From contig NZ_JAGGQL010000019.1 of NCBI RefSeq assembly GCF_018613315.1, positions 1 through 64,000 on the forward strand: a stretch of 64,000 nt of DNA, written 5' to 3'. How positions within the stretch are numbered: position 1 is the stretch's first letter; each line of letters begins with the position of its first letter. This stretch comes from Bacillus sp. ISL-37 (GTDB lineage: Bacteria; Bacillota; Bacilli; Bacillales; Cytobacillaceae). Position numbers and translations under genes: made by a program. Shown here one piece after another: positions 1 to 64,000 of this stretch. The notes below the pieces were generated by a model. It made no database searches. It worked only from the letters and a program-made list of their open reading frames with translations, and had not been told where the DNA came from.

Positions 1-301
1 AAGAGGAAAATTTGTCCGAAGTGCACCCATGTTCGGACAAAACCACGTGATGAAGACGAAAATTTGTCCGAAGTGTACCCATGTTCGGACAAAATCACGT
101 GAAGAAGAGGAAAATTTGTCCGAAGTGTACCCATGTTCGGACAAAATCACGTGAAGAAGAGGAAAATTTGTCCGAAGTAGACCCATGTTCGGACAAAATC
201 ACGTGAAGAAGAGGAAAATTTGTCCGAAGTGTACCCATGTTCGGACAAAACCACGTGAAGAAGAGGAAAATTTGTCCGAAGTGCACCCATGTTCGGACAA
301 A
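1..301. repeat. 52-bp tandem repeat array 1 (six units, open at window start)
   Basis: The core TTTGTCCGAA recurs at 11, 63, 115, 167, 219 and 271, an exact 52-bp period. In each unit it is followed 11 nt later by its inverted partner TTCGGACAAA, so every unit can form a 10-bp hairpin. Units differ by only a few bases. The array probably continues upstream of the window. Short open frames across it simply repeat the same peptide and are not genes. From 302 to 540 I see only a GC-rich patch (330-365) and AT-rich DNA before nusB, with no confident promoter. Confidence 0.95.
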
Positions 302-540
302 TCACCACACTAATAGCTAAAGCCTGTTGCAGGACAACACTACGCTGCCACGGGGGCTGGCTCAAGGCGTTAGTCCCTATGCAAAATTCATAAAATTCTT
401 AGCCACTAAGAGATATTTCCGCTTGTTTTGATTAACTTTTTTCTAAAAAGTGAAAAATAATAGGAAACCATGCGTAAAGAGATATGATATGCTATTATTT
501 TGTTAGAATCAGACAAGCCATAAAGGAGCTAAGGAATTCA

Positions 541-933
541 ATGAAAAGAAGAACAGCACGAGAAAAGGCATTACAAGCCTTATTCCAGATTGATATAAGC
601 AAGGTAGAGGTTTCAGACGCGATTGAACATGTGCTTGAAGAAGAAGCTGGGGATGATTATCTGAACAAGCTTGTGAACGGTACGGTTCAGCATCAGCAGG
701 AAATCGATGAGGAGATCAAGGTGTACTTAGAAAAGTGGTCTCTCGACAGGCTTGCAGCTGTAGACCGGAATCTTCTGCGTCTTGCCGTATACGAATTGAA
801 GTATTGCAACGAAGATGTACCGATGAATGTCGTTCTTGATGAAGCGATCGAAATTGCTAAATTATATGGGGATGACCAATCAAGCCGATTTATTAATGGT
901 GTTCTGTCAAAAGTAAAGCAGAGCATTTCCTAA
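541..933 (+). CDS. nusB: Transcription antitermination factor NusB
   Basis: This 130-residue all-helical RNA-binding protein works with NusE/S10 at boxA of rRNA operons to keep RNA polymerase from terminating. The N-terminus (MKRRTAREKALQALFQ) and the motif around DEAIEIAKLYG...FINGVL are typical, and the length is normal for the family. An ATG further upstream in the same frame (484) is passed over because the conserved N-terminus begins at 541 behind an AAAGGAG site. folD follows 55 bp downstream, the usual Bacillus order. Recognised by motif and synteny. Confidence 0.97.
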   Translation: MKRRTAREKALQALFQIDISKVEVSDAIEHVLEEEAGDDYLNKLVNGTVQHQQEIDEEIKVYLEKWSLDRLAAVDRNLLRLAVYELKYCNEDVPMNVVLDEAIEIAKLYGDDQSSRFINGVLSKVKQSIS

Positions 934-988
934 AAACCATTGGAAGCAGGCAGGTTGGACCTTCCCTGATCACATAGGGGGAGAAAGT

Positions 989-1861
989 ATGGCTGCTAGT
1001 ATTATTGATGGAAAAGAAATTGCTAAAAAGAAGAAACTTGAAATCGCCGATCAGGTTCAGGAGTTGAAGAACCAGGGAGTAACTCCGGGCCTGGCTGTGA
1101 TACTTGTCGGTGATAACCAGGCATCAAGAACCTATGTCAACAGCAAGCAAAAAACTGCAAGAGAACTTGGTATGCATAATGTCCTGATTGAATCTCCTGT
1201 CTCCATTACGGAACAGGAACTATTGGCTAAAATAGACGAACTCAATCGTGATGAAGACATTCATGGCATTTTGGTTCAGCTGCCGCTTCCAGATCACATC
1301 AATGAAAAAAATCTGATAGAAGCTATTTCCCCTGAAAAAGATGTTGATGGCTTTCATCCAATCAATATTGGTCGGATGATGACGGGCCAGGATGCTTTTT
1401 TACCGTGCACGCCATATGGTGTAATGGTAATGATGAAGGAAATAGAGATGGATCTTGCCGGGAAGCATGTAGTTGTGGTCGGCAGGAGCAATATTGTCGG
1501 AAAGCCGGCTGGCCAACTTTTCTTGAATGGAAATGCAACAGTTACATATTGCCATTCGAGGACAAAAGACTTAAAGGAACATACGAAACAGGCAGATGTA
1601 GTCATAGCAGCAGTCGGAAAAGCAGGCTTGATTACCGCTGACCATATCAAGCCAGGTGCTGTGGTCATCGATGTTGGCATGAACCGCGATAATCAAGGCA
1701 AGCTATGCGGTGATGTAGCTTATGATGAAGTCAAAGAAAAAGCCGGGTATATCACTCCTGTGCCTGGGGGTGTTGGTCCAATGACCATCGCCATGTTGAT
1801 GTTCAATACCATGAAGTCTGCAAAGAACCATTTGAATAGACTTCAAAATTCAAATCTATAA
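989..1861 (+). CDS. folD: Bifunctional methylenetetrahydrofolate dehydrogenase/cyclohydrolase FolD
   Basis: FolD interconverts 5,10-methylene-THF, methenyl-THF and 10-formyl-THF with NADP in one-carbon metabolism. The 290-residue product has the YVNSKQKTARELG segment containing the catalytic lysine (about residue 56), the PLPDH substrate loop, the dinucleotide-binding GRSNIVGKPAGQLF segment (about 165-180) and the C-terminal PVPGGVGPMTIAML signature. The ATG is preceded by GGGGGAG. A 139-bp gap without a clear terminator separates it from xseA. Confidence 0.97.
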   Translation: MAASIIDGKEIAKKKKLEIADQVQELKNQGVTPGLAVILVGDNQASRTYVNSKQKTARELGMHNVLIESPVSITEQELLAKIDELNRDEDIHGILVQLPLPDHINEKNLIEAISPEKDVDGFHPINIGRMMTGQDAFLPCTPYGVMVMMKEIEMDLAGKHVVVVGRSNIVGKPAGQLFLNGNATVTYCHSRTKDLKEHTKQADVVIAAVGKAGLITADHIKPGAVVIDVGMNRDNQGKLCGDVAYDEVKEKAGYITPVPGGVGPMTIAMLMFNTMKSAKNHLNRLQNSNL

Positions 1862-2000
1862 GGCGTGATTCTGTCCATATCTGTTATAAGTTAGAAACTG
1901 AAAATCCACTTATGTTAAGTGACGAATCGGGATTCTAAATTTATAATGGGTATGGGCAGTTTTTTATGATACATATATGTTCCACAAAAGGAGTTTACCA

Positions 2001-3359
2001 ATGGATAATCAGCGTTATCTAACCGTCAACGCGTTAACCAAATACATAAAACGAAAATTCGATGCCGATCCGCATCTTCAGGGCGTTTATATCAAAGGGG
2101 AAATTTCCAACTTTAAAAGGCATTCGAGCGGGCATATGTATTTTACGCTCAAGGATGAGAAAGCCCGAATACTTGCTGTCATGTTCGCGGGTGCTGCCAG
2201 GTCCATGAAGTTCAAGCCTGAGAATGGCATGAAGGTTCTGGTCAGAGGAGATATCTCTGTATACGAAGGCAGTGGCCAATACCAGGTATACATAAAAGAA
2301 ATGAAAACCGATGGAGTGGGCGATTTATTTGTTGCTTATGAGCAGCTGAAGAAGAAGCTTGAACAAGAAGGCCTTTTTTCTCCAAAATACAAGCAGCCTA
2401 TTCCGAAATATCCGAAAGCAGTGGGCATTGTCACTTCCCCAACTGGGGCAGCAATCCGCGATATATTAACAACGATTAAAAGAAGATATCCTATTACCAA
2501 GGTGATGATTTTCCCTGCCCTTGTTCAGGGAGACCAGGGAGGCCCATCCATAGTGAGGGCAATCGAGAAGGCGAATGCAAGGACAGATATTGATGTTCTG
2601 ATCATCGGCCGCGGGGGCGGATCGATAGAGGAATTATGGAATTTTAATGAGGAATCAGTTGCCAGGGCAATTTTTGCCTCGAAAATTCCTATTATTTCAG
2701 CAGTCGGCCATGAAACAGATTTCACGATTGCTGACTTTGTCGCAGACATGAGAGCGCCGACTCCAACTGGAGCTGCGGAGCTGGCTGTCCCTCATATCCA
2801 GGAGCTTATTGAGAGGGTAATGAACAGGGAAACAAGACTGATGAGGGCGATGAGGGAGAAAGTGTTCTTCCAGCAGGAGCGCTATCAGCGGTTGATCAGG
2901 TCATATGCCTTCCGTTATCCAAGGAAGCTTTATGAACAAAAACTTGAACAAGTGGACAAGCTGACGGAATCGCTGACTCGTGGAGCTGAAAAGCTTTATT
3001 TTGCAAAAAATGATGCACTTCTGCAACTGAAAAGAAGATTAGAACGAAGTCACCCAGAAGAACTGAGGAAAGTGTCTGCTGAAAGGCATGTAAGGACTAC
3101 GAGGGCTTTAAACAGGGCAATGACGGCCGTCTTATCTGAAAAGCGAAAAGAGTTCGATGGAATCGTGTCTACGCTTGAAGCCTTAAGCCCGTTAAAGATC
3201 ATGGACCGAGGCTATAGCCTTGCATACACAGATGATGGAGAACTGATCAAAACAGTCACCCAGGTAAAACCTGAACGGAAAATAAAGGTGAAGCTTTCTG
3301 ATGGAAGCATTCAATGTGTCGTGACAGATATCAAGGAGAGTGAAAATGATGGCAGATGA
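2001..3359 (+). CDS. xseA: Exodeoxyribonuclease VII large subunit XseA
   Basis: This is the large subunit of the single-strand-specific exonuclease VII. The 452-residue protein starts with an OB-fold nucleic-acid binding domain (about 5-100, [24 protein letters not shown]), then the catalytic region with [15 protein letters not shown] and [15 protein letters not shown], then a long charged helical region. The start at 2001 is chosen over an in-frame ATG at 1977 because the family begins at the [12 protein letters not shown] segment and AAAGGAG lies just upstream. The 3' end overlaps xseB by 14 bp, so the two subunits are probably translationally coupled. Confidence 0.96.
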
Positions 3360-3582
3360 AAAAAAGCTAAGTTTTGAACAGGCGATGGAGCAACTGGAAA
3401 CTATAGTTGAAAAACTTGAAGAAGGCGACGTGCCTTTGGAAGAAGCGATCTCTTTTTATAAAGAAGGAATGGAATTATCCAAGCTTTGCCATGATAAGCT
3501 AAAGAATGTGGAAGAACAACTGGCCCAGATCATTACTGAAGATGGACGGACTGAAGGTTTCTCCATAAATGAGGAGGAATAG
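3346..3582 (+). CDS. xseB: Exodeoxyribonuclease VII small subunit XseB
   Basis: The 78-residue helical small subunit assembles on XseA to form exonuclease VII. It shows the family pattern [26 protein letters not shown]...YKEGM.L...C...L. The gene overlaps the end of xseA. Two adjacent ATG codons (3346 and 3349) and a GTG at 3340 are possible starts; 3346 lies best behind the AAGGAG at 3333-3338. The stop is two bases before the TTG of ispA. Confidence 0.93.
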
Positions 3583-3584
3583 TA

Positions 3585-4478
3585 TTGCATCCTGTTTCAC
3601 TTGATTCTTTTACACAAAAATATAAGACACTTGTAGAGGAACGGCTAAAAGAGGTTGTTGGTGCCCTAGAGACACCGGAGAATCTCGCTAAGGCAATGCT
3701 TTATTCATTGCAAGCAGGCGGGAAAAGGATCCGTCCGCTACTCGTTTTCGCTGTAATGGATGCATTCGGGAAAGACCCGCAAGATGGTCTTGATGCTGCC
3801 GCGGCAATCGAAATGGTCCATACCTATTCACTTATTCACGATGATCTGCCGAGTATGGATGATGATGATTTGAGAAGAGGAAAGCCGACGAATCATAAAG
3901 TATTCGGTGAAGCGACTGCCATCCTTGCAGGTGACGCTTTATTGACATTGAGTTTCAACATGCTGGCAGATATTCCTGAGAATGCCGCACCTGCAACTGT
4001 TAAACTTGCCTTGATCAAGGGATTATCAGCTGCCGCTGGTGCTCCTGGTATGGTGGGTGGCCAGGTAGCAGATATGGAAGGGGAAAATAAAGAGCTGACT
4101 CTTGAGCAGCTTGAATATATCCATATTAATAAAACAGGAAAATTGCTCGAGTACAGTATCATTGCTGGCGCAGAAATTGCCAGGGCAACTGCGGAGCAAA
4201 AGGAAGTAATGTCCAAGTTTGCTTATCATATTGGCCTTGCATTCCAGATACGTGATGATATCCTCGACCTTGAGGGTACTGAAGAAATGATCGGCAAGCC
4301 GGTTGGCAGCGATACAGCTAACGAAAAAAGCACTTATCCTGCTTTGCTTGGATTAGCAGGAGCCAAAGAAGCGCTTGATTATCATTTGCGAAGCGCGAAA
4401 GATTCACTTTCCAAAAGCGGACTTGAGGTTGGGATTCTTGACCAGATCACCGATTTGATTGGACTGCGTAACCATTAA
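3585..4478 (+). CDS. ispA: Polyprenyl (farnesyl) diphosphate synthase
   Basis: This trans-isoprenyl diphosphate synthase condenses DMAPP with isopentenyl diphosphate to make farnesyl diphosphate, the precursor for undecaprenyl and heptaprenyl chains. The 297-residue protein has the first aspartate-rich motif (DDLPSMDDDD, about residue 86), the GKRIRP and RRGKPTNH segments, and the second motif (QIRDDILD, about 222). It starts with TTG behind GAGGAGG. Its place between xseB and dxs puts it in the isoprenoid part of the cluster. Confidence 0.96.
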   Translation: MHPVSLDSFTQKYKTLVEERLKEVVGALETPENLAKAMLYSLQAGGKRIRPLLVFAVMDAFGKDPQDGLDAAAAIEMVHTYSLIHDDLPSMDDDDLRRGKPTNHKVFGEATAILAGDALLTLSFNMLADIPENAAPATVKLALIKGLSAAAGAPGMVGGQVADMEGENKELTLEQLEYIHINKTGKLLEYSIIAGAEIARATAEQKEVMSKFAYHIGLAFQIRDDILDLEGTEEMIGKPVGSDTANEKSTYPALLGLAGAKEALDYHLRSAKDSLSKSGLEVGILDQITDLIGLRNH

Positions 4479-4486
4479 AGCAGTCG

Positions 4487-4515
4487 TTGAGAACAGTGCA
4501 ATAGTGTGCTATAAT
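4487..4515 (+). promoter_or_regulatory. SigA-type promoter for dxs region
   Basis: TTGAGA (4487-4492) and TATAAT (4510-4515) are separated by exactly 17 bp, with an extended -10 TGC just before TATAAT. The expected start, about 4522-4525, lies inside the 5' arm of the terminator hairpin listed next, so transcripts from this promoter would lack most of that arm. Confidence 0.65.
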
Positions 4516-4517
4516 TG

Positions 4518-4550
4518 GCTGTTAGCACGGTAGTGTTGGCAGCTTTTTTT
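4518..4550 (+). terminator. Intrinsic terminator after ispA
   Basis: An 11-bp stem (GCTGTTAGCAC with GTGTTGGCAGC, three G-U pairs, GGTA loop) is followed by seven T. It would stop transcription coming from ispA. It overlaps the start point of the promoter at 4487-4515. Confidence 0.7.
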
Positions 4551-4698
4551 ATACATAAATTAGAAAAATAGACGGCATATTTTCAGGTAGTGCTTGAAAA
4601 CCTTTCTTTACTTAATATATGTTATTACTAACAACTTTTTCAGAATATGAATAAACAACGCGGAATAATAAGTCAGAAATGAAAGTGAGTGGTCCGAA

Positions 4699-6591
4699 AT
4701 GGATCTTTTATCAATAAAAGACCCTTCCTTCTTAAAAAATCTTTCGAATAAGGAATTGGAAGAGGTAAGCAGGGAGATTCGGCAGTTTTTAATTGAAAAA
4801 CTATCAGTTACAGGCGGACACATAGGACCTAACCTTGGTGTTGTCGAATTAACGATTGCCCTTCATAAGTGTTTTGACAGCCCGAAGGATAAATTTCTTT
4901 GGGATGTTGGCCATCAATCATACGTACATAAAATCCTGACCGGAAGAGCATGTCAATTTGATACGTTAAGGCAGCATAAAGGATTGTGCGGTTTTCCAAA
5001 GATGATTGAAAGTGAGCATGATGTCTGGGAAACAGGTCATAGTTCAACTTCACTATCAGCTGCTATGGGGATGGCGATTGCCCGGGACCTGAAGGGGGAA
5101 GATACCCACATCGTTCCGATTATCGGTGATGGTGCCCTTACAGGTGGAATGGCTTTAGAGGCCTTGAATCACATCGGGCATGAAAAGAAGAAGCTGATTG
5201 TCATTTTGAATGATAACGAAATGTCGATTGCACCTAATGTGGGAGCATTGCATAGTGTGCTTGGCCGCCTTCGGACCGCTGGTAAGTACCATTGGGTAAA
5301 AGATGAACTTGAATACTTGTTAAAAAAGGTGCCTGCTATTGGCGGTCAGCTCGCAGCGACTGCCGAAAGGATAAAGGACAGCTTAAAATATCTGTTTGTC
5401 TCAGGAATCTTTTTCGAGGAATTAGGATTCACCTATCTTGGACCAGTAGATGGTCATGATTACGACGACCTGTTTGAAAACCTTGCATATGCAAAAAAGC
5501 AGGAAGGGCCTGTACTGTTGCATGTGATCACGAAAAAAGGCAAGGGATATAATCCTGCTGAAAACGATAAAATTGGCACTTGGCATGGAACCGGACCTTA
5601 TAAAATGGAAACCGGTGATTTTGTGAAGCCAGAATTCTCACCTCCAGCCTGGAGTAAGCTGGTTAGTGAGACAGTAAGGAAAATCGCGAGGACGGACGAA
5701 CGTATCGTTGCTGTAACGCCTGCTATGCCTGTTGGTTCAAAGCTTGAGGGCTTTGCCAGCGAATTCCCTGACAGGATGATTGACGTCGGGATTGCTGAGC
5801 AGCATGCGGCTACTTTTGCAGCCGGACTGGCAACGCAAAATATGAAACCATTCCTGGCGATCTATTCAACCTTCTTGCAGCGGGCTTATGATCAGGTGGT
5901 CCATGATATTTGCCGCCAGAACTTGAATGTCTTTATTGGCATTGACCGTGCTGGACTTGTTGGCGCTGATGGAGAAACGCACCAGGGCGTATTTGATATC
6001 GCCTTTTTAAGGCATTTGCCTAATATGGTATTGATGATGCCGAAAGATGAAAATGAAGGACAACATATGGTATACACGGCCTTAAAATATGATGAAGGCC
6101 CGATTGCGATGCGTTATCCACGAGGCAATGGATTGGGTGTACCAATGGATGAAGAGTTGAAAGAAATCCCAATCGGAACCTGGGAAGTGCTTCGTGAAGG
6201 TGAAGACGCAGCCATCCTGACATTCGGAACGACGATTCCAATGGCTATGGAGGCAGCGGAGATTCTTGCTAAGCAGGGTATATCAGTAAAAGTAGTCAAT
6301 ACCCGTTTTATCAAGCCTCTGGATGAAGAGATGCTGGCTGGCATCCTGAATGATAACATGCCGATCCTTACGATTGAGGAGGCTGTCCTTCAGGGTGGAT
6401 TCGGCAGCTTCGTGCTCGAAACATCGCATGACCTGGGTTATCAGCATGTAGAAATCGACAGGATGGGAATCCCAGATCAATTCATTGAGCATGGCAGTGT
6501 TGATAAGCTTCTTGAGGAAATTGGAATGACAACAGAAGATGTCGTCTTGCGAATGCAGAAGCTTGCGAGACAGAAACAAAAAAGGGCGTAG
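4699..6591 (+). CDS. dxs: 1-deoxy-D-xylulose-5-phosphate synthase
   Basis: Dxs is the thiamine-diphosphate enzyme that condenses pyruvate with glyceraldehyde 3-phosphate, the first step of the MEP isoprenoid pathway. The 630-residue protein has the TPP/Mg segment [15 protein letters not shown] (about 148-162), the transketolase central segment with the catalytic glutamate in [14 protein letters not shown] (about 370) and the transketolase C-terminal domain. It stops three bases before the next gene, so the methyltransferase gene is cotranscribed. Only a weak ribosome-binding site precedes the ATG. Confidence 0.97.
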
Positions 6592-6594
6592 CAA

Positions 6595-7443
6595 ATGAAA
6601 ATCAAAAAAGAACGATTAGATGTACTGCTTGTTGAACGCGGTCTTGCTGAAACGAGGGAAAAGGCCAAACGGACAATCATGGCGGGGCTCGTCTACTCCA
6701 ATGAAAACCGACTGGACAAGCCTGGTGAAAAGGTTAGCAGTGACATTCCCCTGACTGTAAAGGGAAATGTCCTGCCATATGTGAGCCGTGGAGGACTGAA
6801 GCTTGAAAAGGCATTAAAGGTTTTTGACCTAGATGTTCAAGGAAAAACACTGTTGGATATTGGAGCTTCTACTGGTGGTTTTACCGACTGCGCCCTTCAA
6901 AATGGTGCTGAGATGTCTTATGCCTTGGATGTCGGCTACAACCAGCTTGCCTGGAAGTTGCGTCAGGATGATCGTGTCGTCGTGATGGAGCGGACAAACT
7001 TCCGATATGTGAAACCGGAGGACCTTATTAAAGGGATGCCGAATTTCGCAAGCATAGATGTATCTTTCATATCACTTCGGCTGATATTGCCTGTGTTAAA
7101 AACCTTGCTGGTAACAGGCGGCGATGTCGTCGCTCTCGTCAAGCCGCAATTTGAGGCTGGAAGAGAACAAGTCGGCAAAAAAGGTATCGTACGTGACAGG
7201 AAGGTCCACGAACAAGTTTTGGACAGAATCATTTCTTTTTCGATAGAAGAGGGCTATGATGTTATGGATCTAAGCTTCTCACCGATCACAGGCGGTGATG
7301 GCAATATCGAATTTCTGCTACATCTTCAGTGGAACAACACTGCAGAAGAAAAAGGCAGGCTGTTGCTGAAGACCGAGCCTGAATCAGTCGTAACTGAAGC
7401 GCATAATGAACTAAAATCAAAGCAAACTAGCGAAGAAGAATAG
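6595..7443 (+). CDS. yqxC: TlyA-family rRNA 2'-O-methyltransferase (YqxC)
   Basis: The 282-residue protein has an N-terminal S4 RNA-binding domain (about 5-65, RLDVLLVERGLAETREKAKRTIMAGLV in part) and an FtsJ-like SAM-binding methyltransferase domain (LLDIGASTGGFTDCAL, about 84). TlyA relatives 2'-O-methylate ribosomal RNA, and some were named hemolysins in older work. The target here is not proven. It lies directly behind dxs as in other Bacillus genomes and is followed by a short hairpin with a T-run at 7442-7467. Confidence 0.9.
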   Translation: MKIKKERLDVLLVERGLAETREKAKRTIMAGLVYSNENRLDKPGEKVSSDIPLTVKGNVLPYVSRGGLKLEKALKVFDLDVQGKTLLDIGASTGGFTDCALQNGAEMSYALDVGYNQLAWKLRQDDRVVVMERTNFRYVKPEDLIKGMPNFASIDVSFISLRLILPVLKTLLVTGGDVVALVKPQFEAGREQVGKKGIVRDRKVHEQVLDRIISFSIEEGYDVMDLSFSPITGGDGNIEFLLHLQWNNTAEEKGRLLLKTEPESVVTEAHNELKSKQTSEEE

Positions 7444-7467
7444 GCTGAATTAGCCTGTTCTTTTTTG
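7442..7467 (+). terminator. Terminator after yqxC
   Basis: AGGCT-GAATT-AGCCT forms a short stem overlapping the yqxC stop codon, followed by a T-rich run. Confidence 0.55.
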
Positions 7468-7585
7468 TGTGATTTTAAAAGAGGCCAAATTTTCAACTTG
7501 ATATTTCCGTAACCAACTTCTCTTTGCAGGAAGTTCACCACTTCGTCAATTCCAACGATAACTTTTGCCGAAAGTCCACGAATGA

Positions 7586-7614
7586 TTGTACATTCTGTTG
7601 AAATCGGCTAACAT
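7586..7614 (+). promoter_or_regulatory. Likely argR promoter
   Basis: TTGTAC (7586-7591), 17 bp, then TAACAT (7609-7614), with argR beginning 43 bp downstream. It is consistent with a SigA promoter but each hexamer has mismatches. Confidence 0.5.
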
Positions 7615-7656
7615 ATGAGTATATGAATGTTTCGGATATATCCAGGGGTGATATTT

Positions 7657-8106
7657 ATGAATAAAGGACAGCGACATATAAAAATCCGTGAATTAATCGC
7701 GAGTAAAGATATCGAGACGCAAGATGAACTCGTCGATCGATTGAAAGCTGCCGGTTTTAACGTTACACAGGCGACAGTTTCACGTGATATCAAGGAGCTA
7801 CATCTTGTAAAGGTTCCTTTGATTGATGGCAGATACAAATACAGTCTTCCTGCAGATCAGCGTTTCAATCCATTGCAAAAATTAAAAAGGTCCTTAATGG
7901 ATGCTTTTATCCGGATTGACCAGGCAGGCCATCTTTTAGTAATGAAAACACTGCCGGGAAATGCAAATGCGATCGGCGCACTGATTGATAATCTTGATTG
8001 GGAAGATATTCTTGGCACGATTTGTGGAGACGATACCATCTTGATTATTTGCCGTACTCCAGAGGATACTGAGCAAGTCACAAATCGTTTTCTTGATATG
8101 CTGTAA
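7657..8106 (+). CDS. argR: Arginine repressor/activator ArgR (AhrC)
   Basis: This 149-residue hexameric regulator represses arginine synthesis and activates arginine catabolism with L-arginine as corepressor. It has an N-terminal winged helix ([11 protein letters not shown]...TQDELVDRL...[13 protein letters not shown], about 3-60) and the C-terminal arginine-binding and oligomer domain with [14 protein letters not shown] (about 122-136). The ATG at 7657 is preceded by a GGGGTGA site. The gene lies between yqxC and recN as in B. subtilis. Confidence 0.96.
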
Positions 8107-8122
8107 ATGAGGTGACGTTTGC

Positions 8123-9814
8123 TTGTTAAATGAATTATCGATACGAAACTTCGCAATAATTGAATCATTATCCGTTTCTTTTAATAAAGGCCTTACCGTC
8201 CTCACAGGTGAAACAGGGGCTGGGAAATCCATCATCATTGATGCCATCCACCTGCTCGTGGGCGGACGGGGCTCAGCAGAATTCGTCCGACACGGCGAAG
8301 ATAAAGCTGAAATTGAAGGTTTATTCCATTTGGAAGGCGAAAATCATCCGAGCTATGGAAAAGCAGCTGAGTTTGGCATCGAGATTGAAGATGCCATGAT
8401 TGTATTAAGAAGAGATATTTCGGCGAGTGGAAAAAGCGTCTGCCGAATTAATGGCAAACTTGTCACAATCGCAACCCTGCGTGAAGTAGGTTCTACCTTG
8501 ATTGATATTCATGGTCAGCATGAGCACCAGGAATTGATGGATGAGACAAAGCATATCAATCTGCTTGACCAATTTGGTGCAGATGAAATCCTGCCTGCCC
8601 TTCATGAATACCAGCAGGTTTTCCGTTCATATGAACAAACACAGAAAAAGCTGAAAAGCTTAAGTGAAAATGAACAGCAAATGGCCCATAGACTTGATTT
8701 GATCCAGTTCCAACATGATGAAATCCTCTCAGCGGACCTAAAGATGAACGAGGATGAGGAGCTTCTTGAAGAGAAGCGTAAGCTTGGCAACTTCGAAAAG
8801 ATTTACGAGAGCATTCAGACCAGTTATTCCGCTTTGCAGGGAGAGCAAAAGGGCCTTGACTGGATTGGGTTAGTAATGGATAATCTTCAGAATGCGGCTA
8901 ATCTGGATCCAGACTACAAAAATGTTGCTGACACTGTAGCGAACAGTTTCTATGTGCTGGAAGACGCAGCGAGGACGATCAGGAATGAACTTGATTCCCT
9001 TGAATATGACCCGCAGCGCTTGATTGAAATCGAAGACAGACTAAATGAAATCAATCAATTGAAGCGTAAATATGGGAAAACGATTGAAGAAATCCTTGAG
9101 TATTCCTCAAAAATCGAAGAAGAAATTGAGACACTGCAAAATAAAGAAGTCCATATTGGCCAAATGGAAAAGGAGCTTGCATCCCTTAAGAAGGATTTAC
9201 GTATCGAGGCCAATAACCTGACTCAAACTCGCAGGAAATGGGCGAAAAAGCTTACAAAATTAATCCATAAAGAACTTAAAGAACTGTATATGGAAAAGAC
9301 GGTATTCGACCTAAGAATCGACGCGGATTCTGACCATTTTCATAAAAACGGTGGAGATAAGGTTGAATTTTATATCTCGACGAATCCAGGCGAACCACTG
9401 AAGCCTTTGTCAAAAATTGCATCAGGAGGAGAACTTTCGCGGATCATGCTCGCGCTGAAAAGTATCTTCTCAAAACATCAGGGTGTCACTTCGATCATTT
9501 TCGATGAAGTGGACACAGGAGTCAGCGGCCGGGTTGCACAATCGATTGCCGAAAAAATCTATAGTGTGTCGACTGGATCACAGGTTCTGTGCATTTCGCA
9601 TTTACCTCAAGTCGCAGCGATGGCTGATACCCACCTGTATATCGCAAAAGTCATAAAGAATGGCAGGACAAAAACATCCGTCACTCCACTTTCTTCCTCT
9701 GAGAAGGTAAAGGAAATCGTCAGAATGATATCAGGGGTTGAAGTTACGGACCTCACGAAACAGCATGCTGAAGAATTGCTGAAGCTTGCCCAGAATATGA
9801 AGGCAGTTACATGA
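8123..9814 (+). CDS. recN: DNA repair ATPase RecN
   Basis: RecN is an SMC-like ATPase recruited early to double-strand breaks. The 563-residue protein has Walker A (GETGAGKS, about 29-36), a long central coiled coil (about 150-370), the ABC signature ASGGELSR (about 434) and Walker B IIFDEVD (about 463). It starts with TTG 16 bp after the argR stop behind GAGGTGA. A terminator follows immediately. Confidence 0.96.
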   Translation: MLNELSIRNFAIIESLSVSFNKGLTVLTGETGAGKSIIIDAIHLLVGGRGSAEFVRHGEDKAEIEGLFHLEGENHPSYGKAAEFGIEIEDAMIVLRRDISASGKSVCRINGKLVTIATLREVGSTLIDIHGQHEHQELMDETKHINLLDQFGADEILPALHEYQQVFRSYEQTQKKLKSLSENEQQMAHRLDLIQFQHDEILSADLKMNEDEELLEEKRKLGNFEKIYESIQTSYSALQGEQKGLDWIGLVMDNLQNAANLDPDYKNVADTVANSFYVLEDAARTIRNELDSLEYDPQRLIEIEDRLNEINQLKRKYGKTIEEILEYSSKIEEEIETLQNKEVHIGQMEKELASLKKDLRIEANNLTQTRRKWAKKLTKLIHKELKELYMEKTVFDLRIDADSDHFHKNGGDKVEFYISTNPGEPLKPLSKIASGGELSRIMLALKSIFSKHQGVTSIIFDEVDTGVSGRVAQSIAEKIYSVSTGSQVLCISHLPQVAAMADTHLYIAKVIKNGRTKTSVTPLSSSEKVKEIVRMISGVEVTDLTKQHAEELLKLAQNMKAVT

Positions 9815-9842
9815 AAAGCTATCCATAATGGGTAGCTTTTTT
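9814..9842 (+). terminator. Terminator after recN
   Basis: AAAGCTATCC and GGGTAGCTTT form a stem with one wobble pair and a short loop, followed by a T-run. Confidence 0.8.
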
Positions 9843-9933
9843 ATTTTTATACAGGTTATAAATGCGGGGAGTCGAGGCAAAATTAAAGATGTAGCCATTT
9901 TCGATGTGTGTGGACAAGAAGCGAGGAGAGTGA

Positions 9934-11226
9934 ATGGATTTGAAAAAGGATTTTCTCAGAAAATTTATTGGTGGAATTCTCCTTGTTTCATTAATTGCTT
10001 TAGGATTTGCAAAACCAGTACATGATTATTTATCTATTCCAGGAGATATAACATTATTCGAGGGGCAAAAGCTTGATTTCCAGGCGAATGCAGTCCAAGT
10101 TTCAGCTCCCGTAAAAGACTCAAATATCGCAGTGGACCAAAAAGGTGAAACCTTATCTCTAGAGGCGAAAGGACATGGGAAGGATGAAATGGTCCTTGAA
10201 CTAGCCGGATTTCCGGTTAAAAAAGTCGATGTCAATGTCCTAAAGGATTTCAAGGTCAGACCAGGCGGTCAATCAATAGGAGTAAAGCTGAACACGGTTG
10301 GTGTCCTTGTGGTCGGGCATCACCAGGTTCAGGCTGATGAAGGAAGAGTGTCACCAGGTGAAAAAGCAGGCATAAAAAAAGGCGATATCATCACAGAAAT
10401 CAATGGACAGCAAATTGAAAAAATGGCGGACGTCGGCCCGTTTGTTAAGCAAGCTGGTGAAGATGGCAAGCCATTGAATGTTGTAATAAAAAGGGAAAAT
10501 GAAAAAATCAAAACTCAACTACAGCCAGAAAAGGATATTAATGAAAACACCTATAAGCTTGGGTTGTATATACGCGATTCAGCTGCAGGAATTGGGACGA
10601 TGACTTTTTATCATCCTCAGACAAAAAAATATGGAGCACTGGGGCATGTCATTTCCGACATGGATACGAAGAAGCCGATCGTCGTTGGTGATGGGCAAAT
10701 CGTAAGATCTACAGTTACTTCGATTGAAAAAGGCGGTAAAGGCAATCCGGGGGAAAAGCTGGCTCGCTTTTCATCTGACCGGGAAGTAATCGGGAATATC
10801 CGAAGGAACAGTCCTTTTGGAATCTTTGGCGAACTGAACAAAGATATTTCAAATGGCGTATTTGATAAACCCCTGCCAATTGCGCTTTCGCATCAAGTGA
10901 AAGAAGGTCCGGCGAAAATCCTGACGGTTGTGAATAATGACGAAGTAAACCTTTTTGATATAGAGATTGTCAGCACCATCCCACAGAAATTTCCAGCAAC
11001 GAAAGGGATGGTCATTAAGGTAACCGACCCGGAACTGTTGGAAAAAACAGGTGGAATCGTCCAGGGAATGAGCGGCAGTCCGATCATCCAGGGAGATAAG
11101 CTAGTGGGAGCAGTCACCCATGTCTTTGTAAATGACCCAACAAGTGGATATGGTGTTCATATAGAATGGATGCTGAACGAAGCAGGTATAGATATTTACG
11201 AAAAACCAAGAGAGCAGGCAAGCTAA
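9934..11226 (+). CDS. spoIVB: Stage IV sporulation protein B (SpoIVB) serine peptidase
   Basis: SpoIVB is secreted from the forespore and cleaves SpoIVFA, triggering pro-SigK processing by SpoIVFB. The 430-residue protein has an N-terminal membrane anchor (about 8-28), a PDZ domain (about 105-185, [20 protein letters not shown]) and an S55 peptidase domain. That domain carries the histidine segment [11 protein letters not shown] and the nucleophile segment GMSGSPI near residue 378. Its position directly before spo0A is conserved in spore formers. No confident SigF/SigG promoter was identified in the short upstream gap. Confidence 0.96.
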
Positions 11227-11240
11227 TACAGGAATTCGGC

Positions 11241-11261
11241 GGCGGCAAATAGCCGCCTTTT
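11241..11261 (+). terminator. Terminator after spoIVB
   Basis: GGCGGC-AAATA-GCCGCC is a perfect 6-bp GC stem followed by TTTTCTTT. Confidence 0.75.
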
Positions 11262-11350
11262 CTTTATGTGTATCCTATATAGAAATTTTTGTGTAATCAT
11301 GAACTTGATTATTCTGTTGTTTACCTAATAGTTGTTTTATACGTCTTGTT

Positions 11351-11482
11351 GATTGGAGTGGAAGGCGGCAGACTCCTGCGGGAGCGTGGGCCCGGGGAGA
11401 CCCCACAGGCGCTATAAGCGCCGAGGAGCCTCCCCGGGCCACCCGCGGAAAGCGAAGCGCCTGGAACGAAAAGCAACAGTCT
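11351..11482. repeat. GC-rich structured intergenic repeat element
   Basis: This GC-rich segment stands out against AT-rich flanks. It holds an 11-bp perfect inverted pair, GGCCCGGGGAG (11389-11399) with CTCCCCGGGCC (11430-11440), and inside it a second pair GGCGCT/AGCGCC (11408-11422). The edges (GGAGTGGAAGGCGGC... and ...GCGCCTGGAACG) resemble a dispersed element I recall from many Bacillaceae intergenic regions. No gene is present. With the spo0A promoter it fills the 11262-11737 gap. Confidence 0.7.
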
Positions 11483-11529
11483 AATTAACACAGCATTTAT
11501 CAAAAGGAAACAGCCTTAAAACAAGATTA

Positions 11530-11536
11530 TTCGACA
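11530..11536 (-). promoter_or_regulatory. 0A box upstream of spo0A
   Basis: TTCGACA is an exact reverse-strand match to the Spo0A-binding heptamer TGTCGAA, about 110 bp before the SigH promoter. It suggests autoregulation. Confidence 0.6.
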
Positions 11537-11640
11537 AATTACCAGAAGCTTTTTTGTCAACTATCGAAATTAGTCGAAAAACAAAGGAAAATGAAGCATT
11601 AATAAGAAAATATTACTTTTTTAAGAAAAAATTAAAAATA

Positions 11641-11667
11641 AGAGGAATTTCTGTTGCATTGTCGAAT
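11641..11667 (+). promoter_or_regulatory. SigH promoter of spo0A with overlapping 0A box
   Basis: AGAGGAATT (11641-11649) fits the SigH -35 consensus RnAGGAWWW. GTCGAAT (11661-11667) fits the -10 consensus RnnGAAT after an 11-bp spacer. A perfect 0A box, TGTCGAA, lies at 11660-11666 across the -10, so phosphorylated Spo0A could act on its own SigH promoter. Confidence 0.75.
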
Positions 11668-11737
11668 TAGTCATTTAGAATAGAATTTAGAGAAGATAAT
11701 GTTTGTGATCATAATTGGATTGAGGAGGAACCAAGTA

Positions 11738-12535
11738 GTGAACAAAATAAAAGTATGCGTAGTTGATGACAACAGAGAATTAGTAGGTCTTCTTGAGGAA
11801 TACATTTCCTCTCAGGATGATATGGAGATTGTTGGAGTTGCCCATAATGGCCAGGAATGTTTAGAAATGCTCGAAGATACAGATCCTGATGTCTTGCTTT
11901 TAGATATTATTATGCCTCACCTTGATGGTTTGGCGGTCCTGGAGAGACTTCGTGAAATGAAGAAGGGAATCATTCCAAATGTAATCATGCTGACTGCATT
12001 TGGCCAGGAAGATGTAACAAAGAAAGCAGTAGACCTTGGGGCATCATATTTCATTCTCAAGCCTTTCGATATGGAGCAACTGGCAGGCCATATTCGTCAG
12101 GTAAGCGGCAAGGCAAAATCAGTAGCGCGAAAACCATCGTCATCAATCAATTATGGCAGATTGAATGCGGAGCAAAAGCCTAAAAACCTTGATGCAAGCA
12201 TTACGAGCATCATTCATGAAATTGGCGTCCCTGCACATATTAAAGGGTATATGTACTTGCGTGAGGCCATTTCAATGGTTTATAACGATATTGAACTACT
12301 TGGCTCGATCACAAAAGTCCTCTATCCAGATATCGCCAAGAAATTCAATACAACGGCAAGCCGTGTAGAACGTGCTATCCGCCATGCGATTGAAGTGGCG
12401 TGGAGCAGAGGGAATATCGATTCCATTTCCTCGCTGTTTGGTTATACTGTTTCGATGTCAAAGGCAAAGCCGACAAATTCCGAATTCATCGCGATGGTCG
12501 CTGACAAGCTGCGCCTTGAGCATAAAGCTTCTTGA
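11738..12535 (+). CDS. spo0A: Sporulation master response regulator Spo0A
   Basis: Spo0A is the phosphorelay end-point regulator of sporulation entry. The 265-residue protein has a receiver domain (1-125) with the acidic pair in [11 protein letters not shown], the phospho-acceptor aspartate in [10 protein letters not shown] (about 56) and the lysine in ILKPFD. The C-terminal DNA-binding domain (about 150-265) includes the [15 protein letters not shown] recognition helix. The GTG start at 11738 behind TGAGGAGGAA matches the family start; an in-frame ATG at 11699 is rejected. The length is normal. Confidence 0.98.
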
Positions 12536-12581
12536 AAGAGTTAGGACAAATTTAGCTATTTATTCTTTTAATATTATATGG

Positions 12582-12630
12582 AACATCTTACTTTATCACG
12601 GTCTTACCGTACTAAAGTAAGATGTTTTTA
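12582..12630 (+). terminator. Terminator after spo0A
   Basis: ACATCTTACTTTA pairs perfectly with TAAAGTAAGATGT, and the loop holds a second small stem (ACGG/CCGT). A T-run follows. Confidence 0.85.
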
Positions 12631-12703
12631 TATGCCTGAAAATTGGTAAACCATCAGTATGCATATTATCATGTATATATAGCGAATCATTTAATTAAAA
12701 AAA

Positions 12704-12848
12704 GCCCTTTAGGCGTTAAAGACTTATGTTTAGTTCCATGCTAAGTTTAGAAATCAACAGCCCCATTTTTCCACCAAACAAAAAAGACTGTAGACAAGCT
12801 CGATTTCCATCGAGTTTGTCTACAGTCTGAATCGCCCTTTAGGCGTTA
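12704..12848. repeat. 15-bp direct repeat pair flanking a hairpin
   Basis: GCCCTTTAGGCGTTA occurs at 12704-12718 and again, identically, at 12834-12848. Each copy also contains a small CGCC/GGCG-like palindrome. The 115 bp between them includes the long hairpin at 12786-12827. No gene is visible in this stretch. Confidence 0.7.
12779..12827 (-). terminator. Terminator of yycC on the minus strand
   Basis: A 19-bp stem (12786-12804 with 12809-12827, one G-U pair, loop of four) is followed on the minus strand by a T-run, seen as AAAAAA at 12780-12785. It lies just beyond the yycC stop. Confidence 0.8.
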
Positions 12849-12852
12849 GGAT

Positions 12853-12987
12853 TTATTTTTCATTTTCAAGTTCCGATAATTTTTGAATAAGGATATGTTG
12901 GGGCATGTGCATGATTTGTTCAATAGGCACTCCGAGTTTCTCAGAAAGCTTAACAGCGGTCTCAGCGGAAATATGTAATGGTCTCAT
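12853..12987 (-). CDS. yycC: YycC-family small protein
   Basis: This 44-residue protein starts MRPLHISAETAVKLSEKLG and continues with a MHMPQHIL segment, matching the small conserved Bacillus YycC family of unknown function. A strong ribosome-binding site (TTTGGAGGTAAATAAC on the minus strand) precedes the ATG. It is charged and probably helical, with no membrane segment. It stands alone between spo0A and the phosphodiesterase gene. It was read directly from the minus strand of a region that otherwise looks empty. Confidence 0.85.
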   Translation of the reverse strand: MRPLHISAETAVKLSEKLGVPIEQIMHMPQHILIQKLSELENEK

Positions 12988-13028
12988 TGTTATTTACCTC
13001 CAAATTGAAAAGATGGGTGTGATGGTTT

Positions 13029-13766
13029 ATGACTCTTATTTTAGCACATCGCGGCTATGCAGCCGAATATCCTGAAAACACATTGCTGGCATTTAAAGAA
13101 GCCGAAAAAGCGGGTGCTGAGGGGCTGGAGCTTGATGTCCAGATGACAAGAGACGGTGAGCTGGTTGTGATTCATGATGAAAAGGTTGATCGAACAACCG
13201 ATGGCTCTGGACTGGTAAAGGACTACAATTTAAAGGATTTAAGAAAATTGGATGCCCGTTTCAAATTCGAGGCTTTACCAAAAAAAGAACCGATCCCTAC
13301 TTTAGATGAAGTACTGGAATGGCTATCAGCAACCAAAATGGTCTGCAATATTGAATTAAAAAATAGTATCATCCCTTATGAAGGCATGGAAGAAAAGGTC
13401 ATAAATATGGTTAGGGCTTATGACTTATCAGACAGGATCATCATTTCATCCTTCAATCATTACAGCATTGTCCACAGCTATTTGCTTGCGCCAGAGATTG
13501 AAATCGCACCTTTGCTTTCCGAAGGCTTATACATGCCCTGGATTTACGCACAGTCGATAAGAGCTAAAGGCTTTCATCCTCACTGGCGGGCTGCACCGGA
13601 TCAAATCGTCAGAGCCTCCCTGGAGAGCGGGATTGAAGTGAGACCATATACTGTAAATAAAGATACAGAGCTGGAAAGGTTGTTCAAGGTTGATTGCAGT
13701 GCGATCATAACAGATGATCCTGCAAAAGCAAGGAGAATAAGGGATAAAATAAACAGGCCTGAATAA
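13029..13766 (+). CDS. yqiK: Glycerophosphodiester phosphodiesterase
   Basis: GDPD-family enzymes hydrolyse deacylated phospholipid head groups to glycerol 3-phosphate and an alcohol. The 245-residue protein has the signature residues in AHRGYAAEYPENT (6-18), the metal-binding ELDVQMT and VIHDEKVDRTTDG segments and EPIPTLDEVL. No signal peptide is seen, so it is likely cytosolic. Its stop codon lies inside a bidirectional terminator shared with the convergent DUF2627 gene. Substrate preference is not shown by the sequence. Confidence 0.93.
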   Translation: MTLILAHRGYAAEYPENTLLAFKEAEKAGAEGLELDVQMTRDGELVVIHDEKVDRTTDGSGLVKDYNLKDLRKLDARFKFEALPKKEPIPTLDEVLEWLSATKMVCNIELKNSIIPYEGMEEKVINMVRAYDLSDRIIISSFNHYSIVHSYLLAPEIEIAPLLSEGLYMPWIYAQSIRAKGFHPHWRAAPDQIVRASLESGIEVRPYTVNKDTELERLFKVDCSAIITDDPAKARRIRDKINRPE

Positions 13767-13781
13767 ATCAAGGCCTGTTTT
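13751..13781. terminator. Bidirectional terminator between convergent genes
   Basis: AAACAGGCCT and AGGCCTGTTT form a perfect stem covering the last codons of the phosphodiesterase gene and ending beyond the 3' end of the DUF2627 gene. It is T-rich on both strands. Confidence 0.75.
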
Positions 13782-14031
13782 GCTTTTTATTGCTATCAGG
13801 TATTCGAAAAAATGCCTGGACTTTATTTCTTTTACGATCACGATGCAGGATAAAACCAGCGATGAACCCCAGTCCAGCCAGGAAAAAGAGAAGTCCCGCA
13901 AGGAATTGAAGCCACAAATACGGAAATGGCGCCTGCAAGATTCCAAACACCATGTCTCTCATAAGTTTTACCCCTAAAGCAGCAATGACGCCTGGTATCA
14001 ACATAATGATTAATGCTATGATCCTGATCAT
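13768..14031 (-). CDS. yqzF: DUF2627 small membrane protein (YqzF-like)
   Basis: This 87-residue protein has two predicted membrane segments, one at the start (MIRIIALIIMLIPGVIAALG) and one at about 45-68 (FLAGLLFFLAGLGFIAGFIL), with a basic C-terminal tail. It matches the Bacillus YqzF/DUF2627 family, found beside yqiK and bkdR and of unknown function. The start at 14031 follows GAGGGGAAACC on the minus strand; a longer in-frame start at 14094 lacks such a site. Confidence 0.82.
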   Translation of the reverse strand: MIRIIALIIMLIPGVIAALGVKLMRDMVFGILQAPFPYLWLQFLAGLLFFLAGLGFIAGFILHRDRKRNKVQAFFRIPDSNKKQNRP

Positions 14032-14245
14032 TTGGTTTCCCCTCGTTATTTGTCCTCTGTTAAAAAGTATACTTAACCCCGTGTTTTTCCGCAATATAAG
14101 TTATTCAAAGGGCATTACTTACAGAAGAGTTAGAAAACAAAGAAATTTGTCAGCGCATACAAAAAGAATTACAATAATAGTGAAAGATTTTGCAGACTAG
14201 AAAATTGGACCCATGAAATATTTTTCCAGATATGTGGTGGATATT

Positions 14246-16306
14246 ATGCAGAAAGTAATGGTTGTAGGAGCGGGTAAGGGTGGAACGGCCATCCTGAACA
14301 TTTTCAAACAGACTGCAGATGTGATAGCTGTGGTTGACCTTAATCCTGACGCCCCCGGAATACTCGCGGCGCAAAATGCTGGCATCCAAACCGGAACAGA
14401 TTGGCATCAATATATGTCAGATCATCTGGATATCATCATTGAAGTGACCGGTGAGGAAGAAGTCTTCAAGGAATTAAGGGAAGCCCGCGGTAAAAACACT
14501 GTACTGATTCCCGGCAGTGTCGCATTTCTATTGGCGACCCTTTTAGAGGAAAAGGAAGAGTTAATAAAAACTCTCAGAAAAATTACATATGAGCATGACT
14601 TGATTTTTAACTCTTCTGGAGATGGCATGGTAGTCATCAATACAGAAGGAATCATAACTTTGTTTAACAAAAGTGCTGAAAAAATTATCGGAACAACAAG
14701 GGAACAGGCAGAAGGGCAACATGTTTTAGAAATTATACCAACAAGCAAGCTTCCTAGAATTCTTAACACCAGAAAGACAGAGTCCAACCAGGAATTATTG
14801 CTTCCAAATGGGTCGAAAATCATCACTACCAGAATCCCAATTATTGATGAAAATGACCAACTGATTGGAGCGTTCTCTGTTTTTAAGGATATTACAGAAG
14901 TTGTGAATCTTGCGGAAGAGATAACAAATTTAAAAGAGATTCAAACAATGCTTCAGGCAATCATAAACTCCAGCGATGAAGCGATTTCTGTAGTAGATGA
15001 GGATGGCCGGGGGATTTTGATTAATCCTGCTTATACCAGGATAACCGGACTGAAGGAAGAGGAAGTAATCGGGCAGCCAGCCACCGCTGATATATCCGAA
15101 GGCGAGAGCATGCACATGAAAGTCCTAAAGACGAGAAGACCAGTTCGTGGAACAGCGATGAGGGTTGGCCCCAATAAAAAAGAAGTTGTTGTCAACGTAG
15201 CCCCGATCATAGTAGATGGGAAGCTAAAGGGAAGTGTCGGGGTTATCCATGATATGTCGGAAATCCAGAGCTTAAATCGGGAGCTGACACGCGCAAGGCA
15301 GATTATCAGGACCCTTGAAGCGAAATACTCGTTTGAGGATATTATCGGCCAAGCAGAAGAAATGACGATTCCGATTGAACAAGCGAAGCTCGGGGCGAAA
15401 ACGCCTGCAACTGTCCTCCTTCGCGGGGAATCAGGAACAGGGAAAGAATTATTTGCACATGCGATTCACAATGCCAGCGACCGCAAGTTCAACAAGTTTA
15501 TACGTGTCAATTGCGCGGCAATTTCTGAATCGCTGCTGGAAAGCGAACTTTTTGGCTACGAAGAAGGAGCGTTTTCAGGTGCCAAACGGGGCGGTAAACG
15601 CGGGTTTTTTGAAGAAGCCAATAACGGCAGTATTTTTCTTGATGAAATCGGTGAATTGCCTGCCAATACACAAGCCAAATTACTCCGGGTTTTACAGGAG
15701 AGAGAAATTGTCCGGGTGGGTGGAACGAAACCCCTCCCAATCAATGTCAGGGTTATAGCCGCCACAAATATGAACCTTGAAAAAGCGATTGCGAACGGCA
15801 GTTTTAGAGAAGACTTATATTATCGTTTGAACAGAATGCCGATTCATATACCGCCTCTCAGAAGAAGGAAAGAAGATATTCCTCTCCTATGTGAAAGGTT
15901 GATCCGAAAAATTAATCAAGACTATGGACGTAACGTTGAAGGTGTTTCTGAGGATGCCATTAAAAAGTTGATAGATTATGATTGGCCCGGAAATGTAAGG
16001 GAGCTTGAAAATGTCCTTGGTCGCGCAATTATCTTCTTGAGTTATAGTGAAACGATCATCCGTATTGAGCATTTGCCTGAATTGCAGAACAGCCAACTAA
16101 AGGATAGTGATGATACGATAGGTCAGTCAATTCCGACTGAACCCCTTGCGCTCCAGTTGGACAAGTACGAAGCGAAGGTAATCAAATCAACTCTTAAGGC
16201 TGTAAAAGGGAATAAAACAGCTGCAGCCAAAGTTTTAGGTGTATCAGTCAGAAATTTATATTATAAGCTCGAAAAATATAATATTGAAGCAGATAGCATG
16301 CAATAA
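14246..16306 (+). CDS. bkdR: Sigma-54-dependent activator BkdR
   Basis: BkdR switches on the branched-chain keto acid operon together with SigL (sigma-54). The 686-residue protein has an N-terminal Rossmann-like domain ([15 protein letters not shown], 5-19), two PAS domains (about 120-230 and 235-350), and an AAA+ domain with Walker A GESGTGKE and the sigma-54 contact loop, here GAFSGA instead of the usual GAFTGA. A Fis-type helix-turn-helix ([20 protein letters not shown]) ends the protein. An in-frame ATG at 14213 is possible; 14246 fits the family start [10 protein letters not shown]. The sigma-54 promoter it should drive lies 68 bp downstream. Confidence 0.93.
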
Positions 16307-16317
16307 TTTTCACACTC

Positions 16318-16331
16318 TGCAATTTTTTGCA
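16318..16331. promoter_or_regulatory. Candidate BkdR upstream activating site
   Basis: TGCAA-TTTT-TTGCA is a perfect inverted repeat about 45 bp before the sigma-54 -24 element. It is the most obvious dyad in the bkdR-ptb gap and so the best candidate binding site. The distance is short for an activator site. Confidence 0.45.
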
Positions 16332-16349
16332 TAATATTTTTGGGCAAAA

Positions 16350-16363
16350 GTAAAGCGTTTTCA
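16350..16363. promoter_or_regulatory. Candidate cre (CcpA) site
   Basis: GTAAAGCGTTTTCA matches the catabolite-response consensus TGWAARCGYTWNCW except for the first two bases. It lies between the putative activator site and the sigma-54 promoter, where bound CcpA could block activation. Confidence 0.4.
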
Positions 16364-16373
16364 ACATTTTAAG

Positions 16374-16390
16374 TTGGCACAGTTCTTGCA
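16374..16390 (+). promoter_or_regulatory. Sigma-54 (SigL) promoter of the bkd operon
   Basis: TTGGCAC (16374-16380), five bases, then TTGCA (16386-16390) is a near-perfect -24/-12 element. ptb starts 48 bp downstream, and the sigma-54 activator gene bkdR ends just upstream. Confidence 0.92.
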
Positions 16391-16438
16391 TTAATTATTA
16401 GCGGTGATGCGAGAAGAACAGAAAGGGTTGAATCATTC

Positions 16439-17344
16439 ATGAAATTAGACTCACTTATCAGCATGGCATCCCAAAATGACAGGAAAACAGTTGCTGTCGC
16501 TGCGGCTGAAGATGTTGAGGTATTAGAGGCAGTTGCTCAGGCTGTAAACCTGGAGCTTGCCGATTTTCTTTTATACGGAAACAAGGAAGAAATCGAAAGA
16601 ATGATTACAGCTAAGCATCCAGAACTTACAGACAGCAAAGGGGTTAAGATCATTTCCGCGCCTAATAATAATACTGCCGCAGAAATGGCCGTGAAAGCAG
16701 TCAAATCGAAAGAAGCCAATGTCGTGATGAAAGGGAATATCCCGACTGCTGCGATTTTGAAGGCTGTCCTAAATAAAGAATATGGTCTGAGGACCGGCGC
16801 AGTGCTTTCCCACGTGGCTGTATTTGAAGTGCCTGGCTACGATCGATTTACCATCGTTACCGATGCAGCTATGAATATTGCACCAGATCTTGAGCAAAAA
16901 GCCCAAATCATCAAGAATGCTGTCAAGGTAGCTCATTCTATAGGGATTGAACTGCCAAAAGTGGCGCCACTCGCAGCGGTTGAAGTGATCAATCCGACCA
17001 TGCAGGCCACGGTAGATGCAGCTTCATTAACGATGATGAACAAAAGAGGACAAATTCCCGGATGTATCGTGGATGGCCCGCTAGCCCTCGATAATGCGGT
17101 TTCACAGCTTGCCGCAGAGCATAAGGGGATAAAAAGTGAGGTCGCCGGCAGGGCTGATATCCTGTTAGTCCCAGCGATCGAGGTAGGAAATGTCCTTTAT
17201 AAATCATTAATTTACTTTGCCAACGCAAAGGTTGGGGCAGTCATTGCCGGGGCAAAAGCACCAATCGTGTTAACATCCAGGGCGGACACTGCTGAGAGCA
17301 AGTTATACTCACTTGCATTGGCGTTATGCTCTGCTTCTAAATAA
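16439..17344 (+). CDS. ptb: Phosphate butyryltransferase
   Basis: Ptb exchanges CoA for phosphate on butyryl-CoA and branched acyl-CoAs. With Buk it recovers ATP from the products of the keto acid dehydrogenase. The 301-residue protein belongs to the phosphotransacetylase/phosphotransbutyrylase fold ([12 protein letters not shown]..., [16 protein letters not shown] at about 95-110, [14 protein letters not shown] at about 210-223). It is the first gene of the sigma-54 operon, and bcd begins 28 bp after its stop. Confidence 0.94.
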
Positions 17345-17372
17345 TTTACATAATCCAGGGGAGGAATTAGAA

Positions 17373-18467
17373 ATGGAAATTTTCAAGTATCTAGAACAGT
17401 ACGATTATGAGCAGGTTGTATTTTGCCAGGATAAACAGTCAGGATTGAAAGCAATCATTGCAATTCATGATACAACTCTTGGACCAGCTTTGGGCGGAAC
17501 TCGTATGTGGACTTATGCATCTGAAGAAGCGGCAATCGAGGATGCACTTCGCCTTGCTAAAGGTATGACATACAAGAATGCTGCTGCTGGCCTGAATCTT
17601 GGCGGCGGAAAGACAGTTATTATCGGTGATCCGCGCAAGGATAAGAATGAAGAAATGTTCCGTGCTTTCGGCCGCTATATCCAGGGCTTGAATGGAAGAT
17701 ATATCACTGCAGAAGATGTGGGTACTACTGTGGCAGATATGGACTTAATTCATGAGGAAACTGATTATGTAACTGGTATCTCACCAGCATTCGGTTCATC
17801 TGGAAATCCTTCCCCGGTAACGGCTTACGGCGTACTCAGAGGAATGAAGGCAGCTGCTAAGGAAGCTTTTGGCACTGATTCTCTAGAAGGAAAAACAATC
17901 GCAGTTCAAGGTGTGGGCAATGTGGCATATAATCTTTGCCGTCACCTCCATGAAGAAGGCGCACAGCTGATCGTTACTGATATTAACAAGGAAGCAGTAC
18001 AAAGAGCTGTTGAGGAATTCGGTGCTAAAGCGGTTGAGCCGGATGAAATCTACAGCGTAGACTGTGACATTTACGCACCATGTGCATTAGGTGCTGTAAT
18101 CAACGACGAAACAATTCCTCAGATCAAAGCGAAGGTTATTGCCGGAGCAGCGAACAACCAGCTTAAGGATACAAAACATGGAGATAACATACATGAAATG
18201 GGTATTGTGTACGCACCTGACTATGTCATCAATGCTGGCGGTGTAATCAATGTTGCTGATGAGCTTTACGGCTATAACGCTGAAAGAGCAATGAAAAAGG
18301 TTGAAACTATTTACAACAATATCGAAAAAGTAATTGAAATTGCTAAAAGGGATGGAATTCCTACTTATAAAGCGGCTGACCGTATGGCAGAAGAGCGGAT
18401 TGAAAGAATGCGCAATTCCCGCAGCCAGTTCCTGCAAAACGGCCATCATATCCTTAGCCGCCGTTAA
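17373..18467 (+). CDS. bcd: Leucine (branched-chain amino acid) dehydrogenase
   Basis: Bcd oxidatively deaminates leucine, valine and isoleucine with NAD to their 2-keto acids, feeding the keto acid dehydrogenase encoded downstream. The 364-residue Glu/Leu/Phe/Val-dehydrogenase has the catalytic lysine segment [12 protein letters not shown] (about 75) and the NAD-binding segment [15 protein letters not shown] (about 180). The start at 17373 follows GGGGAGGAATTAG and gives the family N-terminus [14 protein letters not shown]; an upstream in-frame ATG at 17313 overlaps ptb and is rejected. Confidence 0.96.
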
Positions 18468-18609
18468 TTTAGGCTCATATCGAGATAATTGTTGGTGTTA
18501 AACATGGTAACAAATGTTTATCAAGGGTAGGGCAAAGCCTCGAAGTCAATAATAATGGGGTTGAGTTATACAAATTGCAACAATGAATTCGAAAACAGCC
18601 TTTAAAAAG

Positions 18610-18655
18610 GTTCCGCAGAGAGCGCTGAATATTTGTTTCGGCGCCTCTGCTGTTT
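18610..18655 (+). other. Intercistronic hairpin before buk
   Basis: CGCAGAG-A-GCGC pairs with GCGC-C-TCTGCTG across a short loop in the 249-bp bcd-buk gap. There is no T-run, so it looks like a structured intercistronic RNA or processing site rather than a terminator. The rest of the gap (18468-18609 and 18656-18716) shows no gene. Confidence 0.4.
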
Positions 18656-18716
18656 CCTAAATGCTACTGACGTATTGCGGATTTTTGCATTCCGCGAGCA
18701 AATTGGAGGTTTAACT

Positions 18717-19802
18717 GTGCAACAAACAGAACATCGGATTCTAGTTATCAATCCAGGATCTACATCAACGAAAATTGGAGTATTTGACAATGAGGTTTCC
18801 GTTTTTGAAAAAACGATCCGTCATGATTCAGCTGTCATCAACTCCTATGAAACCATCATCGACCAATACGAATTCAGGAAGAATACGATACTTGAAACGC
18901 TTGATACTGAAGGGATCAACATTTCAAAATTGAGTGCTGTTTGTGGGCGCGGCGGGCTGTTACGGCCAATCGAAGGCGGAACATATGCAGTGAATAATAA
19001 GATGCTTGATGACCTGCGAGCAGGTTATTCAGGCCAGCATGCTTCAAATCTGGGAGGTATTCTAGCATATGAAATTGCATCAGGTTTGAATATCCCTTCC
19101 TTTATCGTCGACCCGGTCGTGGTCGATGAACTTGATCCGGTTGCGCGTGTATCGGGATTCTCGCTCATTGAACGAAAAAGCATTTTTCATGCATTGAACC
19201 AAAAGGCAGTCGCCCGCAGGGTTTCGAAAGAGTTGGGTAAAAAATATGAAGAGCTGAACTTGATTATTACCCATCTTGGAGGGGGTATCACTGTTGGTGC
19301 CCATAAAATGGGAAGAGTTGTTGATGTGAATAACGGTCTGCATGGCGATGGCCCATTCAGTCCAGAACGTGCAGGTACAGTACCAGCGGGTGACCTAGTT
19401 CAGCTATGTTTTTCCGGTGATTATTTCCGCGAAGAAATAATGAAAAAACTAGTCGGCCAGGGCGGCCTTGTAGGATACCTTGGCACGAATGATGCAGTTA
19501 AGGTCGAAAAAATGATCAAGCAAGGAAATGCTAAGGCAAAGCTTATATACGAAGCGATGGCTTACCAGGTAGCAAAGGAAATCGGTTCAGCTAGTGCGGT
19601 CCTTGCTGGGAATGTGGACGCGATTGTACTGACTGGCGGGCTTGCTTACGGCAAAGAGTTCGTCCAGGAAATCTCTGAACGAATTAATTGGATCGCGGAC
19701 GTTATTGTCCATCCGGGGGAAAACGAACTGCAGGCCCTTGCTGAAGGCGCCCTCCGCATCCTGCGCGATGAAGAAAAAGTAAAAGAATATCCGGGCAGAT
19801 AA
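18717..19802 (+). CDS. buk: Butyrate kinase
   Basis: Buk converts (branched) acyl phosphate plus ADP to the free acid and ATP. The 361-residue ASKHA-fold protein has the phosphate-binding N-terminal segment [16 protein letters not shown] (9-24), the [12 protein letters not shown] segment (about 183) and [11 protein letters not shown] (about 302). The GTG start at 18717, behind TTGGAGG, gives the family N-terminus; a longer in-frame ATG at 18633 would add 28 atypical residues. Confidence 0.95.
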
Positions 19803-19892
19803 GAATGGCTGGGTTATAACACCAGCCAAAGCTTGGAGTGGAAATCATCAATCAAATAAAAATATTAAACCATATATAGAGGAGGGATCCAG

Positions 19893-21314
19893 ATGGCTCA
19901 AGAATATGATTTGGTCATTCTTGGAGGCGGTACAGGCGGATACGTAGCAGCAATCAGAGCTTCTCAGCTTGGCTTGAAAACTGCCATCGTTGAAAAAGGA
20001 AAGCTTGGCGGAACATGCCTGCATAAAGGCTGTATCCCAAGCAAGGCTTTGCTTCGGAGTGCTGAGGTTTATGCTACCGCAAAGAAAAGCGAAGACTTTG
20101 GTGTGACGACAGGTGAAGTCGGCGTCAATTTCGTAAAGGTACAGGAAAGAAAAGAGAAAATCGTCGAGCAGCTGCACCGTGGTGTACAGCACCTGATGAA
20201 ACAAGGGAAAATCGATGTTTATGAAGGTTTGGGAAGAATCCTGGGTCCATCCATCTTCTCACCTATGCCAGGAACCATTTCTGTTGAAATGAACAATGGC
20301 GAAGAAAATGAAATGCTGATCCCTAAGAATGTCATCGTTGCAACAGGTTCAAGACCAAGAACATTGCCTGGTCTTGAAGCAGATGGCCAATATGTGATGA
20401 CGTCAGATGAAGCGCTTGTGATGGCGGATCTTCCTAAGTCAATCATTATCGTCGGCGGTGGTGTAATTGGCATCGAATGGGCTTCCATGCTTGCTGACTT
20501 TGGAACTGCTGTCACTGTAATTGAGTATGCAGACCGTATTGTTCCAACCGAGGACAAGGAAGTTTCAAGAGAAATGCAGCGCGCAATGAAGAAAAAAGGC
20601 GTGAAGATTGTAACGAACGCAAAAGTCTTATCAGAGACCCTGCAAAAAGGTGATGGTGTCACGATCAGCGCAGAGGTTAAAGGCGAAACGAAAGAATTCA
20701 CTGCTGAAAAATTGCTTGTCTCTGTTGGGCGCCAGGCAAATGTAGAAGGAATTGGCCTTGAGAATACAGAAATTCAGCTGGAAAGAGGTTTCATCCAGAC
20801 AAACGAATTTTTCCAGACAAAAGAATCTCATATCTATGCAATTGGCGATGTGATTGGCGGCTTGCAGCTTGCGCACGTGGCATCACATGAGGGGATAGTA
20901 GCTGTTGAGCACATTGACAATCAAAATCCACATCCAATCGACTATACGCTCGTCTCAAAATGTATTTACAGCTCTCCAGAGGCGGCCAGCGTTGGACTGA
21001 CTGAAGATGAAGCAAAAGAAAAAGGTCACGATGTGAAGATAGGCAAATTCTCCTTCAAGGCAATCGGAAAAGCGCTTGTATATGGTGAATCCGATGGTTT
21101 TGTGAAAATCGTAGCTGACAAGGAAACCAATGATATTCTTGGTGTCCATATGATTGGCCCGCATGTCACGGATATGATTTCAGAAGCGGGACTTGCAAAG
21201 GTTTTAGACGCTACACCATGGGAAATTGCCCATACCATCCATCCTCACCCGACATTGTCCGAGGCAATTGGTGAAGCTGCCCTGGCAGTGGATGGCAAAG
21301 CAATCCATTCTTAA
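19893..21314 (+). CDS. lpdV: Dihydrolipoyl dehydrogenase E3 of the branched-chain keto acid complex
   Basis: E3 reoxidises the lipoyl groups of BkdB with FAD and NAD. The 473-residue flavoprotein has the FAD-binding GGGTGGYVAAIRASQLG (8-24), the redox-active disulfide GGTCLHKGCIPSK (about 40-52), the NAD-binding VGGGVIGIEWASML (about 187-200) and the C-terminal HxxxxE active-site segment HPHPTLSEA (about 450). It is preceded by GAGGAGGGATCC. This copy is dedicated to the bkd operon by position. Confidence 0.95.
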   Translation: MAQEYDLVILGGGTGGYVAAIRASQLGLKTAIVEKGKLGGTCLHKGCIPSKALLRSAEVYATAKKSEDFGVTTGEVGVNFVKVQERKEKIVEQLHRGVQHLMKQGKIDVYEGLGRILGPSIFSPMPGTISVEMNNGEENEMLIPKNVIVATGSRPRTLPGLEADGQYVMTSDEALVMADLPKSIIIVGGGVIGIEWASMLADFGTAVTVIEYADRIVPTEDKEVSREMQRAMKKKGVKIVTNAKVLSETLQKGDGVTISAEVKGETKEFTAEKLLVSVGRQANVEGIGLENTEIQLERGFIQTNEFFQTKESHIYAIGDVIGGLQLAHVASHEGIVAVEHIDNQNPHPIDYTLVSKCIYSSPEAASVGLTEDEAKEKGHDVKIGKFSFKAIGKALVYGESDGFVKIVADKETNDILGVHMIGPHVTDMISEAGLAKVLDATPWEIAHTIHPHPTLSEAIGEAALAVDGKAIHS

Positions 21315-21328
21315 TTTCTATTTTATAA

Positions 21329-21361
21329 ACAAGAGCTCTTTTCCCTAGAAAAGAGCCTTGT
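21329..21361 (+). other. Intercistronic hairpin between lpdV and bkdAA
   Basis: GCTCTTTT and AAAAGAGC (21335-21342 and 21349-21356) pair over a six-base loop, and the stem extends outward with ACAAG/CTTGT around one bulged A. There is no T-run, so it is more likely an mRNA processing or stability element than a terminator. Confidence 0.5.
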
Positions 21362-21384
21362 ACGAACAATTGGGAGGTATAAAG

Positions 21385-22380
21385 ATGGCAGAAAATCGTC
21401 ACGCTGCACTTGGCTTAAGTGATGAAAAGGTTTTGGAAATGTATGAAACAATGCTGTTGGCCCGCCGGCTGGATGAGCGGATGTGGCTATTGAACCGTGC
21501 CGGGAAAATTCCGTTTGTCATTTCCTGTCAAGGACAGGAAGCGGCACAGGTAGGAGCTGCTTTTGCTCTAGATCGTGAAAAGGATTATGTGCTTCCATAC
21601 TACCGTGACATGGGAGTGGTCTTAACTTTTGGCATGACTGCAAAAGACCTGATGCTTTCCGGTTTTGCCAAAGCGGAAGACCCGAACTCTGGTGGCCGCC
21701 AGATGCCTGGACACTTCGGTCAAAAGAAGAATAGGATTGTTACAGGTTCTTCACCAGTAACAACACAGGTACCTCATGCTGTTGGAATCGCTCTTGCAGG
21801 TAAAATGGAGAAGAAGGACTTGGTAACATTCGTTACGTTTGGGGAAGGTTCATCCAACCAGGGTGATTTTCATGAGGGTGCAAACTTTGCGGGAGTCCAT
21901 AAGCTTCCTGTCATTTTCATGGTTGAGAACAATAAATATGCGATTTCCATTCCTTACGAGAGGCAAGTTGCAGCCGAGAAGGTTTCCGACCGTGCAATCG
22001 GGTATGGCATGCCAGGTGTCACTGTTGATGGAAATGATCCATTAGAAGTTTATAAAGTTGTCAAGGAAGCGGCTGAGCGAGGACGACGTGGTGAAGGGCC
22101 GACTCTTGTCGAGGCTGTATCCTATCGCCTGACCCCACACTCATCAGATGATGACGACAGAAGCTACCGTGCGCCAGATGAAGTTGCACAGGCAAAAACG
22201 AAGGACCCTATCATTACCTTCGGCGCTTATTTGAAGGAAAATGGCATCATGAATGATGAAAGTGAAAAGGAAATCAACGATCGAATCATGAAGCTGGTTA
22301 ATGAAGCAACTGATTATGCTGAAAATGCACCGTATGCGGAGCCTGAACATGCTCTGAAATACGTATATGCTGAAGAGTAA
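21385..22380 (+). CDS. bkdAA: Branched-chain keto acid dehydrogenase E1 alpha
   Basis: E1 alpha with E1 beta decarboxylates branched 2-keto acids on thiamine diphosphate. The 331-residue protein has the TPP fold segment TFGEGSSNQGDFHEGANFAGVH (about 150-172), followed by the cofactor-closing NNKYAIS, and the phosphorylation-loop equivalent RLTPHSSDDDDRSYR (about 250-265). The start at 21385 follows TGGGAGG; an in-frame TAC-rich extension to 21358 lies in the preceding hairpin. Confidence 0.95.
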   Translation: MAENRHAALGLSDEKVLEMYETMLLARRLDERMWLLNRAGKIPFVISCQGQEAAQVGAAFALDREKDYVLPYYRDMGVVLTFGMTAKDLMLSGFAKAEDPNSGGRQMPGHFGQKKNRIVTGSSPVTTQVPHAVGIALAGKMEKKDLVTFVTFGEGSSNQGDFHEGANFAGVHKLPVIFMVENNKYAISIPYERQVAAEKVSDRAIGYGMPGVTVDGNDPLEVYKVVKEAAERGRRGEGPTLVEAVSYRLTPHSSDDDDRSYRAPDEVAQAKTKDPIITFGAYLKENGIMNDESEKEINDRIMKLVNEATDYAENAPYAEPEHALKYVYAEE

Positions 22381-22392
22381 GGGGGAACGAAA

Positions 22393-23376
22393 ATGGCGGT
22401 AATTTCTTATATAGATGCAGTGACATTGGCAATCAAAGAAGAGATGGAAAGAGATCCGAGAGTTTTTGTCCTCGGTGAAGATGTTGGAAAAAAAGGCGGA
22501 GTATTTAAAGCGACACAAGGTTTGTTTGAGAAGTTTGGAGAAGATCGCGTTATTGATGCTCCGCTTGCAGAATCAGCGATCGCAGGGGTTGGAATTGGTG
22601 CTGCAATGTACGGCATGCGTCCAATCGCCGAAATGCAATTCGCAGATTTCATAATGCCGGCTGTAAACCAGATCATTTCTGAGGCAGCAAGAATCCGTTA
22701 CCGTTCAAACAATGACTGGAGCTGTCCGATGGTCATCCGCGCTCCTTATGGCGGTGGTGTACACGGTGCCCTTTATCATTCTCAGTCTGTTGAGGCTGTG
22801 TTTGCGAATCAGCCTGGCTTGAAAATTGTCATGCCTTCCACACCTTATGATGTAAAAGGATTATTGAAAGCAGCAATCAGAGATGAAGATCCAGTATTAT
22901 TCTTTGAGCACAAGCGTGCTTACCGACTGATCAAGGGAGAAGTTCCTGAGGATGATTATGTTCTTCCGATTGGCAAAGCAGATGTAAAGCGAGAGGGAGA
23001 GGATATCACGGTTATTACTTATGGCCTTGCGGTCCACTTTGCGCTACAGGCTGCTGAAAGACTTGCGAAGGATGGTATTTCTGCTCACATCCTTGATCTT
23101 CGTACTGTATATCCATTGGATAAAGAAGCAATTATCGAGGCTGCATCGAAGACCGGAAAAGTCCTTCTAGTAACAGAAGACAATAAAGAAGGCAGCATCA
23201 TGAGTGAGGTTTCTGCAATCATCGCAGAACATTGCCTGTTTGAATTGGACGCACCAATCAAGAGACTGGCAGGACCGGATGTACCAGCAATGCCTTATGC
23301 TCCAACAATGGAGAAATATTTCATGATCAATCCTGATAAAGTTGAAAAAGCGATGCGGGAGCTTGCTGAATTTTAA
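22393..23376 (+). CDS. bkdAB: Branched-chain keto acid dehydrogenase E1 beta
   Basis: This is the 327-residue beta subunit of E1, with the transketolase pyrimidine-binding domain (VFVLGEDVGKKGGVFKATQGL, EMQFADFIMPAVNQI) and the transketolase C-terminal domain (VYPLDKEAIIEAA). It is 12 bp after bkdAA with a GGGGGAA ribosome-binding site, consistent with 1:1 synthesis. Confidence 0.96.
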   Translation: MAVISYIDAVTLAIKEEMERDPRVFVLGEDVGKKGGVFKATQGLFEKFGEDRVIDAPLAESAIAGVGIGAAMYGMRPIAEMQFADFIMPAVNQIISEAARIRYRSNNDWSCPMVIRAPYGGGVHGALYHSQSVEAVFANQPGLKIVMPSTPYDVKGLLKAAIRDEDPVLFFEHKRAYRLIKGEVPEDDYVLPIGKADVKREGEDITVITYGLAVHFALQAAERLAKDGISAHILDLRTVYPLDKEAIIEAASKTGKVLLVTEDNKEGSIMSEVSAIIAEHCLFELDAPIKRLAGPDVPAMPYAPTMEKYFMINPDKVEKAMRELAEF

Positions 23377-23422
23377 CATATTCATGTTGGAAATAGAATG
23401 ATTGGAGAAGGAGGGTCAATCT

Positions 23423-24748
23423 GTGGCAATTGAACAAATCAAAATGCCTCAATTAGGTGAGAGTGTAACTGAGGGGACAATCAGCAAGTGGCTGGTTTCC
23501 GTTGGGGACAAAGTAAATAAGTATGATCCACTCGCAGAAGTCATGACCGACAAAGTAAATGCTGAAGTACCATCTTCATTTTCGGGTACAATCAAAGAAT
23601 TGATTGCAGGTGAAGGGGATACATTGGCAGTTGGGGAAATTATCTGCACAATTGAAATCGAAGGCGGAGCTTCTGAAGAAGCACCAGCAGCTGATGCAGC
23701 TTCTTCAGATTCTGCATCTACATCAAATGCAAGTGCAACTCCAGCACAAGCAACTTCAGCGGATGAAGGCAGCAAGGCTAGATATTCACCTGCAGTATTG
23801 AAGCTGGCTCAGGAAAATAATATCGACTTAACCCTGGTCAAGGGAAGTGGAGCTGGCGGAAGGATTACACGTAAGGATCTTAAGCAAATGATTGAATCCG
23901 GTAATATTCCTCAAGCTTCTTCACAGACCGAAGCACCTAAAGAATCAGCGCAGGTTCAATCTGCACCTGCACAGCCTGCAGCACAAACAAAGCCAGCTGC
24001 ACAGGCACAGCCAGCTGCGCCTGCTCCGTCTGTCCCAGTTGCTGCTGGTGACATTGAAATCCCAGTGACTGGCGTTCGCAAAGCGATTGCCGCGAACATG
24101 CTGCGCAGCAAGCATGAGGCTCCGCACGCATGGACGATGGTAGAGGTGGATGTTACGAGTCTTGTAGAGTACAGGAATGGATTAAAGGATGATTTCAAGA
24201 AAAAAGAAGGTTTCAATCTTACTTTCTTTGCTTTCTTCGTGAAGGCAGTTGCCCAGGCATTGAAGGAATTCCCGCAAATCAATTCCATGTGGGCTGGCGA
24301 TAAGATCATCCAGAAAAAAGATATCAATATTTCCATAGCAGTCGCGACTGATGATGCACTTTTCGTACCTGTCATCAAGAATGCAGATGAAAAAACAATC
24401 AAAGGCATTGGCCGTGAAATCAATGAACTTGCTCAAAAGGTGCGCACAGGCAAGCTTCGCTCCGAGGAGATGCAGGGCGGAACCTTCACTGTCAACAACA
24501 CAGGTTCTTTCGGTTCCGTTCAATCAATGGGAATCATCAATTACCCACAGGCAGCGATTCTCCAGGTAGAATCGATCGTTAAGCGCCCTGTAGTGATGAA
24601 CAACGGCATGATCGCTGTTCGTGATATGGTGAACCTCTGTCTTTCTCTTGATCACCGTGTACTGGATGGCCTAGTTTGTGGCCGTTTCCTTGCAAGGGTT
24701 AAAGAAATCCTTGAGAATACGTCAAAAGAGACAACATCTATTTATTAA
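23423..24748 (+). CDS. bkdB: Branched-chain keto acid dehydrogenase E2 (dihydrolipoyl acyltransferase)
   Basis: E2 transfers the branched acyl group from lipoamide to CoA and forms the core of the complex. The 441-residue protein has a lipoyl domain with the lipoylated lysine in EVMTDKVNAEVPS (about 43), an Ala/Pro/Gln-rich linker (about 85-120 and 165-215), a peripheral subunit-binding domain (ARYSPAVLKLAQENNIDL, about 122) and the catalytic domain ending LSLDHRVLDGLVCGRFL with the active-site histidine. The GTG start follows GGAGAAGGAGG. Confidence 0.95.
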   Translation: MAIEQIKMPQLGESVTEGTISKWLVSVGDKVNKYDPLAEVMTDKVNAEVPSSFSGTIKELIAGEGDTLAVGEIICTIEIEGGASEEAPAADAASSDSASTSNASATPAQATSADEGSKARYSPAVLKLAQENNIDLTLVKGSGAGGRITRKDLKQMIESGNIPQASSQTEAPKESAQVQSAPAQPAAQTKPAAQAQPAAPAPSVPVAAGDIEIPVTGVRKAIAANMLRSKHEAPHAWTMVEVDVTSLVEYRNGLKDDFKKKEGFNLTFFAFFVKAVAQALKEFPQINSMWAGDKIIQKKDINISIAVATDDALFVPVIKNADEKTIKGIGREINELAQKVRTGKLRSEEMQGGTFTVNNTGSFGSVQSMGIINYPQAAILQVESIVKRPVVMNNGMIAVRDMVNLCLSLDHRVLDGLVCGRFLARVKEILENTSKETTSIY

Positions 24749-24755
24749 TAACTGT

Positions 24756-24790
24756 AAAACGTCCAGAAAATCTCTGGGCGTTTTCGTTTT
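24756..24790 (+). terminator. Terminator of the bkd operon
   Basis: AAAACGTCCAGA and TCTGGGCGTTTT form a stem with one G-U pair, followed by CGTTTTT. It separates the bkd operon from the mut operon. Confidence 0.8.
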
Positions 24791-24930
24791 TATTCTGCCA
24801 TCTTATGAAAACGTCCTTCGTTGCTAGAAAAGGAATCGTATACTAAAATATAGAAGAGTATAAAAATTAGAATTTTACTACAATTTTTGGTGAGGGGGGA
24901 AAGCTGTCTGAACTATGGACAGTAAGGTTT

Positions 24931-26886
24931 ATGACGATTGAAAATATGAAAGCTACCTCGTTCAAAGATGCAACTTTTGAAGATTGGCAGGAAAAAGCTG
25001 CTGCTTCATTAAAAGGCAAGCCAATTGATTCTCTTTATACGAATACATATGAGGATATAACGCTTAAACCGCTTTATACAAAAGGGGATCTTCCAGATGG
25101 ACTGGCCGGAGAACTGCCTGGTCAGCCAGATTATAGAAGAGGCATCCATTCTCTTGGATACCAGTCGGAGTCCTGGCATATAGCAAACCGCGTCTTTTAC
25201 TCCAATGTAGAAGAGCTGAAAGGGAAACTCGATAACGCACTGTCAAAGGGACAAATAGCCATTTCCTTTGATGTAAAGCCGGAGTTATTTTCGGATAATC
25301 GTGCATTGGTGTCTTTCATCTCTTCCTATAAAAATAAGTATCCATTAAGCTTGGACGCTGGATTGCTCCAGACACCATTGCTCGCAGCTTTGGCAATCGC
25401 CAGAAAGGAAGCGGGCGGCGCTGAAGAACTATCAGGTTTTGCTGCAGCAGATCCTGTTGCGGAAGCAAGTTTGATTGGTGGACTCCCAACGGAGGAAAAT
25501 GAATTTTTTACAGAATGGTCAAAGGTACTTGAAGAGGCAGCACAGCAATTACCAGAAGTAAAGACAGTACTGGTAAATACCGTCCCATACCATAACAGCG
25601 GCGCTAATGCAGTGCAGGAATTGGCTATTGCTGTTTCTACCGGAGTTTATCTTCTACAAAAGTTGCTTGACAACGGATGGGAATTAAAGAAAGCGTTATC
25701 AAAGATCGTATTCCATTTTGCGATTGGATCAAACTTCTTCATGGAAACGGCCAAGCTTAGAGCTGCCAGGCTTTTGTGGAGTAGAACTGCAGAAGCTTTC
25801 GGCGCAGAAAAGGAAGACCGGAAAATGGTCCTATCCGCTGAAACCTCAAAGTTCACAAAAACGATTTTTGATCCATATGTGAATATGCTCAGAGCCGGAA
25901 ACGAGGCATTTGCTGCCGTTTTAGGTGGAATTCAGTACCTTCATACGGGAAGCTTTGACGAGCCAGCAGGATCTGCGAATCTTTTTTCCGAAAGGGTTGC
26001 CCGAAATACGCAACTGGTGCTTAAATCTGAAGCGCATCTTGAAAAAGTAGCCGACCCTGCAGGAGGTTCCTGGTATGTCGAGTCATTGACAAAGGAACTG
26101 GCAGAGAAAGCCTGGGAGCTATTCCTCGAGGTGGATCGCAAGGGCGGGATTTATGAAGTGCTTAAATCAGGCTGGCTTCAGGAGCAGATTGCGCAGACTG
26201 CTGAAAATCGCGAACAAGAGATTGCTACACGTAAAAAGAGCATGATAGGAACAAACGTTTATGCAAACCTATCAGATGATAGCAGTGAACCTGTTATCCA
26301 AGAGATACAAAGAGATTATATGATCGACTCCCTTGATGCCGTCATAGGTATAATTGCGTCTGAGAGCTCTCTCAAAGATAATTTTAAAGAGGTGAAACCG
26401 AGCTTTACACCGTTAAAATTAAAAAGATTAGCTGAGCCTTATGAAGAAATGAGGTTCAAAGCTATGAAACTTGCGAAAAAGGGTGTGGACCCTATTGTCG
26501 GCCTAATTTGCCTGGGAGAGCTGAAGAAGCATAAGGCAAGAGCAGATTTCATATCCGGCTTGTTGTCAGCGGGTGGGATTCATGCTGAAAGAAGCGGCGA
26601 GTTGGACACCATTTCAGCAACGATTCAGTTTATTAACTCGTCGAAAGCACGTCAGTTTGTTATTTGCGGCGATCAGTCTGCCTACAATTCTTTTGGGCCA
26701 GAGCTGGCGCAGGAGATTACAAGGGAGCACAATTTCAAGCTTTACCTGGCAGGTATCCCTGACGAGAAACAAAGCGAATGGAAAACTTCCGGAATTATTG
26801 AGTTCCTGCATGTAAGAAGCAATGCAATACAGACTCTATCAGCTATGCTTCAGGAAATGGAGGTTGGCACAAATGCAAAAGCCTGA
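24931..26886 (+). CDS. mutA: Methylmalonyl-CoA mutase small subunit
   Basis: The 651-residue protein resembles the mutase large chain in its TIM-barrel domain (about 40-480, with [19 protein letters not shown] and [22 protein letters not shown] in part) but lacks the cobalamin DxHxxG motif in its degenerate C-terminal domain. This is typical of the non-catalytic subunit of the heterodimer. The ATG at 24931 has only a weak nearby ribosome-binding site; a stronger GGTGAGGGGGGA lies about 30 bp upstream, so the start is uncertain. It overlaps mutB by 14 bp. Confidence 0.93.
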
Positions 26887-29053
26887 CTTTACAAAAGTAC
26901 GTCTGTTTGCTGAGGAAAAGGAAGTCAGCAAGGATAAAGTGGATCACCATATTCAGCAAAACATCGATGATCTGTTATTTGAAACGAATGAGCAAATCAA
27001 AGTTAAACCATTCTACACAAAAGAAGATGTTACTTCAACAGAACATATGGAAGGCATGCCCGGCCTCCCGCCTTTTACAAGGGGACCGTATCCAGCGATG
27101 TATGTGAACAGGCCATGGACGGTAAGACAATATGCAGGGTTTTCTACTGCGGAAGAAAGCAACGCATTCTACAGGCGAAACCTTGCAATGGGGCAAAAAG
27201 GTTTGTCTGTTGCCTTTGACCTGGCAACACACCGGGGCTATGATTCTGACCATCCTCGCGTCGAGGGAGACGTCGGGAAAGCAGGAGTTGCAATTGATTC
27301 TATTTTAGATATGAAAATTTTATTCGACGGGATCCCGCTCGACCAAATGTCTGTATCCATGACAATGAATGGTGCTGTCCTGCCGATCATGGCTTTTTTC
27401 ATCGTGACGGCTGAGGAACAGGGCGTGACACAGGATCAATTATCCGGGACGATTCAAAATGACATCCTGAAGGAGTATATGGTCAGAAACACGTACATTT
27501 ACCCGCCGGAAATGTCGATGAAAATCATTGCCGATATTTTTGAGTACACTTCCAAATATATGCCAAAATTCAATTCAATCAGTATTTCAGGCTATCATAT
27601 GCAGGAAGCTGGTGCTCCCGCGGATATCGAATTGGCGTATACGCTCGCGGATGGTCTTGAATATGTGAGAACCGGCCTAAAGGCTGGCATCGATATTGAT
27701 TCATTCGCACCACGCTTAAGCTTCTTCTGGGCGATCGGCATGAACTATTTCATGGAAGTAGCCAAAATGAGGGCTGCCCGCTTTATCTGGGCAAAAATGA
27801 TTAAAACATTCAATCCGAAAAATGAAAAGTCGATGGCCTTGAGGACTCATTCGCAAACCTCAGGTTGGAGTCTTACTGAGCAGGATCCATACAATAATGT
27901 CATCCGCACATTAATTGAAGCACATGCAGCAGCCATGGGACATACCCAATCATTGCACACGAATGCACTTGATGAAGCGATTGCGCTGCCAACTGATTTT
28001 TCAGCGCGCATCGCCCGTAATACACAACTATTTCTTCAGGAAGAAACCGGGATTACAAAGGTAATCGATCCATGGGCAGGGAGTTACTATGTTGAAAGCC
28101 TGACCAATTCACTCATCGAGCGTGCCTGGGAGCATATCGAAGAAATTGAAGGTCTTGGCGGGATGGCGAAAGCAATTGAAACCGGTCTTCCAAAAATGCG
28201 CATCGAAGAAGCTGCGGCAAGGAGACAGGCTCAGATTGACTCTGGAAAAGAAACGATCATCGGCGTGAATAAATATAAGCTGGATCAGGAGGATCCTCTG
28301 GAAATCCTCGATATTGATAATACAGCCGTTCGTGCGAAACAGCTTGAAAGGTTAAAGCAGCTGAAAGAAAAGCGTGATGATGAAAAAGTTGAAGCAGCTT
28401 TAAATGATTTAGCCAGGGTGGCAGAAACAGGCGAAGGCAACCTTCTTGAATATGCAGTTAGGGCAGCTCGCGCAAGGGCGACACTTGGGGAAATTTCAGA
28501 TGCAATCGAGAAAGCTGCTGGAAGGCACAAAGCGGTCATTCGGTCAGTCAGCGGAGTATACAGCACAGCATTCACAAATGGTGAGGAAATTGCCGAAGTC
28601 CAACATATGACACAGGAGTTTCTTGAAAATGAAGGACGCAGGCCGCGCATCATGATTGCGAAAATGGGACAGGATGGACATGACCGCGGAGCAAAGGTCA
28701 TTTCAACCGCTTTCGCTGATTTAGGATTTGATGTGGATATTGGTCCACTTTTCCAAACGCCTGAAGAAACAGCGATTCAGGCAGTTGAAAATGATGTCCA
28801 TGCCATCGGGATCAGCTCTTTGGCAGCAGGCCATAAAACATTGCTGCCACAGCTAGTGAAAGAGCTGAAAAAATTAGGTCGTGAAGATATTGTCGTGATT
28901 GTCGGTGGTGTCATCCCGGCTCAGGATTATCAATTCTTGTATGATAATGGAGCAAGTGCGATTTTTGGTCCTGGAACGGTCATTCCTGTTGCGGCACAGA
29001 AGGTTTTACGGACTATTTATGAGCGTCTGGGCTATGAGGAAGTGTCTAGCTAA
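26873..29053 (+). CDS. mutB: Methylmalonyl-CoA mutase large (catalytic) subunit
   Basis: MutB isomerises (R)-methylmalonyl-CoA to succinyl-CoA with adenosylcobalamin. The 726-residue protein has the substrate-barrel segment [22 protein letters not shown] (about 119-140) and the [19 protein letters not shown] segment. The C-terminal cobalamin domain carries [13 protein letters not shown], with the base-off histidine at about 611. The start at 26873 sits behind GGAGG within the mutA 3' end. The gene shares its stop with the ATG of meaB. Confidence 0.97.
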
Positions 29054-30180
29054 TGGCTGATGAGAAAAAGCCGGAATGGTTCGATCCCGAAAAGGCTGAT
29101 TCGTTTTCAAGTGTAGTGAAGCCTGGAGTGTCGAGCGGAAATGCCGAAAATCCGGCTGCAAAAGCCGGGCGTTTCGTTAAAAAAAAGAATTTACGCAAAC
29201 TGGATCCAGCTTCGCTTGCTAAAGACATCAAAGCAGGGGACAGGACAGCGCTGGCAAAAGGAATCACATTGATTGAAAGCAATGCGGAGCATGACTTTCA
29301 ATCGGCCCAATCCCTTTTACAGCGGCTTTTGACTGACTCTGGGCACTCCATCAGAATTGGCATCACTGGTGTGCCGGGAGCTGGCAAGAGTACTTTTATC
29401 GAGAGCTTTGGCAGCTATTTATGTGACCTGGGTCATAAGGTTGCTGTCCTTGCGGTGGACCCTACCTCAAGCTTGACTGGAGGCAGTATTCTTGGCGATA
29501 AGACGAGGATGGAAAGATTAGCGCGAAATCCGAGGGCATTCATCCGTCCATCACCTTCTGGAGGAAAACTAGGCGGTGTCCACCGTAAAACACGCGAAAC
29601 GATGCTATTATGTGAAGCAGCTGGGTTCGATATCATCCTGGTTGAAACGGTTGGAGTTGGGCAGAGTGAGGTCATCGTCAGGGATATGGTCGATTTCTTC
29701 ATGCTCCTCGTCCTGACAGGTGCTGGCGATGAACTTCAGGGGATGAAGAAAGGAATCATGGAGCTTGCAGATGCAGTCATTGTGAATAAGGCAGATGGTC
29801 CAAATGAGCAAACTGCCAAAAAGACTAAAGAAGAGTACAATCGGATCCTCCATTTTCTGCAGCCTGCGACAAAAGGCTGGCAGACAGCTGCCATGACAAG
29901 TTCAGCATTACAGAACAAAGGAATTGATGAAATCTGGAATACTATTTCTGACTTTGAAAGTTTTACGAAACAAAGTGGAATCTTTTCTGAGAGAAGGAGA
30001 TTTCAGACAAAAGAGTGGCTGAATGATATGATCATCGATCAGCTTCAGGCAAATTTCTTTCATCACCCAGCAATAAAGAACCTGCTTCCTAAGGTGGAAA
30101 ATGAAGTCATTTCGGGAAACAGACCAGTAGCTTCAGGTGTCGAGGAGTTATTTAGAGCTTTTTTTGGAGATAAAAATTAA
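29053..30180 (+). CDS. meaB: MeaB-type GTPase, methylmalonyl-CoA mutase chaperone
   Basis: MeaB/MMAA proteins gate cobalamin loading and protect the mutase by GTP hydrolysis. The 375-residue G3E GTPase has Walker A GVPGAGKST (about 100-108), Walker B and Mg segment LAVDPTSSLTGGSILGDKTRM (about 135-155), ETVGVGQSE (about 198) and NKAD (about 238). An N-terminal charged extension of about 50 residues precedes the helical domain. Its ATG overlaps the mutB stop by one base, which supports the mutase partnership. Confidence 0.95.
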   Translation: MADEKKPEWFDPEKADSFSSVVKPGVSSGNAENPAAKAGRFVKKKNLRKLDPASLAKDIKAGDRTALAKGITLIESNAEHDFQSAQSLLQRLLTDSGHSIRIGITGVPGAGKSTFIESFGSYLCDLGHKVAVLAVDPTSSLTGGSILGDKTRMERLARNPRAFIRPSPSGGKLGGVHRKTRETMLLCEAAGFDIILVETVGVGQSEVIVRDMVDFFMLLVLTGAGDELQGMKKGIMELADAVIVNKADGPNEQTAKKTKEEYNRILHFLQPATKGWQTAAMTSSALQNKGIDEIWNTISDFESFTKQSGIFSERRRFQTKEWLNDMIIDQLQANFFHHPAIKNLLPKVENEVISGNRPVASGVEELFRAFFGDKN

Positions 30181-30204
30181 GCTGTCCGGCAATGGACAGC
30201 TTTT
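30180..30204 (+). terminator. Terminator after meaB
   Basis: AGCTGTCC-GGCAAT-GGACAGCT with TTTTCTTC forms an 8-bp stem that begins at the last base of the meaB stop. Confidence 0.8.
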
Positions 30205-30271
30205 CTTCATCTCTATTCTAATGGTCCTTTTGGAATCTTCCAGATGTGTTCCCGAACTGGAAAACTCTACA

Positions 30272-30304
30272 AAAAAAAGCGGACAACGGAATGTTCCGTT
30301 GTCC
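30272..30304 (-). terminator. Orphan minus-strand terminator-like hairpin
   Basis: GGACAACGGAA and TTCCGTTGTCC (30281-30304) form a perfect 11-bp stem with a two-base loop. On the minus strand it is followed by GC and then a run of T (A-run at 30271-30278). No minus-strand gene is close enough to need it. Confidence 0.55.
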
Positions 30305-30380
30305 TTCATCTAGGGAGTTTAGGGGTATGGATCTAGCTGTATTGTTACCTTTCCCGGAATTCATAAGAGTTAAACATACT

Positions 30381-30408
30381 TTGAAAAAATTATTTTAATT
30401 GGTATCAT
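30381..30408 (+). promoter_or_regulatory. Likely brxB promoter
   Basis: TTGAAA (30381-30386), 16 bp, TATCAT (30403-30408). It is a reasonable SigA promoter 45 bp before the brxB start. Confidence 0.5.
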
Positions 30409-30452
30409 ATATTTATGTACTAGTTACTATACAGCAGAGGAGAGATGTATCA

Positions 30453-30890
30453 ATGAGTATGGATTTCAATTTTTTCATGAATGATGTAGTCCGCCAGGCA
30501 CGCCAGGAAATTGGGGCAGCTGGATATACAGAATTAACAACGAGCGAGGAAGTAGAACAGGCATTGGCTAAAGAGGGCACAACACTTGTGATGGTTAACT
30601 CAGTCTGCGGTTGCGCTGGAGGTATTGCCCGTCCTGCAGCAGCACATGCAGTTCACTATGATAAGCGTCCAGATCATCTAGTGACTGTTTTCGCCGGCCA
30701 GGATAAAGAAGCAACAGAAAAAGCACGAAGCTATTTTACGGGCTACCCGCCATCATCTCCATCATTCGCATTGTTGAAGGACGGAAAACTTTGCACAATG
30801 GTAGAACGCCATGAAATTGAAGGCCACGACCCAATGCAAGTAGTGAATAAACTGCAAAATGCATTCGAAGAATATTGCGAAGAAATGTAA
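30453..30890 (+). CDS. brxB: Bacilliredoxin BrxB (YqiW)
   Basis: Bacilliredoxins remove bacillithiol from S-bacillithiolated proteins after oxidative stress. The 145-residue protein belongs to the DUF1094/YphP-YqiW family, with the characteristic CGC active site in [14 protein letters not shown] (about 50-63). The start at 30453 follows GAGGAGAGATG; an in-frame ATG at 30399 would overlap the promoter. A terminator follows at once, so it is monocistronic. Confidence 0.94.
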
Positions 30891-30897
30891 GTTTTTA

Positions 30898-30928
30898 AAG
30901 AACTCCGGTTTTGCCGGGGTTCTTTTTT
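30898..30928 (+). terminator. Terminator after brxB
   Basis: AAGAACTCCGG and CCGGGGTTCTT pair around TTTTG (one G-U), followed by T6. Confidence 0.85.
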
Positions 30929-30958
30929 ATGGATAATAATTTATATTTAAAAATATTA

Positions 30959-30986
30959 TTGCATATTTATAAATGTGTGTTAAAAT
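30959..30986 (+). promoter_or_regulatory. Likely artPQM promoter
   Basis: TTGCAT (30959-30964), 16 bp, TAAAAT (30981-30986). It leaves a 115-nt AT-rich leader before artP that contains repeated TTAGTTAATA words. No riboswitch was recognised. Confidence 0.45.
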
Positions 30987-31101
30987 ACAACTTAGTTAAT
31001 AAATATTAGTTAATATACAGAAAATCAGTAGGTTTATAGCTAATATATTAATAAGCTTGTATAAAATTACAGAATAGACATTATAGGGGGAAAATAAACA
31101 A

Positions 31102-31893
31102 ATGAAAAAAGCAATTTCAGTTCTTATGATGAGCATTTTACTAATGGGAGTTCTCGCTGCATGCGGGACAAGCAGTGAAAAAACTTCTGGAGACGGAGGA
31201 GAGGAAAAGAAAGTCCTTAAAATGGGTACTTCAGCTGACTATCCGCCATTTGAATACGTAGAAACAGCTACAAGTGATGAAATTATTGGTTTTGACGTAG
31301 ATTTAGCAAATCTGATCGCAAATGAATTAGGCTATGAAGTTGAAATTACGGATATGGATTTCAACGGCCTTATTGGTGCACTTCAGGCTGACCGAGTTGA
31401 TTTTGTCATGGCAGGCATGACTCCAACTCCTGAGCGTAAAGAAAACGTAGACTTCACTGATGTTTACTATACTGCGAAACATATGATTGTTTCTGCAAAA
31501 GACAGCAACATCCAATCGATCGAAGATCTAAATGGAAAGACTGTTGGTGTACAGCTTTCTTCTATCCAGGAAGAAGAAGCTGAGAAGATCGCTGAAACAG
31601 TTGAAATCAAGATTGAGAAACGTACAAGAATCCCTGAATTGGTCCAGGAAATCAAAGCCGGACGTATTGACGCAGCCATTATCGAAGATACAGTAGCAGA
31701 GGGCTATTTCAAGAATAATGCTGAGCTTGCTGGCTTTACGATTGAAGAAGGAAACGAAGAAGAAGCTGGCTCAGCGATCGCTTTCCCTAAAGGCAGCAAG
31801 CTGACTGAAGAATTTAACAAGGTTCTCAAAGAGAAAATGGAAAATGGCGAAGTAGATAAGTTGATCGTAAAATGGTTTGGCGGAGAAAAGTAA
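31102..31893 (+). CDS. artP: Amino-acid ABC transporter substrate-binding lipoprotein
   Basis: This is the extracellular solute-binding component of a polar amino-acid importer; the B. subtilis counterpart at this position is linked to arginine. The 263-residue protein has a lipoprotein signal peptide with lipobox LAAC (Cys 21), then a family-3 solute-binding fold (LKMGTSADYPPFEYVE, GFDVDLANLIANELGYEVE, DRVDFVMAGMTPTPERKENVDFT in part). Ligand specificity cannot be read with certainty. A hairpin after the gene would favour its higher expression over the permease. Confidence 0.92.
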   Translation: MKKAISVLMMSILLMGVLAACGTSSEKTSGDGGEEKKVLKMGTSADYPPFEYVETATSDEIIGFDVDLANLIANELGYEVEITDMDFNGLIGALQADRVDFVMAGMTPTPERKENVDFTDVYYTAKHMIVSAKDSNIQSIEDLNGKTVGVQLSSIQEEEAEKIAETVEIKIEKRTRIPELVQEIKAGRIDAAIIEDTVAEGYFKNNAELAGFTIEEGNEEEAGSAIAFPKGSKLTEEFNKVLKEKMENGEVDKLIVKWFGGEK

Positions 31894-31902
31894 GATGTAA
31901 AT

Positions 31903-31940
31903 AAGGCGTTCAGAATGCTAATTCTTCTGGGCGCCTTTCT
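31903..31940 (+). terminator. Partial terminator/processing hairpin between artP and artQ
   Basis: AGGCGTTCAGAA pairs with TTCTGGGCGCCT around a short loop, followed by TTCTCC rather than a strong T-run. This is the usual arrangement that lets binding-protein mRNA exceed permease mRNA. Confidence 0.6.
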
Positions 31941-31975
31941 CCTTCATGAAATAGATAGAGAGGGTTGTTAAGACT

Positions 31976-32635
31976 ATGAATCTTGATTTCACCGCCATAC
32001 TTCCTTCATTGCCATATATTCTGAAGGGAATCGGCGTCACTTTAAAAATAGTTATTGTAGCAGGACTGCTAGGCTTTGCATTTGGTATCGTCCTGGCGAT
32101 TTTTAAAATCAGTAAATCCAAGGCACTTAATTGGTTTGCTGATGGCTATACATCGATTTTTCGCGGAACCCCGTTAATTCTTCAATTAATGATCATCTAT
32201 TATGGATTGCCGCAGCTCATTGGATTCGATATAGACTCATATACTGCTGCTGTAGCAGCTTTCTCTTTAAACTCGGCAGCCTATATTTCAGAAATCATCA
32301 GGGCAGGAATTTTAGCTGTCGACAAAGGGCAAAAAGAAGCGGCAATGGCTCTTGGTGTTCCCGGCAATCGTATGATGCGGGACATCATCTTGCCTCAGGC
32401 GATGAAAAACATACTGCCGGCTTTGATGAATGAATTTATCACTCTAACCAAGGAATCAGCAATCGTTACTGTCATTGCGGTGGATGATATTATGCGCAGA
32501 TCCTATATTGTCGGCGGAGATCAATACAGGTTTTTTGAACCGCTGATTTTTGCCGGGCTTATTTATTACGTATTGGTCATCTCGTTGACAATGATTGGCA
32601 AGGTAGTGGAAAGGAGGATGAGACAAAGTGATTAA
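31976..32635 (+). CDS. artQ: Amino-acid ABC transporter permease
   Basis: The 219-residue His/Glu/Gln/Arg-type permease has about five membrane segments. It carries the coupling (EAA) motif around [25 protein letters not shown] (about 120-145), which contacts the ATPase ArtM. The N-terminal TM holds [21 protein letters not shown] in part. It overlaps artM by 8 bp. Confidence 0.94.
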
Positions 32636-33350
32636 TGTACACGGCCTACACAAATCTTTTGGCAAGCTTGAAGTGCTAAAAGGCATTTCTACTACTATAG
32701 AATCCGGTGAGGTAGTAGCCATCATAGGTCCATCCGGTTCGGGGAAATCAACCTTCCTCCGCTGCCTGAATTTGTTGGAGCAGCCGACAAGCGGGCAAAT
32801 TTTGATTGACGGCAGTGAGGTTACTGATAAGAAAACCAACATCATGAAAGTTCGCGAAAATGTCGGTATGGTGTTCCAGCACTTTCATCTCTTTCCGCAC
32901 ATGACCGTATTGCAAAACATCACGTATGCACCGATCAAGGTTAAAGGTTTGACGAAGACAGAAGCTGAAAAGCATGGATTGGAGCTTCTTAAAAAGGTTG
33001 GTCTTTCCGAAAAGGCAAATGAATATCCAAACAGGCTGTCAGGTGGTCAAAAACAGCGCGTAGCAATTGCAAGAGCGCTTGCGATGGACCCGGAAGTGAT
33101 GCTATTTGATGAGCCAACCTCCGCCCTTGATCCCGAAATGGTCAAAGAAGTTCTCGAAGTCATGAAATCGCTGGCACACACCGGCATGACAATGGCAATC
33201 GTCACCCACGAAATGGGTTTTGCCCGTGAAGTAGCGGATCGCGTCTTGTTCCTTGACGGTGGAGTACTTGTTGAAGATGCGCCTCCAGGAGAATTCTTCA
33301 GCAGCCCAAAGAGCAGCAGGGCAAAAGAATTCCTCGAAAAAATGTTATAA
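32628..33350 (+). CDS. artM: Amino-acid ABC transporter ATP-binding protein
   Basis: This 240-residue ATPase powers the importer. It has Walker [10 protein letters not shown] (33-41), the Q-loop in [13 protein letters not shown], the signature [15 protein letters not shown] (about 133-147), Walker [15 protein letters not shown] and the switch histidine in IVTHEMGFA. It starts with GTG inside the 3' end of artQ, indicating translational coupling. Confidence 0.95.
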
Positions 33351-33398
33351 AATACATGCGTTGCTTTTATAAAGGATGACGTATCTGATAAACTAATG

Positions 33399-33435
33399 GA
33401 TGATCATATCTTGAAGGTATGATCATCTTTTTATT
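33399..33435 (+). terminator. Terminator of artPQM
   Basis: GATGATCATA and TATGATCATC form a perfect 10-bp stem with a nine-base loop, followed by T5. Confidence 0.9.
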
Positions 33436-33444
33436 TACAGTGAA

Positions 33445-33659
33445 ACCCGAGCTGCATTGTCCGTTTTCCGTTCACGGACCGAATTCGGGTAAAAGGAAAG
33501 GGTCTGCATTGCCCGTTTTCCGTTCACGGACCGAATTCGGGTAAAAGGGAAGGGGCTGCATTGCCCGTTTTTCATTTTTGAATTGATTTTCGGTAAATGG
33601 AAGCATGTTGCATTGCCGTTTTTTCCAATTTTAAATTGATTTCCGTAAAGGGAACATTT
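33445..33659. repeat. 52-bp tandem repeat array 2 (four units, decaying)
   Basis: The marker CTGCATTG occurs at 33452, 33504 and 33556, and as TTGCATTG at 33608, an exact 52-bp period. The first two units are nearly identical, the third diverges in its second half and the fourth is strongly diverged. Units contain the dyads GTCCG...CGGAC and CCGAATTCGG. The array lies directly behind the artM terminator; 33660-33743 holds only the yqjA ribosome-binding region. Confidence 0.92.
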
Positions 33660-33743
33660 CATTATCAAATTGGATGAAGGAAATCAGTTATGGGTGGTCT
33701 TGCAGTTTATAAAAGCATAAGTTTTTCTGATAGGAGAATATTT

Positions 33744-34733
33744 GTGAAATTTAGAATTGGTTATCGGACGTTGAAAACGGCTCTGGGTACAGCGATTTCA
33801 ATCATCATTGCCCAGTACCTTGGCTTTGAAAATTATGTGTCTGCGGGTATCTTGACGATTCTTTGTATCCAGGTGACAAAGAAACGTTCCCTGCAGGCTT
33901 CATGGCATCGGTTCCTGGCCTGTATTATTGCAATGGCTTTTTCAGCGGTGTTTTTTGAAGGGATTGCATACCATCCGATTGTGATCGGAATGTTATTGTT
34001 ATTTTTCATTCCGACCGTTGTCATGTTTAAGGCAAAGGAAGGCGTCGTTTCTAGCAGTGTCATCATCATGCATATCTACTCGGCTGAAAAAGTAACTGGA
34101 GAACTATTATTGAACGAGCTGGGAATCATTACGATTGGGATTGGTGTCGCATTGATCATGAATCTGTATATGCCAAGTGTCGATAACAAGCTGGAAGAGT
34201 ACCAAAGAGGCATTGAAGCTCATTTTAAAAAGATTTTCAGTGAAATCGCCCTATACCTTAAAAATCAGGATTCAAGCTGGGATGGCCGGGAGCTGACTGA
34301 AACTGCGAGGCTGATTGAAAAGGCAAAGGCACTTGCCATTCAGGACGTAGAAAATCATTTTTTAAGAGATGAAAATTTATATTATCAATATTTTAAAATC
34401 AGGGAAAAGCAATTTGAAGTCATTGAAAGAGTTCTTCCTTCCATCACTTCTATTCCAAAGCATGTGGAACAGGCTAATATTGTCGCTGAGTTTATCGAGT
34501 CGCTGTCGAAAGGGATTCATCCTGGTAATACAGTACTTATTTACCTGGAAAAATTAATGAGGATGAAAACGGAGTTTGAGAATATGGAGCTTCCTAAAAC
34601 AAGGGAAGAGTTCGAAGCGAGGGCCGCACTGCTTCATTTTGTTAATGAAATGGAACAATTCCTTTTGTTGAAACGGTCATTTAAAGGGTTGAAGACAAGG
34701 GAGGATAAAAGTGAAGCTGCCGTGACAAACTAA
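33744..34733 (+). CDS. yqjA: YqjA-family aromatic acid exporter-like membrane protein
   Basis: This 329-residue protein has an N-terminal half with four to five membrane segments (about 10-130) matching the FUSC/ArAE_1-like family, and a cytosolic helical C-terminal half. Family members are annotated as putative aromatic-acid exporters; transport has not been shown for this one. The GTG start at 33744 follows TAGGAG and gives the family N-terminus VKFRIGYRTLKTALGTA; an in-frame ATG at 33690 adds 18 atypical residues. It stands first of a possible two-gene unit with the L,D-transpeptidase gene. Confidence 0.82.
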   Translation: MKFRIGYRTLKTALGTAISIIIAQYLGFENYVSAGILTILCIQVTKKRSLQASWHRFLACIIAMAFSAVFFEGIAYHPIVIGMLLLFFIPTVVMFKAKEGVVSSSVIIMHIYSAEKVTGELLLNELGIITIGIGVALIMNLYMPSVDNKLEEYQRGIEAHFKKIFSEIALYLKNQDSSWDGRELTETARLIEKAKALAIQDVENHFLRDENLYYQYFKIREKQFEVIERVLPSITSIPKHVEQANIVAEFIESLSKGIHPGNTVLIYLEKLMRMKTEFENMELPKTREEFEARAALLHFVNEMEQFLLLKRSFKGLKTREDKSEAAVTN

Positions 34734-34759
34734 CGGAAATAGACCACGGAGGGATTAAC

Positions 34760-35275
34760 ATGCCAGTGTTTATTTCTATGCTTCTAGCAGCGTTCATTTT
34801 TTCGCCTATTTGGCCGCTGGGAACCAACCCGCTGCCTGGAGATCCATTTGTGATCGTGAATAAACAGACGAATGAGGTAGCACTGATCAATGAGAACAGA
34901 GTCCAGACGGTGGTCAGCGCAGCAACTGGTAAATCAGAGGAGCTGACACCCGAAGGTTTGTTTACTGTCACTGTTAAAGCTCCTGATCCATATTACCGTA
35001 AAAAGGATATACCGGGCGGTGACCCGAACAATCCTCTTGGCAGCAGGTGGATTGGCTTCGATGCAGAGGACACGGATGGACGAACATATGGAATCCATGG
35101 CACAAATGACCCCTCGAGCATCGGCAAAAAAATATCCCAGGGCTGCGTCCGCCTTCAAAATGAGGCAGTCGAGTCATTGTACGATTACATACCATTAGGA
35201 ACAAAGATCCTGGTTACTTCTACTTCTAAAGACTTTACAGAGCTAGGGAAAGAATACGGAGCAATCACGGAATAA
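34760..35275 (+). CDS. L,D-transpeptidase (YkuD domain)
   Basis: This small 171-residue protein has an N-terminal hydrophobic segment (about 3-20, likely signal or anchor) and a YkuD catalytic domain (about 30-155). The active-site pattern is HGTNDPSSIGKKISQGCVRL (about 113-132), with His and the nucleophilic Cys. Such enzymes form 3-3 cross-links in peptidoglycan or attach proteins to it; in Bacillus several act in the spore cortex or coat. It starts 26 bp after yqjA behind CGGAGGG. Confidence 0.92.
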   Translation: MPVFISMLLAAFIFSPIWPLGTNPLPGDPFVIVNKQTNEVALINENRVQTVVSAATGKSEELTPEGLFTVTVKAPDPYYRKKDIPGGDPNNPLGSRWIGFDAEDTDGRTYGIHGTNDPSSIGKKISQGCVRLQNEAVESLYDYIPLGTKILVTSTSKDFTELGKEYGAITE

Positions 35276-35307
35276 AAAAGGGCTGTCAAATTAATTGACA
35301 GCCCTTT
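35276..35307. terminator. Bidirectional terminator
   Basis: AAAGGGCTGTCAA and TTGACAGCCCTTT pair perfectly around ATTAA. It is A-rich on the left and T-rich on the right, so it serves both the L,D-transpeptidase gene and the convergent prli42. Confidence 0.88.
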
Positions 35308-35323
35308 GATTATTTTATAGTTA

Positions 35324-35419
35324 TTATAGGAAAGTTGATAATCCCATAAGAAGGGTTGAAGCAAGCATAGTAAAAAGCATGATGTATACTACGACCTTCC
35401 TGATATTTGGCTTACGCAT
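35324..35419 (-). CDS. prli42: Stressosome-associated membrane miniprotein Prli42
   Basis: This 31-residue protein has a basic N-terminus (MRKPNIRKVVVY) and one membrane segment (about 9-28) ending ...LLMGLSTFL. That is the conserved form of Prli42, the Listeria miniprotein that anchors the stressosome for SigB activation. A clear AAGGGGG site precedes the ATG on the minus strand. A longer frame reaching 35518 is not supported. Whether it contacts a stressosome here is inference from the family. Confidence 0.85.
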   Translation of the reverse strand: MRKPNIRKVVVYIMLFTMLASTLLMGLSTFL

Positions 35420-35685
35420 AATAGAAATCCCCCTTCCAAAGCTAACGCTATCTATCACTATTATTTTACAACCACTTAATGAATTCAACAACCCTTTTAA
35501 GAGATACATTTTTGCCAATAATCCACGCTTAATATGTTAGTGTAGTATAAAACTGACACTGGTTATTATGTCAATCCATAATTCGAAATCAATCCTAAAT
35601 CTACATTAAATAAGAAGGAATTGTGACATTTTTGTCGAATATTAAAACAGTTAAATATATTTAAATAATATTTGGAGGGAATTAC

Positions 35686-36099
35686 ATGATTAAAAAGGTC
35701 GACCATATCGGCATTGCTGTCAAATCTATTGAGCATGCCCTCCCATTTTATACAGATGTGCTGAAACTGCCACTGCTTGGTATAGAGGAAGTGGAAAGCG
35801 AGAAGGTAAAAGTAGCTTTCCTTAAAGCCGGAGAAACTAAGCTAGAGCTGCTGGAACCTTTATCTGATGAAAGCGCTATCGCTCGATTCATCCAAAAGAA
35901 GGGCGAAGGAATCCACCATGTTGCGCTCGGCGTAGAGTCAATCCAGGAAAGAATCAATGATATGAAGGAAAATGGCATCAAAATGATACAGGATGTTCCT
36001 AAGAAAGGTGCAGGGGGAGCGCTTGTCGCATTCATGCATCCAAAGTCGACAGGAAGCGTTTTATACGAACTTTGCGAGAAAAACGGGGAGGCTGAATAG
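35686..36099 (+). CDS. mce: Methylmalonyl-CoA epimerase
   Basis: Mce interconverts (S)- and (R)-methylmalonyl-CoA, linking the carboxylase to the mutase MutAB. The 137-residue glyoxalase/VOC-fold protein has the metal ligands in KKVDHIGIAVKSIEHAL (His 7), GEGIHHVALGV (His about 79) and the terminal glutamate in SVLYELCE (about 131). The gene is one base away from the carboxyltransferase gene. Confidence 0.95.
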   Translation: MIKKVDHIGIAVKSIEHALPFYTDVLKLPLLGIEEVESEKVKVAFLKAGETKLELLEPLSDESAIARFIQKKGEGIHHVALGVESIQERINDMKENGIKMIQDVPKKGAGGALVAFMHPKSTGSVLYELCEKNGEAE

Positions 36100-36100
36100 A

Positions 36101-37651
36101 ATGCCAGACATCTATGAAAAAATTAATGAACTATATGACCGCCGCAGGGAAATCGAACTAGGCGGTGGTGATGAGCGGATTGAAAAGCAACATGAAAAAG
36201 GAAAGCTGACTGCTCGTGAAAGAATTGAGTTGCTTGTTGATCCTGGAAGCTTTGTGGAATTGAATCCTTTCATCCAGCATCGCAGCACGGATTTTGGGCT
36301 GGAAAACCAGAAGGGACCTGGGGATGGAGTTGTAACAGGTTACGGAAAGGTCAATGGCAGGCCAATTTATTTGTTTTCGCAGGATTTCACCGTGTTCGGA
36401 GGGGCTTTAGGTGAAATGCATGCAAAGAAAATCGCCAATGTCATGGATCTGGCAGCCAAAAATGGCGCCCCATTTGTAGGGTTGAATGATTCCGGTGGAG
36501 CGAGGATTCAGGAAGGTGTTGTTTCGCTCGATGGTTACGGCCATATTTTTTACCGCAACTCAATTTATTCCGGGGTCATACCGCAAATCTCCGTAATTAT
36601 GGGCCCATGCGCAGGCGGTGCCGTTTATTCACCGGCGATTACCGATTTTGTGTTCATGGTTGAGAAGACAAGCCAGATGTTCATCACCGGCCCAAAGGTA
36701 ATTGAAACCGTTACCGGGGAGAAAATTTCTGCAGAAGATCTAGGCGGTGCAATTGTACATAATACAATCAGCGGCAATGCTCATTTCCATGGCCAGTCAG
36801 AAGAAGAAACACTGGAGCAGGTAAGGCTGCTATTAAGCTATCTGCCGCAAAACTATGAAGAAAAGTCTCCTCGCCTTGAAGCGGATGATAAGGATGACTA
36901 TCGTCCAGACCTGACGGATACCATTCCATTTGACGCGGTCCGTCCGTACGATGTACGCAAGGTAATTGAGCAAGTGGTCGACGCCGATTCATTCCTTGAA
37001 ATACAAAAGGATTTCGCGAAAAATATCGTCATCGGTCTTGCAAGGATCAAAGGAGAGGTCGTTGGCCTTGTCTGCAACCAGCCAAAGGTAATGGCGGGGG
37101 GACTTGATATCGATTCATCCGATAAAGCGTCACGCTTCATCAGGTTCTGTGATTCCTTCAATATACCGATTATTACATTTGAAGACGTGACAGGATTTTT
37201 CCCTGGCATTAAACAAGAGCATGGCGGCATCATCCGTCACGGAGCGAAAATTCTTTATGCTTACTCAGAAGCGACAGTACCTAAACTTACCGTTATTTTA
37301 CGTAAAGCATACGGGGGAGCCTATGTTGCCTTGAACAGCAAGTCCATTGGTGCCGATCTTGTTTATGCATGGCCAAATGCTGAAATTGCTGTAATGGGGC
37401 CTCAGGGAGCTGCCAATATTATTTTTGCGAAGGAAATCCAGAACAGCGACAATCCTGAACAGACAAGGCAGCAGAAGATCGATGAGTATCGTGAGAAATT
37501 TGCGAATCCATATGTCGCTGCAAGCCAGGGAATGGTCGATGATGTCATCGATCCGCGCGAAACACGAATCAAATTGATTCAGTCGCTTGAAATGCTCAGG
37601 ACAAAGAAGGAAGACAGACCGGGCAAAAAACACGGCAACATCCCGCTGTAG
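36101..37651 (+). CDS. yqjD: Acyl-CoA carboxylase carboxyltransferase subunit (propionyl-CoA carboxylase beta / MmdA-like)
   Basis: The 516-residue biotin-dependent carboxyltransferase has two crotonase-like halves with oxyanion-hole glycines (GLNDSGGARIQEGV, about 128-141; GPCAGGAVYSP, about 168; HGAKILYAYSEATVPK; RKAYGGAYVAL). With a biotin carboxylase and carrier protein it would make methylmalonyl-CoA from propionyl-CoA; neither partner is in this window. Annotation as methylmalonyl-CoA decarboxylase alpha is the alternative. The start at 36101, two bases after mce, gives the family N-terminus. Confidence 0.9.
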   Translation: MPDIYEKINELYDRRREIELGGGDERIEKQHEKGKLTARERIELLVDPGSFVELNPFIQHRSTDFGLENQKGPGDGVVTGYGKVNGRPIYLFSQDFTVFGGALGEMHAKKIANVMDLAAKNGAPFVGLNDSGGARIQEGVVSLDGYGHIFYRNSIYSGVIPQISVIMGPCAGGAVYSPAITDFVFMVEKTSQMFITGPKVIETVTGEKISAEDLGGAIVHNTISGNAHFHGQSEEETLEQVRLLLSYLPQNYEEKSPRLEADDKDDYRPDLTDTIPFDAVRPYDVRKVIEQVVDADSFLEIQKDFAKNIVIGLARIKGEVVGLVCNQPKVMAGGLDIDSSDKASRFIRFCDSFNIPIITFEDVTGFFPGIKQEHGGIIRHGAKILYAYSEATVPKLTVILRKAYGGAYVALNSKSIGADLVYAWPNAEIAVMGPQGAANIIFAKEIQNSDNPEQTRQQKIDEYREKFANPYVAASQGMVDDVIDPRETRIKLIQSLEMLRTKKEDRPGKKHGNIPL

Positions 37652-37725
37652 GATTTTGTGTTTGGTGTTGTTATTCGATTAGCGTTATACTCTAGTAGTA
37701 TATACATAATTGGAGGTCGGCTAGG

Positions 37726-38847
37726 ATGATTAATAACGAACGTTTATTGAATGAGTTTTTAGAGCTTGTCCAAATTGACTCTGAAACAAAGTATGAAACT
37801 GAGATCGCACGCGTCCTTAAGAAAAAATTCGAGGACCTAGGAGTAGAGGTTTTCGAGGACGATACAACTGCACAAACTGGTCACGGAGCAGGAAACCTGA
37901 TCTGTACTTTACAAGGTACAAAAGAAGGTGTAGATACAATCTACTTTACTTCTCATATGGATACTGTCATTCCTGCCAAAGGAGTTAAGCCATCCATTAA
38001 AGATGGTTATGTCGTGACTGATGGAACGACAATCCTTGGAGCTGATGATAAGACTGGACTTTCTGTCATGCTTGAGACGATCCGTGTCCTTAAAGAACAA
38101 TCAATCCCGCATGGAACGATCCAGTTCATCATTACGGTTGGGGAAGAATCAGGTCTCGTTGGCGCAAAAGCATTAGATTCTTCTTTGGTAAAAGCGAAAT
38201 ATGGATATGCACTTGATAGTGACGGTAAGGTTGGAAACATTATTGTTGCAGCCCCAACGCAAGCAAAAGTTGCAGCTGTCATCCATGGTAAAACTGCTCA
38301 CGCAGGTGTTGCTCCAGAAAAAGGTGTTTCTGCTATCACAATTGCTGCTAAGGCTGTCGCAAGAATGCCGCTTGGCCGTATTGATGAGGAAACTACTGCG
38401 AATATCGGTCGTTTTCAAGGCGGTACACAGACAAATATCGTTTGCGACCATGTAGAAATCCTTGCAGAAGCACGTTCTCTTATTCCTGAAAAGATGGAAG
38501 CGCAAGTGGCAAAAATGAAAGAAGCATTCGAATCAGCCGCACAGGAAATGGGCGGCAAGGCAGATGTTGATGTCCAGGTAATGTACCCTGGCTTCAAATT
38601 CGGAGAAGGCGACCTCGTCGTTGAGCTTGCTAAAAAAGCAGCCGCAAAAATCGGCAGAAGCTCAGAATTGCTGCACAGTGGCGGCGGAAGCGACGCAAAT
38701 GTCATTGCAGGCTTTGGCGTACCAACAGTCAACCTTGCTGTAGGATATGAAGAAATCCACACAACGAATGAAAGAATGCCAATCGAAGAGCTCAACAAGC
38801 TTGCCGAGATGGTCATCGCGTTGATTGAAGAAGTAGCAGCACAATAA
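37726..38847 (+). CDS. yqjE: M20-family tripeptidase T-like metallopeptidase
   Basis: This 373-residue cytosolic di-zinc peptidase resembles PepT. It has the first metal segment TSHMDTVIPAKG (about 75), the bridging aspartate in LGADDKTGLSVM (about 107) and the catalytic glutamates in TVGEESGLVGA (about 140). A dimerisation domain and a C-terminal metal histidine segment (EEIHTTNERMP, about 345) follow. It is the last gene of the mce-yqjD-yqjE order seen in B. subtilis. Confidence 0.9.
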   Translation: MINNERLLNEFLELVQIDSETKYETEIARVLKKKFEDLGVEVFEDDTTAQTGHGAGNLICTLQGTKEGVDTIYFTSHMDTVIPAKGVKPSIKDGYVVTDGTTILGADDKTGLSVMLETIRVLKEQSIPHGTIQFIITVGEESGLVGAKALDSSLVKAKYGYALDSDGKVGNIIVAAPTQAKVAAVIHGKTAHAGVAPEKGVSAITIAAKAVARMPLGRIDEETTANIGRFQGGTQTNIVCDHVEILAEARSLIPEKMEAQVAKMKEAFESAAQEMGGKADVDVQVMYPGFKFGEGDLVVELAKKAAAKIGRSSELLHSGGGSDANVIAGFGVPTVNLAVGYEEIHTTNERMPIEELNKLAEMVIALIEEVAAQ

Positions 38848-38853
38848 GAATTG

Positions 38854-38883
38854 AAGGGCTTCCCACGGGGGAGCCCTTTGTTT
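38854..38883 (+). terminator. Terminator after yqjE
   Basis: AAGGGCTTCC and GGGAGCCCTT pair around a short loop, followed by TGTTT. Confidence 0.75.
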
Positions 38884-38926
38884 ATTGGAACAGGTACTAT
38901 GTATATGTCCTAGAGACGAGATATTA

Positions 38927-39222
38927 TAGACATTTCAAAACAGGAAGCCCTCGAAATGTCCAATAAACAGGGTTTAATAGACATTTTAAGAAGAGTGAGT
39001 CCTCGGAATGTCCAATAAACGAGATTTAATAGACATTTTAAGAAGAGTGAGCCCTTGAAATGTCCAATAAACGAGGTTTAATAGACATTTTAAGAAGCGT
39101 GAGTTCTCGGAATGTCCAATAAACAGGGTTTAATAGACATTTTAAGAAGAGGAAGCCCTCGAAATGTCCAATAAACAAGGTTTAATAGACATTTTGGAAG
39201 AAACATGAAATCAAAATGTCCA
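38927..39222. repeat. 52-bp tandem repeat array 3 (six units)
   Basis: TAGACATTT starts at 38927, 38978, 39030, 39082, 39134 and 39186: one 51-bp step, then four exact 52-bp steps. Between units, AAATGTCCAATAAAC faces GTTTAATAGACATTT, a dyad with two mismatches in a 12-bp arm. The last unit is partly diverged. It fills the gap between the yqjE terminator and the cheW gene; 39223-39381 contains only the upstream region of cheW. Confidence 0.93.
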
Positions 39223-39381
39223 TTAAAACATGCTCATGAATCAAAAATCCTAAAGCTGGACTTGTTGAAACCGATATAATACTTAGAATGACCTGCATTT
39301 CAATTACATCATTCATCAGTGAACCATTTAATCTACATACATAGAGTGATAGACAGAAATTTATAAAGGATGTGGACTCAC

Positions 39382-39864
39382 ATGGCTGAGAGCAATAAGA
39401 CGGTAGTTTTTCAAGCAGGGAATGAAGAATATGCATTTCCGATTCTTTACGTTGTTTCCATTGAAAAAATGGAAGGGATGACAGCGATCCCACATATGCC
39501 TGATTATGTAACAGGCATCACAAAGGTAAGGGGAGATTTGATTCCGGTCATTGACCTGGAAAAGGTGCTTTACAACCGGGATATTCAAGTTGAAGACAAA
39601 ACCAGGCTGATTGTAATCGAGACAGCGGAAATTTCAATCGGAGCCCTTGTGAGGGATGCGAAGGAAATTCTCGAAATTCCGGCGGAGAATTTAAAGCAGC
39701 CCGGGCTTCTCGCATATCAGAAGACAAGTTTCATTACGGGTGTAGCTAATTTTGATAAACGGATGATCATGTTGATCGACCCTGAAACATTGATCCAATC
39801 ACTTGAAGGCATCAAAGAAATAAAGAATTATATGCAAAATGAAAAGCAAAAGTTACATAACTAG
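39382..39864 (+). CDS. CheW-type chemotaxis coupling protein
   Basis: This 160-residue single-domain CheW protein (FQAGNEEYAFPILYVVSIEKM..., GITKVRGDLIPVIDLEKVL, IGALVRDAKEILEIP, FDKRMIMLIDPETLI) links chemoreceptors to the kinase CheA. There is no receiver domain, so it is not CheV. It faces a convergent chemoreceptor gene and the two share a terminator. The start at 39382 lies behind AAAGGATGTGG; an in-frame ATG 12 bp upstream is less well placed. Confidence 0.88.
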   Translation: MAESNKTVVFQAGNEEYAFPILYVVSIEKMEGMTAIPHMPDYVTGITKVRGDLIPVIDLEKVLYNRDIQVEDKTRLIVIETAEISIGALVRDAKEILEIPAENLKQPGLLAYQKTSFITGVANFDKRMIMLIDPETLIQSLEGIKEIKNYMQNEKQKLHN

Positions 39865-39890
39865 AGCTGTTCTTCTGGATAAATGAACAA

Positions 39891-39920
39891 AACAAGCTGA
39901 CCTCATTAGGTCAGCTTGTT
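39891..39920. terminator. Bidirectional terminator between cheW and the chemoreceptor gene
   Basis: AACAAGCTGACCT and AGGTCAGCTTGTT form a perfect 13-bp stem with a four-base loop and T-rich sides on both strands. Confidence 0.9.
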
Positions 39921-39925
39921 TTTGT

Positions 39926-41638
39926 CTATAACTTAAAACTGGAGAATGATTTTCTCAGGTCTTCGGCCATGCTTGATAGTTTGCTGGATGATTCCAAAAG
40001 CTCCTGCATCGTTGCATTCTGTTCTTCTGTTGTTGCTGCTACCTGCTCGAGGAATAGCGCGGATGTTGAGGATGCGGTAATCACTTCATTAGCAGACTGT
40101 GCCATGGATTCCATCTTTTCATTGGCATTGATGACTGCATCGCTTACCGTGTTGCCCTTTAGGCTTACTTCCTCAATTGATTCGGCAATCTCCGCGAAAA
40201 TTGTGGCTACTTTCTCCACAAGCTCATTGCCTTTTAGTACGGTTGCCTGGCTTTCATCCATGACGCTTACAGCCTGGTTTGTTTCTTTGCCAGTTTGCTC
40301 AAGGATGGTGCGGATACTGTCTGCTGCACCAGCTGACTGTTCAGCTAGTTTGCGAACCTCCTGGGCGACGACACCAAACCCTTTTCCGTGCTCACCGGCC
40401 CTGGCTGCTTCAATTGCTGCATTCAAAGCGAGTAAGTTAGTTTGATTTGAAATATCGGTAATGATTTCAATAATTCTATGGATTTCCTGAGAATTGTTTT
40501 TCAGAGAGTGGATCACATTCGCTAACTCGGATACTTTTCCATTGATCTGATCCATTTGTTCAGTCACGTTAAACGCATACTGTTTGCCTTCCTCGATTTT
40601 ATCCTTTGTGCTAGAGGTTGTATAAAGCGTCTCTTTTAAGGATCCGGTAACTTCGATTAATTGTGAAGAAACATTTTCTACCGCATCATTTGTTCGTTCT
40701 GATATCTTAACTTGTTCGTCAGATGAAGATGCCACCTGCATGATCGATGTTGTAATTTCATTGTTGGCCTCAGTCGTAGCTTCTGCATTGAGTTTTAGGT
40801 TCCGTGACATCTCATTTACCTGGTCGGATGAGGACAGGATATTTGAAATTGAAGTTTTCAGGTTTCCTGATAGCTGGTTCATGGCGATGATAATTTGTCC
40901 AACTTCATCCTTACTCTTTGCTTCCAACGCTTTAACATTTAATTCACCATTAGCGAGTCTTTTGCAATAAGCGACCACATTTTTGAGGTTCTTGCTGATG
41001 TTGCGTGACACAAAGTACATAGATATAGATGAAATAATGAATGCAAATATGATAAGGATAAAAGTATTTCTGATCATCGAAGCTATTGAAGTATGGGTTT
41101 CCTTCATGATTTTTGTTCTGTCATCAAGGGTCGTTAGCCTGATGGCACTTAACTTTTCGATGTTCATATCACGAATTGTTTCTGCTTTGTTCGTCAAGCT
41201 GATCTGGGTATAAATATCAACCTGTTCAAAGTTCTGTTGGAATTCTGAGACAGTCATCAAGATATCTTCTTCCCACACTTTATCCATATGCTGGTCTATT
41301 TTCATAATCGCATTAAGTAAAGTTTTTGCTTCTTCTGATTTTACATATTTTTGCAGTTTTTTTGATGAAGCACTAAATTGCTCAGCCTCTTTTTCATACG
41401 CCGTAAGTAGCTCCGGTTTTGGTTCTGTTATGTAGTCTGTAATAATAATGTATTTCTGGCGGAAAGAAGATCCCATTTCACTTATCATTATGGCATAATC
41501 ACTTTTTTCCTCGGCAAGGTTGATTGCATTTTGCAGGTTAGATAAAACAGTCGTCAAATAAATGAAGCTCCCTAGAAAAATTACCATTATAAATGCGAAA
41601 ACGGTTGCATACTTTCTGCCAATGGACCAATGCTGCAT
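39926..41638 (-). CDS. Methyl-accepting chemotaxis protein
   Basis: This 570-residue transmembrane receptor has TM1 (about 10-30), an extracellular four-helix-bundle-like ligand domain (about 31-185), TM2 (about 188-210), HAMP (about 211-265) and a cytoplasmic signalling domain. The hairpin-tip sequence ISNQTNLLALNAAIEAARAGE binds CheW/CheA. The ligand is unknown. No pentapeptide methyltransferase tether is seen at the C-terminus (ends RKSFSSFKL). It is transcribed towards the cheW gene, the obvious partner. Confidence 0.92.
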   Translation of the reverse strand: MQHWSIGRKYATVFAFIMVIFLGSFIYLTTVLSNLQNAINLAEEKSDYAIMISEMGSSFRQKYIIITDYITEPKPELLTAYEKEAEQFSASSKKLQKYVKSEEAKTLLNAIMKIDQHMDKVWEEDILMTVSEFQQNFEQVDIYTQISLTNKAETIRDMNIEKLSAIRLTTLDDRTKIMKETHTSIASMIRNTFILIIFAFIISSISMYFVSRNISKNLKNVVAYCKRLANGELNVKALEAKSKDEVGQIIIAMNQLSGNLKTSISNILSSSDQVNEMSRNLKLNAEATTEANNEITTSIMQVASSSDEQVKISERTNDAVENVSSQLIEVTGSLKETLYTTSSTKDKIEEGKQYAFNVTEQMDQINGKVSELANVIHSLKNNSQEIHRIIEIITDISNQTNLLALNAAIEAARAGEHGKGFGVVAQEVRKLAEQSAGAADSIRTILEQTGKETNQAVSVMDESQATVLKGNELVEKVATIFAEIAESIEEVSLKGNTVSDAVINANEKMESMAQSANEVITASSTSALFLEQVAATTEEQNATMQELLESSSKLSSMAEDLRKSFSSFKL

Positions 41639-41800
41639 AAAAATTCCCCCATCTTTTCTATATCCTTATGATTATTTATCGGGTGTTCAATCAAAATATT
41701 TAACGTTTACCGCTTTTCTTCACATAATGTTCAAAACTCGACTCTACCCTAAAAGAATCTCAATATAAGTAATGAGATCGTTTTTTTGATAAACTAGAAG

Positions 41801-41814
41801 GGAACGTATATTTG
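41801..41814. promoter_or_regulatory. Weak LexA-box-like site before dinB
   Basis: GGAACGTATATTTG matches the Bacillus LexA consensus CGAACRNRYGTTYG except at two positions. It sits right before the dinB ribosome-binding site, a place where a repressor would block transcription. Confidence 0.3.
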
Positions 41815-41826
41815 GGAAGTGGGATC

Positions 41827-43119
41827 ATGAAAGAAATGTATCCAAAAAAGGGCAGAGTCATTTTGCATGTTGATATGAACAGCTTCTATGCTTCAGTAGA
41901 AATGGCTTACGATTCTGATTTGAAGGGCAAGCCACTGGCGATTGCCGGCAATCCAGAAGAAAGACGTGGAATCATTGTCACTTGCAGCTATGAAGCAAGG
42001 AAGTTCGGCGTTAAGACAACAATGCCTTTATGGGAAGCCAAAAAACTATGCCCTGACTTAATCATAAAAAAACCGAATTTTGACAGATACCGTACAGCAT
42101 CCGCTGCCATGTTCGACCTCTTGCGCCAGTACACAGATGTCGTCGAACCTGTTTCCATTGATGAAGGATATATGGATATAACGGAATGCTCCGACCTCGG
42201 AGCGCCTCTGGAGATAGCTGAAAGCATCCAAAAAAGAATCCTTGAACAGTTGGACTTGCCGTGCAGCATAGGTGTTGCCCCAAATAAATTTCTCGCTAAA
42301 ACGGCTTCGGATATGAAGAAGCCAATGGGGATTACGGTTTTAAGAAAGCGTGATATTCCAAAGATCCTCTGGCCGCTCGAGGTTGGGGAAATGCATGGAG
42401 TAGGAACAAAAACAGCGGACAAACTAAAAAGTATTGGAATTGATACAATTGGGGGATTGGCGGCAGCGAATGAAATTCAGCTTAAAGGACTGCTAGGCAT
42501 CAACGGATTAAGATTGAAAGAAAGAGCTAATGGTCAGGACAACCGCCAGGTGGATCCGGATTCTGTGTACGATTTTAAAAGCATCGGCAATTCGACTACG
42601 CTGCCACGTGATATTTCGAATCAGCATGAGCTCCTGAAAGTTTTGGATAGACTGTCGGAGCAAGTAGCTGCAAGGATGAAGAGGAAAGAGGCGGTCGCCA
42701 CCAGCATCAGTGTAATGATCCGATTCAAGGACAGGAAGACAATCACCCGAAGCCAGAAACTGCAGAATCCTGTATCGAAGCAGGACGAAATAGCCGCGGC
42801 AGCCAAAACGCTTTTTCTGAAGCACTGGAATGGAGACCCTATCCGGCTGCTAGGGATTACGGGCACCGACTTGCTTGAAGCGGACAAAGCAGTCAAGCAG
42901 CTCGACCTATTTTCTTATGAGCAGGATGCGAAAAAGGAACCTCTAATCAATACGATGAGCCAGTTACGTGAGAAATACGGCAAAAATATCATTGAGAGTG
43001 CTGGCTCACAGGTGAAAAAGCCTCCGACTAAGGAGAATACCCGGGCAGGGACGAGTTTTAATAAGGATTTCCTCCAGGACCGCAGAAGAAGTAATGAAAG
43101 TGAGAAAAAAGATTTTTAA
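41827..43119 (+). CDS. dinB: Y-family DNA polymerase IV (PolY1/DinB)
   Basis: This translesion polymerase lacks proofreading. The 430-residue protein has the palm motifs ILHVDMNSFYASVE (13-26) and PVSIDEGYMDITEC with the catalytic Asp/Glu (about 105), thumb helix-hairpin-helix motifs (GVGTKTADKLKSIGI), a little-finger domain and a clamp-binding-like QLDLFSYE (about 359). A lysine/arginine-rich tail of about 60 residues follows. The start at 41827 is preferred to the in-frame TTG at 41812 because MKEMYPKKGRV fits the family. Confidence 0.94.
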   Translation: MKEMYPKKGRVILHVDMNSFYASVEMAYDSDLKGKPLAIAGNPEERRGIIVTCSYEARKFGVKTTMPLWEAKKLCPDLIIKKPNFDRYRTASAAMFDLLRQYTDVVEPVSIDEGYMDITECSDLGAPLEIAESIQKRILEQLDLPCSIGVAPNKFLAKTASDMKKPMGITVLRKRDIPKILWPLEVGEMHGVGTKTADKLKSIGIDTIGGLAAANEIQLKGLLGINGLRLKERANGQDNRQVDPDSVYDFKSIGNSTTLPRDISNQHELLKVLDRLSEQVAARMKRKEAVATSISVMIRFKDRKTITRSQKLQNPVSKQDEIAAAAKTLFLKHWNGDPIRLLGITGTDLLEADKAVKQLDLFSYEQDAKKEPLINTMSQLREKYGKNIIESAGSQVKKPPTKENTRAGTSFNKDFLQDRRRSNESEKKDF

Positions 43120-43149
43120 TGGAGGTTTATCAGCTTCAGCTTAAGTCAA

Positions 43150-43332
43150 GGCTGTTTTCGTAAAGATTGTTGTTAAAATCCTAAAGCCGATTTTAACGTA
43201 ATATATACCCATTTTGCAGGTCGGTATTAAGTTTGCATGCTCTTTTCTCATAAGAAGCGTCAACTCTACGAGGGAATATAGGCAATTCACTCCAATTTTG
43301 TAGTCAATAGCAACAAAGCTTGAGAAAAGAGC
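43150..43332 (+). mobile_element. MITE-like element, copy A (183 bp)
   Basis: The left end GGCTGTTTTCGTAAAGATTGTTG and the complement of the right end (GCTCTTTTCTCAAGCTTTGTTG) form imperfect terminal inverted repeats. The element is flanked by perfect 9-bp direct repeats TTAAGTCAA (43141-43149 and 43333-43341). A second copy in reverse orientation is at 50596-50775. There is no coding capacity. It fills most of the 43120-43443 gap; the remainder before gnd shows no other feature. Confidence 0.85.
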
Positions 43333-43443
43333 TTAAGTCAAAATAATGAGGAACAAACCAGATTGTTTGCAACCTCATATGTACCTTGTTAAATTAATGT
43401 GTATGATTAAAAAAAACAGTTTCATAAAGGAGGAAGCAGAACT

Positions 43444-44853
43444 ATGTCAAAACAGCAAATCGGTGTCATTGGTCTAGCTGTCATGGGGAAAAACCTGGCG
43501 ATGAATATCGAAAGCAGAGGTTATTCTGTATCTGTATATAATCGATCGAGGGAAAAGACGGATGAAATGCTTGAGGAAACGAAAGGCAAGAATATCGTCG
43601 GAACTTATACGACTGAGGAGTTTGTTCAATCGCTAGAAAAACCACGGAAGATCCTTTTGATGGTCAAAGCTGGCGCAGCGACGGACGCGACAATCGAGCA
43701 ATTGAAGCCTCATCTGGAAAAGGGCGATATCATCATTGACGGTGGTAATACATATTTTGCTGATACTCAGCGCCGAAACAAGGAATTGAGCGAGCTTGGG
43801 TTTCACTTCATCGGTACCGGTGTATCAGGCGGGGAGGAAGGCGCACTTCACGGACCATCCATCATGCCTGGCGGACAAAAAGAAGCATATGACCTGGTTG
43901 CGCCGATTTTCCAGGATATATCTGCAAAAGTTAATGGTGAAGCATGCACGACGTACATTGGTCCGGATGGAGCAGGACATTATGTGAAAATGGTTCACAA
44001 CGGAATCGAATACGGCGACATGCAGCTGATTTCTGAATCCTATTTCATGTTGAAGCATGTTCTTGGATTAAGAGCTGACGAGCTGCACGAAGTGTTTGCC
44101 GAATGGAATAAAGGTGAGCTTGACAGCTATTTGATCGAAATAACGGCTGATATTTTTACAAAGAAAGATGATGAGACAGGCAAGCCACTTGTTGACATGA
44201 TTCTTGATACTGCTGGGCAAAAGGGTACTGGAAAATGGACAAGCCAGAGTGCGCTTGATCTTGGAGTGCCGCTGCCAATCATCACAGAATCTGTTTTCGC
44301 CCGCTTTATCTCTGCAATGAAGCAAGAGCGAGTGGAAGCGAGTAAAGTACTCTCTGGACCAGAATCAAAGCCATTCAATGGTGACCGTGAGGCCTTCATT
44401 GAATCAATCCGCAAGGCTCTGTACTTGAGCAAAATTTGTTCTTACGCACAGGGTTTCGCGCAAATGAGAGCGGCGTCCGAAGAGTATGGATGGGATTTGA
44501 GTTATGGCGATATCGCGATGATCTTCCGTGGAGGCTGCATTATCAGAGCGCAGTTCCTGCAAAAAATCAAGGAAGCATATGACCGCGATCCGAACCTGAA
44601 AAACCTGCTACTCGATCCATATTTCAAGGAAATTGCAGATAGCTACCAGCAGTCGTTACGTGAAATTATCTCAGCTGCTGTCATGAATGGAATTCCAGTA
44701 CCGAGTTTCTCTGCTGCACTTTCATACTTTGACAGCTATAGAACAGAAACATTGCCGGCAAACCTGATTCAGGCCCAGCGCGATTATTTCGGTGCCCATA
44801 CTTATCAGCGCATCGATAAAGAAGGAATATTCCACACTGAATGGATGGAATAA
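43444..44853 (+). CDS. gnd: 6-phosphogluconate dehydrogenase, decarboxylating
   Basis: Gnd oxidises 6-phosphogluconate to ribulose 5-phosphate and CO2, the third step of the oxidative pentose phosphate pathway. The 469-residue protein has the N-terminal NADP-binding fold [21 protein letters not shown] (6-26), the substrate and catalytic segments [11 protein letters not shown] (about 125) and [16 protein letters not shown] with Lys 183-like residue, and the C-terminal helical domain ending in [12 protein letters not shown]. The related zwf lies 2.5 kb away on the other strand. Confidence 0.97.
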
Positions 44854-44860
44854 GAAAGCA

Positions 44861-44893
44861 GCACAGCGAATTCAACCTTCGCTGTGTTTTTTT
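44861..44893 (+). terminator. Terminator after gnd
   Basis: CACAGCGAA and TTCGCTGTG form a perfect stem around TTCAACC, followed by T7. Confidence 0.9.
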
Positions 44894-44929
44894 ACCAGAT
44901 AAGAAAAAATAAATTTCCACTTCGAGAAT

Positions 44930-45106
44930 TGTCTAGCTTCAGCGCCTAGCCCCTCGAGTCGCTTCGGTCCGCCCAATGAAGTCAAAGAACGACTTCACTG
45001 GTCGGCCCTCTGAGGCACAGGACGTGCAGACCCGCCAGCCACACGATGTGGCGTTTTAGGCGGGCAGCGCTTGTCGGGGCTGAACAAGGCGCTTGCGCTT
45101 TTCTTA
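44930..45106. repeat. GC-rich dispersed repeat element with nested hairpins
   Basis: This stretch of about 175 bp is more GC-rich than its surroundings. It begins GTCTAGCTTCAGCGCCTAGC and ends with an AAGGCGCTTGCGCTTTT segment. It contains CCACA-CGA-TGTGG inside a larger CGCC...GGCG stem, and AAGTC.../GACTT complementary pairs. Its ends resemble a repeat I recall from many Bacillaceae intergenic regions. No open frame with a ribosome-binding site is seen; with the gnd terminator it fills the 44854-45193 gap. Confidence 0.65.
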
Positions 45107-45193
45107 TTATAAAAGTTTATTCATGCAGGGAGGGTTTTCAAAAGGCCCAGTCGAAACCTTTTAATGTGGTATTTAAGATTGGAGGGAAAGAGT

Positions 45194-45937
45194 ATGGCAG
45201 AAAGTTATCCAGTTCTTGAAGGAGCAGAACCGTTTTATTTTGAGGGAAATTCTGTAGGTGTATTAGTATCCCATGGTTTTACCGGTTCTACACAGAGTAT
45301 GCGGCCCCTGGGTGAGGCATATGCTGCTGCGGGTTATACCGTTTGCGGACCGCGATTGAAAGGTCATGGTACACATCATGAAGACATGGAACAAACAACA
45401 TATCAAGATTGGATCGCATCGATAGAAGAAGGGTTTCAGTGGTTAAAAGAGCGTTGTGATACGATTTTTGTGACTGGTCTGTCAATGGGCGGAACGCTGA
45501 CCTTGTATATGGCTGAAAAACATCAGGAGATCAGAGGAATAGTTCTGATTAATGCGGCTATTGAAATACCAGCAATGGAGCCAGTTCTCCAGCTAGAAGG
45601 AACAAGATTCCTTGATGCTATCGGTTCTGACATCAAGAAGCCGGGAGTAACAGAGCTTGCATACGAAAAAACCCCGGTTCAATCCATTAAAGAAATATTG
45701 CCATTTATGAAATCAGTAAAAGAAGATCTTCCGAAGGTTACTTGTCCAGCCTTAATTTTTGTCTCAGACGAAGACCATGTTGTCCCGCCTGATAATTCAC
45801 AAACCATTTACAATCTAATCAACTCAGAAACAAAAGAGATTTATCATATGAAAGAAAGCTACCACGTGGCTACCCTGGACAACGACCAGCAAATGATCAT
45901 TGATAAAACGCTTGAATTCATAAAAAAACAACTTTAA
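45194..45937 (+). CDS. Alpha/beta-hydrolase carboxylesterase (Est30/monoacylglycerol lipase type)
   Basis: This 247-residue cytosolic serine hydrolase resembles Geobacillus Est30 and Bacillus monoacylglycerol lipase. It has the oxyanion strand VLVSHGFTGSTQSM (about 24-37), the nucleophile elbow GLSMGG (about 95-100), the acid in IFVSDEDHVVPP (about 198) and the histidine in KESYHVATLDND (about 228). The start at 45194 lies behind GGAGGG; an in-frame ATG 30 bp upstream is rejected. Natural substrate unknown. Confidence 0.88.
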   Translation: MAESYPVLEGAEPFYFEGNSVGVLVSHGFTGSTQSMRPLGEAYAAAGYTVCGPRLKGHGTHHEDMEQTTYQDWIASIEEGFQWLKERCDTIFVTGLSMGGTLTLYMAEKHQEIRGIVLINAAIEIPAMEPVLQLEGTRFLDAIGSDIKKPGVTELAYEKTPVQSIKEILPFMKSVKEDLPKVTCPALIFVSDEDHVVPPDNSQTIYNLINSETKEIYHMKESYHVATLDNDQQMIIDKTLEFIKKQL

Positions 45938-45955
45938 TATATGTGAATGTCTAAC

Positions 45956-45992
45956 AGCTTGTGGAGAAGTTTTCTTCCACGAGCTTTTTTTT
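45956..45992 (+). terminator. Terminator after the esterase gene
   Basis: AGCTTGTGGA and TCCACGAGCT pair (one G-U) around a ten-base loop, followed by T8. Confidence 0.85.
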
Positions 45993-46128
45993 AAAAAGGT
46001 CGTAAATACTTCAGGTCTTTTGAAAAGTCCATTTGGGTGTTCCCAAGGATATATGTTTAATTAATTTAATTGAGTGATATGTGCTCGGTCAAGCGGTCAC
46101 AGGAAAAAACGGGTCACAAAAAGAAGTT

Positions 46129-46863
46129 TCAGGACTCTGAAATAGAAGTTCTTTTATCTCCTTTTAGCCAGCTTCGCAAACAGAGCCATACAATTAAACT
46201 TAAAAAGACCAATAAGCTTTCCAAAGATAAAATGTACCATGGATATGGCCCGAGTAAATCCATGAAGCTAGGACTTTTTGGTTTATGGCGTAAAAACCAA
46301 TAGTTTCCGTCAGCAACCTTATTAAGAAACAGGATCGCTGGCAATAGCAGATTGATAAATAGAACAACTTTTATTACAGAACTGAATGTGGGGTAATAAC
46401 CTTTTGCCCATAGGAAATAAAGAGTTACCCACACAATCATCAGATGTGCATAAAAAAAGTGAAAAAAGCGGAAATGGGGAAAATCATAAGTTAATGCAGG
46501 TGTGATGATGGCTTGTGTTGCCCCTAATAAAGCAATGAAAAATAAAAGCTCGAAATATATCTTCTTCCTGGTCAATAATAATCCAATCGCGAGCAGAAGA
46601 CCTATATTGCATAATTCCAGGGGCATTGACCGGCCTAATTTCCAGACAGCATGCTTGTACATCCAAAGATGATTGGTGATCTCAATCAAGATTAAGGACA
46701 ATGCTGTTACCAGCTCCGCTTTCCTCCATCTTTCATCACTTAATTTTTTTCGGTTAGCGAAAATGAAAGTATTAACCAAAACACAGATAACCAATATCGT
46801 ATAATGACTCGCAGAAAACATATCGAAATCGAAGTCTTGATTACTGTGACCAAACCACTCCAT
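46129..46863 (-). CDS. TIGR02206/YwaF-family membrane protein
   Basis: This 244-residue integral membrane protein has about seven segments, with conserved family words ITNHLWMYKHAVWKLGRSMPLELCNIG (about 65-92) and KPKSPSFMDLLGPYPWYI. It matches the TIGR02206 family of Bacillus membrane proteins with no established function. The start at 46863 follows AGAGGTG on the minus strand; an in-frame ATG at 46893 is less likely. Neighbours are not obviously related to it. Confidence 0.8.
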   Translation of the reverse strand: MEWFGHSNQDFDFDMFSASHYTILVICVLVNTFIFANRKKLSDERWRKAELVTALSLILIEITNHLWMYKHAVWKLGRSMPLELCNIGLLLAIGLLLTRKKIYFELLFFIALLGATQAIITPALTYDFPHFRFFHFFYAHLMIVWVTLYFLWAKGYYPTFSSVIKVVLFINLLLPAILFLNKVADGNYWFLRHKPKSPSFMDLLGPYPWYILSLESLLVFLSLIVWLCLRSWLKGDKRTSISES

Positions 46864-46927
46864 GTTTTCACCTCTAGTCTGAAAATAGAACAAACATAAG
46901 TTATCCCTTTTAGGTTTCTTTTATGTA

Positions 46928-46953
46928 GGCTCTTTTCGTAAACTTTGCTGCTT
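46928..46953 (+). mobile_element. Solo end of the MITE-like family
   Basis: GGCTCTTTTCGTAAACTTTG plus CTGCTT closely matches the termini of the elements at 43150-43332 and 50596-50775. No second end was found within 200 bp, so this is a remnant. The remainder of the 46864-47080 gap shows nothing else. Confidence 0.5.
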
Positions 46954-47080
46954 GCACAAATTGAAGGAAGACAAGTTTTTATACATTCAAATCTAAAACC
47001 CCTCAAACCAGCAGAAAAGTGAAACCAATTTTTACCTGAATCGTAAATGTAACATAGCTTGAAAAAGGGAGATGGAATAC

Positions 47081-47284
47081 ATGAACGGAAATGGTTGTAT
47101 TAAATGCGGAAGCACAGATGCAGGACAGAAGGATGTTGCAATGACGGGAACGGGCTTGTCCAAGATGTTTGATATCCAGAATAACCAGTTTACCGTCGTT
47201 TACTGCAAGAATTGCGGATACTCGGAGTTTTACAATAAAGATGCATCTGCAGGTTCTAATATCCTTGATTTGTTTTTCGGATGA
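47081..47284 (+). CDS. Small zinc-ribbon protein (DUF2082-like)
   Basis: This 67-residue protein has two CxxC knuckles (CIKCGS near residue 7 and CKNCGY near 44), a KMFDIQNNQF segment and a C-terminal DLFFG. This is the form of short nucleic-acid-binding-type zinc-ribbon proteins common in Firmicutes, with no known function. The start at 47081 has GGGAG at proper distance; the ATG at 47072 lies too close to it. A bidirectional terminator is shared with zwf. Confidence 0.78.
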   Translation: MNGNGCIKCGSTDAGQKDVAMTGTGLSKMFDIQNNQFTVVYCKNCGYSEFYNKDASAGSNILDLFFG

Positions 47285-47291
47285 ACTAAAA

Positions 47292-47320
47292 AAATCCCGC
47301 CTGTTGCCAGGGCGGGATTT
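47292..47320. terminator. Bidirectional terminator between the zinc-ribbon gene and zwf
   Basis: AAATCCCGCC and GGCGGGATTT form a perfect 10-bp stem around a nine-base loop. Confidence 0.85.
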
Positions 47321-47329
47321 CATGTTCTA

Positions 47330-48829
47330 TTAGCATTTTTCTACATCGATTTCAGTGATTGGCCACCAGAAGAATCCATCTTGTTCTAGCAGCTTGTCTG
47401 CAGCGTCAGGGCCCATGGAGCCAGATGCATAGTTCGGGAATGACGGTTCCTTTGTGTTTTCCCAGACTGCTGAAATTTTATCAACAAAGCTCCACGATAA
47501 TGCGACTTCATCCCAATGCGTGAAGTTTGTGGCGTCGCCGCGCAATGAATCAAATAGGAGTTTTTCATATGCTTCCGGTGTGTTGAGCCCGTCAATGCCT
47601 TTATTGGCATAATTCAATTTTACAGGTGTAGCGTCTGTACCCTGGCCAGATTTCTTGGCGTTCAAGTGAAGCGTGATTCCTTCTTCAGGCTGGATATGAA
47701 TGACAAGGAGATTTGGATTCACCGTTTTTTCTGGCTGATAATACAGATCCATCGGGATATCTTTGAATTGGATTACAATTTTAGTTGACTTAGCCTTCAT
47801 TCTTTTTCCTGTACGGATATAGAAAGGAACTCCAGCCCAGCGGAAATTATCGATCATCAGCTTACCAGCGACAAACGTCTCCGTATTGGATTCAGGATTG
47901 ACCATTTCCTCCTGGCGGTATGCAGGGACGTCTGTTTCATTCATGCTGCCTTTATCATATTGGCCGCGAACAAAATATTCATTGACTTCCTCGCCTTTTA
48001 CAGGACGGAGTGCACGGAACACTCTTACTTTTTCTGAACGGATTTCATCTGTTGTCAGCTTGATCGGCGGTTCCATCGCAAGCAAGGAAACCATCTGCAG
48101 CATATGGTTCTGGACCATATCCCTTAGAGCGCCGCTTTTCTCGTAATATCGTCCGCGTTCTTCGACTCCAAGCGTTTCGCTAGATGTTACCTGGATGTTG
48201 GAAATGTACCGGTTATTCCAGAGTGGTTCGAACATCGCATTCGCGAAACGGATTACCTCAATGTTTTGAACCATTTCCTTGCCGAGATAATGGTCAATCC
48301 GATAGATTTCATCTTCAGAAAAAGCTTTACGAATTTGCTTGTTCAACACTTTTGCAGACTCAAGGTCATGCCCGAATGGCTTTTCGATGACAAGACGTTT
48401 GAACCCGGATACATCAGTAAGCTTATCCTTCTTTAAATGTTCAGCAATCGTTCCAAAGAATTCTGGTGCCATCGCCAGGTAGAAAATTCTATTGCCATTA
48501 AGTCCATAGTGGCTGTCCAACTCTTCCGCAAGCTTTCCAAGAGCGAGATAAGAACTTGAATCAGTAACGTCATGGGAATGATAATAGAACTTGGACACGA
48601 ATTCGTCGATGTCAGCTTCTGTCTCCCCATTTTCCTTCACAGATTCTTTTACCCTCAGCTGGAATTCTTCATTTGAAAGTGAACGGCGGGCAACGCCGAC
48701 GACCGCGAATTTGTCCAGTTTTCCTTTTTCAAACAAATTATAGAGGGAAGGAAATAATTTACGGTTTGCCAGGTCTCCCGTAGCCCCGAAGATCATGATT
48801 AAAGCTGTTGGTTTTTCGGTTTGTGCCAC
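47330..48829 (-). CDS. zwf: Glucose-6-phosphate 1-dehydrogenase
   Basis: Zwf oxidises glucose 6-phosphate to 6-phosphogluconolactone with NADP, the entry to the pentose phosphate pathway shared with gnd. The 499-residue protein has the nucleotide-binding segment IMIFGATGDLANRKLFPSL (12-30), the signature RIDHYLGKE (about 178-186) with catalytic His, and VEERGRYYEKSGALRDM. It is transcribed away from rnz with a 257-bp divergent gap. Confidence 0.97.
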   Translation of the reverse strand: MAQTEKPTALIMIFGATGDLANRKLFPSLYNLFEKGKLDKFAVVGVARRSLSNEEFQLRVKESVKENGETEADIDEFVSKFYYHSHDVTDSSSYLALGKLAEELDSHYGLNGNRIFYLAMAPEFFGTIAEHLKKDKLTDVSGFKRLVIEKPFGHDLESAKVLNKQIRKAFSEDEIYRIDHYLGKEMVQNIEVIRFANAMFEPLWNNRYISNIQVTSSETLGVEERGRYYEKSGALRDMVQNHMLQMVSLLAMEPPIKLTTDEIRSEKVRVFRALRPVKGEEVNEYFVRGQYDKGSMNETDVPAYRQEEMVNPESNTETFVAGKLMIDNFRWAGVPFYIRTGKRMKAKSTKIVIQFKDIPMDLYYQPEKTVNPNLLVIHIQPEEGITLHLNAKKSGQGTDATPVKLNYANKGIDGLNTPEAYEKLLFDSLRGDATNFTHWDEVALSWSFVDKISAVWENTKEPSFPNYASGSMGPDAADKLLEQDGFFWWPITEIDVEKC

Positions 48830-49040
48830 AATATAGAACCTCTCTTTTATGTGAATTTAAAAGTATGTATAAAAAACACTCTACAAATACAAGATTTTAT
48901 CCCTTTCGAGAACAATTAGCAACTGTTTAAACTGTACTTAGTTTTCTTCCAATTGCATGGAACTATCCCCGCATGAGTTAAATCTAGCGTTTGATTTAGA
49001 TGAATAATGACTGTTGTGATATATTGAAAGGAATAATACC

Positions 49041-49066
49041 TGCCTGTAAGGATTGCAGGCATTTTG
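49041..49066 (+). other. Leader hairpin before rnz
   Basis: TGCCTG pairs with CAGGCA around TAAGGATTG, followed by TTTTG. It lies 20 bp before the rnz ribosome-binding site and could be a weak attenuator. The rest of the zwf-rnz gap shows nothing definite. Confidence 0.4.
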
Positions 49067-49086
49067 TACGGGAGGATGTCAGGAAT

Positions 49087-50016
49087 ATGGATGTTTTTTT
49101 TCTTGGAACAGGGGCGGGCGTCCCAGCCAAGCTGAGGAATGTGACCTCAATCGCACTGAAATTGCTTGAGGAGCGGGGAAGTGTCTGGCTGTTTGACTGT
49201 GGAGAAGCAACCCAGCATCAAATTTTACATACAAGTATCAAGCCGAGGAGGATTGAAAAAATCTTCATTACACACCTGCACGGAGACCATATATATGGCC
49301 TGCCTGGGTTGCTGTCGAGCCGTTCCTTCCAGGGAGGAGAGTCGATGGTTACGGTTTATGGGCCTCCTGGGATTAAAGAGTATATTGAGGTATCTTTGAA
49401 AATTAGTAAATCCTACTTGAAATATCCGATTGAAATCATCGAGCTAGAGGAAGGCGTAATTTTTGAAGATGAGCAGTTTATCGTTGAAGCAAAGCTTTTG
49501 GAGCATGGAATTCCCTCATATGGGTACAGAGTAAAGGAAAAGGACCGTCCAGGAACGCTTCTCGCCAATAAGCTTCAAGCCGCAGGGGTTAACCCTGGTC
49601 CTGACTACAGGAAAATCAAGAATGGAGAAGAAGTGATATTGGACGATGGAACGGTCATCAATCCTGCTGAATTTGTCGGTCCCCCGCAGAAAGGAAGGGT
49701 TGTCACGGTTTTGGGTGACACAAGGGTTTGTAAAAGTGCTCAACTTCTTGCCCAAAATGCAGATCTTCTCGTCCATGAAGCGACTTTTTCAGCAGATGAA
49801 GGTACCCTTGCCTATGAGTATTTCCATTCGACCACTCTGCAGGCCGCAGAAACAGCCTTGAATGCTGGTGTAAAAAAACTGTGCCTGACCCATATTAGCT
49901 CCAGGTATGACCGCAATGACTGGAAGGGACTTGAAGCGGAAGCACGAACAGTGTTTGCCAACACTGTTGTTTCAGAAGATTTTATGGAAATTTCCGTACC
50001 TTATGAACATGACTGA
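49087..50016 (+). CDS. rnz: Ribonuclease Z
   Basis: RNase Z removes 3' trailers from tRNA precursors lacking encoded CCA. The 309-residue metallo-beta-lactamase-fold enzyme has the zinc motif [15 protein letters not shown] (about 60-74), the flexible-arm segment, LGDTR (about 208) and the C-terminal HISSRY. The start at 49087 follows GGGAGGATG and gives the family N-terminus [11 protein letters not shown]; a longer in-frame ATG at 49000 includes the hairpin region. Confidence 0.96.
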
Positions 50017-50033
50017 ATAAAGGGGTGTTTTGA

Positions 50034-50582
50034 TTGAAAACAATCTATCTTGTACGTCATGCAAGTGCGGCTGGCCAGCCTATAGACTCTCCACTGACTG
50101 AACAGGGCAGGAAACAGGCGCTGGCACTAGTTGACTTTTTCAAACGAAAAGAAATAGATATCATCTATTGTAGCCCTTTTAAAAGAGCAGTCGATACAAT
50201 TAAACCTCTATCTGATTCAAGGAGGATAAGAGTTCTCGAAGATGACAGACTCGGAGAAAGAGTGCTGAGTACGGTCAATTTTGAGGACTGGCGTGATAAG
50301 CTAAAGCAAACCTTTGAGGATTTTGAGCTTGTTTTTGAAGGAGGAGAATCCCATTCAGCTGCGATGAATCGTGCGAAATCACTGATTGAGGATTTATTAT
50401 GTTCGGAACATGACCACATTTTACTAGTCAGCCATGGTAACAAGACTACATTGCTCATGCGGTATTTCAATGAAAGTTTCGGATACGACTGCCTGATGGA
50501 AATGACGAATCCGGATGTATTCGAACTTGTCGTTTCCAGTGAAAAAACGATGCTAAATCGAATATGGGATGACCGAATTTAG
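50034..50582 (+). CDS. Histidine phosphatase family protein
   Basis: This 182-residue phosphoglycerate-mutase-like phosphatase has the catalytic RHA motif near the start (IYLVRHASAAGQ, 4-15), YCSPFKRAVDT (about 43), the acid residue region FEGGESH (about 102) and the second histidine in LVSHGNKTTL (about 132). Substrate not predictable. TTG start behind AAAGGGG, 17 bp after rnz, so cotranscription is likely. Confidence 0.85.
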   Translation: MKTIYLVRHASAAGQPIDSPLTEQGRKQALALVDFFKRKEIDIIYCSPFKRAVDTIKPLSDSRRIRVLEDDRLGERVLSTVNFEDWRDKLKQTFEDFELVFEGGESHSAAMNRAKSLIEDLLCSEHDHILLVSHGNKTTLLMRYFNESFGYDCLMEMTNPDVFELVVSSEKTMLNRIWDDRI

Positions 50583-50595
50583 ATTCTTTTAGTTT

Positions 50596-50775
50596 GGCTC
50601 TTTTCTCAAACTTTGTTGCTATTGACTAAACAATAAGTCTGAATTACCTAATTTTCTTCACAAAATTAACGATTATGAGAAAAGAGCTTGCAAACTTCGT
50701 ACCGACATACAAAATGGCTTTTATCACGTTAAAATCGGCTTTAGGATTTTAACCACAATCTTTACGAAAACAGAC
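50596..50775 (-). mobile_element. MITE-like element, copy B (180 bp, reverse orientation)
   Basis: Read on the minus strand it matches the element at 43150-43332 over nearly its whole length, for example the shared TTAAAATCCTAAAGCCGATT. The ends GGCTCTTTTCTC and CGAAAACAGAC are the terminal inverted repeats. Direct repeats TTTAGTTT flank it (50588-50595 and 50776-50783). It has no coding capacity. Confidence 0.85.
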
Positions 50776-50862
50776 TTTAGTTTAAAAAAGAACCCAGAGG
50801 GAATTGGAAAGTGGTGAAACCATTTCCATCAAACCAACAACACGAATACTGGGGGAATTATT

Positions 50863-51147
50863 TTGGAGTTTTTGCTATTATTCGGTCTTCATCTATTTAT
50901 CATGGGTTCACTTGTTCTATTGTTTAGTGGCATCATCACATTTCTTTTTCCAAGGATGCACTTCCTTATCACGATTTCATTATTTGGAGCAGCTGGTTTT
51001 TTATATGCCATCATCTTTGAAGTAATGAATCTTGCGATATTCGCAGTTTTCTTCAATATGATTCTATCCTTGACCGCAGTTGGCCTCGTCAAATTAGGGT
51101 TTTACTTCAAGAAAGTTGCCGACCGCCAGGGTGAGAAAATAGCCTAA
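50863..51147 (+). CDS. Small hypothetical membrane protein
   Basis: This 94-residue protein is almost entirely hydrophobic, with three predicted membrane segments (about 5-27, 32-52, 55-78) and a short charged tail (KKVADRQGEKIA). It has a TTG start behind GGGGGAATT. I do not recognise the family. It lies between a MITE and the cad operon, in the stretch that interrupts the conserved order, and has its own terminator. Confidence 0.65.
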   Translation: MEFLLLFGLHLFIMGSLVLLFSGIITFLFPRMHFLITISLFGAAGFLYAIIFEVMNLAIFAVFFNMILSLTAVGLVKLGFYFKKVADRQGEKIA

Positions 51148-51152
51148 CCGTT

Positions 51153-51180
51153 AAAACCAGGAAATCTCCTGGTTTTTTTT
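51153..51180 (+). terminator. Terminator before the cad operon
   Basis: AAAACCAGGA-AATC-TCCTGGTTTT with a further T-run is a perfect 10-bp stem. Confidence 0.9.
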
Positions 51181-51187
51181 ATTTTGT

Positions 51188-51217
51188 TTGACAATCAAAC
51201 GGTCATTTGAATAAGAT
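51188..51217 (+). promoter_or_regulatory. cadCA promoter
   Basis: TTGACA (51188-51193), 18 bp, TAAGAT (51212-51217). An alternative -10, TATAAT at 51217-51222, has no good -35. The first CadC operator dyad fills the spacer. Confidence 0.65.
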
Positions 51218-51237
51218 ATAATCAAAAGATCATTTGA
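51195..51237. promoter_or_regulatory. Paired CadC operator dyads
   Basis: TCAAA-N6-TTTGA occurs twice, at 51195-51210 and 51222-51237, with centres 27 bp apart. TCAAA.../TTTGA half-sites resemble the operator of staphylococcal cad and other ArsR/SmtB regulators. One lies between -35 and -10, the other over the start point. Confidence 0.65.
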
Positions 51238-51255
51238 ATGAATGGGGTGAGCAAA

Positions 51256-51624
51256 TTGAAGGAGCAGGATGTCTGCCAGGTCAATTGCGTCCATGACGAT
51301 AAAGTGGAGCGGGTGTCTGCAGAACTGAAAGAACAAAATACCTCTGCTGCAGCAAAAATCTTCAAGGCATTTTCAGATGAAACAAGAATTAAAATCGCAT
51401 ACTCACTATATGTAGGGAATGAGCTTTGTGTTTGTGATGTAGCTGCAGTCGTCAACTCGTCCACTGCAACTGCTTCACACCATTTGAGGCTGTTGAAAAA
51501 TCTTGGGCTCGCTAAATACCGCAAGGAAGGTAAGCTTGTTTATTATTCACTGGTCGATGACCATGTAAAGCAATTGATTCACCTGGCGTTTGAACACCAA
51601 AAGGAGATGGAGTTGAATGACTGA
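51256..51624 (+). CDS. cadC: Cadmium/lead/zinc-responsive ArsR-family repressor CadC
   Basis: CadC represses the cad operon until Cd, Pb, Zn or Bi binds. The 122-residue protein has all four cysteines of the metal site of staphylococcal CadC at the same numbers, Cys7 and Cys11 (DVCQVNC) and Cys58 and Cys60 (ELCVCD). The winged helix carries SSTATASHHLRLLKNLGLAKYRKEG. The TTG start at 51256 behind GGGGTGAG gives this exact numbering; an in-frame ATG at 51238 lies in the second operator. It overlaps cadA by 8 bp. Confidence 0.92.
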   Translation: MKEQDVCQVNCVHDDKVERVSAELKEQNTSAAAKIFKAFSDETRIKIAYSLYVGNELCVCDVAAVVNSSTATASHHLRLLKNLGLAKYRKEGKLVYYSLVDDHVKQLIHLAFEHQKEMELND

Positions 51625-53752
51625 GGCAGCGCAATCTGGCGAGAAAACAATATATCGGGTACAGGGTTTCACCTGAGCAAGCTGTGCCGGAAAGTTCGAA
51701 GAGAACGTAAAGCACCTGGATGGTGTTTTTGATGCAAAAGTTAATTTTGGCGCTTCCAAGCTGACTGTATTCGGTAAAGCCTCCATTGAAGAACTGGAGC
51801 AAGCTGGTGCATTTGAGAACCTGCGGCTTTACCCGGATAAAGCAGATATTATCCCTGAGAAAAAGAAACCGTTCTGGCAGGAAAACTTTTCGGTATTGAT
51901 CAGCCTTGTGATGATCATTGCCGCGTATTTTTTCCAGTTTAATTTTGGCGAAGAAAGTTTGCTTGCCATTCTATTATTTTTAGGAGCAATTATTGTAGGT
52001 GGCTTCTCCCTATTTAAAAGTGGGATAAAGAATCTTCTCAAGCTCGATTTTGACATGAGGGCACTGATGACTGTTGCCATCATCGGTGCTGCAATCATTG
52101 GCGAGTGGAGCGAAGGTGCCGTCGTTGTCATTTTGTTTGCGATTAGTGAAGTGCTTGAGAGATATTCAATGGATAAGGCAAGAGCGTCGATTCGTTCGTT
52201 AATGGATATTGCACCAAAAGAAGCGCTCGTCCGCCGTAAAGGCAGGGAATACAGCATAAATGTAAATGAAATAGAAGTCGGCGACATCATGATTGTAAAA
52301 CCAGGCGAGAAAATTGCCATGGATGGTGAAGTGATCTCTGGATTCTCGGCTGTCAACCAGGCGGCGATTACAGGCGAATCTGTCCCAGCAGATAAGAACG
52401 TGGGCGATGAGGTGTTTGCCGGTACTCTCAATGGAGAGGGTCTTATTGAGGTTAAAATCACTAAATTGGTCGATGATACCACAATCGCGAAAATCATTCA
52501 TCTTGTCGAAGAGGCACAGGCGGAAAAGGCTCCTTCGCAGGCATTCGTTGACCGCTTCGCCAAGTATTACACACCAATCATTATCCTTGTCGCAATCTTG
52601 GTCGCTATTGTACCTCCAATTTTCTTCGGTGCAGGTTGGAGTGAGTGGATTTATCAAGGCTTGGCCGTCCTCGTTGTCGGCTGTCCGTGTGCACTTGTCA
52701 TTTCAACGCCAGTTTCAATCGTGACAGCGATTGGCAATGCAGCTAAACATGGTGTGCTTGTAAAGGGTGGCATCCACCTTGAGGAAATGGGTGCACTGAA
52801 AGCAATCGCCTTTGATAAGACTGGGACGCTCACAAAAGGAGTGCCGGCTGTTACGGATTTCAAAATGGTATCTGGCGAAAATTCAAGCGTCCTTTTTGCA
52901 GTAATTGCCGCCCTTGAAAATAAATCACAGCATCCACTTGCTTCTGCGATTGTCCGTAAGGCAGAAGCAGACTCAGTGCCGTACAGAGATACTGTAATAG
53001 AAGATTTCACATCGGTAACCGGTAAAGGATTAAAAGGAACTGTCGACGGAATTGTTTATTATATCGGCAGTCCAAAATACATTGGGGAAATTGTTGAAGG
53101 CGGAATTCCAAATGCGGTAGCTGAAGAAATTTCACGCCTGCAGTCTGATGGCAAAACAGTGATGGTTGCAGGAGTTGATTCTAGAGTACTTGCATTGATC
53201 GCGGTTGCCGACGAAGTAAGAGAGTCGAGCAGGGAAGTCGTTTCCCGTCTGCATGAGCTTGGTATTGAAAAAACCATCATGCTGACAGGGGATAATAAAG
53301 GAACCGCAGAAGCAATTGGCAGCCAGGCTGGTGTGTCGGATATAGAATCCGATTTGCTTCCTGAAGATAAGCTTAATTTTATAAAAGACTTGCAGAAAAA
53401 CCATGGGAAAGTCGCGATGGTCGGAGATGGCATTAATGATGCACCTGCACTGGCCGCGGCGACAGTTGGAGTCGCGATGGGCGGAGCAGGTACCGATACG
53501 GCACTTGAAACGGCGGATATTGCCCTGATGGCAGATGACTTGAAAAAGCTGCCGTTCACGATTAAGTTGAGCCGAAAAACACTCGCAATCATCAAACAAA
53601 ACATCGCCTTCTCAATTGGCGTGAAATTACTGGCACTGCTATTGGTCATTCCGGGCTGGCTCACTCTGTGGATTGCGATTTTCGCCGACATGGGGGCAAC
53701 CCTGATTGTTACTCTGAACGGTTTGAGGCTTTTGAGAGTAAAGGATAAATAG
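51617..53752 (+). CDS. cadA: Cd/Zn/Pb-exporting P1B-type ATPase CadA with in-frame TGA (possible selenocysteine)
   Basis: CadA pumps divalent soft metals out of the cell. Read through one TGA (51674-51676) the product has 711 residues, the normal family length. It has an N-terminal HMA domain (about 13-80, GFT-TGA-ASC), eight membrane segments, the TGES actuator, the transport motif CPC (356-358), DKTGT with phosphorylated Asp 400, and [10 protein letters not shown]. The TGA replaces the first cysteine of GFTCxxC, and Cys 23 is kept. The ATG follows AAAGGAG at good spacing and overlaps cadC. Downstream of the TGA the HMA coding frame is intact, and the next usable start codons (TTG 51890, GTG 51893, ATG 51896) lie inside the first membrane helix. 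Selenocysteine decoding, nonsense mutation or sequencing error remain possible. Confidence 0.85.
51674..51676 (+). other. In-frame TGA codon at the first HMA cysteine of cadA
   Basis: ACC TGA GCA AGC TGT reads T-stop-A-S-C, where CadA proteins have T-C-A-N/S-C. A single base change from TGT or TGC would give TGA. It is codon 20 of cadA. Confidence 0.9.
51684..51715 (+). promoter_or_regulatory. SECIS-like hairpin after the cadA TGA
   Basis: GTTC (51694-51697) pairs with GAAC (51703-51706) around the five-base loop GAAGA. An outer helix GTGC (51684-51687) pairs with GCAC (51712-51715) across an internal loop. The loop begins 21 nt after the TGA and its first base is G. Known bacterial SECIS elements lie just downstream of UGA in the coding region and have a G early in the apical loop. 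The inner stem is only 4 bp, so chance is possible. Confidence 0.4.
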
Positions 53753-53857
53753 GATTACCCCATGATTGGATATTTATTCCCTCAAAAAGCAAGGACAAAA
53801 GCAAAGAAGGTTTAACTTTATTAAACGCTTAAAATTATTCGGGCTGGAGTGGATAAT

Positions 53858-54475
53858 ATGAAAAACTCTTGGAATAAGGTCATCTACAAAGGCTGGGCGC
53901 CAATTTATGATGCTATTTTCAATGCTGGCCCTTTTTCAAAGGCGAGAGATGAACTATTTAAAGGTATCCACTTCCAGCCCGGAGATAAGGTGCTGTTCGT
54001 TGGTGTCGGAACAGGTGCTGACATCGAAAGATTGCCCCATGAAAACTTGGAAATCACCGCGATCGATTACTCAGAAGATATGCTTCAGAAAGCGAAGGAT
54101 AAATATCGAAACTCGAAGATTACTTTTTTGCAAATGGATGCCCAACAGCTCGATTTCACTGATGGTGCCTTTGATTATGTTGTTGGAAGTTTAATATTGT
54201 CAGTAGTTCCTGACGGCAGGAAGGCATTTGGCGAGATGGTAAGAGTGTGCCGCAAGGATGGCTTGGTGTTGGTCTTCGATAAATTTGCTGAGGCGGGGAA
54301 AAGTTTATCCATTTTTAAAAAGACCATTAGGAATGTGATCAAGGTCCTTGGAACGGATATCGGTGTATCTTTTGAGAAAATCTCCGAAACGCAAAAGACA
54401 AATGTTAGGCTGATTTCAGATGAAGGAGTTATGTTCGGAAATATGTACCGGAGAATTTTACTGAAAAAACTCTAA
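53858..54475 (+). CDS. Class I SAM-dependent methyltransferase
   Basis: This 205-residue methyltransferase has motif I VLFVGVGTGADIERLP (about 46-61), the acidic loop ITAIDYSEDML (about 68) and motif III-like GSLILSVVPDGRKAF (about 112). It resembles UbiE/phosphatidylethanolamine N-methyltransferase-type enzymes, but the substrate is unknown. It starts 105 bp after cadA with no terminator between, so it may belong to the cad transcript. The ATG at 53858 is better spaced from CTGGAG than the GTG at 53849. Confidence 0.8.
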   Translation: MKNSWNKVIYKGWAPIYDAIFNAGPFSKARDELFKGIHFQPGDKVLFVGVGTGADIERLPHENLEITAIDYSEDMLQKAKDKYRNSKITFLQMDAQQLDFTDGAFDYVVGSLILSVVPDGRKAFGEMVRVCRKDGLVLVFDKFAEAGKSLSIFKKTIRNVIKVLGTDIGVSFEKISETQKTNVRLISDEGVMFGNMYRRILLKKL

Positions 54476-54499
54476 TAAATTGATTAACCCATATAGTGA

Positions 54500-54529
54500 A
54501 GAGGCTGTTTGAATGACAGCCTCTTTTTC
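54500..54529 (+). terminator. Terminator after the methyltransferase gene
   Basis: GAGGCTGT and ACAGCCTC pair perfectly around TTGAATG, followed by T5. Confidence 0.88.
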
Positions 54530-54570
54530 TATGGTGTTAATACATTAGTAAAATGAACTTAAGGGTTATT

Positions 54571-54872
54571 ACGGACAGAAACACATGAAGAACGCAAGGA
54601 AGTGTCCGTCATCAAGGCCATGACGGACAGAAATTCATGAAAAACGCAAGGAAGTGTCCGTCATCAAGGTCATGACGGACAGAAATTCATGAAAAACGCA
54701 AGAAAATGTCCGTCATCAAGGCTATGACGGACAAAAATTCATGAAAAACGCAAGGAAGTGTCCGTCATCAAGGCTATGACGGACAGAAATTCATGAAAAA
54801 CGCAAGAAAGTGTCCGTCATCAAGGCCATGACGGACAGAAATTCATGAAAAGCACAAGAAAGTGTCCGTCAT
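54571..54872. repeat. 52-bp tandem repeat array 4 (six units)
   Basis: ACGGACA starts at 54571, 54623, 54675, 54727, 54779 and 54831, all exactly 52 bp apart. TGTCCGTCAT and ATGACGGACA face each other across a seven-base loop (10-bp dyad), and the rest of the unit is an A-rich stretch with TTCATGAAAAACGCAAG. It lies in the convergent gap between the methyltransferase gene and namA. From 54873 to 54966 nothing else is seen. Confidence 0.95.
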
Positions 54873-54966
54873 TTCTAAATTTATTTAGGGTGAAGGGTAC
54901 AGAGAAAAAAGGGCCTCCCATAGTAACACTCAGGAATGCCTCTTTAGGAATAATGATTGTTTTTGC

Positions 54967-55989
54967 TTAAAATATCCATCCTCGTTCATATTGCTTTGGT
55001 GATTCGATGCTTGTTCCAAGCTCCTTAGCTGCTGTCCTTGGCCAGTAGGGATCTCGCAGCAGTTCGCGGGCGATGAAAATTAGATCGGCGCGATCATTCT
55101 GCAGGATTTCTTCTGCCTGGATTCCTGTCGTGATCAATCCAACCGCGCCGGTAGCCACATCGGCTTCATGCTTGATTTTTTCAGCAAATTTCACCTGGTA
55201 GCCTGGATATGCATGAATTCTTGCTGGTACAACTGCACCAGAGCTGACATCAATCAAGTCAACTCCCAGTTCTTTTAGCGATGCGCCAATCGTTACATAA
55301 TCATCGACTGTCAAACCCTCTTCATGGTAGTCATATGCAGAAACCCGGACAAACAGAGGTCCATCCCACACTGTTTTTACCTCTTTTAGCACTTCACGGA
55401 GGAAGCGGAAGCGCTTCTCGGCAGTGCCGCCATATTCGTCCTCACGTTTATTCGTAAGAGGGGAGAGGAACTGATTGATCAAATATCCATGTGCAGCGTG
55501 AATTTCGATCACATCGAAGCCTGCACGCTTTGATCTTTCTGCAGCCAGCCTGAATGCCTCGACAGTTTCCTTGATCTCTTCTACCGTCATAGCCTTCGGT
55601 TCCTTGTACTTATCATCAAAAGCAATAGCAGAAGGAGCAATGATTTCATCACGCAATGCTGCTTTCCGGCCGGCATGTGCCAGCTGGATAGCAGCTGCGG
55701 CACCGCTTTGCTTGATTTGTTGAGTCAATTTTGTCAGGCCGGGTACATGCTCATCGCTCCAGATTCCCAGGTCCTGATGGGAGATCCGTCCTTGCGGAGT
55801 AACCGCTGTTGCCTCGAGAATGACCAATCCCACTTGCCCGACAGCCCGGCTTACATAGTGTGTCATATGAAAGTCCGTGACAAACCCATCTTCTTTTTCG
55901 CATGAGTACATACACATCGGAGCCATGACGATCCTGTTTTTTAGTGTAAGATCTTTAATTTTATAAGGGGAAAATAATTTCTTTTCCAA
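54967..55989 (-). CDS. namA: NADPH dehydrogenase NamA (old yellow enzyme, YqjM)
   Basis: This FMN enzyme reduces activated C=C bonds of enals, enones and nitro compounds. The 340-residue protein has the YqjM-type active-site segment APMCMYSCE (Cys 26, Tyr 28), the substrate-binding His pair in [17 protein letters not shown] (about 163-179), and the FMN-phosphate region GLITTGIQ. The C-terminal YERGWIF reaches into the neighbouring subunit in the known YqjM dimer. Probably the last gene of the proC-glycosyltransferase-namA run. Confidence 0.95.
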
Positions 55990-56069
55990 TCCAGAAGCCT
56001 CCTTTTATTTCGTTAACCAAAATATAATTCAAGTATAACAGGGCTTTCTGTGGAAAGGAAAAATTGTAC

Positions 56070-57245
56070 TCACCGCAACGTGTTTTTTCTTAATTCCGCA
56101 AGTGTATACTTCGTTCCGCGCCAGATGATGCCGCCTCTTTTGAAAGTCAGGTAGCTGGCTCTCAGTATGGAGAAGATGAACAGAAGGGCCGTGAAGGGCA
56201 GAACCAGGAACAGCCATGGTGAAAAGCGGGTCATTCTCTTTGTGACCATCACATAAAGAAAAGCCAGGAATACGAGATTAACAGCACTCAGGATTGCTAC
56301 TGCCTGATTATTTGAGAATAAAGTGAAGAATGGCACGACCTGGGACACAAAGACACCGAACACCGAAAAGAGCACCATGCTGATCCGGTAGTGAAGGCCG
56401 GCGAAGGTGTTTTTCTCAAGGCCAGCTAAAGCATCACTCAAGCTTTGGTACCATTCCACTTCAATGAGCGTCATCGCCGTAACCATCCGCTGTTTGAGAC
56501 CCATGCGCTTTACCAGCATTCCCAACTGCAAATCATCATCAGGGCGCATCTTTATATATTCATGAGTGCCAACTTTTTCATAGGCCGACCTGGTGACCAT
56601 ATTAAATGCACCAATGCCGACCCCAGTCTTCGAACGCGGATTATTGCTGAGCCACGGTCTTTTATAATAGGAAAAGCCAAACAAGAAGAACGCAACGAAG
56701 GCCTTCAGCCAGAATGGCTTTGCACTAAGGTTAGGAGCCGCGGTCAAATGATCAAGGCCATGTTTCTGAAAATAGCCCACCGCTTTTGAAAAAGTCTCGG
56801 GATGATACAAAACATCAGCGTCTGTAAATAAGATCAGGTTGCCTGACGCGAGCTGGTAGCCTTTATGGAGAGCATGGTTCTTGCCGAGCCAGCCTTCTGG
56901 CAAGCTATCGATATGAATCACTTTGATTCTTGAATCCAACCTTTTTAAGCTCTCCATCACTTTACCGGTCCCATCCTCGGATCGGTCATTAACAAGGATC
57001 CACTCGGTATTTTTGTAGGTTTGGTTCAGCTGGGTACGAATGCTTTGTAAGATATGTTCTTCCTCATTTCTGGCGGCTACAATCACGCTGATGAGTGGTT
57101 CCTGGCCAGCAGCCTCTGCCGTTTCGAGGGAGTCCAATTTCCTGAAACCAATCAAAGCGTCAATCGTCGCTGCAATCCAGATGACCAAAGTTAAAGAAAG
57201 TAAAATGATTAGCACCTTGCACACGTCCCTGCTGTTTTTCTCCAT
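56070..57245 (-). CDS. Membrane-associated family 2 glycosyltransferase
   Basis: This protein of about 391 residues has one N-terminal membrane segment (about 8-30), a GT-A catalytic domain (PLISVIVAARNEEEHI, VNDRSEDGT, LFTDADVLYHPE with the metal-binding DxD) and three C-terminal membrane segments. It resembles CrtQ-like and hopanoid or carotenoid glycosyltransferases, but the acceptor is unknown. The gene begins about 30 bp after proC ends. The start is uncertain: 57245 (ATG) is given; an upstream in-frame TTG at 57266 and downstream GTG codons are alternatives. Confidence 0.82.
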   Translation of the reverse strand: MEKNSRDVCKVLIILLSLTLVIWIAATIDALIGFRKLDSLETAEAAGQEPLISVIVAARNEEEHILQSIRTQLNQTYKNTEWILVNDRSEDGTGKVMESLKRLDSRIKVIHIDSLPEGWLGKNHALHKGYQLASGNLILFTDADVLYHPETFSKAVGYFQKHGLDHLTAAPNLSAKPFWLKAFVAFFLFGFSYYKRPWLSNNPRSKTGVGIGAFNMVTRSAYEKVGTHEYIKMRPDDDLQLGMLVKRMGLKQRMVTAMTLIEVEWYQSLSDALAGLEKNTFAGLHYRISMVLFSVFGVFVSQVVPFFTLFSNNQAVAILSAVNLVFLAFLYVMVTKRMTRFSPWLFLVLPFTALLFIFSILRASYLTFKRGGIIWRGTKYTLAELRKNTLR

Positions 57246-57275
57246 TGTAGAGAAACCTAGGGCCAAAATGCAATT

Positions 57276-58121
57276 TTAGAGTGGGCGGTTTGCGGCTGCA
57301 AGTTCATTTCCAAGCAGTTGGCCAAGCCTTTTTGATTGGGCTGTGGCTTCTTTTATGCAGGACACGAAAGCAGTTTGGACGCCATGCTGCTCAAGAATGC
57401 TGATGCCTGCTTCAGTCGTCCCGCCCGGGCTGGTCACCTCAAAGCGGAGCTGGGCAGGCTCCTTATCCGACTTCGACAGCATTTCCGCTGCACCCAGGAG
57501 CGTCTGGATAATCAGCTGTTTCGCGGTTTGCTTTTCAAGACCGATTTCAGCGGCGCTTTTCTCCATCGCTTCGACAAGGTAATAAATATAGGCTGGTCCG
57601 CTTCCTGATAGGCCTGTGACTGCGTCAAGCTGATATTCTTCAACGTTTGTTGTCAGGCCGATCGTGTTAAAAAGCTCCTGCACTAGCGTTTTTTGCGCTT
57701 CATTCACCAGGTAGTTGACTGCCAGGGCAGTTGCTGATTTGCCAATCGCAGCCGAGGTATTTGGCATTGCCCTTGCCACTGCCAGCGATTTTCCTGCTGC
57801 TGACTCAATTGTCTCAATCGAAACCCCAGCGAGGACGGAAATGACAAGCGTTCCTTCAGGTAAATAAGATTTGATCTCCTCGATCGCAGATGCTGCATCT
57901 TTTGGTTTCATCGCCAGGACAACTGCATCCGCGTCTTTAAAAAGCATTCCTGAATCATATGTCGTATTGATTCCATATCTCTGTTCCAGAGATTTCAATC
58001 TGGCAGTATCCTGTTTATTTGTCACCCAAATTTGCTCTCCCGGAAGAAGCCCGCTTGCCTCTATACCGGAAATCATCGCTTCTGCCATTGACCCTGCGCC
58101 AACAAAAACAAGCTTCTTCAT
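57276..58121 (-). CDS. proC: Pyrroline-5-carboxylate reductase
   Basis: ProC (ProI type) makes proline from pyrroline-5-carboxylate with NADPH. The 281-residue protein has the N-terminal LVFVGAGSMAEAMI (4-17), the VLAMKPKD segment, the ARAMPNTSAAIGKSATAL segment and the C-terminal signature DAVTGLSGSGPAYIYYLVEAM...GGTTEAGI. The start at 58121 behind GGAGGCGA is chosen; a longer in-frame start at 58184 runs into the T-box terminator. Expression is controlled by the T-box leader upstream. Confidence 0.96.
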   Translation of the reverse strand: MKKLVFVGAGSMAEAMISGIEASGLLPGEQIWVTNKQDTARLKSLEQRYGINTTYDSGMLFKDADAVVLAMKPKDAASAIEEIKSYLPEGTLVISVLAGVSIETIESAAGKSLAVARAMPNTSAAIGKSATALAVNYLVNEAQKTLVQELFNTIGLTTNVEEYQLDAVTGLSGSGPAYIYYLVEAMEKSAAEIGLEKQTAKQLIIQTLLGAAEMLSKSDKEPAQLRFEVTSPGGTTEAGISILEQHGVQTAFVSCIKEATAQSKRLGQLLGNELAAANRPL

Positions 58122-58181
58122 CAAGATCGCCTCCATAATATTTGTTTTGCGTAATTTGTTACGAGATTGACAACAGAAAAA

Positions 58182-58441
58182 CAAAAAGGCCCTTCATCCA
58201 TAAAAGGACGAAAGGCCATGCTTCCGTGGTACCACCTTCATTCACTTCTTCAGCCAGTGCCAAAAAAGTGCAGCTCAACATCCGTTAACGCCGGTATACG
58301 TCCAGGTTTGCCTGGCAGCTCGCAAGGTAGGGTTCAACATGAAGAGGGTGGCGGAGCCTTTCAGCCGGTGGACTCCACTCTCTAACACCATTCCTGTCTA
58401 CTCGCCTTGCTCAAATGCTTTTAAAAAGTTTACGAAATTTT
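58182..58441 (-). promoter_or_regulatory. T-box leader (proline) of proC
   Basis: On the minus strand the conserved T-box core GGTGGTACCACGG is present (58224-58236). It is followed by a terminator stem AAGGCCTTTCGTCC/GGATGAAGGGCCTT with T5 (58182-58218). Stem I closes with GCAAGG/CCTTGC, and just before its 3' side lies AACCCTA, where CCC or CCU, both proline codons, fits the specifier position. Uncharged proline tRNA would stabilise the antiterminator. Confidence 0.92.
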
Positions 58442-58448
58442 AATAGTG

Positions 58449-58478
58449 ATTATGCAAGAAAGACAACCCTTATGTCAA
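58449..58478 (-). promoter_or_regulatory. SigA promoter of the proC T-box transcript
   Basis: Minus-strand TTGACA (58478-58473), 18 bp, CATAAT (58454-58449), placing the start near 58441, right at the T-box 5' end. Confidence 0.7.
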
Positions 58479-58500
58479 GAGGAAATTAATAAATTTTTAG

Positions 58501-58515
58501 TTTTTTCTGAAAATA
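58501..58515. promoter_or_regulatory. Candidate CodY box
   Basis: TTTTTTCTGAAAATA matches AATTTTCWGAAAATT at 12 of 15 positions including the central TTTTCTGAAAA. It lies about 22 bp upstream of the minus-strand -35 of proC. Confidence 0.35.
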
Positions 58516-58663
58516 TAAAGTGAAAATAATGACATTTGCCCGCTTTAAAGGTAAACTTAATTTTATATTGAAAAAATACCAGGGGCTATAAAGTTGAATG
58601 ATTTCTAGTACTAACAATCCGTTTATCTTATAGAAAAATAATGTTTTGGGGTGTATAGATTAT

Positions 58664-59629
58664 ATGGCTGAATGGAAAGATGGAATTGCCAAACTGACTT
58701 TGCCGACGCCTTTCCCGGTCGGTGATGTGAATGCCTATTTGATTAAAGGAGACAGCTTGACGCTTGTTGATGCCGGAACGAAAACAGAGGAGTCCTGGGA
58801 GTCGTTCAAAGCGCAGCTGGCTGATTTAAACCTGAAGCCGGAAGACATTGAGCAGGTGATCCTGACTCATGATCATCCTGATCACGTGGGAATGCTGGAC
58901 TACTTTTCACCAGGTCTTGACGTATATGGCCATCACCTGAATGAAAGGTGGATCAACAGAACTCCGGAATTCGAGAAGGAGCATAAAGAATTTTATGAGA
59001 AATTCTTTTTACAACTAGCAATACCAGAGCAATATTTTGTGCCATCGATGAAAGTAATGAAGAAGACATTAGTATTTTCTTGTAATCGCTCATTGACTGG
59101 TACTATTCTGGAAAATGTTATTCCGCCGGCACTGCCAGGGTGGAGAGTGATCGAGACACCGGGACATGCCCAGAGCCATATCGTGCTATTGCGTGAAAAA
59201 GACGGTACAATGATTGCCGGAGATACTATTCTTGCTGGGATCTCGCCCAATCCATTACTTGAGCCGCCGCTTCCAGGCGAAACTGACAGGCCGAAGCCAT
59301 TGGTTCAATATAACTCGTCACTTAAAAAACTGCAGCAGTACCCGGTTGGACTAGTATACACCGGACATGGAACGGAGATAACAGAATTGCAAAGCCTGAT
59401 TGAAAAAAGGCTTGCACGTCAGCATGATCGGGCCATGCAGGTAAGGGGAATGCTTGAGGGCAGGGAACTGACCGTATTTGAGGTTTGTAAAATGCTCTTC
59501 CCGACAGTCTATGAGCGTGAATTGAACTTAACCATCTCGGAAACAGTCGGACAACTGGATTATTTGTATTCCCTTGACGCAGTGTCGGTCAGGGAAGAAG
59601 GAACATCCTTCGTTTATACAGCAAAATGA
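58664..59629 (+). CDS. yqjP: Metallo-beta-lactamase-fold hydrolase (YqjP)
   Basis: This 321-residue protein has the dinuclear zinc motif THDHPDHVG (about 73-81), TPGHAQSH (about 166), GDTILAG (about 186) and a late histidine in YTGHGTEI (about 231). A C-terminal winged-helix-like tail of about 70 residues follows, as in LACTB2-like hydrolases. Substrate unknown. The start at 58664 gives MAEWKDGIAKL; an in-frame TTG at 58646 is rejected. It stops 11 bp before yqjQ, so they are an operon. Confidence 0.87.
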   Translation: MAEWKDGIAKLTLPTPFPVGDVNAYLIKGDSLTLVDAGTKTEESWESFKAQLADLNLKPEDIEQVILTHDHPDHVGMLDYFSPGLDVYGHHLNERWINRTPEFEKEHKEFYEKFFLQLAIPEQYFVPSMKVMKKTLVFSCNRSLTGTILENVIPPALPGWRVIETPGHAQSHIVLLREKDGTMIAGDTILAGISPNPLLEPPLPGETDRPKPLVQYNSSLKKLQQYPVGLVYTGHGTEITELQSLIEKRLARQHDRAMQVRGMLEGRELTVFEVCKMLFPTVYERELNLTISETVGQLDYLYSLDAVSVREEGTSFVYTAK

Positions 59630-59640
59630 GGTGAAAGGCG

Positions 59641-60432
59641 ATGCCATCCTTAAAAGGGAAAAATATTATTATTACCGGTGCCTCTGGGGGAATCGGAGTC
59701 GAGATTGCCAAGCTTTGTGCGGCACGCGGCGCGAACCTTGTCATTCTGGCCAGGAGTATCGATAAACTTGAGAGTTTAAAAAAAGAATTACAATCAAAGT
59801 ATGCCATCAATGTCCATGCTCAGCAGCTGGATGTGTCTGACCCTGAAGCAATCAAGCGGGTTTTCTCAGAAGTGCTTACTGACATCCGCTACGTTGATAT
59901 ATTGGTCAACAATGCTGGCTTTGGTATTTTTGATTATGCACATGAAGCGAAAATTGAAGATATCAAAACGATGTTCGATGTCAATGTCGTCGGCTTGATG
60001 GCATGCACCTCGATGGTACTGCCTGCTATGAAGCAGAGGAGAAGCGGCCACATCATCAACATTGCTTCCCAGGCTGGCAAGATTGCCACGCCGAAATCAA
60101 GTGTATATTCAGCGACAAAGCATGCGGTGCTTGGGTACACGAACAGCCTGCGGATGGAGGTTGCTGATGACAATATCCTAGTCACCTCAGTCAATCCCGG
60201 TCCAATCGCTACCAACTTTTTTGAGGTCGCAGATAAACAGGGAACCTACGTGAAAAATGTAAAACGTTTTATGCTGCAGCCTGAATACGTGGCAGAACAA
60301 GTAGTCAATCGCATGATGACGAGAACACGTGAAATCAATCTGCCTCGCTGGATGAGTCCAGGAAGCATTATCTATACACTGTTTCCTCGCACATTCGAAC
60401 TTTTTGGCAAAAGAGTTTTTAATCAGAAATAA
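59641..60432 (+). CDS. yqjQ: Short-chain dehydrogenase/reductase (YqjQ)
   Basis: This 263-residue classical SDR has the NAD(P) motif TGASGGIG (12-19), NNAG (about 90), the catalytic Ser (IASQAG region) and YSATK (about 156-160), then NPGPIATNF. It resembles DltE/YqjQ oxidoreductases of unknown substrate. It is cotranscribed with yqjP as in B. subtilis. Confidence 0.88.
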   Translation: MPSLKGKNIIITGASGGIGVEIAKLCAARGANLVILARSIDKLESLKKELQSKYAINVHAQQLDVSDPEAIKRVFSEVLTDIRYVDILVNNAGFGIFDYAHEAKIEDIKTMFDVNVVGLMACTSMVLPAMKQRRSGHIINIASQAGKIATPKSSVYSATKHAVLGYTNSLRMEVADDNILVTSVNPGPIATNFFEVADKQGTYVKNVKRFMLQPEYVAEQVVNRMMTRTREINLPRWMSPGSIIYTLFPRTFELFGKRVFNQK

Positions 60433-60497
60433 CTTTAGAATTAAATTCAATTTTTTTAGTTATCTACTCTAGAAACATCCTGAGAATACCTTCGTAG

Positions 60498-60527
60498 ACC
60501 GCCTTGTAAATTTTTGGCGGTTTTTTT
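60498..60527 (+). terminator. Terminator after yqjQ
   Basis: ACCGCC and GGCGGT pair around a 12-base loop, followed by T7. Confidence 0.8.
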
Positions 60528-60594
60528 CAATTTAGTAAAACTTTTTTCCAGCTTCAAGGTCTAATAGATAGATACAAAGTCAGGGGGAGACATT

Positions 60595-61116
60595 TTGGAG
60601 CTTCAAGAACTCGTACAGAGAGCTAAGAAAGGCGATGAAGCGGCTTTTTACGAATTGATGCAACTTCATAAAGTACGCCTATACCGGATTGCCCTCAGCT
60701 ATCTGAAAAATAGCGAGGATGCAGTCGAAGCGCTGCAGGAGGTCACCTACAGGGCGTTCCGTTCGATCCGGAAGGTGAAGGAGCCGCAGTATTTTACGAC
60801 TTGGCTGACAAGGATCCTGATAAACTACTGCAATGATGAATTAAAGAAGAGGAAGAAAATTCTCGTCAGCGATGATCTCATCAGCCTGATGGGAGCTGAG
60901 CACCAGTCCAGCTGGCTTGAGGTCGAGGAAGTCATTGGCAAGCTTGATTCCAAAACGAGGCAGGTCATCGAACTGAAATACGTGCATGATTTTAAAATCA
61001 AAGAAATTGCCGAGATACTTGAATGCCCTGAAGGTACCGTGAAGACTTGGCTAAACAAAGGGCTGAAAGAGCTTCGCGAACAGCTCGAAGATAAGGGGGG
61101 ATTGGGCTATGCTTAA
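60595..61116 (+). CDS. ECF-type RNA polymerase sigma factor
   Basis: This 173-residue sigma-70-family protein has region 2 (about 10-75, ELMQLHKVRLYRIALSYLKNSEDAVEALQEV in part) and region 4 (about 110-165, VIELKYVHDFKIKEIAEILECPEGTVKTWL in part), with no sigma-1 or sigma-3. It starts with TTG behind GGGGGAGA. It overlaps the DUF4179 gene by 8 bp, the standard sigma/anti-sigma arrangement. Regulon unknown; a weak AAAAC...GTCT pair upstream could be an autoregulated promoter. Confidence 0.9.
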   Translation: MELQELVQRAKKGDEAAFYELMQLHKVRLYRIALSYLKNSEDAVEALQEVTYRAFRSIRKVKEPQYFTTWLTRILINYCNDELKKRKKILVSDDLISLMGAEHQSSWLEVEEVIGKLDSKTRQVIELKYVHDFKIKEIAEILECPEGTVKTWLNKGLKELREQLEDKGGLGYA

Positions 61117-62458
61117 TGCCGACGAAAAAAAACTGACAAAGGCTCAGGCTGCACTTGAGAATATCGAAGTTCCTGAACTCCAGCTGGACCAGGCAATTGC
61201 TGCCGGGATCAGCAAAGGGAAAAGAAAGCGGAAGAAAAACCTTTTCTTCATAAAGACATTCGCATCAGCGGCAATCCTGATTTTTGCTTTTACCGCGTTG
61301 CTGAGGACCTCGGAGACATTTGCTTCGTTTGTCACCTCGATTCCGGGGATGGAGAAGATTGTGGAGCTGGTCCGGTATGATAAAGGGCTGACTGCAGCCG
61401 TTGAAAATGATTTCGCGCAGAAAATCGGAGTATCTGATGAACATGACGGAATCAAGATTACTCTGGACTCGGCGATTGTCGATGAACAAATGATGGTGCT
61501 GTTTTACAAGGTGGAAACTTCCGGGGAGCATAAAGAAGTTTCGATTGATAAATTTTGGCTGACAGATCACGAGGGAAAAGGTATCGAAGAAATAGCATTT
61601 TCTTATGACGGGTTGTCAATCAATCCTCAGGATAAAGATAGGCTGCTTCAAGCTACCTTTGAATTCTATGGCAATAACCGCCCTGAAAATCTTAAGCTGA
61701 GCATGGAGCTTAGTAAGGGCAGAACGGAAGATGGCGAGCCTATGCATAAGTTCGCTGACACATGGGTGCTTCCATTCTCGGTTGACAAGGATGCTTTCAA
61801 GGATAAAAAAGAAATCATTGATGTCAATGAAACAGTCGAAATTGAAGGGCAGAAGGTTACTGTAGAGAAAGTGTCGATTTATCCAACGAGAATTGGAGTG
61901 ACAGTCCATCTTGATAAGGAAAATTCTAAGCAAATCTTCGCTTTCAACGATTTGAGGCTCGTCGATAAAACTGGCGAAGAATGGGCCGCTATCAATAATG
62001 GAACTACTGCCCGCCATATGGATGAGTTTACAAAGGAATTTTTCCTGCAAAGTATCTTTTTCAAAAAACCAGAGGAGCTTTATCTCCGCTTCAATACTCT
62101 GCGTGCACTTGATAAAAATGAGCTGGAAATCATTGTCGATCCCAAGAAGATGGAAGTGCTGAAGGCTCCTAGTAATGGCGGCTTGCTGAAGATGGGCAGG
62201 GAGGAGAATCAGTTGCTGTTCGCTTTCGAAAGAAATTCAAAAGAAGGGCCTAACCATGTTTCATTTGACCAGGCTGTTGATCAGAATGGAAAAGAAATCG
62301 GTGATGGTTCATCAGCAATTAGATGGAGCGGCGAATCAGGATTGGTTGAAATCTTGATCCCCTATTTCGGGGAAGGTGCAGCACCCGGCCCGATTACCCT
62401 GAAGTTGAATGATTATCCCACAACAATCAAAGGCGAAGCAAATATCAGATTAAAATAA
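61109..62458 (+). CDS. DUF4179-domain membrane protein, probable anti-sigma factor
   Basis: This 449-residue protein has a cytosolic N-terminus of about 45 residues ending in the very basic KGKRKRKKN. One membrane helix (about 47-66) and a DUF4179 extracytoplasmic domain (about 68-150) follow, then a long soluble outer region. Topology and the 8-bp overlap with the ECF sigma gene indicate it holds that sigma factor at the membrane and releases it on an envelope signal. The signal and the protease pathway are unknown. Confidence 0.82.
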   Translation: MLNADEKKLTKAQAALENIEVPELQLDQAIAAGISKGKRKRKKNLFFIKTFASAAILIFAFTALLRTSETFASFVTSIPGMEKIVELVRYDKGLTAAVENDFAQKIGVSDEHDGIKITLDSAIVDEQMMVLFYKVETSGEHKEVSIDKFWLTDHEGKGIEEIAFSYDGLSINPQDKDRLLQATFEFYGNNRPENLKLSMELSKGRTEDGEPMHKFADTWVLPFSVDKDAFKDKKEIIDVNETVEIEGQKVTVEKVSIYPTRIGVTVHLDKENSKQIFAFNDLRLVDKTGEEWAAINNGTTARHMDEFTKEFFLQSIFFKKPEELYLRFNTLRALDKNELEIIVDPKKMEVLKAPSNGGLLKMGREENQLLFAFERNSKEGPNHVSFDQAVDQNGKEIGDGSSAIRWSGESGLVEILIPYFGEGAAPGPITLKLNDYPTTIKGEANIRLK

Positions 62459-62460
62459 TC

Positions 62461-62496
62461 AAAGGCTGTCCTGTTTTTAGCAGGGCAGCCTTTTCG
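62461..62496. terminator. Bidirectional terminator between the DUF4179 gene and yqzH
   Basis: AAAGGCTGTCCTG and CAGGGCAGCCTTT pair (one G-U) around TTTTTAG. Confidence 0.85.
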
Positions 62497-62509
62497 ATTT
62501 TGCGGTTTT

Positions 62510-62701
62510 TTATGTAGCTAAAAATTCATAAACCGCATCATTGATGATGTCGTACAAATCCGCCTCAGGCTCATCACTTTTCAGTTCCACAATCTTTTCA
62601 TATATCTCTTCGAACTCCGCCTCGCCGAATGGCAGTGAATCATCATGCCGGTACTGCACGAAGCATTTCTGGACCATTTTGCGAATGAGTTTTTTATCCA
62701 T
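62510..62701 (-). CDS. yqzH: YqzH-like small protein
   Basis: This 63-residue acidic, probably all-helical protein (MDKKLIRKMVQKCF..., DLYDIINDAVYEFLAT) resembles the Bacillus YqzH family of unknown function, found near yqjW. The start at 62701 follows GGAGAGGTG on the minus strand; an in-frame start at 62719 overlaps that site. It is divergent from the polymerase gene that ends the window. Confidence 0.75.
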   Translation of the reverse strand: MDKKLIRKMVQKCFVQYRHDDSLPFGEAEFEEIYEKIVELKSDEPEADLYDIINDAVYEFLAT

Positions 62702-62837
62702 AAAAAAGCACCTCTCCACTCTTGATTATACTTGGAATTCTTCTTGAAAACACCCATCCATAAAAATCTCCAGTCCTGGCATGACTCACCATTTACACCT
62801 TAATTAAGTCAGTCAACCGGAAAATTACCATTGTAAC

Positions 62838-62851
62838 CGAACGCATATTCG
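62838..62851. promoter_or_regulatory. LexA (SOS) box before the polymerase gene
   Basis: CGAACGCATATTCG matches the Bacillus LexA consensus CGAACRNRYGTTYG with one mismatch in the right half-site. It sits about 90 bp before the Y-family polymerase gene. Confidence 0.65.
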
Positions 62852-62930
62852 CTTAATATAGTGGGTATAATGAAACAGAACAGATGTTCTTATTATCAGT
62901 TGATACTCATGCGGAAAGGAGAAAGGAAAC

Positions 62931-64000
62931 ATGGTCGATTACAGCGAAATGCCGCAAAATAAAATTTTATGTGTGGATATGAAGAGCTTTTATGCAAGCT
63001 GTGCCGCCGTGATGCTTGGCCTTGATCCGCTTGACTGCTATCTGGCTGTCGTCGGGAACCTTGACCGCCCGGGAAGCGTCGTCCTCGCAGCCTCACCGCG
63101 TTTGAAAAAGGAGTTTGGCATCAAGACTGGATCACGAAAATTTGAAATTCCCGATGATCCGCGAATTGTTGTAGTTGATCCGCAAATGTCCACATACCTG
63201 CGAATTTCCACAGAAATTTCCCGCGTATTCAATCGCTATGTACCAAAGGAAGCAATCCATACCTACAGTGTCGACGAAAGCTTTATAAAGGTGGACGGAG
63301 CTTCGAAGCTTTGGGGTGACGCTGCTTCAATCGCTAAAAAAATCAAGGATGATATCGAGCGCGAGTTCCAGCTTCCCTGCGCGATTGGGATTGGGCCGAA
63401 TATGCTGATGTCGAAGCTCTGTCTAGACCTTGATGCAAAAAAGAAGGGCATTGCTGAATGGACTTATGACGATGTCCAGACGAAGCTATGGAACGTTTCA
63501 CCGCTGAGGGAAATGTGGGGAATCGGCCGACGCGTCGAGAAAACACTGAACAGCATGGGGATTTTTACCGTCGGCCAACTGGCCCGCTATGACCTTGAAA
63601 AACTGGAGAAAAAATTCGGCATTATGGGCAATCAGCTATACTGGCATGCATGGGGAATCGATTTTTCGGATATCGGTGCTCCGATCATGGAAGGGCAGGT
63701 CAGCTTTGGGAAAAGCCAGATTCTGCTTCGCGATTACAAAGAAGAAGAGGAAATCAAGCATGTCATCCTTGAAATGAGCGAGGAAGTCGCACGCAGGGCA
63801 AGAAGCCATGGGAAAGCAGGCCGGACCATCAGCTTCGGGATCGGCTACAGCCAGGATGAATTCGGCGGAGGCTTCCACCGCTCAAGGACAATTGAGGAGC
63901 CAACAAATATCACGATGGACCTGTATCGTGTCTGCCTCGAGCTTTTTGCCGAAAACTACACGGGAAAGACGGTGCGCAGCATCTCGATTTCACTCGGGAA
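62931..64000 (+). CDS. yqjW: Y-family DNA polymerase (YqjW/UvrX type), 3' end beyond window
   Basis: The first 356 residues are visible and the frame is open to the last base, so the gene is cut by the window. Palm motifs are ILCVDMKSFYASCAAV (about 12-27, catalytic Asp) and HTYSVDESFIKVDG (about 107-120, Asp-Glu). A steric-gate/finger region and a GIGRRVEKTLNSMGI helix-hairpin-helix follow. YqjW/PolY2 and UvrX are SOS-induced translesion polymerases, in keeping with the LexA box. The ATG follows AAAGGAGAAAGG. Confidence 0.93.
   Translation, partial: MVDYSEMPQNKILCVDMKSFYASCAAVMLGLDPLDCYLAVVGNLDRPGSVVLAASPRLKKEFGIKTGSRKFEIPDDPRIVVVDPQMSTYLRISTEISRVFNRYVPKEAIHTYSVDESFIKVDGASKLWGDAASIAKKIKDDIEREFQLPCAIGIGPNMLMSKLCLDLDAKKKGIAEWTYDDVQTKLWNVSPLREMWGIGRRVEKTLNSMGIFTVGQLARYDLEKLEKKFGIMGNQLYWHAWGIDFSDIGAPIMEGQVSFGKSQILLRDYKEEEEIKHVILEMSEEVARRARSHGKAGRTISFGIGYSQDEFGGGFHRSRTIEEPTNITMDLYRVCLELFAENYTGKTVRSISISLG

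Follow-up and report, generated by a model that had tools for sequence, protein, structure and literature searches.

Heavy-metal P-type ATPases with selenocysteine (Sec) have already been catalogued as predictions: Table 3 of PMC5029168 lists 32 such proteins from 25 organisms, and one GOS sequence is tabulated in PMC2398784. As presented in these tables, the catalogued proteins resemble the CadA treated here in being heavy-metal P-type ATPases with one Sec in a UxxC motif, and the 25 organisms may include Bacillales. Unlike in the tabulated set, the gene is here traced, together with its neighbour cadC, across a Bacillus-related family, and the RNA element after the codon is characterised. 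Among the matches listed in the open-access literature, none was a paper on a CadA selenoprotein from Bacillales. What is added here is the genus-wide and wide family presence of the Sec form, a two-hairpin recoding element, and natural flips between Sec and Cys. As to the hosts, a 2026 review states that aerobic bacteria rarely keep selenoproteins (PMC13188914), and figures given in PMC5029168 divide Sec users into 40.4% aerobic and 35.8% anaerobic.

The RefSeq protein WP_082919471.1, named "heavy metal translocating P-type ATPase" and encoded on plasmid pBO1 of Cytobacillus oceanisediminis, is 70.1% identical to the present CadA. Its CDS is annotated straight through the TGA and stands behind an ArsR/SmtB gene, like the locus in our window, i.e., the whole stretch of 64,000 nucleotides from Bacillus sp. 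ISL-37 that was analysed. It differs in lying on a 387-kb plasmid, and its table entry makes no mention of selenocysteine. Plasmid homologues from Cytobacillus are, in RefSeq, annotated across the TGA. Two Cytobacillus loci (L207, L208) have Sec-form cadC-cadA on large plasmids typed as non-mobilizable, an extrachromosomal selenoprotein gene. The Cys-form CadA of related Bacilli (Geobacillus, Anoxybacillus, Planococcus), most of which lack selB, is the same ATPase with the same site and mostly a CadC-like frame upstream (41/44), but it has TGT or TGC at the site, usually CxNC instead of UxGC or UxSC, and no synonymous constraint after it. The UxxU metal-binding (seleno)protein family NF041115 also has Sec in a metal-binding motif and is weakly similar to the HMA region (22.8 bits, below the cut-off of 95); unlike CadA, it is a family of 74 positions with two Sec and no ATPase.

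The cadC-cadA locus

The following features were assigned in the window:

51195..51210, no strand: inverted repeat TCAAA-N6-TTTGA, probable CadC operator 1 (sequence; repeats upstream in relatives)
51222..51237, no strand: inverted repeat TCAAA-N6-TTTGA, probable CadC operator 2 (sequence; repeats upstream in relatives)
51238..51624, plus strand: cadC, ArsR/SmtB-family metalloregulator, 128 aa (HTH_metalloreg over cut-off)
51617..53752, plus strand: cadA, heavy-metal P1B-type ATPase, read as a 711-aa selenoprotein (translation, NCBIfam, Pfam)
51674..51676, plus strand: in-frame TGA, codon 20, probable selenocysteine of the UxxC metal site GFTUASC (bases, translation, 127-locus comparison)

The original prediction had pointed to an in-frame TGA at the metal-binding cysteine of a cadA of otherwise normal length, with its ATPase motifs and the ligand cysteines of CadC intact, and this description held. 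With the TGA read through, the frame at 51617-53752 (plus strand) encodes 711 residues, is otherwise open and contains a single internal TGA. This codon takes the place of the first Cys in the HMA motif GFTCxxC, in the context GFT-U-ASC-AG, and the second Cys is present. Pfam domains HMA (residues 13-62), E1-E2_ATPase and HAD hydrolase were found in CadA, which scored 620.8 bits against NCBIfam TIGR01525 (cut-off 346.25) and 539.2 bits against TIGR01512, the Cd family (cut-off 313.5). The motifs CPC, DKTGT and GDGIND are all in the translation. By its Cd-family signature, these motifs and its CadC neighbour, the protein is assigned to the CadA-type (Cd/Zn/Pb) P1B ATPases, and metal export is predicted for it. 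CadC has two N-terminal cysteines and the ELCVC motif, and the end of its gene shares 8 bases with the beginning of cadA (ATG at 51617). A CadC-like frame precedes cadA in 77/83 Sec loci and 41/44 Cys loci. At least one TCAAA-N6-TTTGA inverted repeat, a probable cad operator, occurs upstream in 25/25 loci listed of the 83 Sec loci, the window's locus included.

Selenocysteine machinery of the genome

The search for Sec machinery that had been proposed as a check returned all four components: selA (479.2 bits), selB (357.7 bits, cut-off 242.25), the tRNA-Sec gene selC with anticodon TCA (67.1 bits, gathering 47), and selD, which scored over its cut-off and has an in-frame TGA of its own in KAGUGCK. 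The selD gene (L215/L219, G000:C61) is itself a selenoprotein gene and is separated by about 0.5 kb from selA, which is encoded on the other strand. A single in-frame TGA with a GGUCU-loop hairpin after it was found in each of two FdhA-type (formate-dehydrogenase-type) genes:

L169, G000:C5:15400-17421: FdhA-type gene, in-frame TGA and GGUCU-loop hairpin
L173, G000:C60:140735-141487: FdhA-type gene, in-frame TGA and GGUCU-loop hairpin

A third Fdh-alpha of the genome (C23) is without a stop.

Codons at the site in relatives

The Sec form of cadA was present in all 21 genus genomes searched and was widespread in the family. Exactly one TGA was found in 26 of the 29 CadA-like matches of the genus; of the three exceptions, the one in G017 was a Cys paralogue, the one in G012 a more distant ATPase with one TAA (44% identity), and the one in G001 began downstream. 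The G001 copy (L222, G001:C178), in a fragmented assembly, has the TGA and the element intact, and its frame changes further on. CadA-like matches were found in 182/193 family genomes, with both TGA and stop-free copies among the matches listed; four selB-containing genomes (G048, G054, G183, G190) had stop-free copies only, among the matches listed. By CadA identity, the best named relatives among the matches listed include Bacillus sp. ISL-55 (95%), Mesobacillus selenatarsenatis SF-1 (93%) and M. subterraneus DSM 13966 (83%), and the window therefore probably comes from a Mesobacillus.

For the alignment 152 loci were fetched (L017-L168), of which 149 aligned at the site and 127 were distinct; L037, L042 and L084 did not align. 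At exactly the codon in question the distinct loci had TGA (83), TGT (37) or TGC (7). In all 83 TGA alleles the open frame includes a start codon before the TGA and runs on for 672-693 codons beyond it. The argument that a chance nonsense mutation would seldom fall on this codon is thereby strengthened, as the same codon is TGA in 83 distinct loci, each of them open, and the conservation in dozens of genomes removes the worry of a sequencing error. In further loci at the phylum level (L179-L206, 51-65% identity) TGA stood at the site in 10/28, so the Sec form is either old or repeatedly gained.

Several side observations were made in these alignments. The second x of the CxxC motif is Gly or Ser in 79/83 Sec forms and Asn in 37/44 Cys forms. 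The GC bases of its GGC or AGC codon are nearly invariant, and the RNA element may therefore dictate the residue beside the metal site. One CadA homologue, L187 (G493:C1:276393-278492), has TGC at the site and, at residue 337 of the match, a TGA in frame. In two cadA copies (G041:C1:819617 and G124:C1:1798635), which are perhaps decaying, the match is interrupted by a second stop, either a TAA or another TGA.

Association of TGA with selB

SelB scored over the cut-off in 170/193 family genomes; of the 23 genomes without it, 20 were named in the output and three (G177, G189, G192) were deduced from the list. TGA occurred in 5 of the 35 CadA-like matches of these 23 genomes. A comparison of 37 genomes, those of 37/80 named loci, found selB in 17/17 genomes with TGA and in 3/20 with Cys. 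Counted by distinct loci, TGA was found 53 times with selB, 5 times without, and 25 times in genomes of unknown status, and the corresponding numbers for Cys were 4, 39 and 1. The association gave a Fisher p of 6.5e-18, a value that ignores relatedness and locus sampling, because the loci were chosen for their similarity to a Sec form and the search took in every family genome without selB. An independent-pairs test of Sec against selB that takes relatedness into account had few pairs (7, none contrary) and was not significant (median p 0.25).

Of the five contrary loci, TGA without detected selB, two are from assemblies that are almost complete (G169, G171). The assemblies of the other three are incomplete or fragmented: completeness is 66% for G010 and G189, and G145 is split into 720 contigs. 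The G169 copy differs from the copy in selB-containing G005 at 1 of 2,082 compared bases, and this near-identity suggests that it may have been transferred recently into a host unable to decode TGA. Both G169 and G171 also hold Cys-form copies, and their TGA-form genes (L079 and L085, respectively) were probably transferred into hosts that do not decode it. Among the 83 TGA alleles, L085 alone has T, not G, at loop column 55.

The probable recoding element

Three features were placed at and after the TGA:

51674..51736, plus strand: recoding region, codons +1 to +20, with strong synonymous constraint in TGA alleles only (codon conservation, shuffle folding)
51692..51708, plus strand: predicted SECIS hairpin 1, core GUUC-GAAnn-GAAC, loop from nt 22 after the TGA (two-sided changes at 3/6 pairs)
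51711..51727, plus strand: predicted SECIS hairpin 2, ARCACC-UGGAU-GGUGUU, loop from nt 41 after the TGA (99.3% of cells paired)

Synonymous constraint was analysed in 83 Sec and 40 Cys loci, with four Cys loci of less than 55% identity left out. Synonymous codons are unusually fixed from +1 to about +20 in the TGA alleles and not beyond, and no such block exists in the Cys alleles. At codons +13 to +16 the identical-codon fraction was 0.975 against 0.435 expected in Sec loci, and 0.415 against 0.398 expected in Cys loci. Compared with synonymous-codon shuffles, the mean folding z was -2.9 for the 83 Sec loci and -0.66 for the 40 Cys loci; for the window's own gene p was 0.075. Single-sequence folding of the window's downstream region against plain shuffles gave no support for a SECIS (z -0.08 to -0.88). 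The support for the element is comparative, coming from the synonymous-codon shuffles over the set and from the alignment.

In the alignment of 72 distinct sequences, 92.9% of cells at the twelve named pairs were paired. Two-sided changes were found at 4 pairs, as many as in none of 500 shuffles, and slid controls were far lower; on one of the five pairing measures, the number of further pair types, 8/500 shuffles reached the observed value. Hairpin 2 has an A-U to G-C change at one pair, and pair 29/43 of hairpin 1 is unpaired in 58/72 sequences. A candidate outer stem (columns 20-22 with 49-51) was rejected, having no two-sided change at all.

Limits of the bSECIS model as published in PMC13188914 were used for comparison. 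Hairpin 1 lies within those given for loop, stem, G and spacing (21 nt), and its energy taken by itself, a weak -3.5 kcal/mol, falls outside. Hairpin 2, with a UGGAU loop, 40 nt from UGA to loop and -6.7 kcal/mol, agrees with them in part. Among the 10 Sec homologues at the phylum level, eight fold so that a small upper hairpin tops a longer lower stem and another hairpin comes after it, L180 resembles the form in the window and L202 shows neither; in homologues from other classes the upper hairpin is similar to hairpin 1.

An RNA-model search of the 21 genus genomes found the recoding element at 92 bits or more in 21/21. Of its 30 matches, 27 were at TGA cadA copies, one at the G017 Cys paralogue (39.3 bits) and two were weak (27.4 bits; G006, G007), the one in G007 being an HMA CxxC stretch with no TGA at the site. 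No other gene of these 21 genomes carried a clear copy of the element in this search.

Evolution of the stretch after the TGA and natural Sec/Cys flips

The first possible in-frame restart lies 74 codons after the TGA in the window gene and from +11 to +126 codons across the 83 Sec genes. For Sec genes compared in 78 moderately distant pairs, dN/dS was 0.10 from the TGA to the first possible restart against 0.08 downstream. The stretch before the restart evolves as protein. Its synonymous divergence is lower than in the rest of the gene (0.22 against 0.35).

A FastTree tree of 155 rows, built with the region of the site left out, requires 13 Sec/Cys changes, 11 of which are forced by well-supported (starred) branches. 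The near-identical L154 (Evansella clarkii, TGA) and L136 (Halalkalibacter okhensis, TGC) are both from selB-containing genomes. They differ at 5/54 bases from the codon on and at 18/2,031 elsewhere, and for this reason the element seems to decay after a switch to a Cys codon. In L072 (G108, selB not found) the codon is TGC, the element is partly kept and an early TAA stands near the gene end.

Discussion

The selenocysteine reading of cadA, put forward as possible in the original prediction, can now be called very probable. From comparative sequence analysis, we are highly confident that Sec is inserted at codon 20, and cadA is very probably a selenoprotein gene, neither a pseudogene nor an error. 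By the sequence evidence the TGA has the marks of a Sec codon; the genome has SelA, SelB, SelC and SelD, and a conserved RNA element of two hairpins lies directly after the codon. Cd, Pb or Zn would release CadC from the tandem operators, the cadC-cadA message would be made, and SelB would deliver Sec-tRNA at the TGA. The full-length CadA would then bear a selenol/thiol pair, U20 and C23, in its N-terminal HMA domain. A selenol is softer and more acidic than a thiol, and most likely it would be a tighter or faster-exchanging ligand for Cd, Pb and Hg that loads or regulates the pump. On these chemical grounds we consider a role of the selenol as metal ligand rather likely. A second possible role is that of a selenenylsulfide redox switch with C23, by which metal loading would be disabled under oxidation.

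A TGA taken alone resembles a stop, and the downstream region of the window folds no better than chance, as would be the case if a nonsense mutation or sequencing error had made cadA a pseudogene or a misread gene. This is extremely improbable given the same codon in 83 distinct loci with at least 672 open codons after it in all, purifying selection on either side of the TGA, and the conserved element. Only a little less improbable is that the TGA closes a leader of 19 residues and CadA restarts downstream without the HMA domain, the hairpins serving regulation and not recoding. In-frame start codons do exist downstream and the ATPase core would be intact after a restart, but the stretch to be skipped encodes the HMA domain and is under protein-level purifying selection close to that of the core. 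Furthermore, the 83 Sec genes differ in where a restart could first occur, the 44 loci that lack the TGA all have a Cys codon in its place, and the TGA tracks selB.

More weight is due to the possibility that Sec is inserted and is a near-neutral substitute, drifting wherever selB works with no advantage to the pump. The 13 label changes required by the tree speak for it, as do the four distinct Cys loci in selB-containing genomes. Nevertheless we regard drift as unlikely, since TGA is found in 53/57 distinct loci of known status in selB-containing genomes (a sample chosen by similarity to the Sec form) and is kept although some 60 nt of RNA are tightly constrained.

With the TGA of cadA read as selenocysteine, a gene of this kind will be misread as broken wherever TGA is taken as a stop. 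The role of Sec is usually explained by redox catalysis, and a selenol at a soft-metal site opens the question of selenium in metal binding, for which L154 and L136 are available as matched natural Sec/Cys alleles. We tentatively suggest, as a possibility still in considerable doubt, that in a large group of Bacillus-related bacteria the Sec of a core metal-efflux pump binds metal or acts as a redox switch and has no catalytic part, and that it is decoded with a two-hairpin SECIS of a class that the published single-hairpin model does not cover. In such a SECIS a second conserved hairpin with a UGGAU loop would have taken the place of the long lower stem that homologues from other classes show.
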